Shown: positions 1-64,000 of the stretch, in pieces
Position numbering within the stretch: position 1 is the first letter of the stretch
Layout: every line of letters begins with the position of its first letter
Assembly: GCF_000011385.1 (NCBI RefSeq)
Contig: NC_005125.1
Location: 310,001 to 374,000 of the forward strand
DNA: 64,000 bases
Direction of reading: 5' to 3'
DNA from: Gloeobacter violaceus PCC 7421
GTDB lineage: Bacteria > Cyanobacteriota > Cyanobacteriia > Gloeobacterales > Gloeobacteraceae
The notes under the pieces: model-generated
Databases searched by the model: none
What the model saw: the letters and a program-made list of their open reading frames with translations, nothing else
What the model was told of the DNA's origin: nothing
Translations under genes and position numbers: made by a program

Positions 1-2275
1 TGCGTACACCGACTTCGAGCGTCCCGGCCCCCATCTGGATGCTGCTGAGGTAGTCGACCGTCGCGTAGCTGCCCACGGGCGCCTGCTCGACACGAAAGCC
101 CGTGGGCAGAATGGCGTTGTAAGCCACGTCGCGGTAGCCGGAGAAGAGCACCTGCAGACGGTTGCGCCAGCCCGGCGCCGTCTGATTCTCGAGGTAGAAG
201 GTCGCCTTGAGCGGGTTGACGCTGTAGGAATTCAAAGGGTAGTAGTCGCCGGTGTTGAACGGATCTTGCTCGCCCTGCACCCAGGCGGCGGTCGTGCCCA
301 GGGTCCAACCGGGGCCAGGCTGGGCGTAGAGGGTCGCCTCCAGCCCATAGGTGCGCTGGGGCGAGCGCACGCTCTGAAATTGGGTGGGGCTTACCTGCAC
401 AAAGCCGACATCGAGGGACGAAAACGTGTAGTAGGCCGAAAGCGACGACTGGATCGATCGCCAGCGGCCGCGCACTCCGAGCTCGTAGCTGTCGACCAGC
501 TTCGGCTGGAGCGCAGTGAGCGAATTGGAAACCGCAAAACCCGACGAGGCATTGGTGAGGGGGTTGGCGAAGACGGGCAGCGAAAAGCCCTGGCCGAAGT
601 TGGCAAACAAGCTGATCTCGTTGCTTGGTTTGTAGACAACTCCAAGGTTGAAGACGGTGGAGTTGAAGTTGAGGCTTCCTCCCGTAACCGATTGGCCCGT
701 ATTGGAGGCGACGAAGTCACCAACGCTAAAGCTGACGTTTTCGTAGCGCAGGCCGCCATTGATGATCCATTGATCGCTGATGTTCCAGTTGGCCTGCAAA
801 AAGCCCGCGATGTTGGTGAGGGTATAGGCCGGGTTGAAGAGGAAATTTCCCGACCGGCGCTGGATAAAGCCGCCGCTTTCGTCATAAATTTTGGGATCGA
901 ACGTCTCCAGCTGCCAGGCTTCGACCGGGTCGTTCTTGAAATCGCTGCCCCACAGCAGCTTGAAGTTGTCGGAAAAAGGCGTTTCCACCTGCACCCGGGC
1001 GGTGGTGATGTACTCGCCCCACACACCGCGGTTGATCGAATCGAACGGACCGCCGCTGCCGTCGGCGGTAAAGCGGCTATCGTTCACGGTCGTCAGCTCA
1101 AAAGAGTTGCGGTGGGAGGCTTGGGCAAGCAGCTTGCTTCCCCCCAGAAACTTGTTGTGGTTGTACTCCAGGGCCAACTGCAAATTGCGCTTGGTGGGTT
1201 GTGGGCTGTAGGGGCTGTTTTGGATTTGGATTCGGCCATTTTTGGCGCCGGCAAACTGCAAGCCGCCGCTGGTGGTGACGGCCGGATCGCTGATGCTGTT
1301 AGGGTCGGTCAGATCGTTGGCATACCCGGCGGTGAACTGCAGCCGCTGGTCCGCCCCCAGATCGAGGCCAAACTTGCCGTAGAGGTTGTAGGTGTTGGTG
1401 TTGCCCAGGGTCCCGAACCATTCGTTGGGAATCTGAGCGCCCCGCGCGTCGTAGACGCTGCCCAACCCGGTGTAGCTGGCGGTAATTGCGTAGTCGAAAG
1501 CCCCCGCTTTGCCCGAGGCAAACTGCTCGAACAGGTAACCGGGACCGCCGCTCAGGTTGCTGAGGCCCAGGTTGAAGCCGATGCGGGTCTTGGCCTGGGG
1601 AGTCTCGGTGCCCCTGCGCGTCAGGATGTTGATCGTACCGCCGGTGGCTCCGTCACCGTAGAGGGCCGAGGGACCGCCCACCGCCTCGATCTGTTCGATC
1701 GACACCGGCACGATGAAGCGCAACTGGTTGCTGTAGGCGTAGTTGCCCGTTTGGGGAATGCCGTCGATGAGCGTCTGTACGTCGCGGCCCCGGTAAGTGC
1801 CCCGGGCGGGGCCGTCGGAGGGCGCACTGTAGCCCGGTACGGTGAATCCCAAAATATCCCCGAGATTGGTAGTCAGCAGCGACTGCTGCTCGACTTGCCG
1901 GCGGCTGACCACCGTCACCGTGCGCGGCACGTCCTGGACGCGCTCGCGGGTGCGGGTGGCGGTGACCACCGTCTCGTCGAGCAAATCGCCCACTTCGCCA
2001 TTATTTGCCGGGCTCTGTCCGACCGTCGAGGCTGCGTTCGGCGCCTCGCTCGAACCGGAAGGCTCGGCTGACACCGGCGCACTCGGAGCCTGCTGGGCCA
2101 GCCAGCGCACTTCGGTGTGTACCCCCGCCAGATCCGATTTGTGGGCAACGGCAGCATCAGTACCGTTGCCGGTATCAGCAGGCATAGCCGTCAATTGAGA
2201 ACCGCAAGCAGCAAACAACGCCAAGTTCAACAGAGCGAAACGCCCGCCACAAAGCGGGCCGCCGGACTTATCCAT
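1..2275 (-). CDS. TonB-dependent outer-membrane receptor (C-terminus beyond window)
   Basis: The minus-strand frame is open from the ATG at 2275 to the window edge, so the C-terminus is missing. It encodes a secretion signal (about residues 1-30), a linker, a TonB-box-like segment (DETVVTATRTRER) and a plug domain with LIDGIPQTGNY and GGPSALYGDGATGGTINILTRR, followed by beta-barrel sequence. These are family hallmarks of receptors that import ferric siderophores or similar chelates with TonB energy. The plug resembles the TBDR at 46086-48461 more than the other receptors here, so the two are paralogues. GGAG lies upstream of the ATG. A promoter/operator of the shared type lies at 2374-2406. 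The ligand cannot be told from sequence. The long plus-strand open frame over it (266-2071) is a shadow. Confidence 0.93.
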   Translation of the reverse strand, partial: MDKSGGPLCGGRFALLNLALFAACGSQLTAMPADTGNGTDAAVAHKSDLAGVHTEVRWLAQQAPSAPVSAEPSGSSEAPNAASTVGQSPANNGEVGDLLDETVVTATRTRERVQDVPRTVTVVSRRQVEQQSLLTTNLGDILGFTVPGYSAPSDGPARGTYRGRDVQTLIDGIPQTGNYAYSNQLRFIVPVSIEQIEAVGGPSALYGDGATGGTINILTRRGTETPQAKTRIGFNLGLSNLSGGPGYLFEQFASGKAGAFDYAITASYTGLGSVYDARGAQIPNEWFGTLGNTNTYNLYGKFGLDLGADQRLQFTAGYANDLTDPNSISDPAVTTSGGLQFAGAKNGRIQIQNSPYSPQPTKRNLQLALEYNHNKFLGGSKLLAQASHRNSFELTTVNDSRFTADGSGGPFDSINRGVWGEYITTARVQVETPFSDNFKLLWGSDFKNDPVEAWQLETFDPKIYDESGGFIQRRSGNFLFNPAYTLTNIAGFLQANWNISDQWIINGGLRYENVSFSVGDFVASNTGQSVTGGSLNFNSTVFNLGVVYKPSNEISLFANFGQGFSLPVFANPLTNASSGFAVSNSLTALQPKLVDSYELGVRGRWRSIQSSLSAYYTFSSLDVGFVQVSPTQFQSVRSPQRTYGLEATLYAQPGPGWTLGTTAAWVQGEQDPFNTGDYYPLNSYSVNPLKATFYLENQTAPGWRNRLQVLFSGYRDVAYNAILPTGFRVEQAPVGSYATVDYLSSIQMGAGTLEVGVR

Positions 2276-2373
2276 CGCGAGCTCCAAGACTTACTGCAGA
2301 ACATCACAAGGAGAACAAAGGGCAGCGACACGCCACCTTTCGCCAACCGCAGGTACCCCTACCTGATGGGGAC

Positions 2374-2406
2374 ACCTTACCGCTATTGCGAACTCTAGTC
2401 AATAGC
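2374..2406 (-). promoter_or_regulatory. Shared-type promoter/operator for the edge TBDR
   Basis: On the minus strand TTGACT (2402-2397) is followed 17 bp later by TAAGGT (2379-2374). A perfect 7-bp dyad GCTATTG/CAATAGC spans 2382-2406 and overlaps the -35 and spacer. The same arrangement recurs at more than ten other sites in the window. An operator overlapping the -35 suggests repression, probably by an iron-responsive regulator. That role is inference. Confidence 0.7.
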
Positions 2407-2628
2407 TGCCAGGAATGGCTGCCCTCCCAGGGCATTGCGGCGCGAGAAGAAAACGCTCTGCAAGGGGCTATCCTAGACTGCGGCCCAGGGAATGGCCGAG
2501 GCTTTCTCTGGGGGGGCTGCTCGCCGGTGGAGGTGTAGGCTTGGCCTGGGCAAGCGTCACCTCCCTGCGCACCCGTCCTCAGCAACAATATCGACTGTCT
2601 GAGGCGGCGATGATAGCCGTCGGTCGAA

Positions 2629-2657
2629 TTGCAAGGCATGATTGGTTTGGTTAAACT
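2629..2657 (+). promoter_or_regulatory. Possible promoter for the COG4315-type gene
   Basis: The stretch 2407-2764 has no convincing gene. It holds TTGCAA (2629-2634), 17 bp, TAAACT (2652-2657) reading toward the gene at 2765. There is no TCAAY half-site of the shared type. This is a weak match based on spacing only. Confidence 0.3.
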
Positions 2658-2764
2658 GCGCGCTCGATCTGGATGGTGTGTCTGTACTCATCGCACTCGG
2701 CCGCATCGAGCTTGATCCCGATCGTGCAAGGACTTTATTCAAACGTATTTGCAGGAGAACTGAC

Positions 2765-3169
2765 ATGCTCAAAGTGCGTAGGATGCTTTGCGGACTGTTG
2801 ATAGCCTCTGTCTGGGCCGGCGGCGCATCGGCCCAGATGGCGGAACCGGCGCAACCGGCGTCTGTGAAGACTATCCAGGCGGCCGGGGGGGCTGTTTTGA
2901 CCGATAGCGAGGGGAAAACACTTTATGTTTTCGACCGCGACGGCGCCGGCAAATCGAACTGCAACGACAAATGCGCCCAGAACTGGCCGCCGCTGTCGGC
3001 GCAAGCCGATGCCAAATCGGTCGGCAAATACACCGTCGTGACGCGCGACGACGGTTCCAGGCAGTGGGCCTACGACGGCAAACCCCTCTACCGGTGGGTC
3101 AAAGATCAAAAGCCGGGGGATGCGACCGGTGACGGCATCGGTGGCGTCTGGCACACCGCCAGACCGTAA
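2765..3169 (+). CDS. Secreted repeat protein, COG4315 type (Yx(F/W/Y)xxD motif)
   Basis: A 134-residue protein with a clear signal peptide (residues 1-23, ending ASAQ). The mature part has GKTLYVFDRDGAGKSNC and CAQNWPPL, then YDGKPLYRW and a C-terminal GDGIGGVWH. This is the pattern of the COG4315 'secreted repeat' family, small periplasmic or lipoprotein-like proteins of unknown biochemical role. The open frame extends further upstream, but the ATG at 2765 has AGGAG at 2752-2756 and gives a proper signal peptide, so it is chosen. No lipobox cysteine is obvious. It stands alone, and a link to the iron genes is not shown. Confidence 0.8.
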   Translation: MLKVRRMLCGLLIASVWAGGASAQMAEPAQPASVKTIQAAGGAVLTDSEGKTLYVFDRDGAGKSNCNDKCAQNWPPLSAQADAKSVGKYTVVTRDDGSRQWAYDGKPLYRWVKDQKPGDATGDGIGGVWHTARP

Positions 3170-3211
3170 GGCCGGCGCAAGGCTTGCGTGTTAAGTGTTC
3201 ACCGCTGGTCG

Positions 3212-3934
3212 TCAGGGTGCATCGGGATCGAGGCCCTGCTCCCTCAGCCGTTGCGCTAGCCGCTCGGCCCGCTGCCGCTCCTGCCCGGCCCGCTGCTTTT
3301 CTACTTGCGCTCGTTGCTCGGCTTGCTCGGCGCGTTGCTGGGCCGCCTCGGCGCGCTCCGCCGGAGTCGGGATCACCGCCCCTGCGGCTGTAAGCAGGCG
3401 CAGACAGCCCTGGAGTGCCCCAAAAAACAATCCGAGTTGCCCGCTCCAAAGCCAACCCGCCTCGGTCGCCTCCAGCGGCACGTACCGGCCTTCGAGCAGA
3501 TGAAAACCGCACAGCTCAAAACGCTGTGGGTCGAACCAGAAGTATTCCGGCACCCGCAGCACATCCTGATAGATCTGTTTTTTTAGCCCGCGATCGATAT
3601 CTGCGGTCGAGTCCGACAGGATCTCGGCAATCACGTTGGGCAGGCGGCCCCCTTCTTGCCAGACTGTCCAGCTGCGCCGCTCCCGCCGCTCACAGCCCAG
3701 CACCACAAAAAAGTCCGGCCCCCGAAAATCCTCGGATTTGCGCTGGGTGAGGCTGTAGTAGATAGTCAGATTGCCCGAACAATAAAAGTCCTGCCGGTCG
3801 TGCCAATGGCTTTCGAGCGAATCGATGAGCACTTGCATCTGTTTGCGGTGCCAGTCGGATTCCATCGGCGGCTCGTCGCTCCACAGATCGGTGGGCGGCC
3901 AGATCACGTCTGCCGGCTGATTCGGCTGGTACAC
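3212..3934 (-). CDS. Uma2-family putative restriction endonuclease (DUF820)
   Basis: A 240-residue protein with the Uma2/DUF820 PD-(D/E)XK-like core: GPDFFVVLG, NVIAEILSDST and DVLRVPEYFWFDPQRFELCGF. A charged coiled coil (about residues 192-235, AEQAEQRAQVEKQRAGQERQ) ends in LREQGLDPDAP. Such genes are multicopy in cyanobacteria, are often annotated as endonucleases and mostly lack direct biochemistry. The C-terminal motif 'GLDPD' is shared with other coiled-coil Uma2 copies here (48626-49420, 56686-57477). Confidence 0.85.
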   Translation of the reverse strand: MYQPNQPADVIWPPTDLWSDEPPMESDWHRKQMQVLIDSLESHWHDRQDFYCSGNLTIYYSLTQRKSEDFRGPDFFVVLGCERRERRSWTVWQEGGRLPNVIAEILSDSTADIDRGLKKQIYQDVLRVPEYFWFDPQRFELCGFHLLEGRYVPLEATEAGWLWSGQLGLFFGALQGCLRLLTAAGAVIPTPAERAEAAQQRAEQAEQRAQVEKQRAGQERQRAERLAQRLREQGLDPDAP

Positions 3935-4031
3935 GGGCAGGCCCCTGTCGAGATGGCGCTATTCTAGCCCGGCGCCGGGCGCGGGCCGGTGCTCCGCCGC
4001 TGCCAAACGTTATGGAAGGAGGCAGCAAGCC

Positions 4032-5057
4032 TCAGAGCCTTTGGGCGCAGATGAGCAGCGCCAGCCGTCGGCGCGCGGCGCGAATGTTGCCGAAACCGGC
4101 TCCGGCAAGCCATTCGAGCAGAACGGGTTTCGGCCAGGTGCGCCCGCCGCAGGTGACAAAATAAATCAGTGAAAATAGGCCGATGCCAGGGCTGATCCGG
4201 CCGCGCGAACCCGGGTGGAACAGGTCGTGGATGATCACCCGTCCCCCCGGCTGCAAAGTCCGAAACGCTTTTGCGAGGATCGCCTCGCACTGACGGGCGG
4301 AGAGCACATGCAGCACATTGGACAACACCACCAGGTCGTAGCCTTTGCCCCAATCGGTCTCGAAGAGGTTGCCCTCGATGTAGCGAATGTGACCGTCCAG
4401 GCCCGCCGCCGCGATCTTGCGGCGGCCTTGTCGGGCGGCCTCCGGCAATTCGAGGATGTCGGCGCGCAGTCCGGGGTAGCGCCCACAGAAGGCCAGGCTG
4501 TTGTCCGCTGTTCCCCCGGCGACGTCGAGCAAATGCCGTGGCGCCGGGTCGAGCTTCGCCCACTGGACCAACTGCGGGGACGATTGGTGACCGCCGTTTT
4601 TGATCATGGCGAGGTAATCGGCCCAACAGGCGGGGGAGCGGGGCTCGCCGCGGGAGATGGGGGGGGTGCCCTCGGCAACATCCTCCGGCTGCAACAGTTG
4701 CAGATTGTCCCCCACCAGCTGCATCAGGCTCTTCGCCAGGCCGCCGTCGCTGTCGATCCAGCCTGCAACCTCCTTGGTGAGCCGGTAGCGCTCGCTTTTT
4801 CTGTGCACAAAGCCGAATCCCTCCAGGCTCTCAAGCAACACCTGCATGCCGTGCAGGCTGCAGTTGGTCGCCCGGGCCAGCTCGACGGCGGTTCTTGGAG
4901 CGTCGGTGAGCTGTTTGAACACACCCGTACGGTCAGCGGCGAGCACGGCCTTGCTCACGCCTACCCCAAGGATCGACAGCGCCAGGGAGCGCGAGATCTG
5001 GCCGTTGGTGAGCGCAAACGATTCAAAAATGTTCTCTGGTGCGACTGTCAGCTGCAT
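4032..5057 (-). CDS. SAM-dependent O-methyltransferase (acetylserotonin/hydroxyneurosporene OMT type)
   Basis: A 341-residue protein. The N-terminal winged-helix dimerisation part (about residues 10-100: LADRTGVFKQLTDAP, TAVELARATNCSLHGMQVLLESL) is followed by a Rossmann methyltransferase domain with motif I HLLDVAGGTADNS, acidic DILELPEA, GNLFETDWGKGYDLVVLSNVLH, and RTLQPGGRVIIHD. Members methylate small hydroxylated molecules with SAM. GGAGGG precedes the ATG. It is the last gene of a minus-strand operon after the Crp regulator, flavodoxin and a small Cys protein, a context that points to iron limitation. The substrate is unknown; siderophore or pigment modification is possible. Confidence 0.86.
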   Translation of the reverse strand: MQLTVAPENIFESFALTNGQISRSLALSILGVGVSKAVLAADRTGVFKQLTDAPRTAVELARATNCSLHGMQVLLESLEGFGFVHRKSERYRLTKEVAGWIDSDGGLAKSLMQLVGDNLQLLQPEDVAEGTPPISRGEPRSPACWADYLAMIKNGGHQSSPQLVQWAKLDPAPRHLLDVAGGTADNSLAFCGRYPGLRADILELPEAARQGRRKIAAAGLDGHIRYIEGNLFETDWGKGYDLVVLSNVLHVLSARQCEAILAKAFRTLQPGGRVIIHDLFHPGSRGRISPGIGLFSLIYFVTCGGRTWPKPVLLEWLAGAGFGNIRAARRRLALLICAQRL

Positions 5058-5093
5058 CGGACCCTCCGTCCCATTCTTCGCAAAGCTGCCACC

Positions 5094-5360
5094 TCAAACT
5101 GGCGGGAGGCGCAGCGCTTTCCAGAAACCGGACTCGGGCAAATCGAGATCCACGCGCAGACACCCGGGCCTGCGGCTGTAGGGAATCTCGAAGGCCTTAG
5201 CCCAGCCGCGCTCCAGCCAGAATGCCGTCTGGCCGGGGTGTCGGGCAAAGTGTACGCACCAGCAGTCGCCGCAGCGCACGAACGGAAAGACCTGGGGAAC
5301 CACGTCAAAGTCCGACAGATAACTCCAGACATAACCACCAATCACCTGGGTCTCGTTCAC
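5094..5360 (-). CDS. Small conserved protein, unknown function, between flavodoxin and methyltransferase
   Basis: An 88-residue protein starting at GTG with AAGGAG just upstream; the in-frame ATG 13 codons earlier lacks this support. I do not recognise the family. The core VPQVFPFVRCGDCWCVHFARHPG and RGWAKAFEIPYSR matches the protein at 15296-15646 closely, and both start VNETQ/VPETQ. Three cysteines (RCGDCWC) suggest a metal- or disulfide-binding site. There is no signal peptide or membrane segment. Its fixed place between flavodoxin and a methyltransferase in two separate operons shows a linked role, perhaps electron transfer or metal handling; that is inference. Confidence 0.75.
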   Translation of the reverse strand: MNETQVIGGYVWSYLSDFDVVPQVFPFVRCGDCWCVHFARHPGQTAFWLERGWAKAFEIPYSRRPGCLRVDLDLPESGFWKALRLPPV

Positions 5361-5438
5361 GAGCGCTCCTTGAGGGCAATAGAAAAGGGCGGCAGCCAAG
5401 GACTCCCAGCCGAACCACGCCGCCCGGCAATGGTTCTG

Positions 5439-5951
5439 TCAAACACCAAATTCTTTTTTGAGCTGTGCCACCCAGTCTTTGATGCGTTTGTCGGTCAGCC
5501 TCGATTGGTTGTCGTCGTCAAGAGCCAGACCTACAAACTTGCCATTTTTGACCGCGAGCGAGGCGTTGAAGTCGTAGCCGTCCGCCGGCCAGCGGCCTAA
5601 GGTAGTGCCCCCGCGCTCGGAAATTTTTGCCTCCAGAATGCCCATCGCATCTTGAAAATTTTCCGAATAGCCCACCTGATCGCCGGTGCCGAAGTAGGCA
5701 ATTTTTTTGCCTGTAAAGTCGATATCGCCCAGGACCGGGAAGAAGGCATCCCAATCGCTCTGCAACTGCCCGATGTCCCAGGTCGGGCAACCGATAATCA
5801 GCAGAGCGGCGCCGGTCAAATCCTCCTTGTCGGTCTCCGAAATGTCGTAGAGCGTCACGGTGTCCCCGCCGAAGGCGTCTTTGATCATCGAGGCGGCATC
5901 GAGGGTCTTACCGGTGGTCGTGCCGTAAAACAGACGAATTTTTTCTGGCAT
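5439..5951 (-). CDS. isiB: Flavodoxin
   Basis: A 170-residue long-chain flavodoxin. The FMN phosphate loop is FYGTTTGKT (residues 8-16). The isoalloxazine loops are CPTWDIGQLQSDWD and YFGTGDQVGYSENF. The C-terminus is DWVAQLKKEFG. Flavodoxin replaces ferredoxin as a soluble electron carrier when iron is scarce, and cyanobacterial isiB is iron-repressed. It is about as long as the second copy at 14692-15204 and clearly paralogous. It lies 35 bp downstream of the Crp-type regulator and is probably co-transcribed with it. Confidence 0.95.
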   Translation of the reverse strand: MPEKIRLFYGTTTGKTLDAASMIKDAFGGDTVTLYDISETDKEDLTGAALLIIGCPTWDIGQLQSDWDAFFPVLGDIDFTGKKIAYFGTGDQVGYSENFQDAMGILEAKISERGGTTLGRWPADGYDFNASLAVKNGKFVGLALDDDNQSRLTDKRIKDWVAQLKKEFGV

Positions 5952-5986
5952 GTTCGGCTCCTGAAATCAAAAAAAACACTCATTGG

Positions 5987-6658
5987 TCAGTACCTTGCTG
6001 CAGCCAGATCCCAGGTGAGCAGCAGGTGGCCGTCGGCCTCCTCGCGGATCCATCCATCCGCCCTCAGTCGGCCCATCGCCCCGCTCACGGTCACCCGCTC
6101 CTTGCCGATGGCCATGCCGATTTGCGCGTGGGTGAGGTGCAAATTCAGGCGCACCCCCCGCGGCCCCGGCCGGCCGAACTGCTCGGCAAGCAACAACAGA
6201 AAATCCCGCAGCCGCTCGACAGTCGATCCCCGGCAGCGCAGAGCAAGCCAAGCTTCCATGTGCAGCAGCAAGTCCACTAGTTTGCCGTTCACCTGGGCGG
6301 TCAGCGCGTCGGAGCGCTGGATCTGCGGCCAATCGAGCACCAACGACTCCACATCGGTCTCAGCCTGGGCAAAGTAGTACCCCGACGGTGAGACCAACCG
6401 GCGGCTGAAGACCATCTGCGGCCCAAGCAAGGCCAGCGGTGTCTGTCGCCCGCAATAGTCAAGCTTCATGATCCAGAGTGCTCCGGACTGCACCACCCAA
6501 AACGCATCGCCGCTTAGGGCAAAAGTCCGCCCGGCAGCGTGGTGCTGTGGGGTGCCGCCGGGGCACTGCCGGCAGGCGGCTCGACCTGGCGGAGCATTCA
6601 TCCGTCTGGCCGGAGGGCGGTGGTCGGCTGAGCGGAGCAACAATTTGGCCTGGAACAT
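5987..6658 (-). CDS. Crp/Fnr-family transcriptional regulator
   Basis: A 223-residue regulator. The N-terminal cupin-like effector domain (GDAFWVVQSGALWIMKLDYCGRQTPLALLGPQ) is degenerate compared with cAMP-binding Crp. A dimerisation helix follows, then a C-terminal HTH (LNLHLTHAQIGMAIGKERVTVSGAMGRLRADGWI) typical of the family and of NtcA-like proteins. A CxxC pair (RQCPGG region) lies near the N-terminus. The ATG at 6658 has AGGAG upstream; the longer frame to 6724 lacks it. It heads the flavodoxin-methyltransferase operon. The leader carries a dyad (6799-6825) and a terminator-like hairpin (6730-6760). Its relative is at 27790-28506. The effector is unknown. Confidence 0.85.
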   Translation of the reverse strand: MFQAKLLLRSADHRPPARRMNAPPGRAACRQCPGGTPQHHAAGRTFALSGDAFWVVQSGALWIMKLDYCGRQTPLALLGPQMVFSRRLVSPSGYYFAQAETDVESLVLDWPQIQRSDALTAQVNGKLVDLLLHMEAWLALRCRGSTVERLRDFLLLLAEQFGRPGPRGVRLNLHLTHAQIGMAIGKERVTVSGAMGRLRADGWIREEADGHLLLTWDLAAARY

Positions 6659-6729
6659 GGGAGATCTCCTCGTCGTCAGCAGGTGGCTGTGTGCAACAGC
6701 AATTGAGAACCAACGCAGCCTCAATGGTC

Positions 6730-6760
6730 AAAAAAAGAACGCCCCAACCCCTTCGGGGCG
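6730..6760 (-). terminator. Terminator-like hairpin in the leader of the Crp-flavodoxin operon
   Basis: On the minus strand CGCCCC (6760-6755) pairs with GGGGCG (6745-6740) and is followed by TTCTTTTTTT. This is an intrinsic-terminator shape, yet it lies between the dyad at 6799-6825 and the start codon at 6658. It could be an attenuator or end a short leader RNA. An alternative CCCC-GAA-GGGG pairing in the same element could compete. Confidence 0.6.
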
Positions 6761-6798
6761 AGTCATCTAGGCAGCTTGCGGCTGGAGCGAACGATGGA

Positions 6799-6825
6799 AG
6801 CTATTAGGAATAACTTGCAATAGCT
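6799..6825 (-). promoter_or_regulatory. Operator-like dyad upstream of the Crp-flavodoxin operon
   Basis: A perfect 7-bp inverted repeat AGCTATT/AATAGCT with a 13-bp spacer. On the minus strand it reads ATTGCAAG...CCTAAT and matches the shared operator, including a TTGCAA in the -35 position. A good -10 is not visible, so the promoter is weaker or activator-dependent. Binding by the nearby Crp protein or by an iron regulator is inference. Confidence 0.55.
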
Positions 6826-6962
6826 GGAGTATAGGGTCGCCCGCGCGGCCTGTCAACAGTCGGGATATTCGGATTATGAAAATGAGACGACCATCTCCAT
6901 CCCGGCGGGCAAGCGGCGCTGGCTACAATGGGCGCAACGACAGCTTTGGAGAGAAAGAAAGT

Positions 6963-7526
6963 ATGCATGCAGCCGGTGAGCGGGTGCGCTGGACGGCAGC
7001 AGACCTGGAATTGCTGCCGGACAATGGCAACCGCTACGAAATTATCGATGGGGAGTTGTTCGTGAGCAGAGCCCCCCACTGGCGGCACCAGAACATCTGC
7101 GGCCGCATCTTCGCCGCCCTCACAGCCTGGTCGGATAGTTCGGGACAGGGTCAGGCCGCCGTCTTGCCGGGCATCCTGTTCAGCGACGCCGACAATGTCA
7201 TCCCCGATGTGGTCTGGGCCGGCAACGAGAGCCTGGACGCACTTCTGGACGCAGCGGGCCATCTGACCGGCGCGCCGGAACTGGTGGTGGAGGTGCTCTC
7301 GCCCGGGGAGCAGAACGAGCGGCGTGACCGGGAGCTGAAGCTCAAGCTGTACTCGGTGCAGGGAGTACAGGAGTACTGGATCGTCGATGGGCAGCAGCGG
7401 CGGGTGTCCGTCTATCGCCGCCTAGAAGGTGTGTTGAAGCTGGCTGTGACCCTGCTGGCTGCCGACGCGCTTAGCAGTCCTCTGCTGCCGGGTTTTCGTT
7501 GTCCGGTAGCATCTTTGTTCGCTTAA
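6963..7526 (+). CDS. Uma2-family putative endonuclease, short form
   Basis: A 187-residue protein starting MHAAGERVRW; the frame runs further upstream, but the conserved family start is here. Motifs are NRYEIIDGELFVSRAP (N-terminal strand), VIPDVVWAG, LVVEVLSPGEQNERRDRELKLKLYSVQGVQEYWIVD (PD-(D/E)XK-like core) and a C-terminal SSPLLPGF. There is no coiled-coil or DUF4351 tail, which is the classic Uma2 size. An internally deleted relative is at 61347-61613. Confidence 0.86.
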   Translation: MHAAGERVRWTAADLELLPDNGNRYEIIDGELFVSRAPHWRHQNICGRIFAALTAWSDSSGQGQAAVLPGILFSDADNVIPDVVWAGNESLDALLDAAGHLTGAPELVVEVLSPGEQNERRDRELKLKLYSVQGVQEYWIVDGQQRRVSVYRRLEGVLKLAVTLLAADALSSPLLPGFRCPVASLFA

Positions 7527-7621
7527 TCCTAGGTTCGCGGCAATCAACGGCTACTCCGCCTTGAGAACGCACAGCGAAGCAGAATCAATGACGGGAGAGC
7601 CGGTCTCCTGCGGTCATCGCT

Positions 7622-8503
7622 ATGATGGTGAGCATAGGTTCACAGGTGAACGCTATGGTTGTTTCCACAGAACCAGTTGTCTACCCCGACTCTGATGGCC
7701 TGCCCATGTCCGAGAACACCGAGCAGTTTCGCTGGATCGTCTACATCAAAGAAGGTCTGGAATGGTTGTTCGTGGACGCCCCCGATGTCTTCGTAGCCGG
7801 GGATTTGCTATGGTACCCGCTTGAAGGAGACAACAAGACCCGGCAGGCTCCTGACGCTCTGGTCGCCTTCGGCAGACCCAAGGGCAAGCGCGGCAGCTAC
7901 CGGCAGTGGCAGGAAGCGGGTGTTCCCCCGCAGGTGGTCTTCGAGGTGCTCTCACCCGGCAACAGTGTCCGGGAGATGATGCGAAAGTTCGCCTTTTACC
8001 AGCGCTTCGGCGTCGAAGAATATTACATTTATGATCCCGAAGCGGGTACCCTCGACGGCTACCGGCGTCAGGGCGAGGTGCTGGAGGACATCGAGTCGCC
8101 GGCAGGGTGGGTGAGCCCTCGCTTGCGGGTGCGCTTCGATTTAGATGCCGAAGGCCAGTTACAGATGTGGCGACCGGACGGCGCGCCGTTCGAGAGCTAT
8201 GTGGAAATCGCCGCCCGCGCCGAGCAGGAACGCCAACGGGCCGAGCAGGAGCGCCAACGCGCCGAGCAGGCCGAGCAACGCGCCGAGCAGGAGCGCCAGC
8301 GCGCCGAGCAGGCCGAACGGAGGAGGGCATTGTCCCTGGTCCTGCGTCTACTCACCCGGCAGGTCGGCACCCTGGAGCCCGGGGTGAGCGAGCGCGTCGG
8401 CGGGCTGCCGGATGAAGGGCTCGATGCCCTGGCCGAGGCGCTGCTGGACTTCGGCTCCGCCGCCGATCTGCAAAGCTGGCTCGACGGCCGGGCGGCGGGC
8501 TGA
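7622..8503 (+). CDS. Uma2-family endonuclease with coiled coil and DUF4351-like tail
   Basis: A 293-residue protein. The Uma2 core covers about residues 20-190 (FRWIVYIKEGLEWLF, APDALVAFGRPKGKRG, VVFEVLSPGNSV, KFAFYQRFGVEEYYIYDPE). A repetitive coiled coil follows (AEQERQRAEQ repeats, about 198-238). The DUF4351-like tail is LSLVLRLLTRQVGTLEPGV...LDALAEALLDFGSAADLQSWLDGR. The start is unsure: ATG at 7622 or a second ATG at 7655; both stretches are conserved among paralogues at 16582, 33427 and 44150. It converges on a TBDR gene 15 bp away. Confidence 0.87.
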   Translation: MMVSIGSQVNAMVVSTEPVVYPDSDGLPMSENTEQFRWIVYIKEGLEWLFVDAPDVFVAGDLLWYPLEGDNKTRQAPDALVAFGRPKGKRGSYRQWQEAGVPPQVVFEVLSPGNSVREMMRKFAFYQRFGVEEYYIYDPEAGTLDGYRRQGEVLEDIESPAGWVSPRLRVRFDLDAEGQLQMWRPDGAPFESYVEIAARAEQERQRAEQERQRAEQAEQRAEQERQRAEQAERRRALSLVLRLLTRQVGTLEPGVSERVGGLPDEGLDALAEALLDFGSAADLQSWLDGRAAG

Positions 8504-8518
8504 GCGCGGGGCACGCCC

Positions 8519-10711
8519 TCAAAAGCGCACTTCAAAAGTGCCCTGCACCGTAAAGGGCGCACCCGGGTGGACGGCGTAGCGAAACGTCGCCGCCTCGATG
8601 TATTGGGTGCCCAGCAGGTTTTTGAAGTTAATCGCCGCATTCAACCAGCCGCGCCGGTAATAGAGCGCCGCATCGACGCGCGTGTAGCCGGGCACCGAAA
8701 AGCTGTTGTCCAGATCCCCGAAGCGCTCGCCCACCGCGAACACCCCCGCCCCAACTCCCCAGCCCGCCAGCGCTCCCTCGCTCACCCGGTAGGCGCTCCA
8801 GAGGCTTCCCCCATGCAGCGGCGCCGTGGGCAGGCGGTTGCCCACGGGGAAGGTGTTGTCTCGGGAGATCTTCGCGTCGGTGTACGCGTAAGAAGCGATC
8901 AGGTTCCACCCCGGCAGGATCTCGCCTGTGAGGTCCAACTCGATACCCTGGCTCTCCTGCTCGCCCACCTGAATCGAAAAGCCGGGGTTGGCCGGGTCGC
9001 GGGTGACGACGTTAGCCTTGGCGATCTTGTACAGCGCCAGGTTGGCGAACAGACGTCCCCCCAGCAGCTCGGCCTTGGCGCCGAGTTCGTAGCCGGTGCC
9101 GCGGGTGGGCAAAAAGGGTGTGCCCGTGGCGCTTCTGCCGAAACTGGGAGCGAAAGACTGATTGAAGTTGGCGAACAGCGAAACGTTGGCGGCGGGTTTG
9201 TAGAGCAGGCCGACCCGCGGGGAGAAAGCCTGCCCCTCCGACGGATTGACCGTGCCCGCCAGCAGATCTGTAAAGGGCGCGGAGACGGTGTCGTAGCGGC
9301 CGCCGAGCACCAGCTTGAGGTTGTCCGAGAACGAGATCTGATCCTGCAGGTACACCCCGAAGCCGCTGGTGGTGGTGTTGCCCATGAAGGGAAAGCGCTC
9401 CGAGGCCGGGGGGAATTCGTAGGTGTAGGGAGGAGGCTGAAAAATATCGATGCTGTTTGCGGAACCGAAGGTGCCTGCGAAGCCGGTGGCAAACTTGCTC
9501 AGTTCGAGGCCGAAAAGGACCGTGTGGTCCACCGAACCCGTCTGTGCCCTCCAGACCAGGTCGTTCTGGAAGGCGACATTTTCATAAAATTGATTCCCCT
9601 CCAGATACGCCAGCACCAGCGTGCGGTTGTCCGCCAACAGCTCCCCGGGAGTGAACTGGAGCGGGAACGATTCGAGATAGTTGGCGTACCGTCCGCCCGT
9701 GCGCATTGTCAGGTTCTCGGCGAAGCGGTGCTCCAGCACCGCCGTCGCCCGCGTCGCATACCCGAAAATCAGTCCCCTGGGATCCGCATAGAGCCGGCTG
9801 TACGGGACGGGCGCCACGCCGGTGCCCACTGCGAAAAGGCCCGGATCGAAAACGCGGTTGTCGCGGTTGTGCTCTATCTCGAAGTTCAGCTTCGTGTCGG
9901 GGCCGATCTTCCACTCCAGCACCGGCGCGAAGAACACCCGCCTGCCCTGCACGCCGCGGAAGCTGTTGGCGTCCTCGTAGGCGACATTCAGCCGGTAGGC
10001 CAGGGCGCCGTCCGAGGTGAGCGGCCCGGACAGATCCGCCGTGGTGCGGTAGAAATTGTAGCTGCCGGCGGTGAAGGCCACCGCGGCGTAGGGGGCGGGC
10101 AGCGGCCTTTTGGTGACGTAGTTGACGACCCCGGAGGGTTCGGCGCGGCCAAACAGCACCGAGGAGGGTCCCTTGAGCACCTCGACGCGCTCGATGTTGG
10201 CAGTGTCCAAAGAAAGGAGCGAATCGGTGCCGCTGGACAAAAAGGCGTTGGTGTAGGACCTGGCGGAGAAGCCGCGAATATTGAAGTATTCGCCGATATT
10301 GCCGTCGGTGCTTTGCAGGTAGACGCCGCTGACGTTGCGCAGGGCGTCGCGCAGGCGCACGGTCCCCTGGTCTTCGATGACCTGGCGGGGGATCACCTGG
10401 ATCGACTGGGGCGTGTCCAGAATCGGCGTGTCGGTCTTCGTGGCGGTCGAGGAGCGCGAACGGCGGTAGGTACCGGTGCCGGTCACCGTCACCTCGTCAA
10501 GTTCTTCCGCGTCCGGTTGTGCAGGAGCTTGGGCTTGGCTCGGCTCGGCGGGCTGCTGGGCGAGGTGGGCAGCACTAGTCGAGGCAGTGGGTATCTGGTC
10601 GAGGCGCGGCACTTCCAGGGGTACCGCGGCCACTTGCTGTGCGGGGGTGGGGGCGGCGCACAGCAGCAACAAACCGCCCGCTAACAGCAGCAACGTGTTG
10701 CGATCGATCAT
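8519..10711 (-). CDS. TonB-dependent siderophore receptor
   Basis: A 730-residue protein with a signal peptide (ATG at 10711, GAGGAGG upstream), a Pro/Gln/Ala linker, a TonB box (ELDEVTVTGTGTYRR, about residue 70), a plug (DTPQSIQVIPRQVIEDQ, LRNVSGVYL, RVEVLKGPSSVLFGRAEPSGVVNYVTKR) and a 22-strand barrel ending in aromatic F (PGAPFTVQGTFEVRF). The plug is of the FhuA/FpvA ferric-siderophore class; there is no N-terminal signalling domain. It is closely related to the receptors at 18649 and 34279. The frame continues upstream to 10843, but that part overlaps the promoter at 10814-10844. Its 3' end converges on an Uma2 gene. Confidence 0.95.
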   Translation of the reverse strand: MIDRNTLLLLAGGLLLLCAAPTPAQQVAAVPLEVPRLDQIPTASTSAAHLAQQPAEPSQAQAPAQPDAEELDEVTVTGTGTYRRSRSSTATKTDTPILDTPQSIQVIPRQVIEDQGTVRLRDALRNVSGVYLQSTDGNIGEYFNIRGFSARSYTNAFLSSGTDSLLSLDTANIERVEVLKGPSSVLFGRAEPSGVVNYVTKRPLPAPYAAVAFTAGSYNFYRTTADLSGPLTSDGALAYRLNVAYEDANSFRGVQGRRVFFAPVLEWKIGPDTKLNFEIEHNRDNRVFDPGLFAVGTGVAPVPYSRLYADPRGLIFGYATRATAVLEHRFAENLTMRTGGRYANYLESFPLQFTPGELLADNRTLVLAYLEGNQFYENVAFQNDLVWRAQTGSVDHTVLFGLELSKFATGFAGTFGSANSIDIFQPPPYTYEFPPASERFPFMGNTTTSGFGVYLQDQISFSDNLKLVLGGRYDTVSAPFTDLLAGTVNPSEGQAFSPRVGLLYKPAANVSLFANFNQSFAPSFGRSATGTPFLPTRGTGYELGAKAELLGGRLFANLALYKIAKANVVTRDPANPGFSIQVGEQESQGIELDLTGEILPGWNLIASYAYTDAKISRDNTFPVGNRLPTAPLHGGSLWSAYRVSEGALAGWGVGAGVFAVGERFGDLDNSFSVPGYTRVDAALYYRRGWLNAAINFKNLLGTQYIEAATFRYAVHPGAPFTVQGTFEVRF

Positions 10712-10813
10712 GGACAACGAGCCTCCTCGGGCAAACGACTTCTGCCGCGACCGTCGGCACTGCAAGTGCCTCGGGACAGGATCCAACAAGTCCACCGGCT
10801 TCCGGGCACACAA

Positions 10814-10844
10814 AGCATAGGGCTTGTTGGAATCGAGTGTCAAT
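10814..10844 (-). promoter_or_regulatory. Shared-type promoter/operator for the TBDR at 8519-10711
   Basis: On the minus strand TTGACA (10843-10838), 18 bp, TATGCT (10819-10814). The dyad reads ATTGACACTCGATTCCAAC. It places transcription start about 90 bp before the chosen ATG and argues against the longer reading frame. Confidence 0.75.
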
Positions 10845-10874
10845 AAATGCCCGATGACCGACGCCGCCCTCGGG

Positions 10875-11987
10875 CTACCCGCCGGGGGCAGGGGCGGCGC
10901 GGCGGTTGAGGCGTTTTTTGAGGCGATCCAGCCACAGGACCAGGCCGGTCCAGAACAACAGCGCCGGGGCCAGGCCCACCAGGGCGTAGAGGACGCGCAG
11001 CGGCAGACCCGCGAAATTGCCGACGTGCAGCGGATAAAGCCACTGCATCACCTGCTCGGGAGGGGTAAAACGCCGGGGGTTGTCCACTCGCAGAACGCTG
11101 GCGCTGTACTGGTCGAGGGCGACAGTACCCAGGCCTGCCCCTGCGGAGGGGGGCCAGCGCAGGGTGACGTAGACCACACCGTTCGACCGCGTGGGCAACG
11201 CAATGTTCGTGACGGTCGCCTGCGGTACCACGGCGCGCGCTCGGTCCAGGACGCGCTCGATGTCCAGAGGCCGGATACCAGGGCGCACGGTGGAGACAGG
11301 ATGCTCCGGCGGCTTTTGACCAAACGCCTGGTAAACCCATCCCTCCACCGGGTCGTGGAAGACGAGCGCCGAGCCGGTCAGGGCAATCAGCACCAAAAGC
11401 GCGGCAGAAAAGACGCCGCTGACTTTGTGCAGATCGTAGTGGAGCAGACGGCTCGGGGAGCGCCAGCGCACCCGCAACCCCGACTGCCACCGCCTCCAGC
11501 CCGGCCAGAGCACCAGGCCGCTTAGGCCCAAAACGGTGAGCAACACACCGGCGATGCCCACGACGATGCCCCCGGCCGCCCCGGCCAGCAAGCTCGTGTG
11601 CAACAGCAACAAAAAACCAACCGGCACCGAAAGCACATCGATGCGTCCGCCGATCAGCGCGCCGCCGCGCGGATCGACAAAGCTCACCTGCAACCGCTCG
11701 CCGCTGAGGAGCACTCCCATGTAGGTGCCGTCCGGCTCCGGCGGGACGCGCAGGCTCAATAGCCGGCTGTCGGCGTAGGCGGTGCGCAGCTTCCCGATGG
11801 CCGCGGCCGGCGAGATGGGCTCTCCTTGCAGTCGCGAACGGGTCCACTGCGGGTGGAGGGTACGGTTGATCTCTTCGCTGAACACCAGCACGCTGCCGCT
11901 TACACAGATGACCACCAACAGCAGGCCGAGCACCACACCGGTCCACTGGTGGAGCGCAAAAACCACAGGCCGCACTTTGAAGTTCAT
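10875..11987 (-). CDS. PepSY-associated membrane protein (ferric-siderophore reductase-like)
   Basis: A 370-residue inner-membrane protein with about four transmembrane segments (residues 8-32, around 120-150, around 190-215 and near 330-350) around periplasmic PepSY-like parts. Histidines lie in or beside membrane segments: FALHQWTGV, LLLHTSLL, LLHYDLHKVSG, YPLHVGNFAG. PepSY_TM proteins with such paired His are candidate haem-binding ferric reductases that release iron from imported siderophores. It begins 3 bp after the stop of the TBDR at 11991 in one operon, which fits that role. The paralogue pair is 46086/44981. Confidence 0.9.
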   Translation of the reverse strand: MNFKVRPVVFALHQWTGVVLGLLLVVICVSGSVLVFSEEINRTLHPQWTRSRLQGEPISPAAAIGKLRTAYADSRLLSLRVPPEPDGTYMGVLLSGERLQVSFVDPRGGALIGGRIDVLSVPVGFLLLLHTSLLAGAAGGIVVGIAGVLLTVLGLSGLVLWPGWRRWQSGLRVRWRSPSRLLHYDLHKVSGVFSAALLVLIALTGSALVFHDPVEGWVYQAFGQKPPEHPVSTVRPGIRPLDIERVLDRARAVVPQATVTNIALPTRSNGVVYVTLRWPPSAGAGLGTVALDQYSASVLRVDNPRRFTPPEQVMQWLYPLHVGNFAGLPLRVLYALVGLAPALLFWTGLVLWLDRLKKRLNRRAAPAPGG

Positions 11988-11990
11988 CGC

Positions 11991-14243
11991 TCAAAACTCC
12001 ACCGAGACGCTGCCGATCACCGTGAACGGGGTCCCCACGATCACATCGAGGGCGCTGCCGGCGCTTTCGTAGTACTCGACGTTGAACAGGTTGCGGAAGT
12101 TAAAAGCATAGCGGACATTGTCGGCGCGGTAGTAGACGCCGGCGTCGGTGCGCAGATAACCGGGCAGCGTAAAAGTATTGGCCAGATCTCCCGTTCGCTC
12201 GCCGACATAGAACAAACCGAGGCCGAAACCGAGACCTTTGAGGGAACCTTCCTGCAACTGGTAGGTGCTCCAGAGGCTAGCGCTGTGGTGGGGGACGGCG
12301 CCTAGACGGTTACCGACTGCAAACTGGGTGTCGCGGGTGATGCGCGCGTCGATGTAGGCGTAGGCGGCGGTCAGGTTCCAACCCGGCACAGGTTCGCCGG
12401 TGAGGTCGAATTCGACGCCGCGGCTGTTCTGCTCACCCGTCTGCAGCGAAAAGAAAGGATTGCTCGGATCGGGGGTAAGCACGTTCTGGCGGGTCAAATC
12501 GAAATAGGCAAGCGTCGTGAAGAGCTTCCCTTCCAACAGATCCGCCTTGAGACCCGCCTCGAACTGCTCGCCGCGCTCGGGCACAAACGGCAACCCCGCC
12601 TGGTTGGTTCCCAGCGTCGGCAAAAAGGAGCGGCTGAAGCTGCCGTAAAGGGCGAGCGGCAGGATGGGCCTCCAGACAAGACCGACGCGCGGGCTGAAGG
12701 CGTCGAAATCTTCGCTGGTGCGCGTGGCGGTGAGCAAATCGGCGGTCCGCTGGGTGGCATTGTCGTAGCGCAGTCCCAACAGCAGCTTCAGATTCTCTGA
12801 AAAACTCAACTGATCCTGGATGTAGATGCCGTAGGAAGAGGGGGAATTGAAGCTGTTCGCCTCCAGAATGGTCGGCCCCCGGGTCGGGCTGTAGACCGGG
12901 TTGAACAGGTCGAGCGGGGCGATGAGCGCACCGTTGAACTGGCGGGTGGCGTTGTAGAACCAGGAGGCGTCGAAGCCGAAGACGAGCTTGTGCTCCACCG
13001 GACCGGTGCGAAAGTTGCCGATGAGGTAGGTGTCGACGATGTTGCTGTCGCGCCAGAAGGTATACCCGTCGGGGACCGTCGTGCCCGTGATCACCCGCAA
13101 CAGCGTGCGGCCGTCGGGGAATAGCTCGACGGGCACAGTCTGGGTGAACAACAGGCGCTGGTGGCTGGAGGAAAAACCGTGGCGCAGCGACCAATTGGGG
13201 CTGAAGCGGTGTTCGAGCCGGTAGCTGAAGCGGTAGGCGCTGCTGCCGTAGTTGTCGAGCAAAGGTTCGCCCACAAAGCGGCCGGTGGAGATTTTGCCGT
13301 TCGGGTTGGGCAGGACCGTGCCCACGGCGGGCAGGCCGAAGGTGGAAGGCTGGCGGGCATTGTAGAATTCGCCGTCGATGTCGAGGGTGGTATTGGAGCC
13401 GATGCGCCAGGTGAAAGCAGGGGCCACCAACCAGCGCTCCGCCTGGAAAAAATCGAGGAAGCTTTTGGAATTTTGGTAGACGGCGTTCAACCGGTACGAC
13501 AGGGCCTTGTCGGCAGTGAGCGGCCCGGTGAAATCGAGGCTGCTTCGAAACAGGCCATAGTTGCCCGCGTCGAAGGTGGCGGCGTAGGCGGCCTTGGGCT
13601 GGGGCCTTTTGGTCTCGACGTTGATGATGCCGCTCAGTTCGCCCTGGCCGTAGAGCACCGAGCCCGGCCCTTTGAGCACCTCGATGCGCTCGATCGAAGC
13701 GACGTCGAAGCCAGCCAGGCTGTTGACGCCGTCGCGAAAGCCGTTGCGGTAGATGTTGTTGGTGTTGAAGCCCCGGACGTTGAAGGTGCTGAAGGAGGCA
13801 AAGGTGGGATTGGCGTTGAAGACGCCGCTCACGGTCTTGAGCGCGTCGTTGAACTGAATAATCTTTTGATCTTCGAGCAACTGCCGGGGGACCACCTGGA
13901 TCGATTGGGGAATGTCGATGAGCGGGGTGTCGGTCTTGGTGGCGGTGGTGGCGTCCTTGCGCAAGTAGCGTCCGACCACGGTGACTTCGTCGAGTTCAGA
14001 AGGGTCGCTCCCGGGCAGATCCTGGCTGGGCGCAGCGGGTGTCGCGGCGGGCGGTGCCTGGGCCAGCCCACCTCCGAGCAATCCCCGCGCCCCGAGCGCG
14101 CTGTGCTCCAGATCGGCCTTGCGCACAAGGACTACCTCACTGCCGGCAACGGGCAGCGCAAAAGCCGGGGCAACGGCCACCAAACTGGGCAGGGCCGCCA
14201 GGGCCACAGATCCCAAGAAGAAATAACCCGAAAAACTGCGCAT
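11991..14243 (-). CDS. TonB-dependent siderophore receptor
   Basis: A 750-residue receptor: signal peptide (MRSFSGYFFLGSVALAALPSL), a linker that includes VLVRKADLEHSALGARGLL, TonB box ELDEVTVVGRYLRK, plug (DIPQSIQVVPRQLLEDQK, IERIEVLKGPGSVLYGQGELSGIINVETKRP) and barrel ending VIGSVSVEF. The ATG at 14243 has GGAG 6 bp upstream; ATG 14255 and a longer frame to 14300 are alternatives. It is co-transcribed with the PepSY gene. It belongs to the FhuA/FpvA-like siderophore class and is closest here to the receptor at 58398-60635, with which it shares the C-terminal LKGLGFGLGLFYVG region. No clear shared-type -10 points toward it. Confidence 0.95.
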   Translation of the reverse strand: MRSFSGYFFLGSVALAALPSLVAVAPAFALPVAGSEVVLVRKADLEHSALGARGLLGGGLAQAPPAATPAAPSQDLPGSDPSELDEVTVVGRYLRKDATTATKTDTPLIDIPQSIQVVPRQLLEDQKIIQFNDALKTVSGVFNANPTFASFSTFNVRGFNTNNIYRNGFRDGVNSLAGFDVASIERIEVLKGPGSVLYGQGELSGIINVETKRPQPKAAYAATFDAGNYGLFRSSLDFTGPLTADKALSYRLNAVYQNSKSFLDFFQAERWLVAPAFTWRIGSNTTLDIDGEFYNARQPSTFGLPAVGTVLPNPNGKISTGRFVGEPLLDNYGSSAYRFSYRLEHRFSPNWSLRHGFSSSHQRLLFTQTVPVELFPDGRTLLRVITGTTVPDGYTFWRDSNIVDTYLIGNFRTGPVEHKLVFGFDASWFYNATRQFNGALIAPLDLFNPVYSPTRGPTILEANSFNSPSSYGIYIQDQLSFSENLKLLLGLRYDNATQRTADLLTATRTSEDFDAFSPRVGLVWRPILPLALYGSFSRSFLPTLGTNQAGLPFVPERGEQFEAGLKADLLEGKLFTTLAYFDLTRQNVLTPDPSNPFFSLQTGEQNSRGVEFDLTGEPVPGWNLTAAYAYIDARITRDTQFAVGNRLGAVPHHSASLWSTYQLQEGSLKGLGFGLGLFYVGERTGDLANTFTLPGYLRTDAGVYYRADNVRYAFNFRNLFNVEYYESAGSALDVIVGTPFTVIGSVSVEF

Positions 14244-14470
14244 GTGCGGCTCCATTGCCGGCAAGCAAAAACCAACGGACCCGCCAATCGGGTAAACCAA
14301 CAGCCCGCGCCGATTGCGGTCTCCGACGGATGGTCAGGCGTAGGATATCGCAATTGGGAAAAAGCAGCAATAGTGATTGAACTCCCCTCCGACGACAGGT
14401 GGTATATCTTTTGCAAAGCTATTGGAACACGGCCTCTGAGTTTCGAGCGTCGATGTATCGATCAAAATTT

Positions 14471-14500
14471 ATTGACAGTCAGTTTCAACAATACTAAGCT
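14471..14500 (+). promoter_or_regulatory. Shared-type promoter/operator for flavodoxin operon 2
   Basis: TTGACA (14472-14477), 17 bp, TAAGCT (14495-14500), with dyad ATTGACAGTCAGTTTCAAC. It reads toward flavodoxin. The 448-bp gap 14244-14691 separates this operon from the divergent TBDR at 11991-14243, so the dyad could act on both. I see no gene in the rest of the gap. Confidence 0.78.
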
Positions 14501-14691
14501 GCCATAGAAAGAGAGCGGCGCTGCACAACCCCGATGTCGGTCGACGTGACCGGCGGCGGGTGCTGCTGCGATGCGTCCTCATGTATTCGCTTGCGTTCGG
14601 TGAGCATCCGGGCTGCGGGGCGTCTGCCCTTCGGCCTGTAAGTTCTGCGCGACCGGACCCAGTCGGCCCATTTCAAGAACACGGAGGTTCC

Positions 14692-15204
14692 ATGCCAGCC
14701 AAGATCGGTTTGTTTTTCGGCACCACCACCGGCAAGACCGGGGATGCCGCCGAGGTCATCCAGCAGGAATTGGGTAAAACCCAGGTGGATCTGCGCGACA
14801 TCGGCCGGGCGTCCAAGGCGGACCTGACCGCCTACGAGTACCTCATCATCGGTTGTCCCACCTGGAATATCGGCGATTTGCAGGACGACTGGGATTCGTT
14901 CTATCCGGATCTCGACCAGATCAATTTCGCCGGCAAGAAGGTGGCCTACTTCGGCACCGGCGACCAGCGCGGCTACGGCGACAACTTCCAGGACGCCATG
15001 GGCATCTTGGAAGAAAAGATCTCCCAGCGCGGCGGTACCACCGTCGGCTATTGGCCGGCGGACAATTACGATTTCAACGCCTCAAAAGCCTACAAAAACG
15101 GCAAGTTCGTGGGTCTGGCCCTCGACGACGACAACCAACCGGAACAGACCGAGCGGCGTATCAAGCAGTGGGTGGCGCAGTTGAAGCGCGAGTTCGGCAT
15201 CTAG
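14692..15204 (+). CDS. isiB: Flavodoxin, second copy
   Basis: A 170-residue long-chain flavodoxin: FFGTTTGKTGDAAE (FMN phosphate loop), CPTWNIGDLQDDWD and YFGTGDQRGYGDNF (flavin loops), and a WVAQLKREFG end. It is closely similar to the copy at 5439-5951. GGAGG precedes the ATG. It is followed by a small Cys protein and a methyltransferase as in the first operon, but its own methyltransferase belongs to a different family and no regulator heads the operon. It probably supports low-potential electron transfer during iron limitation. Confidence 0.95.
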   Translation: MPAKIGLFFGTTTGKTGDAAEVIQQELGKTQVDLRDIGRASKADLTAYEYLIIGCPTWNIGDLQDDWDSFYPDLDQINFAGKKVAYFGTGDQRGYGDNFQDAMGILEEKISQRGGTTVGYWPADNYDFNASKAYKNGKFVGLALDDDNQPEQTERRIKQWVAQLKREFGI

Positions 15205-15295
15205 CTTGGGCTAAGCCGGGGCAGCCGGTTCGGGCCGACAGCGGACCGCCACCGGCCGGTTGCCCTTTCCTGAAGACCGTGTAAAGGAGGAAGCG

Positions 15296-15646
15296 GTGCC
15301 TGAGACTCAATTGCTCAGCGGCTATCTTTGGGGTTACCTGTGCGTCAGCGACGTCATCCCCCAGGTGCTGCCCTGCGTGCGCTGCGCAGACCGCTGGGTG
15401 GTGCACTTTGCCCGCCACCCCGGCGAAGAAGCCCTCTGGCGGCAGCGCGGGTGGGCCAGGGCGCAACCGATTCCCTACCGCCGCCAACCGGAAGGGCTAA
15501 GCGTGGAGCGGGATCTGCCGGAGGCCGGCTTCGGCCGGGCCGAACCCGTTGCCGCAACACAGTCTGCTGCCTGCGTGCGTTGCGGCGATTGCCTGGATTG
15601 TCCCTGCGGGGCTGGATGCGCGACCCCGCCGCTTAAAGGGGGATGA
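15296..15646 (+). CDS. Small Cys-rich conserved protein, unknown function
   Basis: A 116-residue protein starting at GTG with AAAGGAGG 5 bp upstream. The first 85 residues match the protein at 5094-5360 (ETQLLSGYLWGYL, VIPQVLPCVRCADRWVVHFARHPG, RGWARAQPIPYR, DLPEAGFG). It adds a C-terminal Cys-rich tail (CVRCGDCLDCPCGAGC) with seven cysteines in about 16 residues, which the first copy lacks. That tail looks metal- or cluster-binding, as inference. Its stop is 3 bp before the methyltransferase start. Confidence 0.78.
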   Translation: MPETQLLSGYLWGYLCVSDVIPQVLPCVRCADRWVVHFARHPGEEALWRQRGWARAQPIPYRRQPEGLSVERDLPEAGFGRAEPVAATQSAACVRCGDCLDCPCGAGCATPPLKGG

Positions 15647-15649
15647 CCG

Positions 15650-16435
15650 ATGCGGGCTCTGCCGGGTGTGTCTGAGGGTTTGCTGTTCTCCTTGTGCGCC
15701 CGCTACCTGGAGACGCAGCGGCAGGACGGCATCGTCTTCGACCAGAAAGCCATCGAGATTGTCCACAGGTTGAACCTCGATTGCACCGCCCTGGCCAGGC
15801 GCAACAGTGTCTGGCCGACGCAGGTGGCCGTCGCCATCCGCACCGAGATCCTCGATCGCGCGGTGCAGCGGTTCTTGCAGGTCCATCCCGAGGCGGTGGT
15901 CGTCAACCTGGGAGCGGGCCTTTGCACGCGCTACTTCCGGGTGGACAACGGCCGGGTGCGCTGGTACGAACTGGACCTGCCGGCCCTGAAGCGACCGTGG
16001 AGCCACCTGTTCGGCGAAAGCGACCGCCATCGGCATCTGGGCTGCTCGGTCATGGATTTTGCCTGGATGGATATCCTGCAGCCGCTGCGCCGCTCGCCGT
16101 TTCTGTTTATCGCGGAGGGTCTGCTGATGTATCTGACGGAGTGCGAAGCCCGGCAACTGGTCGCTTGTCTGGGAGCCGCCTTTCCTTGTGCCGAACTGTT
16201 GGCGGAGGCCGTCAGCCCGGTTGTCGTCGAGCGTCACGACCGGACCGAGGCCGCTTCCTTTCGCTGGGGTATCGACCGCGGCAGCCACCTGGAAGGCTGG
16301 AGCGGGGGGGTCGAGTTCCTCCAGGAATGGTATTACCTGGACTACCACCCACACCGCTGGGGGTGGCTGCGGCTGCTGCGCCGGCTGCCCGCGGTGCGCC
16401 GGTCGATGAAAATCATTCACATTCGTTATCGTTAG
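15650..16435 (+). CDS. LCM-family SAM methyltransferase
   Basis: A 261-residue protein of the leucine carboxyl methyltransferase (LCM, PF04072-type) fold. Motifs: RTEILDRAVQRFL, VVVNLGAGLCTRYFRVDNGRVRWYELDLPA (SAM site), FIAEGLLMYLTECEARQL, and a C-terminal RWGWLRLLRRLPAVRRSMKI that parallels the protein at 42332-43153. Bacterial LCM proteins methylate carboxylates of diverse small molecules. It is the third gene of the second flavodoxin operon. The substrate is unknown. Confidence 0.86.
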   Translation: MRALPGVSEGLLFSLCARYLETQRQDGIVFDQKAIEIVHRLNLDCTALARRNSVWPTQVAVAIRTEILDRAVQRFLQVHPEAVVVNLGAGLCTRYFRVDNGRVRWYELDLPALKRPWSHLFGESDRHRHLGCSVMDFAWMDILQPLRRSPFLFIAEGLLMYLTECEARQLVACLGAAFPCAELLAEAVSPVVVERHDRTEAASFRWGIDRGSHLEGWSGGVEFLQEWYYLDYHPHRWGWLRLLRRLPAVRRSMKIIHIRYR

Positions 16436-16581
16436 CCCGCGGCCCTGGCCCATCTCCAGAAAAGTGGACAGGCAGCGGCAGAAGCAAAAACAATGGAAGG
16501 AGGCGGCAAGGCGCACGGAGCGAACGTCGCCGAAACCCCGATCGGCCGAATTGCTCTCGGCAAGCAACAGCCGCCATCGCT

Positions 16582-17463
16582 ATGATGGTGCGCATAGGTT
16601 CACAGGTGCACGCCATGGTTGTTTCCACAGAACCGGTCGTCTACCCGGACTGCGATGGCCTGCCCATGTCCGACAACACCGAGCAGTTCCGCTGGATCGT
16701 CTACATCAAAGAAGGCCTGGAGTGGCTGTTCGCGGGCGAGCCCGATGTCTTCGTGGCCGGCGATTTGCTGTGGTACCCGATAGAAGGAGATAACAAGACC
16801 CGGCAGGCTCCCGACGCCCTGGTCGCTTTTGGCAGACCCAAGGGCAAGCGCGGCAGCTACCGGCAGTGGCTCGAAGCGGGCATCGCCCCGCAGGTGGTCT
16901 TCGAGGTGCTCTCGCCCGGCAACAGTGTCCGGGAGATGACGCGCAAGTTCGCCTTCTACCAGCGCTTTGGTGTCGAGGAGTATTACCTATACGATCCCGA
17001 GGCGGGTGCCCTCGACGGCTACGTGCGCCGGGGCGGAGTGCTGGAGGGCATCGAGTCGATGTCAGGGTGGGTGAGCCCCAGGTTGGGGGTGCGCTTCGAT
17101 GTGGATGCCGGGGGCCAGTTGCAGATGTGGCGGCCGGACGGGACGCCGTTCGAGAGCTATGGAGAAATCGCCGCCCGCGCCGAGCAGGAGCGCCAACGGG
17201 CCGAACAGGAGCGCCAACGGGCCGAGCAGGCCGAGCAAAGAGCAGACGAGGAGCGCCAACGCGCCGAGCAGGCCGAACGGAGGAGGGCATTGTCCCTGGT
17301 CTTGCGTCTACTCACCCGGCGGGTCGGCACCCTGGAGCCCGGGGTGAGCGAGCGCGTCGGCGGGCTGCCGGATGAAGGGCTCAATGCCCTGGCCGAGGCG
17401 CTGCTGGACTTCGGCTGCGCCGCCGATCTGCAAAGCTGGCTCGACGGCCGGCCGACGGGCTAA
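16582..17463 (+). CDS. Uma2-family endonuclease with coiled coil and DUF4351-like tail
   Basis: A 293-residue near-copy of the gene at 7622-8503: the same Uma2 core (APDALVAFGRPKGKRG, VVFEVLSPGNSVREMTRKF), AEQERQRAEQ coil and tail (VGTLEPGVSERVGGLPDEG...DLQSWLDGR). The frame is open far upstream (from 15694), but that part overlaps the methyltransferase in another phase and is a shadow. The start is ATG 16582 or ATG 16615. It converges 15 bp from a TBDR tail remnant rather than a whole receptor. Confidence 0.86.
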   Translation: MMVRIGSQVHAMVVSTEPVVYPDCDGLPMSDNTEQFRWIVYIKEGLEWLFAGEPDVFVAGDLLWYPIEGDNKTRQAPDALVAFGRPKGKRGSYRQWLEAGIAPQVVFEVLSPGNSVREMTRKFAFYQRFGVEEYYLYDPEAGALDGYVRRGGVLEGIESMSGWVSPRLGVRFDVDAGGQLQMWRPDGTPFESYGEIAARAEQERQRAEQERQRAEQAEQRADEERQRAEQAERRRALSLVLRLLTRRVGTLEPGVSERVGGLPDEGLNALAEALLDFGCAADLQSWLDGRPTG

Positions 17464-17478
17464 GCGAGTCGTGCGCCC

Positions 17479-17530
17479 TCAAAAGCGCACTTCGAGGGTG
17501 CCCTGCAGCGTGAACGGCGCACCCGGGTAA
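17479..17530 (-). pseudogene. Remnant of a TBDR C-terminus
   Basis: The minus strand encodes YPGAPFTLQGTLEVRF and a stop, the exact tail of the siderophore receptors at 18649 and 34279. Homology then ends abruptly. It keeps the same convergent 15-bp spacing to the Uma2 gene as the intact pairs, so a whole receptor probably once stood here. Confidence 0.8.
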
Positions 17531-17576
17531 CCGAACGCATCACCCAGCCTGCGGATGCACCGCTCGACCTCTGCCG

Positions 17577-17639
17577 GACTTGGGCTCTGCCGCCGATTTG
17601 CAGCACCGGTTCGACAGCCGGGCAAGCATGGCAGGATGA
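17577..17639 (+). pseudogene. Remnant of a DUF4351-like nuclease tail
   Basis: The plus strand encodes DLGSAADLQHRFDSRAS followed three codons later by a stop. It matches the C-terminal DFGSAADLQSWLDGR of the nuclease genes nearby. It lies just after the TBDR tail remnant, indicating deletion of a former receptor/nuclease unit between two intact genes. Confidence 0.6.
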
Positions 17640-17660
17640 CAGCACAGCCGGAGCAACCGC

Positions 17661-18575
17661 GTGGCCGAGCAAGAACGCCGCCCATTCGACACCAGCCTGC
17701 AGGGTCTGGCCGCCCTCTACAGCCGCCACTTCCTCGCCTGGCTCAAAGGGCCCGAGGTGACGTGGGAGCAAGAACTCAACTCTGTCATCGTCGCTCAGCA
17801 GCGCCGCGCCGATTTTCTGATTCGCTACCGCGATGAGCAGGCGGAGGCACGCTTGCTGCACGTCGAATTCCAAACGCTTGTTCAGAAGGGCGAGCCCCGC
17901 GAAGAGCTGCCCGTGCGTATGGCGACTTACGCCCTGTTCGTGCTGAACCGCTACGGCCTGCTGCCCAATCAGGTGCTCGTCCTGCTCAAGGACAGCGCTG
18001 CCACCCGTCAGGTACCGGAGCGCTTCGAGCAAGGCCGGGTGCGGGTGGAGTACGACCTTGTGCGGTTGTGGGAGCAAGACCCCGAGCCGGTGCTGGCCAG
18101 TGGTCTGGTGGGGCTGATGCCGCTGGTGCCGCTGATGCGCGGGCAGGAATTGGGGGCACTGCTGGAAGCGTGCACCGGGGTCATTGAGGCGGAGATAGAA
18201 TCGAGCCAACAGCGCACCGAGGTGCTGACGGTCACGGGTCTTTTGGCCTCATTAAGGGATACGCAAGTCGTCACGGAGTTTTTTAGAAGGAGGTCGCAGA
18301 TGAGTTTGTTGACCGAGACGCCGCTGTTTCAGGAGTTGACCCGCGAGCTGGTGCAACAGGCTGTGCAACAGGCTGTGCATGAAACGGAGCAACGCACCAG
18401 ACTTCAGTTTCTGCTGCACCAACTGGAGCACAAGTTTGGGCCGTTGCCGGAAGATATGCTGACAGCCCTGCAGGCGATAGCCGATACGGACGCGCTGGAC
18501 ACTCTGGGCCTGGCCTTGCTCGATGCCCCGGACATCGAGGCGTTTCGCCGGCAGCTGCCGCCGTCGGTCTCGTGA
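17661..18575 (+). CDS. Rpn/YhgA-like putative nuclease with DUF4351-type C-terminus
   Basis: A 304-residue protein starting at GTG. The N-terminal PD-(D/E)XK-like part reads FDTSLQGLAALY, ELNSVIVAQQRRADFLIRYRDEQAEARLLHVEFQT (D...E.Q catalytic pattern), RMATYALFVLNRYGL. The C-terminal helical domain ends LEHKFGPLPEDMLTALQAIADTDALDTLGLALLDAPDIEAFRRQL, a DUF4351-type end. Rpn proteins promote recombination in E. coli. It lies 73 bp from the convergent TBDR stop, a longer gap than at the Uma2 junctions. Confidence 0.82.
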   Translation: MAEQERRPFDTSLQGLAALYSRHFLAWLKGPEVTWEQELNSVIVAQQRRADFLIRYRDEQAEARLLHVEFQTLVQKGEPREELPVRMATYALFVLNRYGLLPNQVLVLLKDSAATRQVPERFEQGRVRVEYDLVRLWEQDPEPVLASGLVGLMPLVPLMRGQELGALLEACTGVIEAEIESSQQRTEVLTVTGLLASLRDTQVVTEFFRRRSQMSLLTETPLFQELTRELVQQAVQQAVHETEQRTRLQFLLHQLEHKFGPLPEDMLTALQAIADTDALDTLGLALLDAPDIEAFRRQLPPSVS

Positions 18576-18648
18576 GCGAAGGGTGCCCAATCGCCGTCGA
18601 TGAGAGCAGACGCTGGGGCTGTTGTGGTGCGACCGCCATGCCCTCGAA

Positions 18649-20844
18649 TCAAAAGCGCACTTCGAGGGTGCCCTGCACCGTGAAGGGTGCCCCCGGAGTA
18701 ATCCCCCCGCGGCTGACGGCCGACTCGATGTACTGGGCATTGAACAGGTTCTTGAAGTTGAGGGCCGCGTTCAGTCCGCCGCGGCGGTAGTAGAGCGCCA
18801 CATCGAAGCGGGTGTAACCGGGCACCGAAAAGCTGTTGGCCAGATCCCCGAAGCGCTCGCCCACCGAGAACACCCCCGCCCCGATCCCCCAGCCCGCCAG
18901 CGCTCCCTCGCTCACCCGGTAGGCGCTCCAGAGGCTCCCCCCATGCAGCGGCGCGGTGGGCAGGCGGTTGCCTACCGGGTAGGTGTTGTCGCGGCTGATC
19001 TTCGCGTCGGTGTAGGCGTAAGTGGCGACCACGTTCCACCCCGGCAGGATCTCGCCGGTGAGGTCGAATTCGACCCCCTGGCTCTCCTGCTCGCCCACCT
19101 GAATCGAAAAGCGGGGGTTGGTGGGGTCGAAGGTGACGACGTTGGTCTTGGCAATCTTGAACAGCGCCAGGTTGGCGAACAGGCGGCCCGCCAGCAAATC
19201 GGCCTTGGCGCCCAGTTCGTAGCCGGTGCCGCGGGTGGGCAGAAACGGCGTACCCGCAGCGCTGCGGCCGGAAGTGGGAGTGAAAGACTGGTTGAAGTTG
19301 GCGAACAGCGACACGTCGGGGGCGGGTTTGTACAACAGGCCGACCCGCGGAGAGAACGCCTGCCCCTCCGAAGGGTTTATCGCACCCGTTATCGGATCCG
19401 TACTGGGCGCCGAGGCAGTGTCGTAACGACCGCCGAGCACCAGCTTGAGGTTGTCCGAAAAGGAAATCTGATCCTGCAGGTACACCCCGAAAAAGCTGAT
19501 GGCGTTCCTGAAACCATAAGGAGAACGCGACGATTCCGCGGCGGGCTCGAGCACGTAGGGAGGGGGCTGATAGATATCGATGACATTCGCCAGGCCAAAG
19601 ATTCCGTACCCCGACTGGAGAGACTTGCCCAGTTCGAGGCCAAATAGGACCGTGTGGTCGATCGAGCCCGTCTTTGCCTTCCAGATCAGGTCGTTCTGGA
19701 AACCGAACGATTCGAAGTAATACTCCCCCCGGTCGTCCGCCAGCTGCAACGAGCGGTTGTCTTCCAGCAGCCCTGCGCTATAGATCAATCTTGGGTAGTT
19801 TTCGATATAGCTGGCGTAGCGCCCCGCACTGCGCATGGTCAGATTCTCCGCGAACCGGTGTTCCAGCACCGCGATGGCCCGCGTCGAATTGGTAAGCAGC
19901 AATCCCTTGGGATCGGCAAAGAGCCGGTTGTACGGTACCGGCGCCACCCCGGTGCCCACCGCCGGAAGGCCCAGCTCGAAAGGACGGTTGTCGCGGCTGT
20001 GGATTACCTCGAAGCTCAGCGTCGTGTCGGGAGTGACTCTCCACTCCAGCACCGGCGAGAAGAACGTCCGCCGACCCTGGGTGCCACGAAAAGTATTGGC
20101 GTCTTCGTAGGCGACATTCAGCCGGTAGGCCAGGGTGCCGCCCGCGGTGAGCGGGCCGGACAGATCCAGCGTCGTGCGGTAGAAGTCGTAGCTGCCGGCG
20201 GTGAAGCCGATCGCGGTGTAGGGGGTGAGCAGGGGTCTTTTGGTGACGTAGTTGATGACGCCCGCGGGTTCCGCTTGCCCGAACAGCACCGAGGACGGCC
20301 CTTTGAGCACCTCGATGCGCTCGATGTTCGTGGTATCGACGGCATTGAACGAATCGAACTTGCTCGTTGCAAAGGCATTGGTGAACTGGCTTGCGGTAAA
20401 GCCGCGGATATTGAACGATTCGCTGTAATTGCTGTAGTTGTTGTTCAGGTAGACGCCGCTGACGTTGCGCAACACCTCTCGCATGCGCACGGAGCCCTGG
20501 TCCTCGATGATCTGGCGGGGGATGACCTGGACGGACTGGGGCGTGTCGAGAATCGGGGTGTCGGTCTTGGTGGCGGTCGAGGCGTTCGAGCGGCGGTAAG
20601 TACCAGTGCCGGTCACCGTCACCTCGTCGAGTTCCTCGCCGTCCGGTGGGGCAGGAGCCTGGGCTTGGCTCGGCTCGGCGGGCTGTTGGGCCAGATGGGC
20701 GGCACTGGTCGAGACGGAGGGCAGTTCGCCGAGGCGCGACACCTCCGTGGCCAACGGCTGGGCAGCAGCGGGGCCGGCGCACAGCAGCGACAAGCCGCCC
20801 GCCACCAACAGACTGGCGTTGCGGTTAGGCAGGCAAGCCTTCAC
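18649..20844 (-). CDS. TonB-dependent siderophore receptor
   Basis: About 731 residues from GTG 20844, chosen because VKACLPNRNASLLV aligns with VKICMLNRKTCLLV of the receptor at 34279-36490 and gives a signal peptide; the frame stays open to 20973. TonB box ELDEVTVTGTGTYRR, plug DTPQSVQVIPRQIIEDQG and RIEVLKGPSSVLFGQAEPAGVINYVTKR, barrel ending PGAPFTVQGTLEVRF. It is a close paralogue of the receptors at 8519 and 34279. It follows an AraC regulator, with a promoter at 20988-21036 and two 21-bp-spaced repeats upstream, so AraC-dependent activation by a ferric siderophore is likely. Confidence 0.94.
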   Translation of the reverse strand: MKACLPNRNASLLVAGGLSLLCAGPAAAQPLATEVSRLGELPSVSTSAAHLAQQPAEPSQAQAPAPPDGEELDEVTVTGTGTYRRSNASTATKTDTPILDTPQSVQVIPRQIIEDQGSVRMREVLRNVSGVYLNNNYSNYSESFNIRGFTASQFTNAFATSKFDSFNAVDTTNIERIEVLKGPSSVLFGQAEPAGVINYVTKRPLLTPYTAIGFTAGSYDFYRTTLDLSGPLTAGGTLAYRLNVAYEDANTFRGTQGRRTFFSPVLEWRVTPDTTLSFEVIHSRDNRPFELGLPAVGTGVAPVPYNRLFADPKGLLLTNSTRAIAVLEHRFAENLTMRSAGRYASYIENYPRLIYSAGLLEDNRSLQLADDRGEYYFESFGFQNDLIWKAKTGSIDHTVLFGLELGKSLQSGYGIFGLANVIDIYQPPPYVLEPAAESSRSPYGFRNAISFFGVYLQDQISFSDNLKLVLGGRYDTASAPSTDPITGAINPSEGQAFSPRVGLLYKPAPDVSLFANFNQSFTPTSGRSAAGTPFLPTRGTGYELGAKADLLAGRLFANLALFKIAKTNVVTFDPTNPRFSIQVGEQESQGVEFDLTGEILPGWNVVATYAYTDAKISRDNTYPVGNRLPTAPLHGGSLWSAYRVSEGALAGWGIGAGVFSVGERFGDLANSFSVPGYTRFDVALYYRRGGLNAALNFKNLFNAQYIESAVSRGGITPGAPFTVQGTLEVRF

Positions 20845-20987
20845 CCTCCGTACGGAAGTGGCCAACCGTGCCCGCCGAATGGCGATCACCGGCTCTGCCG
20901 CCCGCGCGAGCGCAGCCGCCGCAACCGACCACCCGCCCGCCGCCATTCGCGCATTTCGCAACCCCACACCCATCCCAGCGCACCTTT

Positions 20988-21036
20988 GTTGAGAGTGGTT
21001 CCTAGCAAAGTACTAGGGTGCCGACGCCTTTGTGAA
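20988..21036 (-). promoter_or_regulatory. Promoter and operator for the AraC-linked TBDR
   Basis: On the minus strand TTCACA (21036-21031), 18 bp, TACTTT (21012-21007), followed by the dyad-like GTTGAGAGTGGTTCCTAGC (plus strand, 20988-21006) over the expected start site. The same arrangement occurs at 38051-38099. It differs from the shared type in having the dyad downstream of the -10 and in reverse orientation. Confidence 0.6.
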
Positions 21037-21045
21037 GCGCAAGCC

Positions 21046-21088
21046 GATGGCTGGACGGAATTTTTTGATGGCTGGACAGAACTTTTGA
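21046..21088 (-). promoter_or_regulatory. Tandem 21-bp repeats, likely AraC-regulator binding site
   Basis: GATGGCTGGAC occurs at 21046 and again at 21067, exactly two helical turns apart, each followed by a T-run; a weaker third unit follows. The repeats sit 10 bp upstream of the -35 of the TBDR promoter and downstream of the AraC gene, the usual place for direct-repeat activator sites of this family. The gap 20845-21222 shows nothing else. Confidence 0.6.
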
Positions 21089-21222
21089 ATAGCCAGGCAA
21101 ATGCTTAAAAGCCGATTTGTCTCTCCCAATCCCGCTGGTCTGCGCGGCACCGAGCGTTCTGCTGCCGGGCGAATCACAGACCCGTTCGTCCCGGGGGACC
21201 GACCGCAATCTTTACATCTGCC

Positions 21223-22194
21223 TTATCGGTAATCTTTCGGAGCGACCCCGAACTTCTTGCGAAACGCCGCCGCGAAATGGCCGCGATCCGCAAAGCCCAC
21301 CGCCTGCATCACCCCAGACACGTTCGCCTCGCCCGACAGCAGCAACTGCCGCGCCTGCTCCAGCCGGTAGTCGCGCAGATAGCCGAACACCGTTGTGCCG
21401 AACACCTGCCGGAAACCGCGCTTGAGCGCACATTCGTTCAGTCCCACCCGCCGCGCCAGCTCGGCCAAAGCCAGCGGCCGATCCAGATTCTGCAGCACGA
21501 TTTCGCGGGCGCGACAGATGCGCTCGACGCAATCGGATTGCAACGCATGCTGCAGGCATCGCCCCTGCCGCACCTCCTGCTCGTGCTCCAAGACCAGCGC
21601 CGCCGCCTCCAGCGCCTTGGCTTCCAGATACAGCCGCTTGGCGAGGCCCGAATACGGACAGCGGACGATTTGCCGAAGGATCTGCTGCAGGGCGGGCGAG
21701 ACCGTTCCCACGCGGGTGTAGTATTTTTGGTCCGCTGGGCGGACCAGGTGCGCGAACTCCGTCGGCAGTTCTCCATTGTGGCCAACGAAGGCAACCAGCA
21801 CCTCCGGCTGCATCCAGATGTGCACCTCCAGGATAGGAAAGTGATCCGGGCCGGCCATGGTTTGCTTGGGAGCCAGACCGCTGCCGTAGAGGGCGTATTC
21901 GAGGTTGCCCACCTCGGTGCTGCCGTCCCGGTGCTCCCCCGACAGGTGGAAATGGAAACACAGGCATTCCTCCCGTTCCGGCAAAGCAAGCTCCCAGCGA
22001 TCGCGCAGCCGGAAATTTTCGATGCACAATGCCAATCCCTCGCGCAAGGCAATTTCTCGAAAACAACCTTCGGCCAACCACGACGGCAAGCGCCAGAGCA
22101 GATCCAGTTCGTCTTGCGGATCCGGGTATTGTGTGTGCGCGTTAAGCTCTTGGCCCAAATCAGCCAAGACTTGCTCAGACATGGAGATAGTCAC
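21223..22194 (-). CDS. AraC-family (PchR-like) transcriptional regulator
   Basis: A 323-residue protein with an N-terminal ligand-sensing part and a C-terminal double HTH (RICRAREIVLQNLDRPLALAELARRVGLNECALKRGFRQVFGTTVFGYLRDYRLEQARQLL, then VMQAVGFADRGHFAAAFRKKFG). This is the PchR/YbtA type, which activates receptor genes when the cognate ferric siderophore is bound. The start is GTG 22194 with AAGGGG upstream; ATG 22182 is an alternative. It lies upstream of the TBDR at 18649-20844 on the same strand and is paralogous to the gene at 38289-39272. Confidence 0.92.
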   Translation of the reverse strand: MTISMSEQVLADLGQELNAHTQYPDPQDELDLLWRLPSWLAEGCFREIALREGLALCIENFRLRDRWELALPEREECLCFHFHLSGEHRDGSTEVGNLEYALYGSGLAPKQTMAGPDHFPILEVHIWMQPEVLVAFVGHNGELPTEFAHLVRPADQKYYTRVGTVSPALQQILRQIVRCPYSGLAKRLYLEAKALEAAALVLEHEQEVRQGRCLQHALQSDCVERICRAREIVLQNLDRPLALAELARRVGLNECALKRGFRQVFGTTVFGYLRDYRLEQARQLLLSGEANVSGVMQAVGFADRGHFAAAFRKKFGVAPKDYR

Positions 22195-22306
22195 GGCGAC
22201 ACCCCTTGAGATGAGCCAAACAGCTTATCAAAAGACTATCGCATTAAAGCCCTTGCCCGCGGCTGAAAGCAGTGGGTTTGGAAGGCCGATGCGTGCCGCC
22301 GGCGGG

Positions 22307-24064
22307 TTATCCGACAGACCGTACACCGGTTGCTCCGCCAATTCGCCAGCCTCCGGCCTGTTGCTGCGCCTGCCACTGGCGGCGGTAGCGACCGTTTTCG
22401 ACGGCCAGCAGCTCGGCGTGGGTGCCGCGCTCGACGATGCGGCCGTGTTCGAAATAGAGGATCTGATCGGCGTGCTGGATGGTCCAGAGGCGGTGGGCAA
22501 TCACGATCACCGTGCGCCCCCTGGTCAGTGCGGCGATCGCCTGCTGGATGAGCCGCTCGTTGTCCAGATCGACGCTTGCGGTCGCTTCATCCAGGATAAG
22601 AATCGGGGCGTCCTTGAGCAGGGCGCGGGCGATACTGAGGCGCTGGCGCTGCCCGCCGGAGAGGTCGTAGCCGCCCTCGCCCAGGATCGTCTCGTAGCCC
22701 TGCGGCAGTTGCACAATAAAATCGTGGGCGCGGGCAGCCTTGGCGGCGGCGAGCACCTGTTCGGCGTCGGCGTCGGGACAGCCCAGGCGGATATTGTTGA
22801 GCACCGAGTCGCGAAACAAGTACACATCCTGAAAGACGATGCCGATGTGCGCCTGGAGCGCAGCCATGGCCATTGCGCGCACATCAACGCCGCCGATGCG
22901 GATTGCACCCGAATCGACATCCCATAATCTGGTAAGCAAGTGGGCGACGGTGGACTTGCCCGAGCCGGAGGGACCGACCAGGGCGGTGAGCGTGCCTGGG
23001 CGCATCACCGCCCACACCCGTTTTAGGACGGTCTGCTCCTCGTAGGCGAAAGAGACGTTGTCAAAGACGACGTCGCAACCGGTGGGCAGACTCGCTGCGG
23101 CCGGTTCGGGCTGGGCGGATTCGCCGAAGTACCCGCGGATGCGCGCGATGGTGGCGGAGGCGAAACGCAATTCGGCCAGATAGATGCCCAGTTCGGCAAG
23201 GGATTTGTAAAAGCGCAGCGAGAGCACCAGAAACAACAGATACACCGCCGGGGAGAGCGCCCCACCGGTCATCAACCAGGCGCCGACCACCGCCGCGATC
23301 GTGAAGCCCAACTCGACGGTGAACCCGTACATCAGCAGGGCGGGGGCGGGGGCCAGTTCCGTATACAGGCTCTGCTTTTCCAGGCGCGCAAGACTCGCCG
23401 CCAGCGCCGCGTGCTTGGCGCCCGTGCGGCCAAAAGCGCGCAGCACGGCGATCCCCTGGATATATTCGACCAGCCGCCCGACCGTGTCGGCCTTGGCGTC
23501 CATCAGCTTTTCGCCGGCGCGCACCAGCAGCCACTGGCTCCAAATGACCGCCAGCAGCGCAAAAGGGATCGTGGCCACCGCCAGCAGCGCCAGGCGCCAA
23601 TCGGCCAAAAAGAGCACCCCGGCGATGCACACCGGCAGGGCCAGATTGGCGATCACCAGACCCCAGGTGTGGGTGACAACCTCGGTGTAGATGGCGAAGT
23701 CGCCGGTCAGCACATCCGCGAGCGCCCCGGTGCGCCGACGGGTAAAAAAGCCCATCGGCAGGCGGCCCAGGTGGTCGGCCAGCCGCAGGCGCATGTCGCA
23801 CACGAGCGCGTAGGTGGCGGCAAAGTTGTCGAGCATGGCGTGGGCGCGCACCACCCACAACAGCAGCAGGCAGACGCCCAAGATCGCCGCCGCTCCCCAG
23901 GCGAGCGCGTCGGTGGCCCGGCCGGCAAAGACGGCCTCCAGGGCAAAATACAGCACCAGGTACGGCACCACGCCCAACAGCGCCTGCAGGATGCTGAGGG
24001 TCAGGCCGCGCCACAGCCGCGCGTCGGTGCGCCCGGCCAGATCGAACCCGAAATCAACCAGCAT
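22307..24064 (-). CDS. ABC transporter, fused permease-ATPase (YbtQ/IrtB-like)
   Basis: A 585-residue half-transporter. Six transmembrane helices cover about residues 15-300 and the nucleotide-binding domain about 335-570: Walker A GPSGSGKST, Q-loop IGIVFQDVYLFRDSV, signature LSGGQRQRL, Walker B ILILDEATASVD, H-loop IVIAHRL. Its start overlaps the end of the preceding ABC gene by 11 bp, so the two very probably form a heterodimer. Fused pairs beside AraC and TBDR genes resemble YbtPQ/IrtAB, which import ferric siderophores despite an exporter fold. Direction of transport is inference. Confidence 0.9.
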   Translation of the reverse strand: MLVDFGFDLAGRTDARLWRGLTLSILQALLGVVPYLVLYFALEAVFAGRATDALAWGAAAILGVCLLLLWVVRAHAMLDNFAATYALVCDMRLRLADHLGRLPMGFFTRRRTGALADVLTGDFAIYTEVVTHTWGLVIANLALPVCIAGVLFLADWRLALLAVATIPFALLAVIWSQWLLVRAGEKLMDAKADTVGRLVEYIQGIAVLRAFGRTGAKHAALAASLARLEKQSLYTELAPAPALLMYGFTVELGFTIAAVVGAWLMTGGALSPAVYLLFLVLSLRFYKSLAELGIYLAELRFASATIARIRGYFGESAQPEPAAASLPTGCDVVFDNVSFAYEEQTVLKRVWAVMRPGTLTALVGPSGSGKSTVAHLLTRLWDVDSGAIRIGGVDVRAMAMAALQAHIGIVFQDVYLFRDSVLNNIRLGCPDADAEQVLAAAKAARAHDFIVQLPQGYETILGEGGYDLSGGQRQRLSIARALLKDAPILILDEATASVDLDNERLIQQAIAALTRGRTVIVIAHRLWTIQHADQILYFEHGRIVERGTHAELLAVENGRYRRQWQAQQQAGGWRIGGATGVRSVG

Positions 24065-25901
24065 GCGCTTCTTCCCCCGTTGCGGTGGTCATCGTCCATC
24101 CCACGGCCTGCTGCTGGGCGGCCCAGAGTCTGCGGTAGGTTCCACTGCGCCCCAAAAGCTCCCCGTGGGTGCCCTGGTCTTCGACGGTCCCGCCATTGAA
24201 GACCACGATGTGGTCGGCATCGGCAACCGACGCGAGGCGATGGGCGATCACGATCACCGTCTTGCCCTGGATAAGCTCCGCCAGGGCCTGCTGGATCGCC
24301 AGTTCGTTCTCCGGATCGGCAAAGGCGGTGGCCTCGTCGAGCAACAGAATCGGCGCATTCTTGAGAATCGCCCGGGCGATGGCGAGGCGCTGCTTCTCGC
24401 CGCCCGAAAGCCGCGCCCCGCGATCCCCAAGCTGGGTGTCGTACCCGTCCGGCAGCGCCTGGATAAAGGTGTGGGCGTTGGCCGCCTGCGCCGCCGCTTC
24501 CACCTCGGCGTCGCTCGCCCCGGCGCACCCCAGGCGGATATTCTCGCGCACGCTGTCGTGCAAAAGAAACACCTCCTGGAAGACAAAGCCGATGTGGCCC
24601 ATCAACGCCTCCAGGCCCAAGGCCCGCACATCCACACCGCCCACTTCCACGCGGCCCGCATCCACATCCCAGAAGCGGGCAATCAGCCTGGCCACCGTGC
24701 TTTTCCCGGCCCCCGAAGGACCGACCAGAGCCGTCACCCGGCCCGGCTGGGCAGTGAAGCTCACTTGCTGTAGCGCGCTTTTGGCGCCGTCGTAGCTAAA
24801 GTGCACATCCACGAAGCGCACGCCGTAATCCGCCGGTTGGACCGGCCCATCCGCCTCCGGCAGCGGCGGGGCATCCAGGATGGCCTGGATCCGCCCGGCG
24901 CCCATGATCGTGCGGGAGGTGCTGCCGAAGACGAACATCAACTTGATGAGCGGTGCCGTCAATCCCGCGCCCAGCACCAAAAACAGACACAGCTGGGGCA
25001 AGCCCAGCCCGCCGTGCAGGTGCAGAGCGATCCCCACCGGCAGCACCACCAGCAGGTTGCTCCCCAGGGCAATAAAAAAGAGCGCATACGGGTACATCGA
25101 GCGCCGGGTCATCGCGGTGGCCACGTCGCGCACGCCGTAGACGGCCGAGCGCAATCGCTCCAGCGAGCCGGCCGTGCGGTTGAAGGCTTTGAGCACGGCG
25201 ATGCCGCGCAGGTATTCGAGCACCCCGGCGTTGGCGGCCGCCTCGGTGCGGTGCCACAGCCGGTACTGCGCGTCCATGTCCCGAAACGCCCACATCTGGG
25301 CGGCGATCCCCACCGGCAGCAGCGCCAGCGACGCGAGCGCCATGCGCCAATCCACCCAAAACAGGGCAACCCCCGCCGCCAGGGGGACCAAAATCCCCGA
25401 GACGATATCCGGAATGTTGTGGGCGAGCACCCCTTCTAGCGAACCGACGTCCTCGACCAGCGCTTTTTTGAGATCGCCGCTCTCGCGCCGGTCGAAAAAG
25501 CCCAGCGGCAGCCGGGCCATCTTCTCGGTCAGTTCGGTGCGCACCTGCCTGAGCAGCCGAAAGGCCGCCGCATGGGCGACGGTGTTGGAGACGGCGATAC
25601 ACACAAACTGCAGCACCACCGCCCCAAAAGCAAGCCAGGCGAGCCGGACCATCGCTTCGGGCCGAGGCGCCTCTGAGAAGACCTCCACAGCGATCCGATA
25701 GACCGCCAGATAAGGCACCAGTTCGAAGGCGACCGCGAGTACCGCAAAGGCGGCCGCCGCGGCGAGGGCCGGCCATTGGCGGCGCGCCAGCCGAAAGATC
25801 AGTCCCAGGCCGTTGCCCACCATCGTCCCCTCAGCGGCTGAGGGAAGACTTTCGGCAGCAGGTTTCAGCGACTGGGAGCCTTGGGAAGCAATTTGGGTCA
25901 T
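24054..25901 (-). CDS. ABC transporter, fused permease-ATPase (YbtP/IrtA-like)
   Basis: A 615-residue half-transporter starting MTQIASQG at 25901, where ATGA overlaps the upstream stop; the frame is open further but that part overlaps the preceding gene. Six transmembrane helices (first at LAAAAAFAVLAVAFELVPYLAVY) precede an NBD with Walker A GPSGAGKST, signature LSGGEKQRL, Walker B ILLLDEATAFAD and IVIAHRL. No siderophore-interacting N-terminal domain as in IrtA is present. It partners the 22307-24064 gene. Confidence 0.9.
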   Translation of the reverse strand: MTQIASQGSQSLKPAAESLPSAAEGTMVGNGLGLIFRLARRQWPALAAAAAFAVLAVAFELVPYLAVYRIAVEVFSEAPRPEAMVRLAWLAFGAVVLQFVCIAVSNTVAHAAAFRLLRQVRTELTEKMARLPLGFFDRRESGDLKKALVEDVGSLEGVLAHNIPDIVSGILVPLAAGVALFWVDWRMALASLALLPVGIAAQMWAFRDMDAQYRLWHRTEAAANAGVLEYLRGIAVLKAFNRTAGSLERLRSAVYGVRDVATAMTRRSMYPYALFFIALGSNLLVVLPVGIALHLHGGLGLPQLCLFLVLGAGLTAPLIKLMFVFGSTSRTIMGAGRIQAILDAPPLPEADGPVQPADYGVRFVDVHFSYDGAKSALQQVSFTAQPGRVTALVGPSGAGKSTVARLIARFWDVDAGRVEVGGVDVRALGLEALMGHIGFVFQEVFLLHDSVRENIRLGCAGASDAEVEAAAQAANAHTFIQALPDGYDTQLGDRGARLSGGEKQRLAIARAILKNAPILLLDEATAFADPENELAIQQALAELIQGKTVIVIAHRLASVADADHIVVFNGGTVEDQGTHGELLGRSGTYRRLWAAQQQAVGWTMTTATGEEAHAG

Positions 25902-26332
25902 CGGTGCTCTCCCGGAGCCGCTTCGATGGGCGGCGCGGCGATCTGGCGCTCCTCCAGCCACTGCACAGCCTCGGCCACCGTGCCGAAGGCGCGGCCGGTG
26001 CAGCCGACCATGTTCTCGATCGCCTTGGCGGCCAGCGGCTGCCATTTATCCAGCATCGCCTCCGAATCGAGCACGACGGCCACGCCGAAGCACAGCCCGG
26101 CAATGCGCGGCCGGTTGCGGCGAAAAAAATCGACTTCGAGCTTGTGGCCCTCTTTGGGGGGTTTGCCCTCGCCCGCCTCGACGCCTACCTGCCGCTGAAT
26201 GACCCCGAAGCTTTCGCCCTCGGACAACCAACGCTCCCAACTGGCCAGGTGGGCCTCGGTGTCCTGGGCGGTCGGTGTGCCGTCGAACAGCAAATAATAG
26301 ATTGGGTGTTTCTGCTCGTCTACCGTCAACAT
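25898..26332 (-). CDS. Small protein, possibly STAS/SpoIIAA-like, heading the ABC operon
   Basis: A 144-residue soluble protein: IYYLLFDGTPTAQDTEAHLASWERWL, GLCFGVAVVLDSEAMLDKWQPLAAKAIENMVGCTGRAFGTVAEAVQWLEER. The beta-alpha pattern and the tail recall SpoIIAA-like STAS proteins, but I am not certain of the family. The ATGA overlap with the next gene shows translational coupling to the ABC pair. No signal or membrane segment. A role in regulating or assisting siderophore transport is a guess from context. Confidence 0.7.
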   Translation of the reverse strand: MLTVDEQKHPIYYLLFDGTPTAQDTEAHLASWERWLSEGESFGVIQRQVGVEAGEGKPPKEGHKLEVDFFRRNRPRIAGLCFGVAVVLDSEAMLDKWQPLAAKAIENMVGCTGRAFGTVAEAVQWLEERQIAAPPIEAAPGEHR

Positions 26333-26391
26333 GCGCTTTTCCTGTATTGCGATGGATCCTGAGGCCTCTCACCCGAAAGGATCGGGCGGAA

Positions 26392-26421
26392 TCCAAGGGC
26401 TAGTTGCCATTGGCTGTCAAC
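26392..26421 (-). promoter_or_regulatory. Weak shared-type promoter/operator for the ABC operon
   Basis: On the minus strand GTTGACAGCCAATGGCAAC carries TTGACA (26420-26415) and the expected half-site position. The -10 at 17 bp (CTTGGA) is poor, so an activator may be needed, possibly the AraC protein encoded next door at 26517-27521. Confidence 0.45.
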
Positions 26422-26516
26422 TACTGAGGGTGAGGTTATCCGATCGCGCTTCGCCGCTTCTACCGTCAAACGGATTATGATTACCGCCGGACGGATCGCT
26501 TTGCTTTCGGAAGCCT

Positions 26517-27521
26517 TCAACTGCGGCGCGACTGCCAGGTGCTCGGCAGCACCCCGAAGCGGCGCTTGAAAGCGAGGCTGAAGGCGCTGAGGTTGGTGTA
26601 GCCCACGGCGCGGGCGGCGGTCGAGACGTTGATCTGCCGGGCCGCCAGCATCACTCGGGCCTGCTCCAGGCGGTGGGCGTGCAGATAGCCGAACGCCGTC
26701 GTGCCGAAGACCTGCCGGAAACCGAGCTTCAGCTTGTAGTCGTTGAGGCCGACCTGGTGGGCGAGGGCGATCAACGTAGGCGGATGTTCGAGATTGGCAA
26801 TCAAGATGTCGCGCGCCTGGTGGATACGGTCGATGTCGTCGCCGTGCAACCGATGGCGCGCGGCCGGCGACGGCCCGTCCGTCAGGGTCTGCTCCAGTTG
26901 CAATGCGACCAATTCCAGTGCCTTGCCTTCGAGAAACAGCTGCCGGGTCGCCCCCTCAAACGGACAGTGCAAAACCTGATCGAGGGCAGTGGCCATTGCA
27001 GGGGTGATCGCTCCCAGACGAAAAAACGGCGGCGCCTCCCGCCCCGCCATCCAGGGCCTCAGCGCCGGGGCCACCGGCAGTGATTGCCCTTCGAAGACCG
27101 ACTCGATCAAACTCGGCTCGAAGGACATCCCCACGAAGCGCAGCCGCTCGGCCGCCGGCAATTCGGAAATTTCCCGGTGAGCGGGCAACAAAAACAGACC
27201 GCTCTGCCCCGGGCGTCCTTCGAGCTTCTCGGCGGCACCGGGCAGGGTACCGCGAAAATGACCCGAGACGATAAAACCCACCGACAGCGAGGGAAACTCC
27301 AAGATCTCCAAGTCCACAGTGACCGACTGGTGCAATTGGTAGTCGCAGATAAATAGCTCGATGCCGCCGCGCAACCGAAGCCAGCGGTAGTATCCTTCGC
27401 CTGCCTGCTGCGGCCAGTGGAGCGTCAACTCGGCACCATTGCACCGGCCGGTGCAACCGGTCAACTCCTGAAAAGCAGTGACAAATTGCGCAAAGTTGCC
27501 CGCCGAAATCGTAATCTTCAC
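26517..27521 (-). CDS. AraC-family (PchR-like) transcriptional regulator
   Basis: About 334 residues from GTG 27521; the frame reaches 27599, but the VKITIS start aligns with VKLHFS of the regulator at 28503 and has GGGGA upstream. The N-terminal sensing domain has no obvious fold signature. The C-terminal HTH pair is DRIHQARDILIANLEHPPTLIALAHQVGLNDYKLKLGFRQVFGTTAFGYLHAHRLEQARVML and ARAVGYTNLSAFSLAFKRRFGV. It lies just upstream of the ABC operon on the same strand and is a candidate activator of it. Confidence 0.9.
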   Translation of the reverse strand: MKITISAGNFAQFVTAFQELTGCTGRCNGAELTLHWPQQAGEGYYRWLRLRGGIELFICDYQLHQSVTVDLEILEFPSLSVGFIVSGHFRGTLPGAAEKLEGRPGQSGLFLLPAHREISELPAAERLRFVGMSFEPSLIESVFEGQSLPVAPALRPWMAGREAPPFFRLGAITPAMATALDQVLHCPFEGATRQLFLEGKALELVALQLEQTLTDGPSPAARHRLHGDDIDRIHQARDILIANLEHPPTLIALAHQVGLNDYKLKLGFRQVFGTTAFGYLHAHRLEQARVMLAARQINVSTAARAVGYTNLSAFSLAFKRRFGVLPSTWQSRRS

Positions 27522-27715
27522 CGCCCATCCCCAAGGAGCCACAGCCGCTGAGACCAGTGCAGCCGGTGTGCTATTGAATTGACTTTCATTAAGATTCATG
27601 CCCCCTGTTCTGTCAAGGGGACAAATCTGAGCGCCTGTTGCTGCAGCGGCAAGCTTTTTGACCGGCCGTCACCACCTTTGGCGCGGGAGCCAAGCGAGCG
27701 GAATTCGGCAAATTA

Positions 27716-27744
27716 TTGACATAGATTTTCAACAGATCTACGCT
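27716..27744 (+). promoter_or_regulatory. Shared-type promoter/operator for the Crp-AraC-TBDR operon
   Basis: TTGACA (27716-27721), 17 bp, TACGCT (27739-27744), with dyad ATTGACATAGATTTTCAAC. The start codon at 27790 lies about 40 bp from the expected transcript start. Confidence 0.78.
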
Positions 27745-27789
27745 GCTAGTCACTTGGGTTCAGTCTATAAAATCGTAGGTTCCAGGCTT

Positions 27790-28506
27790 ATGAGCAAACA
27801 CGCAATCCCGCTTCAAGATGTCGAATCCCCCGGTGCGGTGTTCGATACCGGAGATTTACACGAAGTGGGCTGGGCCGCCGGGCAGGCCGCCGGCGACTGT
27901 TACAAAGCCGGTCAGAGCATCCCGCTTGCCTGGGATTCGCTCTGGCTGGTGCAGCAGGGGCTTGTCTGGGTGCGGACGGTGCAATGGTCCGGCAACGAGA
28001 CCCTCGTGGCGCTGGTCGGACCGCGCATGCCGATCGGCGCGATGCTTGTGCCTGAAAAAGCTGCCTGCGCGGTCCACGCCCTGACGGATGTGCAACTGAC
28101 GCGCGTGGCCTGGCGGGAGGTGCACCAACAGCCCCAACTGGCCTGGCAACTGAACCAGGGTTTGGTGCGGCTGTTGTTGCAGTTGGAGGCGCTCAACGCC
28201 ATCAAGGGCCTGCGGCGGGTGATCGACCGCCTCCAGGAGATGCTGGTGCTGCTGGTGCGCCAGTGCGGGCAGGAGAGCGTCGAGGGGGTGCGTCTGCAGG
28301 GGCGGCTGACCCACGAGCAGCTCGCAGTCGCCATCGGTTGCCAGCGGGTCGCCGTCACCAAATGTTTCACAGAACTCAAGCGAGCCGGGCTGGTCACCGT
28401 CGGGGCGGACCGCCGCCTGTGCGTCAGCCGCGAACTGGTCCACAGGACGGCCCTGTTCGCGGTTGCCGCCGACACCCACGCCCAGCGCGCCATGGGTCCG
28501 GCGTGA
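27790..28506 (+). CDS. Crp/Fnr-family transcriptional regulator
   Basis: A 238-residue regulator starting MSKHAIPLQ; the frame is open to 27658, but that part contains the promoter. The effector domain (SLWLVQQGLVWVRTVQWSGNETLVALVGP) is degenerate. The C-terminal HTH is VRLQGRLTHEQLAVAIGCQRVAVTKCFTELKRAGLV. It is related to the regulator at 5987-6658. Its stop overlaps the GTG of the AraC gene (GTGA), which couples two regulators of different families in one transcript. Confidence 0.88.
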   Translation: MSKHAIPLQDVESPGAVFDTGDLHEVGWAAGQAAGDCYKAGQSIPLAWDSLWLVQQGLVWVRTVQWSGNETLVALVGPRMPIGAMLVPEKAACAVHALTDVQLTRVAWREVHQQPQLAWQLNQGLVRLLLQLEALNAIKGLRRVIDRLQEMLVLLVRQCGQESVEGVRLQGRLTHEQLAVAIGCQRVAVTKCFTELKRAGLVTVGADRRLCVSRELVHRTALFAVAADTHAQRAMGPA

Positions 28507-29495
28507 AACTGCACTTCAGCGTCCGCGACATTGACGAGCTGTTCGAGCAACTCCAGCGGCAAACCGGGGCGGCTGTGCGCCTTGAGGATGGCGAAACGGT
28601 TCTGCAACTGCCGCCCCCCATCGGCGAAGGCACGATCCGCCGGATAGCTCTGCGCCCCGGACTGTTGTTGACCCTCGACAACTACGCGTATCCGGAAGCG
28701 GTAAGCTGCGAACTATCGGCACACGGGACGCCGTCGCTGGCTTTGAGCTTTTGCACAGCGGGCCATGCCCAGGGCCGCCTCGCAGGGGTGCGCACTCCTT
28801 TTGATGGTTGCCCCGGTCAGGTCAACCTGGGGTTTGTTCGGGGTTTGCCGGGCGTGCTGACCTATCAACCCCGGCAACCGTTGGCTTTTGTTGAGCTTTT
28901 TATCGAGCCGGAGGCAATTTTTCAGTTGAGCGGCGCGCAATTCGAGCAACTGCCGGCGCCGTTGAGGCGGCTTATCGAACTTCCCGATCGCGAGGGCTAC
29001 TTCGCCCAATCCCGACAGACGACGATCGCCATGCAAAGCGCAATCCACCAGATTTTGCACTGCCCCTACCGGGGATTGACCCGGCGGCTGTACCTCGAAA
29101 GCAAAGCGATCGAACTGGTAGCACTTGCCTTCGAACCGCCTGCGCCCTGCGGGCCGTCGCCAAAGTTGCGCCCGGAGCACATCGAACGGATTCGCCTGGC
29201 CAAAGAGATCTTGCTGCTCCGGCTCGACGAGCCGCCGTCGCTGATGGACCTCGCCCGGCAGGTCGGCTTGAACGATTGCACGCTGAAGCGCGGATTTCGC
29301 CAGGTGTTCGCGACGACGGTCTTCGGCTGCTTGCACCAGCAACGGATGGAGAGGGCGCGGGAGTTGCTCGTCTTAGGGCGGCTGAACGTGACGGAGGTCG
29401 CCCTGTCGGTCGGCTACGCCAGCCTCAGCGCGTTCAACGCCGCCTTCAAACGCCGCTTCGGGGTCAACCCGGGAGCGTACCGCAAGTTGCCGTGA
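28503..29495 (+). CDS. AraC-family (PchR-like) transcriptional regulator
   Basis: A 330-residue protein from the GTG that overlaps the Crp stop. The sensing domain (residues 1-200) contains RDIDELFEQLQRQTG and LTYQPRQPLAFVELFI. The C-terminal HTH pair is ERIRLAKEILLLRLDEPPSLMDLARQVGLNDCTLKRGFRQVFATTVFGCLHQQRMERARELL and ALSVGYASLSAFNAAFKRRFGV. It precedes the AMIN-TBDR by 157 bp and probably activates it. That gap shows no tandem repeats comparable to those at 21046 and 38119. Confidence 0.92.
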   Translation: MKLHFSVRDIDELFEQLQRQTGAAVRLEDGETVLQLPPPIGEGTIRRIALRPGLLLTLDNYAYPEAVSCELSAHGTPSLALSFCTAGHAQGRLAGVRTPFDGCPGQVNLGFVRGLPGVLTYQPRQPLAFVELFIEPEAIFQLSGAQFEQLPAPLRRLIELPDREGYFAQSRQTTIAMQSAIHQILHCPYRGLTRRLYLESKAIELVALAFEPPAPCGPSPKLRPEHIERIRLAKEILLLRLDEPPSLMDLARQVGLNDCTLKRGFRQVFATTVFGCLHQQRMERARELLVLGRLNVTEVALSVGYASLSAFNAAFKRRFGVNPGAYRKLP

Positions 29496-29652
29496 ACCGG
29501 TGCGGCGAAAAACCGCCCTACCCCCGTTCCGTCTAGAGCAAAAAATAATCCGTTTCGAACAAGCGCCGCCCGCCCGCAGGCCCCTATCGTCCTCTACAGG
29601 CTCACTGCGAAGGATTTCTACTTGAGCAGTCGGCGACCACGGAGGGCCTCAC

Positions 29653-32181
29653 GTGCAGCGTCTGTGCTTGGTGAACCGGTACGCCGTCGGGTGGGCGGGG
29701 GCCGCGTTGCTTTGGCTGGCCCGAGCGGCGGGTGCGGAGCCGACGCCGGTTGCGCGCCTGGACGAGCTTGCCCATCCGCTGACCCGCGCCGACGCTTTGC
29801 TGGCACAGAGCGCGATCGACTTTCCGCCGGCAGCGGCGGACGCGGCGGTACAAATTACCGGGGTGCAGCTCACTCCCACCGACGGGGGCATCGAGATTTT
29901 GCTGGAAACCAACGGCAAGCGACCGCTTCGGGGCCAAAAAGCCGGGGAGGGCAACCGCCTGAGCGTCGATGTCCCCAACGCCCAGTTACGGCTGCCGGAC
30001 GGTCGAATCGAGCGCCGGGCCGATCCCGCGCCGGGGGTCACGGCCGTCACCGTCGCCCCGTTCGGCGCTGTCGGTGTTCGGATCATCGTCGAGACGGAGG
30101 GGCCGCTGCCGCTTTCCGAACTGCGGCAGACGGAACGGGGGCTCCTGCTGAGCCTGCTTGGCGGTCTGGAGGAAGAAGTCGTCGTCACCGCCCAAAAAAC
30201 CCCCCAAAAACCTCAGGATGTGCCCATCAGCCTTACGGTCCTCCCCAGGCAGCTGATCGAGGATGCCGACATCACCTCTTTAAGGGGTATCGCCCAGAAC
30301 ACCCCCAACTTCACCATCTTCGATCCCGGCGGCACGCGCAGTTTCTTCTTCTACAGCATCCGCGGGCTTTCCAATTTCAACTTCGCCTCCCAGGACGGCG
30401 CGGCGTTCTACATCGACGATGTTCCCTACGACTACGGGAGCTTCATCACGCAGGAATTGACCGACCTGGAGCGGGTGGAGGTGCTGCGCGGTCCCCAAAA
30501 CACGCTCTACGGCCGCAGTTCCCAGGCAGGTGTCGTCAACATCGTCACCCGCAAACCCGCCAATCGCTACGCATTCACGGGTCTTGCAGGATACGGCAGC
30601 AACAACAACCTCGACTTGCGCGCGAGCGTGAACGTCCCTGCGGTGGCAGACCAGCTCTTTTTGCGCCTTTCCGGCAACTACGGACGGCGCGACGGCTTTT
30701 TCACCAACACGTTTTTGGGCACCAACCTCGGCGGCGTGGCGGGCGGGACCGGCCGGGGGCAACTGCTGTGGACGCCCAGTCCCAATTGGGAGGTGAGTTT
30801 CCATGCCAATGTCGATGACTACCGCGACCGCGGCTACGCGGGTCTCATCCGCATCAATCCCGACCCGTTTCGCCTTGAGCAAAATTTCGACGGCTTCAAC
30901 CAGCTCAACGCCAACACCCAGGCGCTACGGGTCTTCTATCGCGACGAAAATTTGCGCGTAAGCTCGATCACCGCCCGCCGCTTCTCCCGCCAGGAGTCCG
31001 CCACCGACGCGGACTTCTCCATCCTCGACGGGGCGACTTTTACCAACGTTTTTTCTTCCACCGTCTGGAGCCAGGAAATTCGGTTGCAGTCCCCCGAAAG
31101 TGCAAAGGATTTCCAGTGGTTGTTCGGCGCCTACTACGAATCGCGGGAGTTCCAGACCGCCAAGGACGGCTTCAATTTCAATTCGCAGGCGCCGCTGGTA
31201 TTCGGTGAGGCGGGAATTGCGGGCGCTTCATTGCTGCGTTCTGCCGATACCGGGGCCCAGACCTACGCCGTCTTCGGCCAGGCGAGCTACAAGCCCGGCG
31301 CCGCGTGGACGCTGACGGCGGGCTTGCGCTACGAGACCAATCGGAGCCTTCTGCGCGCTGCCGAGCAGGTCTTCGCGATCCCCGGCTTCCCCGCCACGGC
31401 CCTCACCGCCTTCAGCAACGTCGAAAAAAACGGCGATGCCCTCCTGCCGAGGTTCACGGCGGAATACCGCTTCGCGGCCAATGCGATGATCTACGGCAGC
31501 ATCGCCCGGGGATATAAACCCCCGGGCGTCAACATCCGCCCCGAAACTGCGGACAACACGGCTTTTGAGGCGGAATTTTCCTGGAACTACGAAATCGGCC
31601 TCAAATCCGCCTGGTTCGACGACCGACTGGGGGTGAACCTCGCCTTGTTCCACAACCCGGTGAGCAACTATCAGGTGAATCCGCTCGATGCTTTCGGCAT
31701 CCCCCGCGGCGTGACGAACGCGGATGTGGCGATTACCGGCGGGGAATTGGAAGTGCGGGCGAAATTGAGCCAGGGGCTCGATCTTGTCGCCGGGTTCGGG
31801 CTAGCCGATGCCTGGTTTGCCGATTACACCGACCGCGCGACGGGGCAGAGCTTCAACGGCAAACGGCTGCCTTTCGCGCCGGCATTGACCTACAACGTGG
31901 CTGTGCAATACCGCGGGTGGGGCGGTGTGTTTGCCCGGGCGGAACTGGTGGGCCGGGGCAGCACGTACTTCGACGAGGGCAACCGCTTCCGCCAAGATCC
32001 CTACGCGCTGGTGAATGCCCGCTTGGGCTACGAGTTCGGCGATTATGGGATCTATCTGTATGGCAACAACCTGTTTGACACGCGCTATGTGACCTTGGCG
32101 GCGGACGGCCCCTCCGGCTCGATTCTCGGTACGGTCGGCAGCCCCGCGACCTTCGGCGCCCAATTCAAATTCAAGTTATGA
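29653..32181 (+). CDS. AMIN-domain TonB-dependent siderophore receptor
   Basis: An 842-residue receptor starting at GTG with GGAGG upstream. Signal peptide (ends RAAGAEP), AMIN domain (about residues 50-165: VQITGVQLTPTDGGIEILLETNG, VPNAQLRLPDG, GVRIIVETEG), TonB-box-like EEEVVVTAQKTPQ, plug (VPISLTVLPRQLIEDA, LRGIAQNTPNFTIF, YIDDVPYDYG, RVEVLRGPQNTLYGRSSQAGVVNIVTRKP) and barrel ending TFGAQFKFKL. AMIN plus TBDR is typical of cyanobacteria; AMIN binds peptidoglycan. Its plug differs from the FhuA-like receptors here. It is followed 1 bp later by a methyltransferase. Confidence 0.95.
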   Translation: MQRLCLVNRYAVGWAGAALLWLARAAGAEPTPVARLDELAHPLTRADALLAQSAIDFPPAAADAAVQITGVQLTPTDGGIEILLETNGKRPLRGQKAGEGNRLSVDVPNAQLRLPDGRIERRADPAPGVTAVTVAPFGAVGVRIIVETEGPLPLSELRQTERGLLLSLLGGLEEEVVVTAQKTPQKPQDVPISLTVLPRQLIEDADITSLRGIAQNTPNFTIFDPGGTRSFFFYSIRGLSNFNFASQDGAAFYIDDVPYDYGSFITQELTDLERVEVLRGPQNTLYGRSSQAGVVNIVTRKPANRYAFTGLAGYGSNNNLDLRASVNVPAVADQLFLRLSGNYGRRDGFFTNTFLGTNLGGVAGGTGRGQLLWTPSPNWEVSFHANVDDYRDRGYAGLIRINPDPFRLEQNFDGFNQLNANTQALRVFYRDENLRVSSITARRFSRQESATDADFSILDGATFTNVFSSTVWSQEIRLQSPESAKDFQWLFGAYYESREFQTAKDGFNFNSQAPLVFGEAGIAGASLLRSADTGAQTYAVFGQASYKPGAAWTLTAGLRYETNRSLLRAAEQVFAIPGFPATALTAFSNVEKNGDALLPRFTAEYRFAANAMIYGSIARGYKPPGVNIRPETADNTAFEAEFSWNYEIGLKSAWFDDRLGVNLALFHNPVSNYQVNPLDAFGIPRGVTNADVAITGGELEVRAKLSQGLDLVAGFGLADAWFADYTDRATGQSFNGKRLPFAPALTYNVAVQYRGWGGVFARAELVGRGSTYFDEGNRFRQDPYALVNARLGYEFGDYGIYLYGNNLFDTRYVTLAADGPSGSILGTVGSPATFGAQFKFKL

Positions 32182-32182
32182 G

Positions 32183-32866
32183 GTGCCCGTGGGCGTTCTG
32201 GGTAATCCGAAAGCCGAAGCGGTGCTCGACCGGCTCCACGCCGAGGCCGACCGTCAACTCGCCGCTCTATGGCTGCACTACTTGCCCAAATTGCCCGGGT
32301 TGCTCCTGGGAGGCGGCATCGCCTGGGACAGGGCCAACACGGATTTTTACAGGGATAAATACATTCCCATCGACCGGGATCAAGGGGAGTGGCTGTACCT
32401 GCTGGCCCGCTCCACCCACGCCCGGACGATCGTCGAATTCGGCACATCGTTCGGGATATCGACCATTTACCTGGCCGCCGCCGTCCAGGACAACGGCGGC
32501 GGCCGGGTGATCGGCACCGAGATCGTGCCTGAGAAAGTGGTCCAGGCGCGCAAACATATCGCGCAGGCGGGTCTGGGCTCCAGTGTGGAAATCCGCGAGG
32601 GAGACGCCCTCGTCACGCTGCAAAATCTGAATCCAGCCATCGACATGGTGTTGATGGACGGTTGGGTGCATCTGGCCCTCGACGTCCTGAAGCTGCTCGA
32701 TCCTTTGATTCGCAAAGGCGGCATCGTCGTCGCCGACAACGTCGGCACCTTCAAAGCGGCCCTGAGGCCCTACGTGGAGTTCCTGCGCGACCCCGTCAAC
32801 GGTTATCGCTCGACGACACTCAACCTCAAAGGCGGTACCGAGTTCTCCGTCAAAATCCGGCCCTGA
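32183..32866 (+). CDS. Class I SAM-dependent O-methyltransferase (COG4122-like)
   Basis: A 227-residue protein from GTG immediately after the TBDR stop. Motif I is IVEFGTSFGISTIYLAAA, then GTEIVPEKVVQARKHIAQAGL, IREGDALVTLQNL, DMVLMDGWV and a catalytic-loop-like GGIVVADNVGTF. This is the caffeoyl-CoA/catechol O-methyltransferase fold. A methyltransferase sharing a transcript with a receptor suggests chemical modification of an imported or secreted catechol-type ligand; that is inference. Confidence 0.88.
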   Translation: MPVGVLGNPKAEAVLDRLHAEADRQLAALWLHYLPKLPGLLLGGGIAWDRANTDFYRDKYIPIDRDQGEWLYLLARSTHARTIVEFGTSFGISTIYLAAAVQDNGGGRVIGTEIVPEKVVQARKHIAQAGLGSSVEIREGDALVTLQNLNPAIDMVLMDGWVHLALDVLKLLDPLIRKGGIVVADNVGTFKAALRPYVEFLRDPVNGYRSTTLNLKGGTEFSVKIRP

Positions 32867-32982
32867 CGGGCGCCGCCGGACGCGCACGATCCATCGGCCG
32901 CCTCCGGCGACGCCGGTGCTGGACGATCTTCCGAGGTCTGCAGTAGCTTGCATGCATCCGGAACTTTGCGGGAGAGTACCGA

Positions 32983-33300
32983 ATGGAAGATCGCATCGAG
33001 CGCCGTCTCGACCAGCACGGCGAGCTGATTGCCGAGCTGCGGGCCGCCACTTTGGCCAACAGCCAGCGCATCGGTGAGTTGCAGGAGGCCACCGCGGCCA
33101 ACAGCCGGAACCTCGATCGGCTTGCCGGGATCACCGAGCGCTTCGTCGGTGTGGTCACCGACGCCATTGTCAGGTTCGATCAGGCTGTGGAGGAACTGCG
33201 CGCCTCCAATCGCCGCCAGGAAGCGCTGAACGACTTTCTTATCCGGCGGCTCGGCGGCGAAGGGAACGGCGGCAACCCGCCTGCTGCACCGGCAAACTGA
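32983..33300 (+). CDS. Small coiled-coil protein, unknown function
   Basis: A 105-residue protein, almost wholly heptad-like helix with ANSQRIGELQEATAANSRNLDRL near the N-terminus and a charged C-terminal tail. I do not recognise the family. It ends just before the DUF2887 start remnant. No signal peptide. It may be a partner of the nuclease genes, but the evidence is only proximity. Confidence 0.6.
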   Translation: MEDRIERRLDQHGELIAELRAATLANSQRIGELQEATAANSRNLDRLAGITERFVGVVTDAIVRFDQAVEELRASNRRQEALNDFLIRRLGGEGNGGNPPAAPAN

Positions 33301-33305
33301 GCGCG

Positions 33306-33364
33306 AGAATGACCGGCGAGGGGGCGACACGTGCGCACCGACCACATCTTTTACAGACTCTTCT
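33306..33364 (+). pseudogene. 5' remnant of a DUF2887 nuclease gene
   Basis: GTG at 33331 begins VRTDHIFYRLFFA, matching the first residues of the nuclease at 63032 (VRTDHIFYKLFQA). The upstream CCGGCGAGGGGGCGA is also shared with that gene. Homology stops after about 11 codons and joins the conserved upstream region of an Uma2 gene. It is a mosaic junction. Confidence 0.75.
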
Positions 33365-33426
33365 TCGCAAGTCGCAGCAAAGCGGGGCCGTGGCGGAAAA
33401 TCCGGTCCGCCGCAGCCGCCGCTAAG

Positions 33427-34263
33427 ATGGTGAGCACAGGTTCACAGGTGTACGCCATGATCCTCTCCACAGAACCGCTCGTCTACCCCGATTGCGATGG
33501 CCTGCCCATGTCCGACAACACCGAGCAGTTCCGCTGGATCGTCTACATCAAAGAAGGCCTGGAGTGGCTGTTCGCGGACGCTCCCGACGTGTTCGTAGCT
33601 GGGGATTTGCTGTGGTACCCGCTAGAAGGGGACAACAAGACCCGGCAGGCTCCCGACGCGCTGGTCGCCTTCGGCCGTCCCAAGGGCAGGCGCGGCAGCT
33701 ACCGGCAGTGGCTCGAAGCGGGCATCGCCCCGCAGGTGGTCTTCGAGGTGCTCTCCCCCGGCAACAGCGTCCGGGAGATGACGCGCAAGTTCGCCTTCTA
33801 CCAGCGCTTTGGTGTCGAGGAGTATTACCTATACGATCCCGAGGCGGGTGCCCTCGACGGCTACGTGCGCCGGGGCGGAGTGCTGGAGGGCATCGAGTCG
33901 ATGTCAGGGTGGGTGAGCCCCAGGTTGGGGGTGCGCTTCGATGTGGATGCCGGGGGCCAGTTGCAGATGTGGCGGCCGGACGGCACGCCGTTCGAGAGCT
34001 ATGGAGAAATCGCCGCCCGCGCCGAGCAGGAGCGCCAACGCGCCGAGCAGGCCGAGCAACGCGCCGAGCAGGCCGAATGGAGGAAAGCATTATCTCTGGT
34101 GCTACGGCTGCTCGCCCGGCAGGTCGGTCCCCTGGAGCCGGGGGTGAACGAACGCATCGGCGGGCTCTCGGACGAGGGGCTCGATGCCCTGGCCGAGGCA
34201 TTGCTGGACTTCGGCTCCGCCGCCGAGCTGCACAACTGGCTCGACGGCCGGGTGCCGGGTTGA
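33427..34263 (+). CDS. Uma2-family endonuclease with coiled coil and DUF4351-like tail
   Basis: A 278-residue near-copy of the genes at 7622 and 16582. The coil is shorter (about two repeat units fewer). Core APDALVAFGRPKGRRG, VVFEVLSPGNSVREMTRKF; tail VGPLEPGVNERIGGLSDEG...ELHNWLDGR. The frame is open from 33331, where it fuses to the DUF2887 remnant; ATG 33427 or 33460 are the likely starts by comparison. It converges 15 bp from the TBDR stop. Confidence 0.86.
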   Translation: MVSTGSQVYAMILSTEPLVYPDCDGLPMSDNTEQFRWIVYIKEGLEWLFADAPDVFVAGDLLWYPLEGDNKTRQAPDALVAFGRPKGRRGSYRQWLEAGIAPQVVFEVLSPGNSVREMTRKFAFYQRFGVEEYYLYDPEAGALDGYVRRGGVLEGIESMSGWVSPRLGVRFDVDAGGQLQMWRPDGTPFESYGEIAARAEQERQRAEQAEQRAEQAEWRKALSLVLRLLARQVGPLEPGVNERIGGLSDEGLDALAEALLDFGSAAELHNWLDGRVPG

Positions 34264-34278
34264 GCGAGTCGCGCGCCG

Positions 34279-36490
34279 TCAAAAGCGCACTTCGAGGGTG
34301 CCCTGCACCGTGAAGGGTGCCCCCGGGTAGATGGCGGTGCGGAAGTTGGCCGCCTCGATGTATTGCGCATTCAGCAGGTTCTTGAAGTTGATCGCCGCGT
34401 TGAGCGAACCACGACGGTAATAGAGCGCTGCATCGACGCGCGTGTAGCCGGGTACCGAGTAGCTGTTGTCCAGATCGCCAAGGCGCTCACCGACCATGAA
34501 CACCCCCGCTCCTGCCCCCCAGCCTTCCAGTGCTCCCTCCCCAATTCGATAGGCAGTCCAGAAGCTGCCGCCGTGCAGCGGGGTGGTGGGCAGGCGGTTG
34601 CCCACAGGGAAAGTGTTGTCGCGGCTGATCCGGGCGTCGGTGTAAGCGTAAGAAGCAACCACGTTCCAACCCGGCAGAAGCTCGCCCGAGACGTCCAACT
34701 CGACGCCTTGGCTTTCTTGCTCGCCCACCTGAATCGAAAAGCGAGGGTTGGCGGGGTCGGCAGTGACGACGTTGGTTTTGGCAATCTTGAACAGGGCAAG
34801 GTTGGCGAACAGGCGGTTGGCGAGCAGGTCGGCCTTGGCGCCGAGTTCGAAGCCGGTGCCGCGGGTGGGCAAAAAAGGCGTCCCCGTGGTGCTCAAGCCG
34901 CTGCTAGGTGCGAAGGACTGGTTGAAGTTGGCAAAGAGCGAGACGTTGGATGCGGGTTTGTACAGCAGACCGACGCGCGGCGAGAAAGCCTGTCCTTCCG
35001 AGGGACTGACATCGCCCGTCTGGAGATCCGTAAACGGCGCGGAGACGGTGTCGTAACGACCGCCGAGCACCAGCTTAAGGTTGTCTGAAAAAGAAATCTG
35101 GTCTTGGAGGTAAACCCCGAAACTGCTGGTGGTGATGATGCCCACGAAAACCGAAGAACCCGGGGGGGACTCGAATACGTAGGGCGGGGGCTGGTAGATG
35201 TCGATGACATTCGCGAAGCCGAAGAAGGCGTCAAAGCTTTGGGCAAATTTGCCCAGTTCGAGGCCGAAAAGGACCGTGTGGTCAATAGAGCCTGTCCTTG
35301 GTTTCCAAATCAGGTCGTTCTGAAATGTGACGCTTTCGGTATAACCATACCCCCGCTGGTTTGCCAGTAGCAAAGAGCGGTTGTCCGGCAGCAGTTCCCC
35401 AGCAGAAAAGAGCGATGGGTAGGATTCGAGATAGCTCGTGTACCGGCCCCCGCTGCGCATCGTCAGATTCTCCGCAAACCGGTGCTCCAGCAGCGCAGTC
35501 ACCCGCGTCACGTTCCCGGAAATCAAGCCCTTGGGATCTGCGAAGAGTCGGTTGTAAGGCACCGGTGCCACGCCGTTTCCCACCGCGAAAAGGCCCTGAT
35601 CGAAGGGGCGGTTGTCGCGGGTGTGCTCCACCTCAAAGGTCAGCTTCGTCTCCGGACCCACCTTCCACTCCAGCACCGGCGCGAAAAACACCCGCCGGCC
35701 CTGGGTGCCACGAAAACTGTTGGCGTCCTCGTAGGCGACATTCAGCCGGTAAGCTAGGTTTCCATCCGAGGTGAGCGGACCGGACAGGTCCACCGTGGTG
35801 CGGTAGAAGTCGTAGCTGCCCGCCGTGAAGCCGACCGCGGCGTAGGGGGTGGGCAGTGGCCTTTTTGTGACGTAGTTGATGATGCCGGAGGGTTCGGCCC
35901 GGCCAAAGAGCACCGAGGACGGCCCCTTGAGCACGTCGATGCGCTCGATGTTGGCGCTGTCCACGAAGACGAACGAATCGACGATGCTCGACAAAAAGGC
36001 GTTGGTGTAATTGTTGGAGCGAAAGCCGCGGATATTGAACTGTTCGCCGAAATTGCCGCCGGTGTCCGACAGGTAAACGCCGCTGACGTTGCGTAGGGCG
36101 TCGCGCACGCGCACGGTTCCCTGGTCATCGATACAGTTGTCTGGGAATCACCTGAATCGATTGAGGCGTGTCGAGAATCGGGGTGTCGGTCTTTGTCGCA
36201 GTCGAGGAGTTGGAACGGCGGTAAGTGCCGGTGCCGAACACCGTCACCTCGTCGAGGTCTTCGGTGTCCGGTTGGGGGGCAGCCTGGGCCTGGGTTTGGG
36301 GTGGAGTGGCGGGTTGTTGGGCCAGATGGGCGGCACTGGTCGAGACGGAGGGCAACTCGCCCAGGCGGTGCACCGTGGCCTCCGGGGACATGGCTGCCAC
36401 TTGCTGGGCAGGGATGGGACGGGCGCCCAGCAGCAAAAAACTGCTCGCCACCAAAAGGCAGGTCTTGCGGTTGAGCATACAGATCTTCAC
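34279..36490 (-). pseudogene. TonB-dependent siderophore receptor, frameshifted
   Basis: Two frames encode one receptor. Residues 1-121 from GTG 36490 hold the signal peptide, TonB box (DLDEVTVFGTGTYRR) and plug start, ending IPRQLYR and a stop. The rest (RVRDALRNVSGVYL to PGAPFTVQGTLEVRF) continues in another frame from about 36130. One extra base, the A at plus-strand 36133, explains the break: without it the reading is RQLIDDQGTVRVRD. An IS256-family element is inserted 18 bp upstream of the start and a MITE further up. It may be inactive or a sequencing error may exist; the IS makes loss likely. It is paralogous to 18649-20844. Confidence 0.9.
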
Positions 36491-36508
36491 CGTCTTGGCG
36501 CAGTGCGG

Positions 36509-37831
36509 GGGTCTGTAAAGTAAATTGTGTAAGTGGTCTCAGCAAAGAAAGTACAATACTCTCTCAGGCAGGAGGAGCTGATGACCATTCGCAAAGAGAT
36601 CCTCGACGAGCTGCTCAAAGACTACGACGGCACCGACCCGCAGACCATTCTTGGCGAGGGCGGTCTGCTCAAACAACTGACCAAGGCGGTCATTGAACGG
36701 GCTCTCGAAGCCGAGCTGGAAACCCACCTCGGCTACAAAAAACACGAAGCCGCCGGCAAGGGCACCGGTAACTCTAGAAACGGCAAAAGTCAGAAGACCC
36801 TCCAGGCCGAATGTGGTGCCGTCGAACTGGCTGTACCGCGCGACCGCAATGCCGAGTTCGAGCCTGTGGTTGTACGCAAGGGCCAGACTCGGCTCGCCGG
36901 GCTCGACGAGAAGATTCTGGCGCTGTACGCAAGAGGAATGACGACCCGAGATATCCAGGCCCAATTACTAGAAATGTACGGAGTCGATGTCTCCTCAACG
37001 CTGATCTCGAACGTCACCGATGCAGTGATGGACGAGGTGCGGCAGTGGCAGAACCGGCCTCTCGAAGCGGTCTACCCAATAGCGTACTTCGACTGTCTAC
37101 ACGTAAAGGTTCGAGATAATGGTCGAGTGGTCAACAAAGCCGTCTACCTGGCTCTGGGCGTTGATATAGAAGGTCAGAAGGAACTGCTGGGTATCTGGCT
37201 GTCAGCTCACGAAGGGGCGAAGTTCTGGTTAGGGATACTGACTGAGTTGAGCAACCGAGGATTGAAGGACATCCTGATTGCCTGTGTGGATGGTTTGACG
37301 GGATTGCCGGAGGCCATCGAGTCAGTTTATCCCGGCTGTCTGGTGCAATTGTGCATGGTGCATATGGTCAGGAACTCGTGCAAATATGTGTCGTGGAAAG
37401 ACCGCAAAGCGTTGTGTGCGGACCTGCGGTCTATCTACAGTGCAGCGACGGAAGATGAAGCGGAGTTGCATCTGGAACTTCTGAGGGAGAAGTGGGATAA
37501 GCCGTATCCGAGTGTCGGTCGGATGTGGCGAGAGAACTGGTCAAGGGTGATACCCATCTTTCGCTTTGGCGAGGACATTCGGAAGGTAATCTACACAACG
37601 AATGCAATCGAGTCATTGAACATGACGATTCGGAAGGTAAGTCGCAATCACCGGATCATGCCGAATGACGAGTCGGTAATGAAGATGGTGTATCTGGCGA
37701 TCCAGAACCAGATGAAGAAGTGGACGATGCCGATTCGAGCCTGGCGTCCTGCGCTGAACCGGTTGATGATTGAATTCGAGGGACGGCTAAAGGTATGACA
37801 AATTCACTTACACAAAATAATTGACAGATCC
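36509..37831 (-). mobile_element. IS256-family insertion sequence (1,323 bp)
   Basis: The ends are imperfect inverted repeats: GGGTCTGTAAAGTAAATTGT at the left and GGATCTGTCAATTATTTTGT at the right (reverse complement), both followed by GTAAGTG. An 8-bp direct repeat CAGTGCGG flanks it at 36501-36508 and 37832-37839, as expected for IS256-type target duplication. It contains one transposase (36581-37798). The intact repeats suggest a recent insertion. It sits 18 bp upstream of the receptor start at 36490 and cuts the promoter off from the gene. Confidence 0.93.
36581..37798 (+). CDS. IS256-family (mutator-type) transposase
   Basis: A 405-residue DDE transposase with GGAGGAG upstream of ATG 36581. 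Features: N-terminal LGYKKHEAAGKGTGNSRNG, the first D in YFDCLHVKVRDNGRVVNKA, the second in ILIACVDGLTGLPEAIESVYPGCLVQLCMVHMVRN (C-x2-H of the family), and the E in YTTNAIESLN. Reading frame is intact from start to stop. The plus-strand orientation is opposite to the receptor. The element is probably still functional. Confidence 0.94.
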   Translation: MTIRKEILDELLKDYDGTDPQTILGEGGLLKQLTKAVIERALEAELETHLGYKKHEAAGKGTGNSRNGKSQKTLQAECGAVELAVPRDRNAEFEPVVVRKGQTRLAGLDEKILALYARGMTTRDIQAQLLEMYGVDVSSTLISNVTDAVMDEVRQWQNRPLEAVYPIAYFDCLHVKVRDNGRVVNKAVYLALGVDIEGQKELLGIWLSAHEGAKFWLGILTELSNRGLKDILIACVDGLTGLPEAIESVYPGCLVQLCMVHMVRNSCKYVSWKDRKALCADLRSIYSAATEDEAELHLELLREKWDKPYPSVGRMWRENWSRVIPIFRFGEDIRKVIYTTNAIESLNMTIRKVSRNHRIMPNDESVMKMVYLAIQNQMKKWTMPIRAWRPALNRLMIEFEGRLKV

Positions 37832-37862
37832 CAGTGCGGCAAATCTCGCGCTTGCTTCATTA

Positions 37863-37940
37863 GACCTCTTGCATGAACCGGATTGCGGAACGAGTGTCCA
37901 AGGGTTTGAGCTGTTTATCTTGGCATTCGTGCAAGAGGTC
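37863..37940. mobile_element. 78-bp MITE-like element flanked by TA
   Basis: Terminal inverted repeats GACCTCTTGCATGAA (37863) and GACCTCTTGCACGAA (from 37940, reverse complement), flanked by TA on both sides (37861-37862 and 37941-37942). There is no coding capacity. The ends resemble those of TA-targeting elements, so it is probably mobilised by a full-length IS elsewhere in the genome. The rest of 37840-38288 holds the promoter and repeats below but no gene. Confidence 0.75.
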
Positions 37941-38050
37941 TATTGCAATTGCTGACCCCTGCGCGCACCGAACCGCAGCCGCTGCAACCCATGGCACACC
38001 CGCCGCTAATCCCGAATATTGCAAGCGTCTGTCCATTCCGTTGCACCTTT

Positions 38051-38099
38051 ATTGAGAGTCGTTCTTAGCAAAGTACCGGAATGCCGACGCCTTTGTGAA
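38051..38099 (-). promoter_or_regulatory. Promoter and operator, AraC-linked, now separated from its TBDR
   Basis: On the minus strand TTCACA (38099-38094), 18 bp, TACTTT (38075-38070), and the dyad-like ATTGAGAGTCGTTCTTAGC (plus, 38051-38069). It is a near-copy of 20988-21036. It would drive the receptor at 34279-36490, but the MITE and the IS now lie between. Confidence 0.6.
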
Positions 38100-38118
38100 G
38101 CACAAAGCGATGGTTGAA

Positions 38119-38155
38119 CGGATTTTTTTGAGGGCTGGGCGGATTTTTTTGAGGG
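38119..38155 (-). promoter_or_regulatory. Tandem 21-bp repeats, likely AraC-regulator binding site
   Basis: A perfect 16-bp unit CGGATTTTTTTGAGGG occurs at 38119-38134 and 38140-38155, 21 bp apart. It lies 20 bp upstream of the -35, in the position of the repeats at 21046-21088, although the unit sequence has diverged. Confidence 0.65.
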
Positions 38156-38288
38156 CAAAGCAAGTGCTTTGAAAGCCGTTTGTCACCGGCAATCCCGCCA
38201 CTCTTCCCAGCACCGATCGGGTTGCCGACGGATGCAACGACAACCCACCCGTCCCGGGTGGCCGCTTGCAATCTTTACAAACGGACGA

Positions 38289-39272
38289 TTACATCGGTTC
38301 TTTCGTGTAGTCTTTGGGATTGACCCCAAACCGCTTGCGAAACGCCTCAGCAAAATACCCACGATCAGCGAAGCCTACCGCCCGCATCACCTCGGCCACG
38401 CTCGTCTTGCCCGACAGCAGCAACTGGCGCGCCTGCTCCAGCCGATAGTCGCGCAAATAACCGAACACCGTCTTACCGAATACCCGCCGGAACCCGCCCT
38501 TGAGCAAAAAATCGTTCAACTCCACCTGCCGTGCCAGTTCGACCAATGAAAGCGGCCGATCCAAATTCTGGAGTACAATTTCGCGGGCGCGACAGATGCG
38601 ATCGACATAATCAGGCTCCAGATTGTGCAGCGCTCGCCGTCCCCGCTGCACCTCGCACTCCTGCTCCAAGACCAGCGCAGCCACCTCCAGCGCCTTGCCT
38701 TCCAGGTACATGCGCTTGGCGAGGCCCAAGTACGGACAGCGGACGATTTGCCAAAGCACCCGCTGCATGGCAGGCGAGATCGTTCCCACGCGGGTGTAGT
38801 ACTGCTGGTCCGGCTTGCAAATCAAGTGCTTGAACTCCGGCGGCAGTTCACCATTCCTACCGACGAATGACATTAACACTTCCGACTGCATCGAGATATA
38901 TACTTCTAAAATGTGGTATCGATCCGGGCAAATGGTTGTTCCCTTGGGGGCCAGACCGCTGCCGTAAAGGGCGTATTCCAGATTGCCCACCTCGGTGCAG
39001 GCGTCCTGGTGCTCCCCCGATAGGTGGAAATGACAAGACAGCCAGCTCTCCTGTTCCGCATAAGCGAATTCCCAGCGATCGCACAGTCGACAATCGAGGA
39101 GGGTTAATTCCAACCCCTCGCGCAGTTCAATATTCCGGTAAAAACCGTTGGCCAACCACGGCGGATAGTGGAGCGACAGATCCAGTTCGTCTTGCGGGTC
39201 TGGGCATTGTGACTGTGCAAGAAGCTCTTCGTCCAAATCGGCGGAGGCTTGCTCGGACATGGAAATAGTCAC
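38289..39272 (-). CDS. AraC-family (PchR-like) transcriptional regulator
   Basis: A 327-residue paralogue of 21223-22194: start GTG with AAGGA upstream (MTISMSEQASADLDEELLAQ), sensing domain, and HTH pair RICRAREIVLQNLDRPLSLVELARQVELNDFLLKGGFRRVFGKTVFGYLRDYRLEQARQLL and VMRAVGFADRGYFAEAFRKRFGV. It precedes the promoter and the frameshifted receptor 34279-36490 and probably regulated it; the regulator itself looks intact. Confidence 0.92.
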   Translation of the reverse strand: MTISMSEQASADLDEELLAQSQCPDPQDELDLSLHYPPWLANGFYRNIELREGLELTLLDCRLCDRWEFAYAEQESWLSCHFHLSGEHQDACTEVGNLEYALYGSGLAPKGTTICPDRYHILEVYISMQSEVLMSFVGRNGELPPEFKHLICKPDQQYYTRVGTISPAMQRVLWQIVRCPYLGLAKRMYLEGKALEVAALVLEQECEVQRGRRALHNLEPDYVDRICRAREIVLQNLDRPLSLVELARQVELNDFLLKGGFRRVFGKTVFGYLRDYRLEQARQLLLSGKTSVAEVMRAVGFADRGYFAEAFRKRFGVNPKDYTKEPM

Positions 39273-39335
39273 GGCGACATGTCCTTGGATTAGAGAAACA
39301 GCTTATCAAAAGATGATTTCATTAGTGATTTTACT

Positions 39336-39362
39336 GTACTGGGCATTCAGCAGGTTCTTGAA
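39336..39362 (-). pseudogene. Micro-remnant of a TBDR C-terminal region
   Basis: The minus strand encodes FKNLLNAQY, identical to residues near the C-terminus of the receptor at 34279-36490. Flanking sequence does not match. With the other tail fragments, it supports repeated recombination at this receptor segment. Nine codons is little evidence on its own. Confidence 0.5.
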
Positions 39363-39467
39363 AAGGAACGTTTCCTTTGCCAGGATCGTTGCAGCGCGAC
39401 GCCCTGCGGCAGGCTGCCTGCAAAAAGATTTGCATGGTGAGGAACGCGAAGCCCTGCGACTGGTCAC

Positions 39468-39500
39468 AAGAAAAGTGGACAGGATCATTTTCCTGTCCAC
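39468..39500 (-). terminator. Intrinsic terminator after the TIGR03118-like gene
   Basis: A perfect 10-bp stem, GTGGACAGGA (39475-39484) against TCCTGTCCAC (39491-39500), with a 6-base loop. On the minus strand it is followed by TTTTCTT. It lies 27 bp after the stop of the gene at 39528-40742. Confidence 0.8.
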
Positions 39501-39527
39501 GGCGGGGTTGAACGATTGCTGAGGCGG

Positions 39528-40742
39528 TCAGGCGCCGCCTGCGGTGCAAGACACCGCGTTGAGGCTGCCAAATAGACCGTCCTGCTCGTCGTTAGGTCCG
39601 GCGGCAAAGTAAAGGTAGTTCGCTCGACCCAGTGATTCGCCGTTGCCGAAGGTCAATCCCCACAGACCGTCAACTTTGATCGACTGACGGTCCGGCCCGC
39701 TCAAGTAACCCACCTGTTGGCCGCTTTGGCGGTCGAAGGCGACGATCGTACCGTCGCCGAAGTTGCCCACCAGCAACGCGCCGCTGAGGCTGCCGAAGTC
39801 CTCCGGGGCGATGGCCAGCCCCCAGGGGGCGTTGAGGCGCTCGCTGTGCTCCAGCGTGCGCAGATACTGACCGCGGGGGGTAAAGACCGCCACGTACCCC
39901 AGGCCGGGGCCTTGCTCCTCGGTGTTCGGATCTTCGGTAGTCTTGGCGTAGGTCACATACACCCGCTCGCCCAAAAACTGGACGTTGAACGGCGCGTACT
40001 CGGCTGGGACCGCCTCCGGGTGGGCGAAGGGCTCGATCCAACCCTGGGTGGTGGTCCGAATCAGCGGAACGGGCCGGAAGGCGCCGTCGTAGACTTCGAT
40101 GCGCCCCTGGGCAAAGTTGGCGGCGTACAGGCGGTTGCCCCTCGGGTAGGGAGTCACCGCCAATCCCTTGTAGATGGCCCCTTGCTGTGATTTGTCCACC
40201 ACCAGCACCGAGCGGGTCATCCGCTCGACCGAGCCGTCCGGGTTGGTTCGCTCCGCCCAACCGGAGAGGGTGCCGTCCTCGGTCACCCACAGGAAGCGGC
40301 TGGGTGCGGTGATCCCCTCGCCGGAGACGACAAAGTCCGTATCCGAGCCGCTGAAGACCTGGCCGGTGGGCGTGGCGGTCGTGCCCTCGGCGGCGAGCGG
40401 CGGCGGCGCTACGGTCACGAATTTCAGATCGTCCTGGTAGAGCGGTGTGCTGTCCGTGTCGCCGACATAGGTCGTGGCAGTGCCGGTTTCGGTGTTGGCC
40501 ACCCAGAAATGGCCCCCGAGCCCGGCCGGCCGCAGCGACAGACCCCAGGCGTTGCGCACCAGCGGATCGACAATCTGCGGCGCGAAGGCCGAGCTGTTGG
40601 ACACCAGATTGCGCTGGGCATAGCAACTGGCGTCGGTCGGCCCGGCCAGAGCCGGACCGGACATCAAGCCCACCCCCAACACCACCCACGGCCAGATGCA
40701 CGTGCGACCGGACTGGCTCAGACGGTCCATTAGACTCCCCAT
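39528..40742 (-). CDS. Secreted TIGR03118-family protein (beta-propeller-like)
   Basis: A 404-residue protein from ATG 40742 (GGAGGAG upstream); the longer frame overlaps the promoter at 40854. Signal peptide CIWPWVVLGVGLMSGPALAG. The mature part has NLVSNSSAFAPQIVDPLVRNAWGLSLRP, GHFWVANTETGTATTY, GWIEPFAHPEAVPAEYAPFNVQFLG, LNAPWGLAIAPEDFGSLSGALLVGNFGDGTIVAFD and GLWGLTFGNGESLG, the hallmarks of TIGR03118, whose function is unknown. The shared-type promoter upstream and the terminator downstream define a likely iron-regulated unit. Confidence 0.87.
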   Translation of the reverse strand: MGSLMDRLSQSGRTCIWPWVVLGVGLMSGPALAGPTDASCYAQRNLVSNSSAFAPQIVDPLVRNAWGLSLRPAGLGGHFWVANTETGTATTYVGDTDSTPLYQDDLKFVTVAPPPLAAEGTTATPTGQVFSGSDTDFVVSGEGITAPSRFLWVTEDGTLSGWAERTNPDGSVERMTRSVLVVDKSQQGAIYKGLAVTPYPRGNRLYAANFAQGRIEVYDGAFRPVPLIRTTTQGWIEPFAHPEAVPAEYAPFNVQFLGERVYVTYAKTTEDPNTEEQGPGLGYVAVFTPRGQYLRTLEHSERLNAPWGLAIAPEDFGSLSGALLVGNFGDGTIVAFDRQSGQQVGYLSGPDRQSIKVDGLWGLTFGNGESLGRANYLYFAAGPNDEQDGLFGSLNAVSCTAGGA

Positions 40743-40853
40743 GGTTCTCCTCCAGACTGAATCGATATAGAAATGACCGGCGCAGAACCGCCCTGCAGGC
40801 ATCCACCCGTTCTGCCGATCGCCCGCAGGCGGCGGACCTAAGCTCGCGATCGC

Positions 40854-40883
40854 AGAGTAAATTACTTGCATATCTTTGTCAAT
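40854..40883 (-). promoter_or_regulatory. Shared-type promoter/operator for the TIGR03118-like gene
   Basis: On the minus strand TTGACA (40882-40877), 17 bp, TACTCT (40859-40854), with dyad ATTGACAAAGATATGCAAG. It overlaps the stop codon of the upstream small gene. Confidence 0.75.
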
Positions 40884-41241
40884 AACGATGGTAGGCCCGA
40901 TCGTTCGCAAGCGGCCCGGGTACTTGCTCTGGGAGCCCTGGGCCATCTGCCGTACCGGGATTGCCAGTGTGCAAGTACGCACGAACGGCCGCCGCCGTCG
41001 GCGCATCCAATGCCATGGCGGCAGGTCGGGACATCGCCAATGGTAGAGAGGGCGGAGCGTCACCTGGGTAGTGGAAGCGGAGCGCGGACAACCCGGGCCG
41101 GCCGATGCCGGATGCGAGCGCTGCCGGCTGGCGAGGGAGATTCATGGCACTGGCCAAACCCAGTGCCGCCAATCCGAGCAAGCTCAAACTGCTCAATGCG
41201 GCAAGAGTCTTGCTCAAGGCACTATTGTCGACGCTCTCCAC
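40879..41241 (-). CDS. Small membrane-anchored or secreted protein, unknown
   Basis: A 120-residue protein from GTG 41241 with GGAGG 9 bp upstream; GTG 41265 is an alternative. An N-terminal hydrophobic segment (LAALSSLSLLGLAALGLASAM) is followed by a Pro/Ala-rich tail ending NDRAYHRY. No family recognised. Low complexity makes the coding call moderate, but it has its own shared-type promoter at 41337-41366, so transcription here is likely. Small iron-regulated envelope protein is the inference. Confidence 0.5.
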   Translation of the reverse strand: MESVDNSALSKTLAALSSLSLLGLAALGLASAMNLPRQPAALASGIGRPGLSALRFHYPGDAPPSLPLAMSRPAAMALDAPTAAAVRAYLHTGNPGTADGPGLPEQVPGPLANDRAYHRY

Positions 41242-41336
41242 GGCCAAAGACCTCCGCTTGTCCACATCTTAAGAAAAGCGATGGGCAAAGGGATTTGGCC
41301 CATCGCCTACTCATGGCCTTTTATAGACGCGGGAAA

Positions 41337-41366
41337 AGCTTAGCTTTGTTGAAATTAATTGTCAAT
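41337..41366 (-). promoter_or_regulatory. Shared-type promoter/operator for the small protein
   Basis: On the minus strand TTGACA (41365-41360), 17 bp, TAAGCT (41342-41337), with dyad ATTGACAATTAATTTCAAC, one of the closest matches to the consensus in the window. Confidence 0.78.
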
Positions 41367-41485
41367 TATTACGCTTGCATGCTGGATCTTGAATGGCAGT
41401 CACCAGGCATCTCAGATGCGAAGAAGCGGGCAATGCCCAGGAGAAGGCAAGCGATCGAAGTTGAGAACATGCGACGAGGGATGAT

Positions 41486-42049
41486 TTACCCGGCGTGCGC
41501 GGTCGACAGCTTCAGGTCCAGCACCAGGCTGTCGTCGGCCAGGTAGTGTGCCAGGTGAAAGGCCCGCTCCTCCGTCTCCAGCAGCACTTTTTTGAGATGA
41601 TACTCGCTCGCGTAGTCCCCGAGGCTGGCAACCGCTGCGATCTGACGACGCAACTGCTCGATGATCGCCTGCTCAGCTTGCAGGTCGTGAACAATCATCG
41701 TGCGACAGTCAAACACATCGTCGCCTTCCGGCTGGAAACAGGACAGCTCCTGCAGGCGAACCGGCGTGCTCACCGGCACCCCGCCCAATCCGTCGACGCG
41801 CTCGCCCAACTCCTCGGCGTGGCCACGCACCTGATCGGCGTATTCGTCGAAAATCCGGTGCAACTGGCCGAACTCCGTGCCTTCGACTACCCAGTGGTGT
41901 TTCTGATACTGGTGATAAAGGGTGTAGAAACTGGCGAGCAAGTGGTTGAGGCCCTCAGTGACAGGCTCGGTAACGCTGCGATCGAGGCCGACCGGGTTGT
42001 CCTGGACCTGGCCGAAGGCGTGGCGCAACTGATTGCGAAGAGTAACCAT
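41486..42049 (-). CDS. dps: Dps-family ferritin-like protein
   Basis: A 187-residue four-helix protein. The ferroxidase signature is YQKHHWVVEGTEFGQLHRIFDEYADQVRGHAEELGERV (residues about 46-85); later helices include TMIVHDLQAEQAIIEQLRRQI and EERAFHLAHYL. Dps proteins oxidise and store iron and protect DNA. In an iron-uptake region it would handle excess iron or peroxide. It lies 200 bp from a perfect palindrome at 42256-42270. No shared-type promoter is seen, which fits opposite regulation. Confidence 0.93.
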   Translation of the reverse strand: MVTLRNQLRHAFGQVQDNPVGLDRSVTEPVTEGLNHLLASFYTLYHQYQKHHWVVEGTEFGQLHRIFDEYADQVRGHAEELGERVDGLGGVPVSTPVRLQELSCFQPEGDDVFDCRTMIVHDLQAEQAIIEQLRRQIAAVASLGDYASEYHLKKVLLETEERAFHLAHYLADDSLVLDLKLSTAHAG

Positions 42050-42255
42050 GAATTTATCTCGGGAAAACTGACGTATTCATTTTAACAAAGGGTTCTCTAG
42101 ATTTGCCGCCCCTCAATTCAGTAAATGCACTCTCTTAAAATATTATGGCAATAGTCTGCCTTAGCAAGGCGCACTCACTGGAATGATTGGCAAAGTGCCG
42201 GCGGTTCCATCGGTTGCCCTGGAGCATCGATCGATTTTTCAACGGTTAATCGGTA

Positions 42256-42270
42256 TGACAATGATTGTCA
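42256..42270. promoter_or_regulatory. 15-bp perfect palindrome, Fur/PerR-like
   Basis: TGACAATGATTGTCA is a perfect 7-1-7 palindrome upstream of dps, in the gap 42050-42331 that otherwise holds no gene. The design resembles Fur-superfamily boxes. It is 206 bp from the dps start, rather far for a simple promoter operator. Confidence 0.55.
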
Positions 42271-42331
42271 GTGCCAGGCACGGGGCCGCATTCACTGGGC
42301 CTGCTCTATGGGCTCCAGGTCTTCGTTGAAT

Positions 42332-43153
42332 CTACTCCCTGCCCAAGCGGACCAGACTGAGGCGGTAGGCGTTATTCAAAGGCGGCAGCGAGTACAGCAA
42401 CCGCATCAGCAGGGGCACGCGCCGGTGGTACCGCTTGGGAACGTCCCAAAACGTGCAGCTTTCGAGCACCCGGTAACGGCTGTCCCATGACTCGATCGCG
42501 CGGATGTCGCGGATACCCCACTGAAAGCGGGCGTTGTAATAGCGCATCACCTCGTGGCGGTGCTGGTTTTTAACTGCCGAGGGGGCCATCGAGTCGAAGG
42601 CGAGCAAAGCCCCGGCAAAGTGTTCGGCCACCAGGGCCAAAAATTGGCGCACCTGCGCCTCGCTCAGATAAATCAGCACCGCCTCGGCCACGAAGAGCAC
42701 GGGCCTTGGCCCCGCGCTATTGACAATTTCTACCCAAGCGGGATCCAGGGCGGAGGCGGCGATGAACCGGCGGCGGTCGGTGGGTTCAAAAAAGCGCCCT
42801 CGCAGCGCCATCGCGTCTGGTAAGTCGAGGTCAAACCAGAGCACCCGGCCGTTGTCGACCCGCTCGAAGCGCGTGTTGAGCCCGCAGCCGATTTCGACGA
42901 CGATCCCATCCGGGTGGCCGGCCAGAAAGGCGCTCACCCACCGATCAAAGAGCCACCCCCGCATGCAGCAGCCCATCTGGGTGCCTTCGGCCTTGGCCAA
43001 CTTGCTGAAGTCGTAGTCGATTTGTCCGAGAATCTCGGCGGATTTGGGATCGCGGAGGATCGGGTCGGGCTGGTTGTTCTCTGCCGCCCGCGCCCAAAGG
43101 GGAATGAGCAAGGTCTCCTGGACTGCTCCGAGTTGCACTTTTGTCGTTGGCAT
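42332..43153 (-). CDS. LCM-family SAM methyltransferase
   Basis: A 273-residue protein from ATG 43153 (GGAGAAG upstream): VQETLLIPLWARAAEN, VVEIGCGLNTRFERVDNGRVLWFDLDLPDAM (SAM-binding), VLFVAEAVLIYLSEAQVRQFL, and C-terminal RVPLLMRLLYSLPPLNNAYRLSLVRL. It is the same family as 15650-16435, of tetracenomycin-polyketide-like carboxyl/O-methyltransferase type. A shared-type promoter lies about 200 bp upstream. Substrate unknown. Confidence 0.88.
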   Translation of the reverse strand: MPTTKVQLGAVQETLLIPLWARAAENNQPDPILRDPKSAEILGQIDYDFSKLAKAEGTQMGCCMRGWLFDRWVSAFLAGHPDGIVVEIGCGLNTRFERVDNGRVLWFDLDLPDAMALRGRFFEPTDRRRFIAASALDPAWVEIVNSAGPRPVLFVAEAVLIYLSEAQVRQFLALVAEHFAGALLAFDSMAPSAVKNQHRHEVMRYYNARFQWGIRDIRAIESWDSRYRVLESCTFWDVPKRYHRRVPLLMRLLYSLPPLNNAYRLSLVRLGRE

Positions 43154-43356
43154 CGCTGCTTCTCCGTCTATGGCTCGACTGTTAGGCCAGGTAATTGCAA
43201 CAATTCTCAACAAGTCTTGAGCATTGGGACAGACCGGACTGGCTTCAACGAGCGCATTCCCCGCTGCCGGCCTGCAATGTTCATAAGAAATGCGGGCAAG
43301 GAGCAGCAGTAACCACTTCCCTTGCCCACACACAGCTTTTTCAAGACGATGACAAC

Positions 43357-43386
43357 AGACTAAGCCTATCGCTAAATAATGTCAAT
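43357..43386 (-). promoter_or_regulatory. Shared-type promoter/operator for the LCM methyltransferase
   Basis: On the minus strand TTGACA (43385-43380), 17 bp, TAGTCT (43362-43357), with ATTGACATTATTTAGCGAT. The leader to 43153 is about 195 bp and contains no evident structure. It overlaps the end of the truncated TBDR frame. Confidence 0.7.
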
Positions 43387-43794
43387 AACTGAAGGCGTAA
43401 GCCTAGACAAGCCAAGCCGGTTGCTCCAGGACCGGCAGCGCAAGCAGAACAAACAACAACATTGCTTTTCTAACGGGTGGAGGCGGGGGATCACCTGGAT
43501 CGACTGGGGGGTGAGCAGCAAAGGCGTATCTGTCTTGGTGCCGGAGGTGGCGTTCTTGCGCCGGTACCCGCCGCTGCCGAACACCGTCACCTCGTCGAGT
43601 TCCTCGCCGTCGTCCGGTTGGGGAACGGTCTGGACCTGGGCCTGGGGTTCCACCTGGGCGAGGGGGGCGGCGTGGGTCGCCGGCCAATCCAGCTGCTGCA
43701 GGCGCCTCGCTTCTTGGGCCTCTTCGGCGCAGGCGACCGGGGCGAGCACCAGGCCCAGACAACCGCCAAGGACAAAAGGACGCGGGTCGTTCAC
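43372..43794 (-). pseudogene. TBDR N-terminal stub, rest deleted
   Basis: From GTG 43794 the frame encodes a signal peptide (FVLGGCLGLVLAPVACAEE), a Pro/Gln linker, a TonB box (ELDEVTVFGSGGYRR) and the plug start LLLTPQSIQVIPR, then leaves the family at about 43488. The remaining 40 or so codons are unrelated and run into the next promoter. A deletion removed some 600 residues. The promoter at 43983-44012 is intact, so a short secreted peptide might still be made. Confidence 0.85.
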
Positions 43795-43982
43795 AGTTCA
43801 CCCCTGTGGGTCGAATAGCGCGGGCCGTGGGAGGCAAGCCAGTCAAGAATGCTCTCAACAAGTCCGGCCTCCAGTTGCCATCGCAAGCGGCCGGGCAAAT
43901 GCCCCCCGCGGGCAAAACCGCACCGAAAAGTCGATTTTTGGAACCATGGCACCGGGTCGGAGAGCGCGCAGCGTTCGGTGTC

Positions 43983-44012
43983 AGCATAGGTTTGTTGATA
44001 TCTAATGTCAAT
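43983..44012 (-). promoter_or_regulatory. Shared-type promoter/operator upstream of the TBDR stub
   Basis: On the minus strand TTGACA (44011-44006), 17 bp, TATGCT (43988-43983), with ATTGACATTAGATATCAAC. It is an excellent match. The gap 43795-44149 otherwise holds the conserved sequence that precedes Uma2 genes. Confidence 0.8.
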
Positions 44013-44149
44013 AGCTACAAACCACCCGCTCCCCCTCGCCCGTCCGCAGTTTGCACATGCACTGCAACTGGACCGCCATTCTTTGAAACAGAAGTGGCAG
44101 CAAAGCGGGACCCTGGCGGAAAATCCGCTCCGCCGCGGCCACCGCTAAG

Positions 44150-44923
44150 ATGGTGAGCACAGGTTCACAGGTGTACGCCATGGTTGTTTCCACAGAACCG
44201 GTCGTCTACCCGGACTGCGATGGCCTGCCCATGTCCGACAACACCGAGCAGTTTCGCTGGATCGTCTATATCAAAGAGGGACTGGAGTGGCTGTTTGTGG
44301 AGGATCCCGATGTCTTCGTAGCTGGAGATTTGCTCTGGTACCCGCTTGAAGGAGACAACAAGACCCGGCAGGCTCCCGACACTCTGGTGGTTTTCGGCCG
44401 TCCCAAGGGCAGGCGCGGCAGCTACCGGCAGTGGCTCGAAGCGGGCGTGCCCCCGCAGGTAGTCTTCGAGGTGCTCTCCCCCGGCAACACTGTCCGGGAG
44501 ATGACGCGCAAGTTCGCCTTTTACCAGCGCTTCGATGTCGAAGAGTACTACATATACGATCCCGAAGCGGGTGCACTGGATGGCTACGTGCGCCGGGGCG
44601 GGGTGCTGGAGGCGGTCGAGCCGATGGCGGGTTGGGTGAGCCCCGGGTTGGGGGTGCGCTTCGGTGTGGATGCCGAAGGCCAGTTGCAGATGTGGCGGCC
44701 GGACGGCGCGCCGTTCGAGAGCTATGTAGAAATCGCCGCCCGCGCCGAGCAGGAGCGCCAGCGCGCCGAGCAGGCCGAGCAACGCGCCGAGCAGGCCGAG
44801 CAAAGAGCGGACCAGGCCGAACAACGCGCCGAGCAGGCCGAGCAAAGAGCGGAGCAGGAGCGATTAAAAGCCGAGAGGCTTGCAGAGAAACTGCGGAAAC
44901 TAGGAATTGAGCCCCCGGCATAG
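44150..44923 (+). CDS. Uma2-family endonuclease with long coiled coil, no DUF4351 tail
   Basis: A 257-residue protein. Uma2 core (APDTLVVFGRPKGRRG, VVFEVLSPGNTVREMTRKF, YYIYDPEAG) as in the 7622 copy, then about nine AEQAEQRAEQ-type units (44744-44880) and the alternative end KLRKLGIEPPA, shared in style with 3212 and 48626. So one core carries two types of tail among paralogues. No TBDR end converges here. Confidence 0.86.
   Translation: MVSTGSQVYAMVVSTEPVVYPDCDGLPMSDNTEQFRWIVYIKEGLEWLFVEDPDVFVAGDLLWYPLEGDNKTRQAPDTLVVFGRPKGRRGSYRQWLEAGVPPQVVFEVLSPGNTVREMTRKFAFYQRFDVEEYYIYDPEAGALDGYVRRGGVLEAVEPMAGWVSPGLGVRFGVDAEGQLQMWRPDGAPFESYVEIAARAEQERQRAEQAEQRAEQAEQRADQAEQRAEQAEQRAEQERLKAERLAEKLRKLGIEPPA
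44744..44880 (+). repeat. Tandem coding repeats (GCCGAGCAG units)
   Basis: Repeats of about 21 bp (GCCGAGCAGGCCGAGCAACGC) encode AEQAEQR heptads. Shorter arrays of the same units occur at 8213-8320, 17176-17280 and 34019-34080. Copy number differs between paralogues, as expected for slippage or unequal exchange. Confidence 0.8.
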
Positions 44924-44980
44924 GACGAGGACCGGTGTGCCTGGGTGTAATCGCAACCGATACCGGCCGTCACGCGATGC

Positions 44981-46081
44981 TCAATGGGGAGCACTCCGGC
45001 TTTTTACGCGCTCAAGGCGCAGTTTGTGGAGCCGACGCAGCAAGCCCGTGGCCAGAAGCAGACTCGGTGTCAGGCCGAGCAACACATACAGGATGCGCGT
45101 CGGCAGCCCGCCAAACGAGCCGAAATGGAGTGTGGTAATGAGCGCCAAAACCTGGATACCGGGGGTCGGTTCTGCAACTTTTTGGACCGCTAGAACCCGG
45201 CCTGTGTAACCGTCGAGATCCACCGTGCTCAGTCCCTCCTCCGGAAAGGGGGCTGGGGGAATATGCTTTCTCACCTGTACGCTTCCGCCTTCGAGCAGTG
45301 CAATGGAGAGCGCCCGGCCTTCCGGCAAAGCTGCATCGGCCCGGTCCAACAGCGCTTCGAGGGGCATCGGCGGCCGGTTGGAGCCCGCTCGCGAAGTAGC
45401 TTCCGCGGGCTGGGGCGCGTAGCCGATCATCGCGAAAAATAGGCTCGGAACCAGGTGAAGCAGGATGATAAGCGCACCTGTCAAGCCAGAAATCATCAGT
45501 AATGCTGCCGAAAAAATCCCTGTGATTTTGTGGAGATCATATTGCAAAAGCGGGGAGGGAGATCGCCAGCGCACCCTAAAACCGGTGGCGGGCTTTTTCC
45601 AACCCGGCCACAGCAGCAGTCCACTTCCCCCGAGCAGCAGCAACCACAGGCCGCAGAGTCCGACTACCAGTTCGCCGGTCTCCCCCAGTAGAAGCGTGTT
45701 GTGCATCTGGTAAAGATATCCGATGGGAGTCTGGTCCCATCGCCTGGCTCCAAGCAGCTCTCCAGTGTAGGGATTGGCATGAACTTCGTAATACTCTTCG
45801 CCGCGCTTCAAGTTCATCATGTAGGGGTCGTGGGGTTGTTGCGGCAATTGAACAGATTCCAAATCGCTCTTGGGATGGGCTTGTTTGACCGTCGCAACGA
45901 CGCGGTCGAGCGGCACTTTTTGCCCCTGGGGCACCACGTGAAAAAGTGGGGCGTACAGGGCGTGATCCAGCTCTTTCCAGAAGACGATGCTGCTGCCGGT
46001 CAAACCGAGAATGGCGATGAGAATCCCCGCGAGCAATCCGGTGACGCGATGGAGGTGAAATAGCAGCCGGTGCCTTTTCAT
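44981..46081 (-). CDS. PepSY-associated membrane protein (ferric-siderophore reductase-like)
   Basis: A 366-residue membrane protein from ATG 46081; the upstream open frame overlaps the TBDR. Histidines at LLFHLHRVTGLLAG, YQMHNTLLLG, LLQYDLHKITGIFSAALL and TTLHFGSFGG border the membrane segments; GLWLLLLGGSGLLLWPGWKK is shared with the protein at 10875-11987. It starts 4 bp after the TBDR stop, the second TBDR-PepSY operon here. Reductive iron release is the likely role by family, not proven. Confidence 0.9.
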   Translation of the reverse strand: MKRHRLLFHLHRVTGLLAGILIAILGLTGSSIVFWKELDHALYAPLFHVVPQGQKVPLDRVVATVKQAHPKSDLESVQLPQQPHDPYMMNLKRGEEYYEVHANPYTGELLGARRWDQTPIGYLYQMHNTLLLGETGELVVGLCGLWLLLLGGSGLLLWPGWKKPATGFRVRWRSPSPLLQYDLHKITGIFSAALLMISGLTGALIILLHLVPSLFFAMIGYAPQPAEATSRAGSNRPPMPLEALLDRADAALPEGRALSIALLEGGSVQVRKHIPPAPFPEEGLSTVDLDGYTGRVLAVQKVAEPTPGIQVLALITTLHFGSFGGLPTRILYVLLGLTPSLLLATGLLRRLHKLRLERVKSRSAPH

Positions 46082-46085
46082 CGGA

Positions 46086-48461
46086 CTAATAATCGATGGT
46101 GTAGGCGACGTTGAGGGTGACTCCCCGCGCCGCGACGTTGAAGCGGTCGGTCGGGCCGAATCCAAAGCTCGAATAGGCCTGGCTGTACACCGGCGAGTAG
46201 AGATTGTTGAGCAGGTTCTTGATGCCGACTTCCAGCGTTCCGGAACCAAACTTGATATTGCCGATGTAGTCCACCGTCGCGTAGTCGTAGATGGGGGCAC
46301 CCTCGACGCGAAAACCGTCCACCAAGGCGTTGTACGCCCGGTCACGGTTGCCCGAGTACAGAAGCTGCAGGCGGTTGCTCCATCCCGGCGCGGTCTGGTG
46401 CTCGATATAGGCGGTGGCCTTCAGCGGCGGGACGGCAAAAGAATTCAAGGGGTAGAAGTTGCCGTCACCAAAAAAATCCTGCTCGCCCTCGGACCACCCG
46501 AAGAGGGTACCCAACCGCCACCCGGGGGCAGGCTGGTAGTCGAGGGTCGCCTCGACGCCGTAATTGCGCTGGGGCGAGCGCGAGTTCTCGTAGGTGGTCG
46601 CGCCGGTCTGAACGGTGCTGGTGCCCAGGGCCGAATAGTTGAAAAAGGCCGCGAGTGTCGCCTGCACCGAGCGCCAGCGCCCGCGAAAACCGATCTCGTA
46701 GTTGTCGACGATCTGGGGTTGCAAAGCCCGCAGCGAGTCCGACAGCACGAAGCCCGAGGGCACCCCGAATAGCGCCGAGCCAAAGTTCGGCACAGAAAAA
46801 CCCTGGGCAAAGTTGGCATATATGCTCGTCTCGGTGGTGGGCTTGTAGACGATGCCCAGGTTGAAGACGGTGGCGCTGTCGTCGAGACTGCCGCCCCGGA
46901 CCAGCCCACCGGCAAACTCTGAAAAAAAGTCCTTCGCTTCGATAGTGACGTTTTCGAATCGCAGACCGCCGCTCGCTACCCACTGCTCGCTGATGTTCCA
47001 CTGCGTTTGCAAAAACGCGCCGAGACTCGCGACGCGGTAGGCCGGCGCGATGGTCACAAGACCGCTCGTGCGCAGGATACTCTGGTTGCTCTCATCGAAG
47101 ACCTTGGAGTCGAAAAGCTCGAATATGCCGGCGCCCACCGGATCGTTTTTAAAGTCGGTTCCCCACAATATTTTGAGGTTGTCCGCCAGGGGGGTTTCCA
47201 CCTGCGCCCGGGCAGTGGTCACCTGCTCGCTTCCCTTCAAAAAGCGCAAAAACGAGTCGAAGATGCCGCCGCTGCCGTCCGGTGTAAAGCGAAAGTCGTA
47301 GGGGATGCCCACCTCGAAAGCATCGCGGTAACTGACCTGGGCGAACAATTTGCTCCCCCAGAGATTTTCGTGGGTGTAGTCGAGGGCGGCCAGAAAGTTT
47401 TGCAGCACCGGTTGGCCGTAACCGCTCTCGAGAACGACGTTGCGCGCGATGGCCCGCGATTGCTGCACGCCGCAGCAGCTGTTCACGGCGGGAGAGGCAA
47501 AACTGTTGACGTAGCGGGTGTCGGCGCTGTAGCTGGCCACCAGTTGCAGTTTCTGCTCGGGGGTGAGCTTGAAGCCGAAGCGGCCGTAGGCGCTGTAGGC
47601 GTTTTTGGTGTCGAGCGTATCGCTCAGGCTCGGAGTGCGGTTGCCCGCGGCGTCGTAGAAGTTGCCGCTGCCGCGGTAGGAAGCGGCGATGGTAAAATCT
47701 ACCGGACCCGCCTGGCTGGAGAAAAACTGCTCGACAAATTTGCCGGCACCGCCCGCTGTGTTGCTGAGGCCCAGGTCGAAACCGGCGCGGGTCGTCGCCT
47801 GGGGTTTCTCTGTGCTCCTGCGCGTCAGGATGTTGATGGTGCCGCCGGTGGCCCCGTCGCCGTAGATGGCCGTTGGTCCTCCCACCACCTCGATCTGTTC
47901 GATGGCAATCGGAGCGATGTAGCTCAATTCATAAAAACTGGCGTAGTTGCTGATCACGGGGATCCCGTCGATGAGCACCTGTGGGTCGCGCCCCCGCAGG
48001 GTGTTGCCCACCCGGTTTTCCTTAGGCGGCCCGAACCCCGGCACGGTATTGCCCAAAATATCCACAACGCTGCCGGTCAGAATCGACTGCTGCTCGATGG
48101 TCCGCCGGGGGACGACGTACACCGTGCGCGCCACATCCGACAGGCGCTCGCGGGTGCGGGTGGCGGTAACCACGACTTCTTCGAGATCCGCCTCGGACCC
48201 ATCGTCCTCGACGGTAGGCGCAGACTGGGGGGTCGGGTCGGGTTCGGCCGGTGGTCCCTGGGCGATGTGCTCGCCCAGTAAGGCGCTCGCCTCGGTGCGG
48301 AACGGCCGCAGATCCGCCTTGCGCTCGATAAGCAGCGGTGCTGCGTCCGCGGCCTCCATTCCAATCGGTAGGGCATTTACTTGAGAGTGAAATGCAGCTG
48401 AACTCATCAGTAATGACAGAGCAAATCGACCGTGGCGCCAGGCACCATTCCTGCGAATCAT
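46086..48461 (-). CDS. TonB-dependent receptor
   Basis: A 791-residue receptor from ATG 48461; a TTG five codons earlier is possible. Signal peptide (GRFALSLLMSSAAFHSQVNA), linker LIERKADLRPFRTEASALLGEHIAQ, TonB-box-like LEEVVVTATRTRERL, plug VYVVPRRTIEQQS, LRGRDPQVLIDGIPV, IEVVGGPTAIYGDGATGGTINILTRR, and barrel ending ARGVTLNVAYTIDY. It resembles the edge receptor (1-2275) and differs from the FhuA-like group. An SCCGV pair of cysteines lies in an extracellular-loop position. It is co-transcribed with the PepSY gene. Confidence 0.95.
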   Translation of the reverse strand: MIRRNGAWRHGRFALSLLMSSAAFHSQVNALPIGMEAADAAPLLIERKADLRPFRTEASALLGEHIAQGPPAEPDPTPQSAPTVEDDGSEADLEEVVVTATRTRERLSDVARTVYVVPRRTIEQQSILTGSVVDILGNTVPGFGPPKENRVGNTLRGRDPQVLIDGIPVISNYASFYELSYIAPIAIEQIEVVGGPTAIYGDGATGGTINILTRRSTEKPQATTRAGFDLGLSNTAGGAGKFVEQFFSSQAGPVDFTIAASYRGSGNFYDAAGNRTPSLSDTLDTKNAYSAYGRFGFKLTPEQKLQLVASYSADTRYVNSFASPAVNSCCGVQQSRAIARNVVLESGYGQPVLQNFLAALDYTHENLWGSKLFAQVSYRDAFEVGIPYDFRFTPDGSGGIFDSFLRFLKGSEQVTTARAQVETPLADNLKILWGTDFKNDPVGAGIFELFDSKVFDESNQSILRTSGLVTIAPAYRVASLGAFLQTQWNISEQWVASGGLRFENVTIEAKDFFSEFAGGLVRGGSLDDSATVFNLGIVYKPTTETSIYANFAQGFSVPNFGSALFGVPSGFVLSDSLRALQPQIVDNYEIGFRGRWRSVQATLAAFFNYSALGTSTVQTGATTYENSRSPQRNYGVEATLDYQPAPGWRLGTLFGWSEGEQDFFGDGNFYPLNSFAVPPLKATAYIEHQTAPGWSNRLQLLYSGNRDRAYNALVDGFRVEGAPIYDYATVDYIGNIKFGSGTLEVGIKNLLNNLYSPVYSQAYSSFGFGPTDRFNVAARGVTLNVAYTIDY

Positions 48462-48555
48462 CACCCAATGCTCCAATGTCGTGGATCGGCAGCGCTAACC
48501 GTTCCACAGTCCGCAACTGGAGAACATCTGCTTCGGAAATGCCGACCTGGACTAG

Positions 48556-48585
48556 AGCATAAGACTATTGATACTAAATGTCAAT
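48556..48585 (-). promoter_or_regulatory. Shared-type promoter/operator for the TBDR-PepSY operon
   Basis: On the minus strand TTGACA (48584-48579), 17 bp, TATGCT (48561-48556), with the near-perfect dyad ATTGACATTTAGTATCAAT. It is the best single example of the class. Confidence 0.85.
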
Positions 48586-48625
48586 TGCTGGGTTGGCCGG
48601 GCCGCCTTTAGCTCGAAAGCTTTGG

Positions 48626-49420
48626 CTAAAGACTATCCGGATCAATGCCCAGCGTCCGCAGCCGTTCAGCAAGCGTCTGAGCGCGTTTTTCTGCCTCCAG
48701 GCGCGCCTGCTGCTCCCGCCGGGCCTGCTGTTCGGCCTCCAGGCGCGTCTGTTGCTCCCGCTGGGCTTCGCGTTCGGCTACCTCGGCCCGGTAGCGCTGA
48801 TATTCCTCAGGCACCGGATAGCGCTCGCCTGCTGCGTTGAACCAAAACAGCCACTCGCGCTCCCAACCGCCCAGAGCCGCCTCCGCTCGACCGAGGCCCA
48901 GACCAATCTCAGGTAGCCAGACCGGTTCACCGACCATCCGCACATACGCCCCCCCAACCAGGTGATGCACCTCCAGCCGCTCGTGCTCCGGCTGAAAACC
49001 TTCCGGGTCGTAGACCGCGTAGTACAGCACTTCGAGGTCCTGGTATTCTTTGAGCTTTTTGGTGTACTCCCCGCGGTAGGTTTGCGAGACCACCTCCAGG
49101 ACAAAGACCGGCACGATGCCCTCTTCTTCCCAGAGCACATAGCTGGGGCGACCGCGCTTGCCGTACTTGGGCCTGAACCGGGGTACCCCCAGACTCAAGA
49201 AGCCGTCGGGGACAATCGCGGTTCCGGGCGCTTCGGTATTGGCGTAGATGCCCATGTCGATGCCGAAAAACCAGTCCGAACGATTCTGCCAGAGGAGTGC
49301 CAGGACGGCTTTGAGCACGGCGGGAACGGAGTCTTGCAGTTCGTTATCCACGGGCGTCTCATCGGAGTCGGGCAACTCCAGAGCGGTGGGCAGGTGTAGC
49401 GAGGCATCGAAGTGCACCAT
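48626..49420 (-). CDS. Uma2-family putative endonuclease with coiled coil
   Basis: About 264 residues from ATG 49420 (MVHFDASLHLPTALELPDSDETPVDN); a longer frame reaches 49474. Core: GTAIVPDGFLSLGVPRF, PVFVLEVVSQTYRGEYTKKLKEYQDLEVLYYAVYDPEG (catalytic-like region), then a charged coil REQQTRLEAEQQARREQQ and end RLRTLGIDPDSL. It belongs to the DUF820 subgroup with the GIDP tail, like 56686-57477. The convergent neighbour is absent. Confidence 0.84.
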   Translation of the reverse strand: MVHFDASLHLPTALELPDSDETPVDNELQDSVPAVLKAVLALLWQNRSDWFFGIDMGIYANTEAPGTAIVPDGFLSLGVPRFRPKYGKRGRPSYVLWEEEGIVPVFVLEVVSQTYRGEYTKKLKEYQDLEVLYYAVYDPEGFQPEHERLEVHHLVGGAYVRMVGEPVWLPEIGLGLGRAEAALGGWEREWLFWFNAAGERYPVPEEYQRYRAEVAEREAQREQQTRLEAEQQARREQQARLEAEKRAQTLAERLRTLGIDPDSL

Positions 49421-49541
49421 GGCCGTGCTGTGGGGAATGGCTGTCCCAAGGGTAGCAAACCCGGTGTGGGACAATGGGATGAAGTACGGTCACCGGCGTG
49501 GCAAACATAGCCGGCAACGTCTATCCTCCGGTGGCAATCCA

Positions 49542-50747
49542 TCAACTGCTGCGCAAGGCCGCGATCGGGTCGAGGCGGGCGGCCTGCCGCGCCGGAAAGA
49601 CGCCGAACACCAGACCGATGGTGCCTGAGACCCCAACCGCGAGCAGCACGGCGCTCCACGGAATCAGAGGCCGGATCGGGGTGAACCAGGCGAGCGGCAA
49701 CGTTGCGCCGATGCCCACGGCGATGCCCGCCAATCCGCCTGCCGCCGAAAGGAGGACAGCCTCGAACAAAAACTGGCTGAGAATGTCCCGCTGCTTGGCG
49801 CCGATCGCTTTGCGCAAACCAATTTCCTGGGTGCGCTCACCTACCGAGACGAGCATCATGTTCATGATCCCGATGCCGCCCACCAGCAGCGAAACGGCCG
49901 CCACCAGCGACAGCAGCAGCGACAGCGCGCCGCTCACCTGGTTGGCCAGGTCGATAAAGGACTTGTTGGCCGAGAGGATGATGTCCTTGCGGCCGTGCAG
50001 GCGCTCCAGCACGTTGAGCATCTGGAAACCGGCAGAGCGGATCTGAGTGGAATCGACCGCCATCGCCTCCAGGTAAGTGATGGGTGTGCCGTAGGCCGAG
50101 CGCCGCCCCACCACCCGATTGGCCATCGTCGTCACCGGCACGACGGCCGTCTCGTCCGGGTTGTCCCCGGCAAACGAACCCTTCGGCTTGAGCAGGCCCA
50201 CCACCCGAAAAGGCAAGTTGTTGATCGTCACTTCCCGGCCGATGGGCGCGGCGCGGCCGAACAGTTTGTTCGCCGTGGTCGCTCCCAGGATCACTACCTG
50301 GGACTCGCGCTGCAATTCGTCGGGCGAAAAAAGCCGCCCGCGCTCGACGGCAAAATTTTGCACCCGGGCAAAATCCGGCGTCGTGCCGCGCACGTTGGTG
50401 GCCGTCCGGCGGCTGCCTAGAAAAATCGGCAAACGCACTTCGATAATCGGAGCCACCGCGCGCACCGCCGGCACCTGGGTGCGGACGGCTTCGGCGTCGG
50501 AGAGCACCAGCTTCGAGTCCGGAAAGACGTAGCCGTCGGGATCTTCCGATTGGGTAAATACGGTGATCCGGTTGGTGCCGTAGGCCTCGAGCTTGCCGGC
50601 GATAAAATTCTGGCTGCCCTGGCCGATGCCCACCATCGCGATCACCGAGGCGTTGCCGATGACGATACCGAGCATCGTCAGGCCGCTGCGCAACTTGTTG
50701 GCGCCCAGGGTGGCGACGGCCATTCTCAAGCTTTCAATCAGCAACAT
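49542..50747 (-). CDS. MacB-type ABC permease (no ATPase domain)
   Basis: A 401-residue FtsX/MacB-type permease: first membrane helix SGLTMLGIVIGNASVIAMVGIGQGS, a large periplasmic MacB-PCD domain (residues about 45-250), and three C-terminal helices (LLLSLVAAVSLLVGGIGIMNMMLVSV, ILSQFLFEAVLLSAAGGLAGIAVGIG, LIPWSAVLLAVGVSGTIGLVFGVFPA). No nucleotide-binding domain is present, so an ATPase must come from elsewhere. It begins 3 bp after the adaptor gene. It may export a small molecule, for instance a siderophore. Confidence 0.9.
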   Translation of the reverse strand: MLLIESLRMAVATLGANKLRSGLTMLGIVIGNASVIAMVGIGQGSQNFIAGKLEAYGTNRITVFTQSEDPDGYVFPDSKLVLSDAEAVRTQVPAVRAVAPIIEVRLPIFLGSRRTATNVRGTTPDFARVQNFAVERGRLFSPDELQRESQVVILGATTANKLFGRAAPIGREVTINNLPFRVVGLLKPKGSFAGDNPDETAVVPVTTMANRVVGRRSAYGTPITYLEAMAVDSTQIRSAGFQMLNVLERLHGRKDIILSANKSFIDLANQVSGALSLLLSLVAAVSLLVGGIGIMNMMLVSVGERTQEIGLRKAIGAKQRDILSQFLFEAVLLSAAGGLAGIAVGIGATLPLAWFTPIRPLIPWSAVLLAVGVSGTIGLVFGVFPARQAARLDPIAALRSS

Positions 50748-50750
50748 CGC

Positions 50751-52079
50751 TTACCACACCAGCGTATCGACACCTTCGACGACCACCTCCGGGGGCGGTT
50801 GCAAAAAGACGCGCTCGCCGGGCCGCAGACCTTCGAGGATCTGAACTTTGCTGCCCGCCGAGGTGCCGAGGCGCACCGGCCGAAATTGGGCGCGGTTGCC
50901 GGCGGTGGGCACCAGCACCCCCGTCTGGCCGTCCTGCTTGGAGATCACCGCCGCAAGCGGGATCGTGCTCACACCCGCGAGGGTGGCGGCTGTGAAGTTC
51001 ACTTTGACGTTCAAGCCCGGGCGCAACTGCCCTTGCCCGGAAAGTAGCGTTACCTTCACGCGGATGGTGGTGACGTTCTCTTCGCGCACCGCCCGCGGCG
51101 TCACCAGCCTGACCCGCCCCTTGAACACCGCTCCCGGGTAGGCGTCGGTGCGGATCTGGACCGCCTGCCCCGGGTAGATCTGCGCGAGGCTCGCCTCGGG
51201 CACCTTCGCCTCCACCTCCAGCCCGCTCACCAACTCCACGATCGAAGTGCTGCTCGCGCCGTCGCTGGTGGAGGCGGCGGTGCTCGGGGTGACGTAGTCA
51301 CCCTGCTGGGCGAACCGGCGGCTGATCACCCCTGCAAATGGGGCGTAGACTCTCGTCTCTTCCAGCTGTGTCCGGAAGTAATCGAGCTGCGCCTGGGCCA
51401 GGGCGACTCCCGCCTCCGCCTGCCGGATTTCTTCGATGCGCGTGCCTTTGCGCAGCCGCGCTAGCACCTGAGCCTGTGCCTCCAACTGCGAGCGTTGGCC
51501 CGCGAGATTGGCCGCAGCCTCCCGTTCGCGGTTGACGTAATCGGACAGCGCATTCTGGCTGGTTGCCCCTTCGCCCGCCAACCGCCGGTAGCGCGCCAAT
51601 TCCTCACCGGTGCGCTCCAGCCGGGCCGCCCCCTGCCGCACAGCGGCTTCGGCGCTTAGCAGGCGGGCTTGCGCCTCGCGGATCTCCTCCGGACGGGCAC
51701 CCCGCCGCTTCTGCAAAAGTTCGGCCTGGGCGCGGGCGAGGGACGCCTCGGCCTGTCGCACCTGGGCCTCGGGCAGGCGGCTTTCCATCTGGGCCACCAA
51801 TTCTCCTTGCTTAACCTGTCTGCCTTCGTCCACCAGCAACCTGCCGATGCGACCTGCCTGCCTGGGGCTGAGATTGGTTTTGCGTATGGGTTGTACCAGG
51901 CCGCTGGCCTGCACCTGCTGCCCAAGATTGGTGGTGGCGACCGGGATCGTCATGGCCGCCACCTGCGCTTGCGAAAGACCGCTTTGCGCGCCGAGCACGT
52001 AGATCACGGCCGCGGCACCCGTCCCAAATATCGCCAGCCCGATCAACCAGGGCAACGGCCGCTTCCACTTGAGCAACAC
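50751..52079 (-). CDS. Membrane-fusion (HlyD/MacA-type) efflux adaptor
   Basis: A 442-residue protein starting at GTG. N-terminal membrane anchor (WLIGLAIFGTGAAAVIYVLG), barrel-sandwich hybrid halves (VQASGLVQPIRKTNLSPRQAGRI; VYAPFAGVISRRFAQQGDYV), a long coiled-coil hairpin (AEASLARAQAELLQKRR, ANLAGQRSQLEAQAQVLARL) and C-terminal beta domains. It links the permease to an outer-membrane channel. No ATPase or TolC gene is adjacent. Confidence 0.9.
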   Translation of the reverse strand: MLLKWKRPLPWLIGLAIFGTGAAAVIYVLGAQSGLSQAQVAAMTIPVATTNLGQQVQASGLVQPIRKTNLSPRQAGRIGRLLVDEGRQVKQGELVAQMESRLPEAQVRQAEASLARAQAELLQKRRGARPEEIREAQARLLSAEAAVRQGAARLERTGEELARYRRLAGEGATSQNALSDYVNREREAAANLAGQRSQLEAQAQVLARLRKGTRIEEIRQAEAGVALAQAQLDYFRTQLEETRVYAPFAGVISRRFAQQGDYVTPSTAASTSDGASSTSIVELVSGLEVEAKVPEASLAQIYPGQAVQIRTDAYPGAVFKGRVRLVTPRAVREENVTTIRVKVTLLSGQGQLRPGLNVKVNFTAATLAGVSTIPLAAVISKQDGQTGVLVPTAGNRAQFRPVRLGTSAGSKVQILEGLRPGERVFLQPPPEVVVEGVDTLVW

Positions 52080-52293
52080 AGGTGCCGTCTCCTATCGAAA
52101 CGATCCGCGCGGACAGTGGACCGAGCTACCGGTACCGCGCGAGCCCCGACTTCAGAGTATCGGGAAGCGTCCGGATTTGCCGCTGGCCGGGGACACCAAT
52201 TCGCCATGACCGGAGATAGCGAAGGGCATGACCATCGTCACCGGTTCTGGAGTTTATACTGATCGGTACTCTAGCTTGTATCACAAATTCTGC

Positions 52294-53436
52294 ATGCTGC
52301 GACTTCCCGCCCTCCCCCAGCCCTCTTTGCGGTGGACCGTCCTTTGTGCCGAATGGACGCTGCTGGCGATGATCACGGTGCTGGAACTGCTCAACAACAA
52401 CTCGCTCGCCGCCGTACCGATGATGGCGGCGCTGTTGGGATTTACCGGTATCTTTTGGGCTTTGAGCTTTTACTTTCCGCTGGAAGCGCCTGCCTGGAAG
52501 AAAAAACTGTATATTGCCGCGGAACTGATGCTGGCCTTTGCCGCCATGTGGATCGGCATCGGGTACGACACGCTCATCTACTTGATTTTGATCAAAAGTT
52601 GCCTGTTTTTGGGTCGGGGCGAGGTGATCCTGACGGTCGTGATCACGGCGGTGTTTTATTTGTTGACGACCTGGCGGCAGCAATTCGCCGACGATTCGGA
52701 GACGCTCAACATCGGGTTTGATATGTTGAACGCTTCGATTTATCACCTGGGTATCAGCACGTTCGTGATTTTGTTGGGCTTTGTGATCGTGGCGGAGCGC
52801 CGCAGCCGTGCCCGGGCGGAGGAACTGGCCGAAGAATTGGAGGGATTGGCGGCGAATCTGGAGCGCGCCCGCATCGCCCGCGACATCCACGATTCGCTCG
52901 GGCACACACTCACCGCCCTCGATGTCAAGCTCGAAGTGGCACAGGAGCTGTACTGCCGCGATCCGGACCGGGCGCGCCAGGCGGTGCATACCGCCAAGCA
53001 ATTGTCCGGCCAGTGCCTGCAGGATGTGCGGTTGGCCGTCCAGGCGATGCGCCGCCCGCCTTTGCACCTGGATGCGGCGCTGGAGGGTCTGGCCGAGCAG
53101 GTGCGCCAGAACCGGGCGCTCGCCGTCGAGGTCCACATCGACCTGCCCCAGCTGCCTTTGCAAACGAGCCACCAGCTCTACTGCATCGTGCAGGAAGGAC
53201 TGACCAACATCCAGCGCCACGCCCGCGCCGCCCGGGTGAGCCTGCGCGCTTGCCACACCCCGCAGAGCGTCACCCTCGAGCTATGGGACGACGGACAGGG
53301 ATTCGACCCGCAGGCGACCCACGGCGGCTTCGGCTTGCGGGGGATGCACGAGCGGATGCAAGTGCTCGGCGGCTCCCTCGCCATCGCAAGCGCCCCCGGT
53401 CGGGGGACGCGCATCCGGTTGAGCGTCCCCCGATGA
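52294..53436 (+). CDS. Sensor histidine kinase (NarL-type, HisKA_3)
   Basis: About 380 residues from MLRLPALPQ; the frame starts at 52228. The membrane sensor has five or six helices (residues 15-175). The dimerisation/phosphoacceptor site is ERARIARDIHDSLGHTLTALDVKLEV (His in DIHDSLGH). The ATPase domain has IVQEGLTNIQRHA (N box), LELWDDGQGFDP (G1) and GFGLRGMHERM (G2). The stop overlaps the regulator start (ATGA). The signal is unknown; adjacent TBDR and efflux genes are possible targets. Confidence 0.92.
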   Translation: MLRLPALPQPSLRWTVLCAEWTLLAMITVLELLNNNSLAAVPMMAALLGFTGIFWALSFYFPLEAPAWKKKLYIAAELMLAFAAMWIGIGYDTLIYLILIKSCLFLGRGEVILTVVITAVFYLLTTWRQQFADDSETLNIGFDMLNASIYHLGISTFVILLGFVIVAERRSRARAEELAEELEGLAANLERARIARDIHDSLGHTLTALDVKLEVAQELYCRDPDRARQAVHTAKQLSGQCLQDVRLAVQAMRRPPLHLDAALEGLAEQVRQNRALAVEVHIDLPQLPLQTSHQLYCIVQEGLTNIQRHARAARVSLRACHTPQSVTLELWDDGQGFDPQATHGGFGLRGMHERMQVLGGSLAIASAPGRGTRIRLSVPR

Positions 53437-54065
53437 TCCGGCTGTTGCTGGTAGACGATCAGCCGCTGTTTCGGGAGGGACTGGCGGACCTGCTGCTCCT
53501 GGAAGAAGACATGCAGATCGTCGGCCAGGCCGGTCACGGCCAAGAAGCGATTACTTTGGCGATGCAACTGCTGCCGGACGTGATTTTGATGGATGTGCGC
53601 ATGCCCGTCTGCGACGGGGTCGAGGCGACCCGCCAGATCCACCAGCGCTACCCCTGGATCCGCATCCTGGTGCTCACCACCTTCGACGAGGACGAATACA
53701 TTCTGCAATCGCTGCAGGCGGGTGCGCTGGGCTATTTGCTCAAGAGTACGCCCGCCCGACAGGTTGCTTCCGCCATCCGGACGCTGCACCAGGGCCACAG
53801 CCAGCTCGGACCGACGATCGCCGCCCGGGTATTCTCGCAACTGCAAAACCCGCCCGCCCGCAAACCAGAAAGCTTCCAGCAGTTCAGCGAAAGGGAGCTG
53901 GAGGTGCTGGGTCTCATCGGCCAGGGAAAAAACAACCGCGAAATCGCCCAGGCGCTCCATTTGACCGAGGGCACCGTCAAAAACCACGTCACCCGGATCC
54001 TCGCCCAGTTGGGCCTGCGCGACCGCACCCAACTGGCGCTGTGGACCCACAGGCACCTCGGCTAA
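53433..54065 (+). CDS. Response regulator (NarL/LuxR type)
   Basis: A 210-residue protein. Receiver domain LLLVDDQPLFREGL, phosphoacceptor in DVILMDVRMPVCDG, switch residues LVLTTFDEDEY and GYLLKSTPARQ. LuxR HTH: FSERELEVLGLIGQGKNNREIAQALHLTEGTVKNHV. Translationally coupled to the kinase. Its last 41 codons are duplicated at 58115-58240 before the next TBDR. It is 165 bp upstream of the TBDR at 54231. Confidence 0.94.
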   Translation: MIRLLLVDDQPLFREGLADLLLLEEDMQIVGQAGHGQEAITLAMQLLPDVILMDVRMPVCDGVEATRQIHQRYPWIRILVLTTFDEDEYILQSLQAGALGYLLKSTPARQVASAIRTLHQGHSQLGPTIAARVFSQLQNPPARKPESFQQFSERELEVLGLIGQGKNNREIAQALHLTEGTVKNHVTRILAQLGLRDRTQLALWTHRHLG

Positions 54066-54101
54066 AAAACCGGCGCCCGCCGCTCAAGTCGCCCCGAACA
54101 A

Positions 54102-54130
54102 TTGACAGCAACTCTCAGTAAGGGTACGCT
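54102..54130 (+). promoter_or_regulatory. Shared-type promoter/operator for the TBDR at 54231
   Basis: TTGACA (54102-54107), 17 bp, TACGCT (54125-54130), half-site CTCAG. It lies inside the longest reading frame of the receptor and so argues for the start at 54231. Confidence 0.72.
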
Positions 54131-54230
54131 TTGTGTGTCGGCGCAAACAGTCCACGGGAAAGGCTTCGGGCCGTTTTCGCCTGCCGTATCGACACCGGCA
54201 TTCACCACACTGTTGTCGAGGTCTCGCAAA

Positions 54231-56495
54231 ATGGAACGCGCTTTGTCGAACGTCCGCCGCGGTTCGCTGGCAGTGTTGATTGGGGTGCTCTGCGTCTCGG
54301 GCCGGTCTTTGGCCGCGCCGGTCGCCCCGCCGGCCGGGTCGGACGCCGTGATGCGCCGCGCCGAGTTGCCCCCGGTGGCCACCGAGGCGCGCTTTCTTGC
54401 CCAGCAGGAACCGCTAGTTCCGGTGACGCCCACAGCGCAGACGCCGGACCCGGAAAAACCCGCACCATCGCCGCAACAGGAAGAGGAACTGGAAGAAGTG
54501 ACGGTGCAGGGCACGCGCAGCTACCGGGTGAAGCGCTCCTCCACGGCCACCAAGACCGACACCGACGTCATGGACGTCCCCCAGTCGATCCAGATAGTCC
54601 CCCAGCAGGTGCTGCTCGACCAGAATGTCAACACCCTCACAGAAGCCCTGCGCAACGTCGCAAGCGTCACCACGGAATTTAGAGACGGCACGGGTGCTGA
54701 CTTCTATGCCGCCCGGGGCTTTCAAATCGGTGCTGACAACATCCGCCTGGACGGATTTCGCACGTCTACACGCACCGAACTCTACAACGTCGGCATCGAG
54801 CAAGTCGAGGTGCTCAAGGGACCGAGCGCGGTGCTCTACGGCGACATGGAGCCCGGGGGCCTGATCAACCTGGTCAGCAAAAAGCCCCAGCCTGTGCCCT
54901 TCGGGACTGTCGCTCTCAACGTCGGCAGCTACGGCAACGTCTGGACCACCCTGGACACGACCGGTCCGCTCAACGCCGCCAAAACATTGACATACCGCCT
55001 GAGCACCCGCCAAGAGAGCGCCAACAGCTTCCGCGATCTGGTCAACGGCAACAAGTTTTTCGTCGCCCCGGCCCTCAGCTGGCAGATTTCCGAGCGTTTG
55101 CGTTGGGACCTGCGCGTGGGCTACCAGTACCTTTTCAGGGTGAGCGAATTCGGTCTCATCGCCCCCACTCGCGAGTTCAGCAGCGTCAACACGCTGCCCC
55201 TCAATCGCTTCTACGGCGAGCCTTCCGACAACGTCACCAGCTACCAGACGAATGTCACCTCGACGTTGGAGTACAAGTTCGGCGACGATTGGACGCTGCG
55301 CAACCTGCTGGGCTATTCGGGCTACCGCGTTATATGGCAACCGACCCAGCCCTTGGCAGTGCTGGAGGACGGCCGCACGTTGGAGCGCAATCAGTTCGTT
55401 TTCGATGAAACGACAGAAAGATACAACGCCGAGCTGAACCTGACAGGCCGCTTCGCCACCGGCGCGGTCCGCCACCAGCTGTTCGCGGGCATCGATTACA
55501 CCCGCTCTTCGAGACCGTCGGTGTTTTTGGATGGCCCCACCACCCCGATCGATCTGTACAACCCCGTGTACACCAACCCGCCTCGCAGTCTACAGCCCAC
55601 TTCTGGTTCCGCCTCTGATTCCAGTGAGTTTAACAACCGCTTCGGCATTTCGCTGCAGGATCAAATCGACCTGGGCGACAACTTCAAACTGCTGCTGGGC
55701 GGACGGTACTCTTTCTACGATGCGGGCAGGTACCAGGAACTCCCCCCGCAGGCTCCGACTTTTAACAATGCCCAGCGCTTCTCCCCCCGCGTCGGTGCGG
55801 TCTGGCGGCCCACCGACTGGCTCTCGCTCTATGCCAGCTACAGCGATGCGTTCACCCCGGCCTCCGGCCGCAGCGCCACGGGCCAACTGTTTAAACCGAT
55901 CACAGGTACCCAGTACGAGGTCGGCGCCAAGGCCGAGCTGTTCGGCGGCGGGCTTCTGGCCACCGTCGCCCTCTACGAGCTCACCAAGCAGAACGTGCTG
56001 ACCCGCGACCCGGACAATCCGCAGTTTTCCATCCAGACCGGCGAGGTGCAATCCAAGGGCTTCGAGGTGGACCTCTCCGGCCGCCCGCTTCCCGGTTGGG
56101 ACATCTACGCCTCCTACGCCTACGTCGATGCGCGCTTCACCCGCGACAACGTGATCGCCCCCGGCACCGAGGTGGGTGGTGTACCGCGCAACACGCTGAG
56201 CCTGTGGAGCAAGTACGAGTTCGGGGGCGACCTGCGCGGATTGAGCGTGGGGGCGGGTCTGTACTGGAGCGACAACCGCTGGAACGTATTTTCGACGGCG
56301 AACTTGTTCCAGGTGCCGGGGTACACGACCTTCGACGCGATGGTGGCCTACCGCTTCGACCCGCGCTGGAAGGTGCAGGTGAACCTCAAGAATCTGTTCA
56401 ACCGGCGCTACTACACCGATTCGGACGACTCGTTGGTTTTCATCCCGCCTGGCGCGCCCACGACGGTGGATGTTTCGCTGAGCTACACGTTTTGA
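54231..56495 (+). CDS. TonB-dependent siderophore receptor
   Basis: A 754-residue receptor from ATG 54231, downstream of the promoter; the longer frame starts at 54102. Signal peptide MERALSNVRRGSLAVLIGVLC, linker, TonB box ELEEVTVQGTRSYRV, plug DVPQSIQIVPQQVLLDQN, ARGFQIGADNIRLDGFR and QVEVLKGPSAVLYGDMEPGGLINLVSKKP, barrel ending TTVDVSLSYTF. FhuA-like siderophore class. A fragment of a sister gene is at 60782-61098. The two-component system precedes it. Confidence 0.95.
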   Translation: MERALSNVRRGSLAVLIGVLCVSGRSLAAPVAPPAGSDAVMRRAELPPVATEARFLAQQEPLVPVTPTAQTPDPEKPAPSPQQEEELEEVTVQGTRSYRVKRSSTATKTDTDVMDVPQSIQIVPQQVLLDQNVNTLTEALRNVASVTTEFRDGTGADFYAARGFQIGADNIRLDGFRTSTRTELYNVGIEQVEVLKGPSAVLYGDMEPGGLINLVSKKPQPVPFGTVALNVGSYGNVWTTLDTTGPLNAAKTLTYRLSTRQESANSFRDLVNGNKFFVAPALSWQISERLRWDLRVGYQYLFRVSEFGLIAPTREFSSVNTLPLNRFYGEPSDNVTSYQTNVTSTLEYKFGDDWTLRNLLGYSGYRVIWQPTQPLAVLEDGRTLERNQFVFDETTERYNAELNLTGRFATGAVRHQLFAGIDYTRSSRPSVFLDGPTTPIDLYNPVYTNPPRSLQPTSGSASDSSEFNNRFGISLQDQIDLGDNFKLLLGGRYSFYDAGRYQELPPQAPTFNNAQRFSPRVGAVWRPTDWLSLYASYSDAFTPASGRSATGQLFKPITGTQYEVGAKAELFGGGLLATVALYELTKQNVLTRDPDNPQFSIQTGEVQSKGFEVDLSGRPLPGWDIYASYAYVDARFTRDNVIAPGTEVGGVPRNTLSLWSKYEFGGDLRGLSVGAGLYWSDNRWNVFSTANLFQVPGYTTFDAMVAYRFDPRWKVQVNLKNLFNRRYYTDSDDSLVFIPPGAPTTVDVSLSYTF

Positions 56496-56685
56496 TGGTA
56501 GTGCGGGCGGGGCTCTCGCTCCTGTGGGCAGACGCTCTTCCAGCCGGTTCCCACCAGCAGTTTGCCTGGGGCTTGTCGCTCGGCCGCTGCCGCGCGCTGC
56601 CGCTCAAGCGTGGCACGGGCGGCTAGCTCAGCAGAGCCTGCTCAAACCGAATGCTGGTGTGCCCAACACCAACCTGTCCATCACT

Positions 56686-57477
56686 CTACAGACCCTCTGG
56701 ATCGATCCCCGCTGCTTTGAGCCGTTCGTTCAGTTCCTGGAGGCGTTGTTCGGCTTCTCGGGCACGCTGCTCGGCAAGTTCAGCCCGTTGCCGCTCCTGG
56801 TCCGCGCGCTGCTGCTCCTGGGCAATTTTTTCTGGCTCCGAGGGAATCCACCGCCCTTCGCTGTCATACCAGCGCAACCACCGGCGCTCCCAATCGGCAA
56901 ACGTCCCTGTCCACAATCCCAGACCGATTCCCAACTCGGCAATCCATAAGCGGCTATCCTGCTGCTGCTTGTAAAGCCCGTCTTCGAGCCGAAAGAGCTG
57001 CAGAGTGTCCCCCACCCGGTCGAACAGCACATAGTAGGGCACCTGCAACATCTGTTCGTACACCTCCCACTTCGAAGGCGGTTGGCGGCCACGCAGCGTC
57101 AAACCCTGGTCCTCTTCAATCGTGTTGGGCGAGAGCAGTTCGACGACGATGACGGGCGAGCGCCCTTCCTGCCAGCGCACATAGCTGAGCCTTCCCCCTT
57201 CGATGAAGCGCGGCACACCCACCACCGCAAACCAGTCCGGACGCTTGTAGTACCTGGGGTTGCGCGGGTCGTAGTAGACGTTCAAATCGGCGGCGGTGAG
57301 CACCTGATCTGGTGGCACAGCCAGCGGCCTGAAGGTTTGACTGAGCAGTTGGGGCTGCCAGTCGTGGAACTGATCCGGCAAACCAGGCTCCTCGGGGTTC
57401 TCACTCGGTAAATCGTACATCGTCAGCAAAGACAGGTCTGCCGACCGAATCGGTAGCCCTGGTTTGAATGCGTTCAT
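56686..57477 (-). CDS. Uma2-family putative endonuclease with coiled coil
   Basis: About 263 residues from ATG 57477; a TTG at 57489 is possible. Core: RPDWFAVVGVPRF, SPVIVVELLSPNTIEEDQG, YEQMLQVPYYVLFDRVGDTLQLFRLEDG, then GLWTGTFADWERRWLRWYDSEGRWIPSEPEK, a coil of RADQERQRAELAEQRA and end LKAAGIDPEGL. The 56496-56685 gap reads on the minus strand as RATLERQRAAAAERQ, possibly another degenerate coil. Confidence 0.85.
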   Translation of the reverse strand: MNAFKPGLPIRSADLSLLTMYDLPSENPEEPGLPDQFHDWQPQLLSQTFRPLAVPPDQVLTAADLNVYYDPRNPRYYKRPDWFAVVGVPRFIEGGRLSYVRWQEGRSPVIVVELLSPNTIEEDQGLTLRGRQPPSKWEVYEQMLQVPYYVLFDRVGDTLQLFRLEDGLYKQQQDSRLWIAELGIGLGLWTGTFADWERRWLRWYDSEGRWIPSEPEKIAQEQQRADQERQRAELAEQRAREAEQRLQELNERLKAAGIDPEGL

Positions 57478-57639
57478 CGAGTCACCCAAGCAGCATGGTC
57501 ACCTTCAGTCTATCTTTTCGCATCGCACGCTCCCCCAGATTCGACCCCGCACACCTATGAACGCCAATCCCAGGCCGGTGAAGCGCGTGCTTATCGATCC
57601 GGTGCTCGTCAACCCCGAGGGGGGGGTGCGCCAGCAAAC

Positions 57640-57859
57640 AATAGAGCATGGAAAAGCCCTGGTCGCTATCCCTGCTGGCAAACGGGTGATGTTTTGTCCA
57701 GTCTTCGCCGTCGGTTGCCTAGTGCATGGCCCAGAAGTGCACGGCTTGGCCGCCCACCAAAACAATTGGAAGGGCCGCCTGCCGAAGCTTCAAGAGAATT
57801 TCGCGAACTTCTTCGGGTTCAAGAAACTGTTCTTCCACCCACCGGATCCTTGAGTTCAT
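57640..57859 (-). pseudogene. Nucleotidyltransferase (AbiEii-like) gene fragment with premature stop
   Basis: From ATG 57859 the frame encodes VEEQFLEPEEVREILLKLRQAALPIVLVGGQAVHFWAMH and a TAG at 57719-57721. Past the stop the same frame continues ATDGEDWTKHHPFASRDSD, the normal continuation (GGxAV ... PF.S.DID) of nucleotidyltransferases of toxin-antitoxin type. Homology then ends at about 57640. It is truncated and interrupted. The wider gap 57490-58397 has no intact gene. Confidence 0.6.
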
Positions 57860-58114
57860 CGGCAAGCAGCGCGAAGCGCTCACCCCAACCGAGGGCATGG
57901 CAAGATCGTAAAATCTCGGGTGAAAGATCGACTCGGCTTGTCTGTGCGCAACAGCCGGATCGCGCCGGTTGCAAGCAAGGCGCTCTTGCTCTTTTTTACC
58001 GGTCAGCCGCTCGAACTCACCGGGCTTCGCCACTCTGACGGACACGATTTTCGATCGACCACTACCGTACGTCTAAATATACCTCGGCAACTGCCGCAGA
58101 CCGCTGCGCCTGGC

Positions 58115-58240
58115 GAAATCGCCCAGGCGCTCCATCTGACCGAAGGCACCGTCAAAAACCACGTTACCCGGATCCTCGCCCAGTTGGGCCTGCGCGATCG
58201 CACCCAGTTGGCGCTGTGGACCTACAAGCACCTCGGCTAG
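58115..58240 (+). pseudogene. Duplicated C-terminal fragment of the response regulator
   Basis: Forty-one codons, EIAQALHLTEGTVKNHVTRI through WTYKHLG and stop, match the end of the regulator at 53433-54065 with only two residue differences. The homology begins abruptly inside the HTH. As with the parent, a shared-type promoter and a TBDR follow, so this is the left edge of a duplicated regulator-TBDR block. Confidence 0.9.
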
Positions 58241-58271
58241 GCGGTAAGAGCAAGAAACGATTGAATGTCTA

Positions 58272-58301
58272 TTGACATTACTTCTCAGCTAACGCTACTC
58301 T
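58272..58301 (+). promoter_or_regulatory. Shared-type promoter/operator for the TBDR at 58398
   Basis: TTGACA (58272-58277), 18 bp, TACTCT (58296-58301), with ATTGACATTACTTCTCAGC. Confidence 0.7.
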
Positions 58302-58397
58302 GCACTAGTCTGCGGGAGACAGTTGGAGAGCGGGCTTTGGCCCGTTTTCCCTTTCTGCGGCTACTTCGCTCTCGCCATTATTTCTGAGGTCTTGCAG

Positions 58398-60635
58398 ATG
58401 AGAAGCGGTTTGCAAGGGATCCGCTGCGGTTCCTTGGTCACCCTTGCTTGGGCAGTTTTTGTTGGATGTAGCTCTCAACTGTTTGCTGCATCTGTGGCCA
58501 CGGCTGGCGGGGTAGTATCTATCCCGCGCAAGGCGGATCTGCAGCCGGTGCGCACCGAGGCGCGGGAGTTGCTGGCAAGTCCGCTGGCCCAGGCGGTTCC
58601 GGCCGCTTCCGCACCGGAGCCGACGGCACAGCGCCCCCCGGACGACGCCGAAGACCTCGACGAGGTGACGGTGACCGGCGAGAGACGGCGGCGGTATCTG
58701 GTGCCCGATACGAGCACGGCCACCAAAATCGACACGCCGATCCGGGATCTGCCGCTGTCAATCCAGGTGGTTCCCCAACAGGTGCTCGAAGATCGCAAGG
58801 TGAGAAATGTAACCGAGGCGGTAGAAACGGTCAGCGGTGTTGTCGATGGTGGAGACCTCTTCGGTGCTCCCTCAGGAGCCAGAATCATCAGGGGATTTGA
58901 ACAGTCGGGAAATTTTCGAAACGGCTATCGAGACGTCGGTTACTACGCCCTGACAGGCGTTGGGACGATCGAGCAAGTGGAAGTGCTCAAAGGCCCTGCT
59001 TCGGTCCTGTTCGGGGCAGTGGAACCTGGTGGGCTCATCAACGTTGTCACCAAACGCCCCCTGAGTGAACCCTATTACAATGTCGCAATTCAGGCAGGCA
59101 ACCTCGGTTATTATCAGCCCAGCATCGATTTGTCCGGACCTCTGAATTCGGATAAAACCTTGCTCTACCGCGTCAACGCAAACTATCAAGGTTTGGACGG
59201 TTTTCAGAACTTTGTCACTACCAATCTGACCACGATCTCACCCACGGTTACTTGGAAGCTGGGGGATAAAACAGTTCTGAACTTACACTATGAATACATT
59301 AGATTCTTCGCGAATCCTCCTGAAAGTTACGCTGTGCTCCTCAGCGACGGTAGGATGACGCCTCGGAATCTCTATCTCTCCTATCCCAGTTTAGCATTTA
59401 ACGATATTGTCACTCAAAAATATGGCTATTCGCTGAGTCATCAGTTCAACGATGATTGGCAGATTCGCAACAGCTTTTCTGTGGCTGCCAGCAATACTAA
59501 AGAAGCGCAAGTATACGGGACAAGCCTTGTAAGCGACCGTTTCGTGGACATCGATGCATACGATCTTAAATATGCGCAAGACAACTATTTTGGACAAATC
59601 GACTTAATTGGAAAATTCAAGACGGGATCGATATCGCACCAACTCTTGCTGGGCTTTGATTTCAATCGCTTTGTCGACGTTTACAATGGTTATTTCAACA
59701 CCGATTTACCCGCTCTAGATATTCTTAACCCGAACTATAACATTCCAAAGCCTGACTATGTTCCATTTTTTGACTTCTATCAGCCCATCCAGTCCTATGG
59801 CGTCTATCTCCAAGATCAGGTTACTTTTCTCGACAACCTAAAGCTGCTGGTTGGTGGCCGATTAGACTGGGTTTCACAAAAATTTGCTACAGGCACACCT
59901 GACGCTCCAATACAGAATGACAGCGCTTTCAGCCCTCGAATCGGACTGGTCTATCAGCCGAGCGAATCCGTTTCTCTCTACACCAGCTACAGTCAATCGT
60001 TCAATCCCACCCAGGGTTTCAACCCTGATGGCGCGGCGTTCAAACCTACCAAGGGAGCGCAATATGAAGCGGGTATTAAAGTTGATTTCCTGGACAGACG
60101 GCTTTCGACAACCTTGGCAGCTTATCAGATAATCAAGGAGAATGTAAGAACTGTTGATCCCAACAATCCTTTATTTTCTATTCAAGTAGGCGAACAAAGA
60201 AGCCAGGGAATTGAGTTGGATTTTGCAGGACAGGTATTGCCAGGATGGAAGATAATCGGTTCTTACGCTTACACCGACGGCGAAGTGACCGGAGACAACC
60301 TTATTCCTGCAGGTAACAAATTAAGAAATGTGCCGGAGCATCAAGCCAGCCTCTGGACAACCTACGAGATCCCGCAGGGTAATCTGAAGGGTTTGGGATT
60401 CGGCTTGGGGCTTTTTTACGTAGGCTCGCGAGCTGGAGATTTACCCAACACATTCACGCTACCGGACTACTTGCGTACCGATGCCAAGCTTTATTACCGT
60501 AATAGTGGCTTAAACGCCGCCATCAATATTCGCAATTTATTTGACATGGACTATGTCAGAAGCAGCTTCAACAACATTTTTCTTCAAAGAGGTGCACCGT
60601 TGACTATCACCTGTTCTATCGGTTGGGAACTCTAA
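58398..60635 (+). CDS. TonB-dependent siderophore receptor
   Basis: A 745-residue receptor from ATG 58398; the frame starts at 58323, 22 bp after the -10. Signal peptide RCGSLVTLAWAVFVGCSSQL, linker IPRKADLQPVRTEARELLAS, TonB box DLDEVTVTGERRRR, plug DLPLSIQVVPQQVLEDRK and QVEVLKGPASVLFGAVEPGGLINVVTKRP, barrel ending APLTITCSIGWEL. FhuA-like. The barrel (58800-60635) is visibly richer in A+T and uses different codons than all other receptors here, suggesting separate acquisition. A cysteine near the C-terminus is unusual. Confidence 0.94.
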   Translation: MRSGLQGIRCGSLVTLAWAVFVGCSSQLFAASVATAGGVVSIPRKADLQPVRTEARELLASPLAQAVPAASAPEPTAQRPPDDAEDLDEVTVTGERRRRYLVPDTSTATKIDTPIRDLPLSIQVVPQQVLEDRKVRNVTEAVETVSGVVDGGDLFGAPSGARIIRGFEQSGNFRNGYRDVGYYALTGVGTIEQVEVLKGPASVLFGAVEPGGLINVVTKRPLSEPYYNVAIQAGNLGYYQPSIDLSGPLNSDKTLLYRVNANYQGLDGFQNFVTTNLTTISPTVTWKLGDKTVLNLHYEYIRFFANPPESYAVLLSDGRMTPRNLYLSYPSLAFNDIVTQKYGYSLSHQFNDDWQIRNSFSVAASNTKEAQVYGTSLVSDRFVDIDAYDLKYAQDNYFGQIDLIGKFKTGSISHQLLLGFDFNRFVDVYNGYFNTDLPALDILNPNYNIPKPDYVPFFDFYQPIQSYGVYLQDQVTFLDNLKLLVGGRLDWVSQKFATGTPDAPIQNDSAFSPRIGLVYQPSESVSLYTSYSQSFNPTQGFNPDGAAFKPTKGAQYEAGIKVDFLDRRLSTTLAAYQIIKENVRTVDPNNPLFSIQVGEQRSQGIELDFAGQVLPGWKIIGSYAYTDGEVTGDNLIPAGNKLRNVPEHQASLWTTYEIPQGNLKGLGFGLGLFYVGSRAGDLPNTFTLPDYLRTDAKLYYRNSGLNAAINIRNLFDMDYVRSSFNNIFLQRGAPLTITCSIGWEL

Positions 60636-60781
60636 CGAATATTTCTCGTTTCGTTGGCAAAACCAGGGCGTTTGCTGTTCGAGGCTTAATTTGGCAGCCA
60701 TCTTGATGGTTTTGTCAATGCAGTGGGCGTACCTGGGTAGGAGGTTTAGGCACGAGAGTGCCTACATGCCCAATAATCCGC

Positions 60782-61098
60782 CGCAGCGCCACCGGTCAAC
60801 TCTTTAGACCCGTCACCGGCGTCCAGTACGAAGTCGGGGCCAAGGCGGAACTGGCAGGCGGCCGCTCTCTGGCCACCGCCGCCCTCTACGAGCTCACCAA
60901 GCAGAATGCGCTGACCACCGACCCGGACAACCCGCTATTTTCCATCCAGACCGGTGAGGTGCAAAGCAAGGGCTTCGAGGTGGACCTCTCCGGCCGGCCG
61001 CTGCCGGGCTGGGACATCTACGCCTCCTATGCCTACATCGATGCGCGCTACACCCGCGACAACGACATCGCCGTGGGCACCGAAGTGGGCGGGGTGCC
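60782..61098 (+). pseudogene. Internal TBDR barrel fragment
   Basis: Encodes RSATGQLFRPVTGVQYEVGAKAEL, ALYELTKQNALTTDPDNPLFSIQTGEVQSKGFEVDLSGRPLPGWDIYASYAYIDARYTRDN, closely matching the receptor at 54231-56495 (for example EVQSKGFEVDLSGRPLPGWD), and ends at GGVPG. Both ends are abrupt and there is no start or barrel end. The region 61099-61346 shows no gene. Confidence 0.9.
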
Positions 61099-61346
61099 AG
61101 GAACATCGCTTTACAGGTCAGTGGGCGGCCAGACGACGTCCGCTGGCCATTGCGGCTGGTGCATGGGGCGGGCCCGTTGCTGTGATGGCGCCATTGTAGC
61201 TGTGGCTCCGGGCGCAGGGTGGACCCGTTGAAAGAAGATGCGCCACCGGGGTGCGCGTCAAAAGTGCTCGGCGGCTCGCTGTGCCCATCGGTTCTTCCCG
61301 AGCGGGCCAGACGGATGCTGGAGTTCACGCTTCGGCCTGGCGCCTC

Positions 61347-61613
61347 TCAGGCAAAAAGTGGCCCGAGCGCACAGGCAAACCCCGGCAGCAGTGGGCTGCT
61401 TATGGTGTCTGTTTCCAGCAAAGTCGCCGTCAATCTGAGCGCCTGTTGCTCCCGCCGGTAGATCTCGATGTGCTTTAGCTGCCAATCGACAATCCAATAC
61501 TCCAAGACACCGCGCACCGAGTACAGTTTTAGCTTGAGTTCGCGGTCGCGCCGGGCGTTTTGCTCCCCGTCCGCCGTCGTCCACCGCACCCGTTCGCCCG
61601 CTGCAGACTGCAC
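61347..61613 (-). pseudogene. Uma2-family gene with internal deletion
   Basis: From GTG 61613: VQSAAGERVRWTTAD joined directly to GEQNARRDRELKLKLYSVRGVLEYWIVD and ending SSPLLPGFACALGPLFA. Compared with the intact gene at 6963-7526, about 85 central residues including the PD motif are missing, without loss of frame. The nuclease core is incomplete, so it is unlikely to be active. Confidence 0.8.
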
Positions 61614-61690
61614 GCTTCTTCTCCGCAACTTGGATCGGGTTCATTCTAACTATTGGTCCATTGGGCACGGCGGTCGCCGCAGCGGCCCGG

Positions 61691-61864
61691 TCAAAAGCGC
61701 ACTTCGAGGGAGCCCTGCACCACGAAGGGCGCGCCCGGAGTGATGAGCCCTCGGCCGACGGCCGACTCGATGAACTGGGCATTGAACAGGTTCTTGAAAT
61801 TGATGGCCGCGTTCAGTCCGCCGCGCCGGTAATAGAGCGCCGCGTCGAGGCGGGTGTAACCGGG
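61691..61864 (-). pseudogene. TBDR C-terminal remnant (about 57 codons)
   Basis: The minus strand encodes GYTRLDAALYYRRGGLNAAINFKNLFNAQ and TPGAPFVVQGSLEVRF with a stop, the tail of the 18649-type receptors. It ends abruptly at about 61864, where a ParDE module follows. Confidence 0.85.
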
Positions 61865-61930
61865 AATGACTGAGCTTGCCCCCCTTGAGTACCGGTCAGG
61901 CGAATTGTTGCGCCATAGAGGCTAAAAAAA

Positions 61931-61955
61931 TGGCATTTCTTGCCATTTAATGCCA
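61931..61955 (+). promoter_or_regulatory. Likely ParD autoregulatory operator
   Basis: TGGCATT (61931-61937) and AATGCCA (61949-61955) form a perfect inverted repeat with a third TTGCCATT between them, 35 bp upstream of parD. Antitoxin-controlled operators are usual for this module. Confidence 0.6.
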
Positions 61956-61989
61956 CTTGTGCGACTATGGTCGGCAAAGGAGGTGCCCT

Positions 61990-62250
61990 ATGCAAAGCAT
62001 GAACATTTCTCTGCCTGAGCCTTTGAAGCAGTTCGTGGATGGCCAGATCGCCCAAGGTCGCTACAGCAGCGCCAGCGAATATGTGCGCGAGCTGATCCGC
62101 GCCGATGAAAAACGCAAAGCCGAAGAACAGCTTGAAGCAAAGCTGTTGGAAGGACTGAACAGCCCCGCAAGTGAATTGACGGCGGCGGACTGGAGCAGCA
62201 TTCGCAAGGAAGCCTTGGCCAGGCTGGAAGCACGAAAGAAACAGCGCTGA
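61990..62250 (+). CDS. parD: ParD-family antitoxin
   Basis: An 86-residue protein from ATG 61990 with AAGGAGG upstream. N-terminal ribbon-helix-helix: MNISLPEPLKQFVDGQIAQGRYSSASEYVRELIRADE. The C-terminal helix (KRKAEEQLEAKLLEGL) would bind the toxin. Its stop overlaps the toxin start (TGATG). Type II antitoxin that represses its own promoter; family knowledge. Confidence 0.93.
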   Translation: MQSMNISLPEPLKQFVDGQIAQGRYSSASEYVRELIRADEKRKAEEQLEAKLLEGLNSPASELTAADWSSIRKEALARLEARKKQR

Positions 62251-62570
62251 TGCCGCAAGTCACTCAGCATGCGGCTGCCAGGAACGACTTGATCGAGCAC
62301 TTCGTTTACCTTGCTGAAAACGCGGGCCTAGATATTGCTGAGCGTTTTCTGTTGAATGCGGAAGCCAGCTTCAATGCCTTGGCTGAACAGCCCATGCTCG
62401 GTGTCGCCCTGACTTTGCGGCATTTCGAACTGGCTGGCCTGCGAAAATGGCGCGTCAAGGACTTCGACAACGTACTCATCTTCTATCAACCGCACCCTGA
62501 TGGCGTGTCAATCGTGCGTGTGCTGCATGCGGCACGGGACTGGCGGAACTTGCTGGAAATAGAGGCTTAG
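62250..62570 (+). CDS. parE: ParE/RelE-superfamily toxin
   Basis: A 106-residue protein: AARNDLIEHFVYLAENAGLDIAERFLLNAEASFNALAEQPMLG, LRKWRVKDFDNVLIFYQPHPDGVSIVRVLHAARDW. This is the ParE fold, which typically poisons gyrase. Translationally coupled to ParD. The pair lies between two TBDR/nuclease remnants and looks intact. Confidence 0.92.
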   Translation: MPQVTQHAAARNDLIEHFVYLAENAGLDIAERFLLNAEASFNALAEQPMLGVALTLRHFELAGLRKWRVKDFDNVLIFYQPHPDGVSIVRVLHAARDWRNLLEIEA

Positions 62571-62692
62571 AAACCCTGCTCTGTCACAGTGGGACTTTTC
62601 AACGAAAGTAGGGGTGTTTGACAGCTCAGGGTTAGCGTCAATACGCTGTTGGCTTGCTGAGCAGAGCGTTGGCCCTTCGTCCTCGGGCTGCT

Positions 62693-62821
62693 CCTCTTGG
62701 GGTGGTCGAGCGTATTGGTGGGCTTGCGGATGGGCAGATCGATGCTTTGGCCGAGGTCTTACTCGATTTCGGCTCTGCTGCTGATCTGCAACACTGGCTC
62801 GACAGCCGGGTGCCGAGCTGA
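62693..62821 (+). pseudogene. DUF4351-like C-terminal remnant of a nuclease gene
   Basis: Encodes GVVERIGGLADGQIDALAEVLLDFGSAADLQHWLDSRVPS and a stop, matching the last 40 codons of the DUF2887 gene at 63032-63874. Upstream coding sequence is missing. A TBDR tail remnant converges on it. Confidence 0.85.
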
Positions 62822-62833
62822 ACGGTGGGCATC

Positions 62834-62963
62834 TGAGGGTGCCCTGCACCGTGAAAGGTGCGCCGGGGTAGACACCGGTCCTGAAGTTGGCCGACTCGAT
62901 GTACTGAGCATTGAACAGATTCTTGAAGTTGATCGCCGCATTCAACCAGCCGCGCCGGTAGAG
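62834..62963 (-). pseudogene. TBDR C-terminal remnant lacking its last residues
   Basis: The minus strand encodes YRRGWLNAAINFKNLFNAQYIESANFRTGVYPGAPFTVQGTL and then leaves the family before EVRF. It lies 12 bp from the DUF4351 stop, so the convergent junction has lost a few codons here. Confidence 0.85.
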
Positions 62964-63031
62964 GAGAACCTGCTGCCGATAGCGCGCCGCTGGTAAACTG
63001 CCGGGGAGTGTCCGGCGAGGGGGCGAAATCG

Positions 63032-63874
63032 GTGCGCACCGACCACATCTTCTACAAACTCTTCCAGGCTTTCCCAGAAACGTTGTTCGAGCTAATCGGT
63101 ATAGAGCAAACACCGCTACCCGGCAGCTACGCTTTCGATGCGGTCGAGGTCAAAGAAACCGCCCTGCGCATCGATGGGGTCTTTGTCCCGGCCGTGTCGG
63201 GGCAACCGCACTACTTCGCGGAGGTGCAGTTTCAAAAGGACACAGACATCTACTGGCGGCTATTCACCGAACTGCTGCTGTACCTGCGCGGGTCCGCTCC
63301 GCAGGGTGACTGGCGGGCGGTGCTGATCTTTGCTGGCCGCAACCTGGATGTGGACGTGCCGACGGCTCTGCTGGATTTGGCGGGTGGACCGCGCTTCGAG
63401 CGGGTGTATCTTGATGAGCTGGCCGTCGCCGAAGATGGTCCCCTGGGGCTGTCGCTCGTCGGGCTGGTGGTTGAGGACGTACGGACCTTCCCGGGGCGGG
63501 CGCGGCAGTTGCTGGAGCGCACGCGGGAGCAGTTGCCCCCAGGGGAGGCGAGGCGGCGGGCGCTGGAGTTTATTGAAACTATCATTGTGTACAAGCTGCG
63601 GTACGGTCCGGAGGAGATCCGAGCGATGTTCACCCTTGATGAGTTGGAGCAGACCCCTTACGTGCAGGGAATTAAGGCCGAGGCCGGACATGAGGCCCGG
63701 TTGTCCCTGGTGCTTCGTCAACTCCACAGGCGCGTCGGTGCCTTGGAGCCTGGGGTGGTCGAGCGTATCGGCGGGCTTGCGGACGGGCAGATCGATGCTT
63801 TGGCCGAGGCGCTGCTGGAGTTTCGTTGCGCCGCCGATCTACAAAGCTGGCTCGACAGCCGGGTGCCGGACTGA
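63032..63874 (+). CDS. DUF2887/Rpn-family putative nuclease with DUF4351-like tail
   Basis: A 280-residue protein from GTG 63032 (VRTDHIFYKLFQAFPETLFELIG); the frame starts at 63008. The nuclease core contains FDAVEVKETALRIDGVFVP, HYFAEVQFQKDTDIYWRLFTELLLYLR (D...E.Q pattern) and WRAVLIFAGRNLDV. A C-terminal tail LSLVLRQLHRRVGALEPGVVERIGGLADG...DLQSWLDSR is shared with the Uma2 genes. Such proteins are annotated as recombination-promoting nucleases or putative transposases. It converges 15 bp from the edge TBDR. Confidence 0.88.
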   Translation: MRTDHIFYKLFQAFPETLFELIGIEQTPLPGSYAFDAVEVKETALRIDGVFVPAVSGQPHYFAEVQFQKDTDIYWRLFTELLLYLRGSAPQGDWRAVLIFAGRNLDVDVPTALLDLAGGPRFERVYLDELAVAEDGPLGLSLVGLVVEDVRTFPGRARQLLERTREQLPPGEARRRALEFIETIIVYKLRYGPEEIRAMFTLDELEQTPYVQGIKAEAGHEARLSLVLRQLHRRVGALEPGVVERIGGLADGQIDALAEALLEFRCAADLQSWLDSRVPD

Positions 63875-63889
63875 GCGCGTCGAGTAGCG

Positions 63890-64000
63890 TCAAAAGCGTA
63901 CTTCGAGGGTGCCCTGTACCGTGAAAGGTGCGCCGGGGTAGATGGCGGTTCGGCCTATAGCAGACTCGATGTACTGGGCGCCCAGTAAATTTTTGAAGTT
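63890..64000 (-). CDS. TonB-dependent siderophore receptor, C-terminal end only
   Basis: The minus strand encodes NFKNLLGAQYIESAIGRTAIYPGAPFTVQGTLEVRF and a stop; the rest lies beyond the right edge. It belongs to the 8519/18649 type. The convergent arrangement with a nuclease gene matches the other junctions. Confidence 0.88.
   Translation of the reverse strand, partial: NFKNLLGAQYIESAIGRTAIYPGAPFTVQGTLEVRF

Follow-up and report, generated by a model that had tools for sequence, protein, structure and literature searches.

Features of the locus

The window analysed here is a stretch of 64,000 nt from the Gloeobacter violaceus genome (G000 below; one contig of 4,659,019 bp), and its relevant features are collected in Table 1. 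The original prediction described two consecutive genes, each with its own iron-type promoter, the second ending in a strong terminator. The minus strand does carry two TTGACA promoters, at 41365 and 40882, and the terminator after the second gene was found at 39500-39475. The product of that gene was rightly named a TIGR03118 (PEPCTERM_chp_1) protein, as its 569 bits exceed the cut-off of 79.95, and it is the sole match in the genome. The 120-codon ORF retrieved no Pfam match, and a longer 128-codon reading of it retrieved no Pfam or NCBIfam match, in keeping with its description as unrecognisable.

What that description missed is a further intrinsic terminator separating the first promoter from the 120-codon ORF (shuffle z -4.6; hairpin at 41307-41278, followed by a U tail), so that two consecutive genes with a promoter each is not the simplest anatomy. 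Because this strong terminator stands between promoter and ORF, the product of the first promoter is most likely an RNA of about 60 nt (about 41331-41271, minus strand), here called sRNA-1, and not a protein message with the 120-residue protein as its main product. Searches of Rfam 15 gave no matches at the gathering threshold over the whole window and none at E<=10 over 38200-42700, and a plain sigma-70 scan of 38000-43000 flagged neither TTGACA promoter.

Table 1. Positions of the features at and around sRNA-1 in window coordinates
Feature	Position	Strand	Remarks
Intrinsic terminator after TIGR03118 gene	39475..39500	-	10-bp stem, then TTTTCTT; shuffle z -3.8
TIGR03118 family protein gene	39528..40742	-	profile match
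Second TTGACA promoter	40854..40882	-	17-nt spacer, TACTCT; degenerate Fur box; ahead of TIGR03118 gene
120-codon ORF	40879..41241	-	downstream of sRNA-1 terminator; GTG start, AGCGGAGG upstream
sRNA-1 intrinsic terminator	41270..41307	-	GGCGATGGGC-loop-GCCCATCGC + TTTTCTT; hairpin and U tail
sRNA-1, predicted RNA of about 60 nt	41271..41331	-	start placed from the -10, end from the terminator
sRNA-1 putative pairing core, CGUCUAUAAAAGGCCAU	41313..41329	-	complementary to phoX start AUGGCUUUUUCGAGACG; two internal mismatches, one G-U
-10 of sRNA-1 promoter, TAAGCT	41342-41337	-	17-nt spacer to -35
Fur-type box over -35, TTGACAATTAATTTCAACA	41347..41365	-	promoter of sRNA-1; kept in G001 and G003
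dps, Dps-type miniferritin gene	41486..42049	-	adjoins sRNA-1 upstream; neighbour, outside the sRNA unit
Top Fur-type palindrome of window, TGACAATGATTGTCA	42256..42270	.	12/14; in dps upstream region
sRNA-2	43284..43352	-	core CGUCUUGAAAAAG at 43348-43336; terminator GGGCAAGG..CCUUGCCC
sRNA-2 promoter	43357..43385	-	TTGACA, 17-nt spacer, TAGTCT; degenerate Fur box, 9/14

Iron-type promoters and the TIGR03118 gene

The Fur-type palindrome TGACAATTAATTTCA overlaps the -35 of sRNA-1 and fits the 7-1-7 Fur-box consensus at 11 of 14 positions. Palindrome sites scoring at least 11 number 4 in the 64-kb window against 0.3 expected from 20 Markov sequences, and those scoring at least 10 number 11 against 3.15. 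The exact shared-promoter pattern occurs eight times in the genome, five of these in the window with that of sRNA-1 among them; the three sites outside precede a TonB receptor gene, an ABC ATPase gene followed by a TonB receptor gene, and a PepSY_TM gene. The iron label of the promoters is well founded. It was proposed for both promoters at this locus and suits the first; the Fur box of the second is weak (9/14 here, 10 in G001 and 9 in G003).

The TIGR03118 gene encodes a full family member but is a neighbour of sRNA-1 and lies outside the sRNA itself. The suggested link between this family and iron starvation, for which the surroundings of the family's genes in other genomes were to be compared, found partial support. 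In G008, from another family of the order, the TIGR03118 gene has a similar Fur-like box (TTGACAATTACTTGCA) some 200 nt ahead of it. Against this, the box at the present locus is degenerate, and the G002 gene, although within the same genus, has different neighbours and no TTGACA there; an 11/14 palindrome-like site about 500 nt upstream of it also stands ahead of another ORF. The G001 gene matches only profile positions 213-335 of 336. For three further copies in G005 and G011, Fur boxes were scored in partial flanks, with none found in G005 and one of 10/14 in one G011 stretch. On the sequence evidence the link is weak.

These observations also bear on whether the first promoter drives an mRNA for the 120-residue protein, which together with TIGR03118 would form an iron-starvation unit. 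The Shine-Dalgarno sequence and open frame of the ORF are retained in three genomes, and the box in G008 would suit such a unit, yet the strong terminator intervenes, the ORF diverges fast, and the G002 TIGR03118 gene has no such promoter; we consider this reading very unlikely. With a dN/dS of 0.42-0.57 the ORF appears weakly constrained and its coding status is uncertain. The sRNA-1 transcript is 97% identical to its G001 counterpart, versus 78% for the neighbouring ORF.

A family of predicted short terminated transcripts

Sequence, promoter and covariance-model searches together yielded seven family members, spread over three genomes (two each in G000 and G003 and three in G001) and three kinds of site, all seven sharing the motif CGUCUNNAAAARG; the same searches found no family member in six other genomes of the order. 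The whole unit of sRNA-1, from promoter to terminator, is near-identical in G001 and G003, with the terminator loop inverted in G003. A transcript-only Gloeobacter model, R2, matches sRNA-1 at 41333-41270. It also recovers the second family member in the window, sRNA-2 (unit 43385-43281), although this copy was left out of the building of the model (E 7e-4 in the window, 0.05 in the whole genome). In each genome R2 additionally picks up the sRNA-1 hairpin on the opposite strand, as expected of a palindrome. Five other R2 matches were rejected, having no TTGACA within 100 nt upstream: those in G004 (L278), G007 (L279) and G003 (L289, E 1.2), which lie over frames of at least 150 codons, one in G002 (L280) over a 117-aa ORF, and a second one in G004 (L284). 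Covariation in the stem did not exceed that of shuffles.

Two copies, one in G001 and one in G003, precede a TonB siderophore receptor gene. Transcription attenuators occur ahead of uptake genes, and the copies could be cis-acting leaders of this sort, in which promoter, short leader and terminator attenuate the next gene and the short RNA is a by-product. The terminators of the receptor copies stand shortly before the receptor Shine-Dalgarno (U-tract ending 9 nt before it in G003 and 15 nt in G001), with no other promoter noticed between, and the Shine-Dalgarno of the 120-aa ORF sits about 12 nt past the sRNA-1 terminator. Against this, no antiterminator pairing better than shuffles was found in any of the seven copies (p 0.22-0.96). 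Moreover, the core is kept independently of the stem, the terminator stem of sRNA-2 deviating while its core is retained; the downstream genes (120-aa ORF, TonB receptor, methyltransferase) vary among copies; and it is phoX that the core matches instead. A purely cis-acting role is therefore in our view unlikely.

Complementarity to the phoX start codon

In each of the three sRNA-bearing genomes the phoX start codon (five genes in all) is covered by the complement of the longer core, ATGGCYTTTTNNAGACG; the expected count for this full sequence is 0.016-0.017 per genome. The target gives a full-length match to PF05787 (E 2.2e-84) and is short, at 435 aa. Its NCAGG (NC..G motif) aligns to residue 179 of 3zwu; Cys179 of PhoX we take to be an Fe ligand. 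PhoX requires two iron ions according to the excerpted text of one report (PMC5454538), and homology suggests that the Gloeobacter enzyme would likewise depend on iron.

All 12 same-genome sRNA-phoX pairs gave a dG of -20.4 to -27.6 with p <= 0.006 in 1000 letter shuffles of the sRNA part. Pairings of 17-18 bp occur with different paralogues, one in G003 being Watson-Crick paired at 17 of 18 positions. Only four copies, the three of sRNA-1 and one at a receptor gene, contain the AUG-covering GCCAU, and sRNA-2 would reach the phoX AUG through G-U pairs. The pairing site in phoX uses AGA, which makes up 1.8% of 6,822 sampled Arg codons. The match to the start of an iron-enzyme gene is kept across species, in G000, G001 and G003; the copies and genomes are not independent evidence, because the two or three sRNAs within each of the three genomes resemble one another.

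Against these figures we weighed the reading that the match to phoX is coincidental and that the sRNA, while iron-regulated, has other targets. The core complement CYTTTTNNAGACG has 9 sites in G000, 13 in G003 and 11 in G001, of which 2, 2 and 3 belong to the sRNA genes, and the bare 13-nt pattern shows no genome-wide excess (reversed controls: 13, 13 and 9 sites). Another core site in G000 (L298) stops 26 nt short of an ATG with AGGAGA. Judged only by energy, phoX does not stand out: in a target scan covering 478 kb of the genome, to which the phoX stretch had been deliberately added, it ranks 109 of 23,803 windows for sRNA-1 and 9 for sRNA-2, and although it is the top window for both jointly, its lead over the runner-up is only 1 kcal/mol. 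Coincidence nevertheless accounts poorly for the extension of the match through ATGGC at the true start codon in every genome with the sRNAs, for the long pairings with different paralogues, and for a target belonging to an iron-enzyme family. The CYTTTTNNAGACG sites preceded by ATGG are phoX start codons (one in G000, two each in G003 and G001; flanks viewed at 24 of 26 non-self sites, the remaining two being in G003). We regard coincidence as rather unlikely.

Proposed mechanism

sRNA-1 is probably an iron-sparing sRNA of the Fur type, like IsaR1 or RyhB, and would block the translation of phoX; its transcription, its control by iron and the repression of phoX are deduced from sequence. Iron-loaded Fur would repress the sRNA-1 promoter, and iron shortage would lead to production of the RNA of about 60 nt. 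Its 5' part (5'-CGUCU..AAAARGC[CAU]-3') would pair with phoX mRNA nucleotides about -6 to +18 and stop ribosome loading, so that the two-iron enzyme would not be made when iron is scarce. sRNA-2 may act likewise on phoX, and in the receptor copies of G001 and G003 a read-through fraction could double as TonB receptor mRNA. RyhB and PrrF exemplify the class of Fur-controlled iron-sparing sRNAs, in which, as predicted here, the promoter is freed by loss of iron and iron enzymes are then silenced by the sRNA; the likeness is one of logic, and size and Hfq dependence may differ.

Such pairing, predicted down to single bases, would suggest how a primitive cyanobacterium saves iron in shortage. If true, an sRNA linking iron status to PhoX would provide a genetic mechanism for iron-phosphorus co-limitation, which the excerpted text of PMC5454538 treats as a matter of the PhoX cofactor.

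Relationship to IsaR1

Gloeobacter branches near the base of the cyanobacteria, which makes the relationship of these sRNAs to IsaR1 of interest: if they are separate, an iron-sparing sRNA circuit would have evolved more than once. In the excerpts available from three reports, IsaR1 is a 68-nt cyanobacterial iron-stress sRNA with a terminator and targets photosynthetic and other Fe proteins (PMC6202907, PMC11126600, PMC12090762), and one of them describes Fur-released iron-sparing sRNAs in many bacteria (PMC12090762). Like IsaR1, sRNA-1 has an iron-type promoter (11/14 palindrome positions across the -35), a putative 5' pairing region and a strong hairpin that would end a transcript in the range of 60-70 nt (about 60 nt), and it is predicted to lower iron-containing proteins. 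Unlike IsaR1, it has another core sequence, its predicted target is the PhoX start codon, and two copies are TonB receptor leaders.

We compared the two with a model, R3, of an IsaR1-like family with 5' core GUGUUCUCCUCUC...AAGGAUNGGCA, which we infer from its length, Fur box and spread to be IsaR1. Of 388 genomes of the class, 178 contain an R3 match, whereas none was seen at E<=0.1 in the four genomes of the genus (G000-G003). Its best E values there, 0.143 in G003 and 0.93 in G000, both fall over long open frames without the promoter, and nothing above noise was seen at the Gloeobacter sRNA units. An R3 match in G004 (E 9.5e-4, L128) was rejected, as it lies inside a 291-codon frame without TTGACA. 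Synteny with dps was also discarded as a link, because among 149 loci examined a single IsaR1-like unit had dps nearby.

A strongly diverged but true IsaR1 orthologue would share this architecture of Fur box, length and terminator. It would also fit a gapped alignment that sets TCTATAAAAGG opposite TCTCTAAAGG, and the recovery of IsaR1-like units of other cyanobacteria by R1, the Gloeobacter model that includes the promoter. The models confined to the transcript nevertheless fail to recognise each other, R2 placing its match correctly in only 1 of 31 IsaR1-like loci and R3 finding no Gloeobacter unit above noise, and the CU-rich GUGUUCUCCUCUC core is absent from all seven Gloeobacter copies; orthology thus seems distinctly unlikely. 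A fuller reading, with a probability somewhat short of even, is that Gloeobacter has an iron-stress sRNA family of its own that arose apart from IsaR1 and would tie iron to phosphorus by silencing PhoX through start-codon pairing; some copies would serve also as terminated siderophore-receptor leaders, a single promoter then yielding the sRNA and, by read-through, mRNA for iron uptake.

R1 was run over 291 genomes of the class and gave matches at E<=0.5 in 30. Inspected by eye, the 30 loci comprised eight IsaR1-like units and three instances of the known Gloeobacter unit, and the remainder were set aside as probable chance matches. Two of these have partial features: the one in G043 (L089, E 0.33) has CGTCTATAAAAA without TTGACA, and the one in G004 (L080, E 0.12) lacks the core but combines a TTGACA box with a hairpin that carries a T run.

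A predicted small RNA ahead of the 120-codon ORF

The G. violaceus genome (G000) is a single contig of 4,659,019 bp, of which the window takes up positions 310001-374000 (G000:C1), and in the minus-strand order that begins with dps a terminator lies hidden between the first TTGACA promoter and the 120-codon ORF. It folds with a shuffle z of -4.6, and the ORF's AGCGGAGG starts about 12 nt past it. Because this terminator precedes the ORF, transcription from the promoter should mainly yield an RNA about 60 nt long, here called sRNA-1. The original prediction had placed two iron-type promoters in this region and a terminator at the close of the TIGR03118 unit; the terminator is present and the first promoter also bears a Fur-type palindrome, while the second scores under the listing level of the palindrome scan.

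Features of the minus-strand locus and of its surroundings in the window (Fur-type scores are positions matching out of 14)
Feature	Position	Strand	Remark
dps gene	before promoter 41365	-	first in order
TTGACA promoter, first	41365	-	Fur-type palindrome, 11/14
sRNA-1, predicted	41331-41271	-
Hidden terminator	41307-41270	-	GGCGATGGGC-loop-GCCCATCGC-TTTTCTT
120-codon ORF	between promoters 41365 and 40882	-
TTGACA promoter, second	40882	-	Fur-type score 9/14
TIGR03118 gene	3' of promoter 40882	-
Terminator after TIGR03118	39500-39475	-
sRNA-2, predicted, second family member	43352-43284	-	directly behind ORF 43372-43794
ORF	43372-43794	-	by eye resembles an N-terminal piece of a TonB receptor; cut off after SIQVIPR; no Pfam match
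Fur-type promoter of ORF 43372-43794	44011
Best Fur-type palindrome in the window	42256-42270		upstream of dps
TonB receptor	34279-36114, 36125-36490	-	N-terminal part apparently in a different frame
421-aa ORF	36533-37798	+	transposase-like by eye; adjoins the TonB receptor
Two similar ORFs flanking the iron genes	33331-34263, 44150-44923	+	first matches Uma2 and DUF4351

Iron-type promoters

Four Fur-type sites scoring at least 11/14 occur in the window, against 0.3 expected from Markov sequences. The pattern TTGACANNNNNTNTCAAYA has eight exact sites in the G. violaceus genome, five of them inside the window, and with one mismatch permitted it yields 24 matches versus 5 in the reversed control (palindromic sites being scored on both strands). 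The three sites outside the window sit before a TonB receptor, before an ABC ATPase that has a TonB receptor after it, and before a PepSY_TM gene, so "iron-type" is a fair name for these promoters, and the iron link first proposed for the region was right. In contrast to its genus mates, the same-genus genome G002 shows no excess of the pattern (7 versus 9), and no member of the sRNA family was found in it.

Another Fur-type promoter is retained in three genomes (L060, at G000:C1:2028859, L038 and L051), with a hairpin behind it that reads GGGCGAAGA..TCTTCTCGCCC in G. violaceus; in that genome a TonB receptor frame starts 119 nt past the promoter. The unit may be a further terminated leader or sRNA. 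We would also note that in the same-genus genome G003 a deletion joins a methyltransferase to the end of dps.

Conservation and the sRNA family

A search for the sRNA-1 unit in 39 genomes gave strong matches in two same-genus genomes, G001 (93%) and G003 (88%), in both of which the stretch from the -35 box through the U-tail is nearly unchanged. Against G001, which has mostly lost TIGR03118, the transcript is 97% identical, compared with 78% for the 120-codon ORF and a 96-nt window median of 78%. Against G003 the transcript is 88% identical and TIGR03118 95%, the loss in the transcript coming mostly from the 11-nt terminator hairpin loop, which is inverted relative to G. violaceus (window 41278-41306; G003:C1:105584-105612). 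Coding genes reach 99-100% in their best 96-nt stretches in this comparison, and conservation alone is therefore no proof. The frame of the 120-codon ORF is open in all three genomes, with a dN/dS of 0.42-0.57.

The promoter search yielded two further copies (G003:C1:3991558 and G001:C30:45348), and the five copies align gap-free over 99 columns; in this alignment one of the nine stem pairs differs at both of its positions, no more than shuffles give. A covariance model of promoter plus RNA (R1), run over 291 class genomes, added 43385-43281 in the window (E 0.01) and G001:C86:3188-3292 (E 0.005), and a model of the Gloeobacter RNA only (R2) also finds this window copy (E 7e-4 in the window, 0.05 genome-wide). 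Together, R1 and R2 on nine genomes of the order place two members in G. violaceus, three in G001 and two in G003; the remaining genomes gave weak matches, which were either discarded or stayed unexplained. All seven copies share CGUCUNNAAAARG. In a related genus, L080 (G004:C106:48938-49029, minus strand) carries a hairpin and a T run behind a TTGACA box, lacks the core, and is possibly another iron-type short RNA.

Two copies, one in G001 and one in G003 (the receptor copies), lie directly 5' of a gene for a TonB siderophore receptor (TIGR01783, 422 and 425 bits, cut-off 223.5) and adjoin a thioesterase gene and a PKS gene with ketosynthase, acyltransferase, ketoreductase and carrier domains. 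Since the Shine-Dalgarno sequence lies 9-15 nt 3' of the terminator there, the receptor mRNA must come from partial read-through, unless another promoter was overlooked. No antiterminator pairing better than shuffles was found in any family copy. Both observations are in keeping with a terminated leader from which an sRNA is released.

Relation to IsaR1

R1 also retrieved eight units in other cyanobacteria with the same Fur-type promoter; their core is GTGTTCTCCTCTC or closely similar. A transcript-only model (R3) built from seven of these eight has matches (E<=0.05) in 178 of 388 genomes of the class; among the matches listed, at least 117 stretches carry the core, with Nostoc, Anabaena, Microcystis, Microcoleus and Planktothrix among the named carriers. 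On its length (68 nt for IsaR1 as given in PMC6202907), Fur box and spread, the R3 family is probably IsaR1. R3 gave no credible match in the four genomes of the genus Gloeobacter, and R2 matches one of 31 IsaR1-like loci, so that the transcript-only models do not support kinship either way, and the likeness that we propose is in mode of action. IsaR1 is described as repressing sodB and other iron-demanding genes (PMC11126600), the same logic as that proposed below for phoX. Our literature searches did not find IsaR1 together with Gloeobacter, or PhoX together with small RNA, iron limitation and cyanobacteria, and at title level they found no iron sRNA of Gloeobacter.

phoX as a candidate target

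Exact complements of the common core, CYTTTTNNAGACG, were sought in the three family-carrying genomes. There are 9 sites in G. violaceus, 13 in G003 and 11 in G001, and the sRNA genes themselves account for 2, 2 and 3 of these; the reversed controls give 13, 13 and 9, and there is therefore no bulk excess. Among the 24 of 26 non-sRNA sites whose flanks were inspected, those preceded by ATGG (one in G. violaceus, two in G003 and two in G001) are start codons. They belong to phoX genes of two types, which match PF05787 with E 2e-84 and 1e-82. Their products are related to the solved PhoX structures 3zwu and 4a9v and have an NC..G motif at residue 179. The second phoX has open frames of 433 codons in G001 and G003, whereas in G. 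violaceus it is a relic that retains the start and has lost the N-terminal half to a deletion (L320, about 5979). One further core site of G. violaceus, L298, ends 26 nt 5' of an ATG with AGGAGA.

An order-2 Markov model predicts 0.016 occurrences per genome of ATGGCYTTTTNNAGACG, the complement of the longer core carried by sRNA-1 and the G003 receptor copy. When the 5' part of each sRNA was paired with the phoX starts of its own genome, all 12 combinations gave a dG of -20.4 to -27.6 (p 0 to 0.006 versus 1000 letter shuffles) in a common register near -6 to +18, and for the G003 receptor copy 17 of 18 pairs are Watson-Crick. The site contains the codon AGA, which makes up 1.8% of 6,822 sampled Arg codons, and is half open, with a mean unpaired probability of 0.54 versus 0.45 over the whole 160 nt. 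An energy scan covered 478 kb on both strands (the window, the stretch that holds phoX, and 20 more at even spacing), or 23,803 windows once nine antisense to the sRNA loci themselves had been dropped. There the phoX site is placed 109th for sRNA-1 and 9th for sRNA-2; with the two combined it comes first, by only 1 kcal/mol. GC-rich sites yield strong energies on their own. The case for phoX as a putative target rests on the exact start-codon register, the occurrence in all three sRNA genomes and the biological sense of the target.

From the promoter, terminator, family and complementarity found here, we infer a course in which iron shortage would lift repression by Fur-iron, the sRNA would be transcribed, and its pairing with the phoX start in the cell would leave PhoX untranslated. 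Because the region upstream of phoX has repeats that look like Pho boxes, phosphate shortage may switch the gene on, with lack of iron acting as a veto. PhoX is described as requiring two iron ions (PMC5454538).

TIGR03118

The TIGR03118 family itself had been linked to iron starvation in the original prediction. It occurs in seven of 59 genomes searched, G. violaceus included, and in the literature searched a single paper mentions it by name. A similar promoter upstream of the gene in another genome, G008, lends the link mild support. Evidence against a strict link comes from the G002 gene, which has no such promoter, and from the truncation of the gene in G001. In the genome G011, two TIGR03118 domains (L025/L028, contig C186) lie within a single open frame of 2206 codons.
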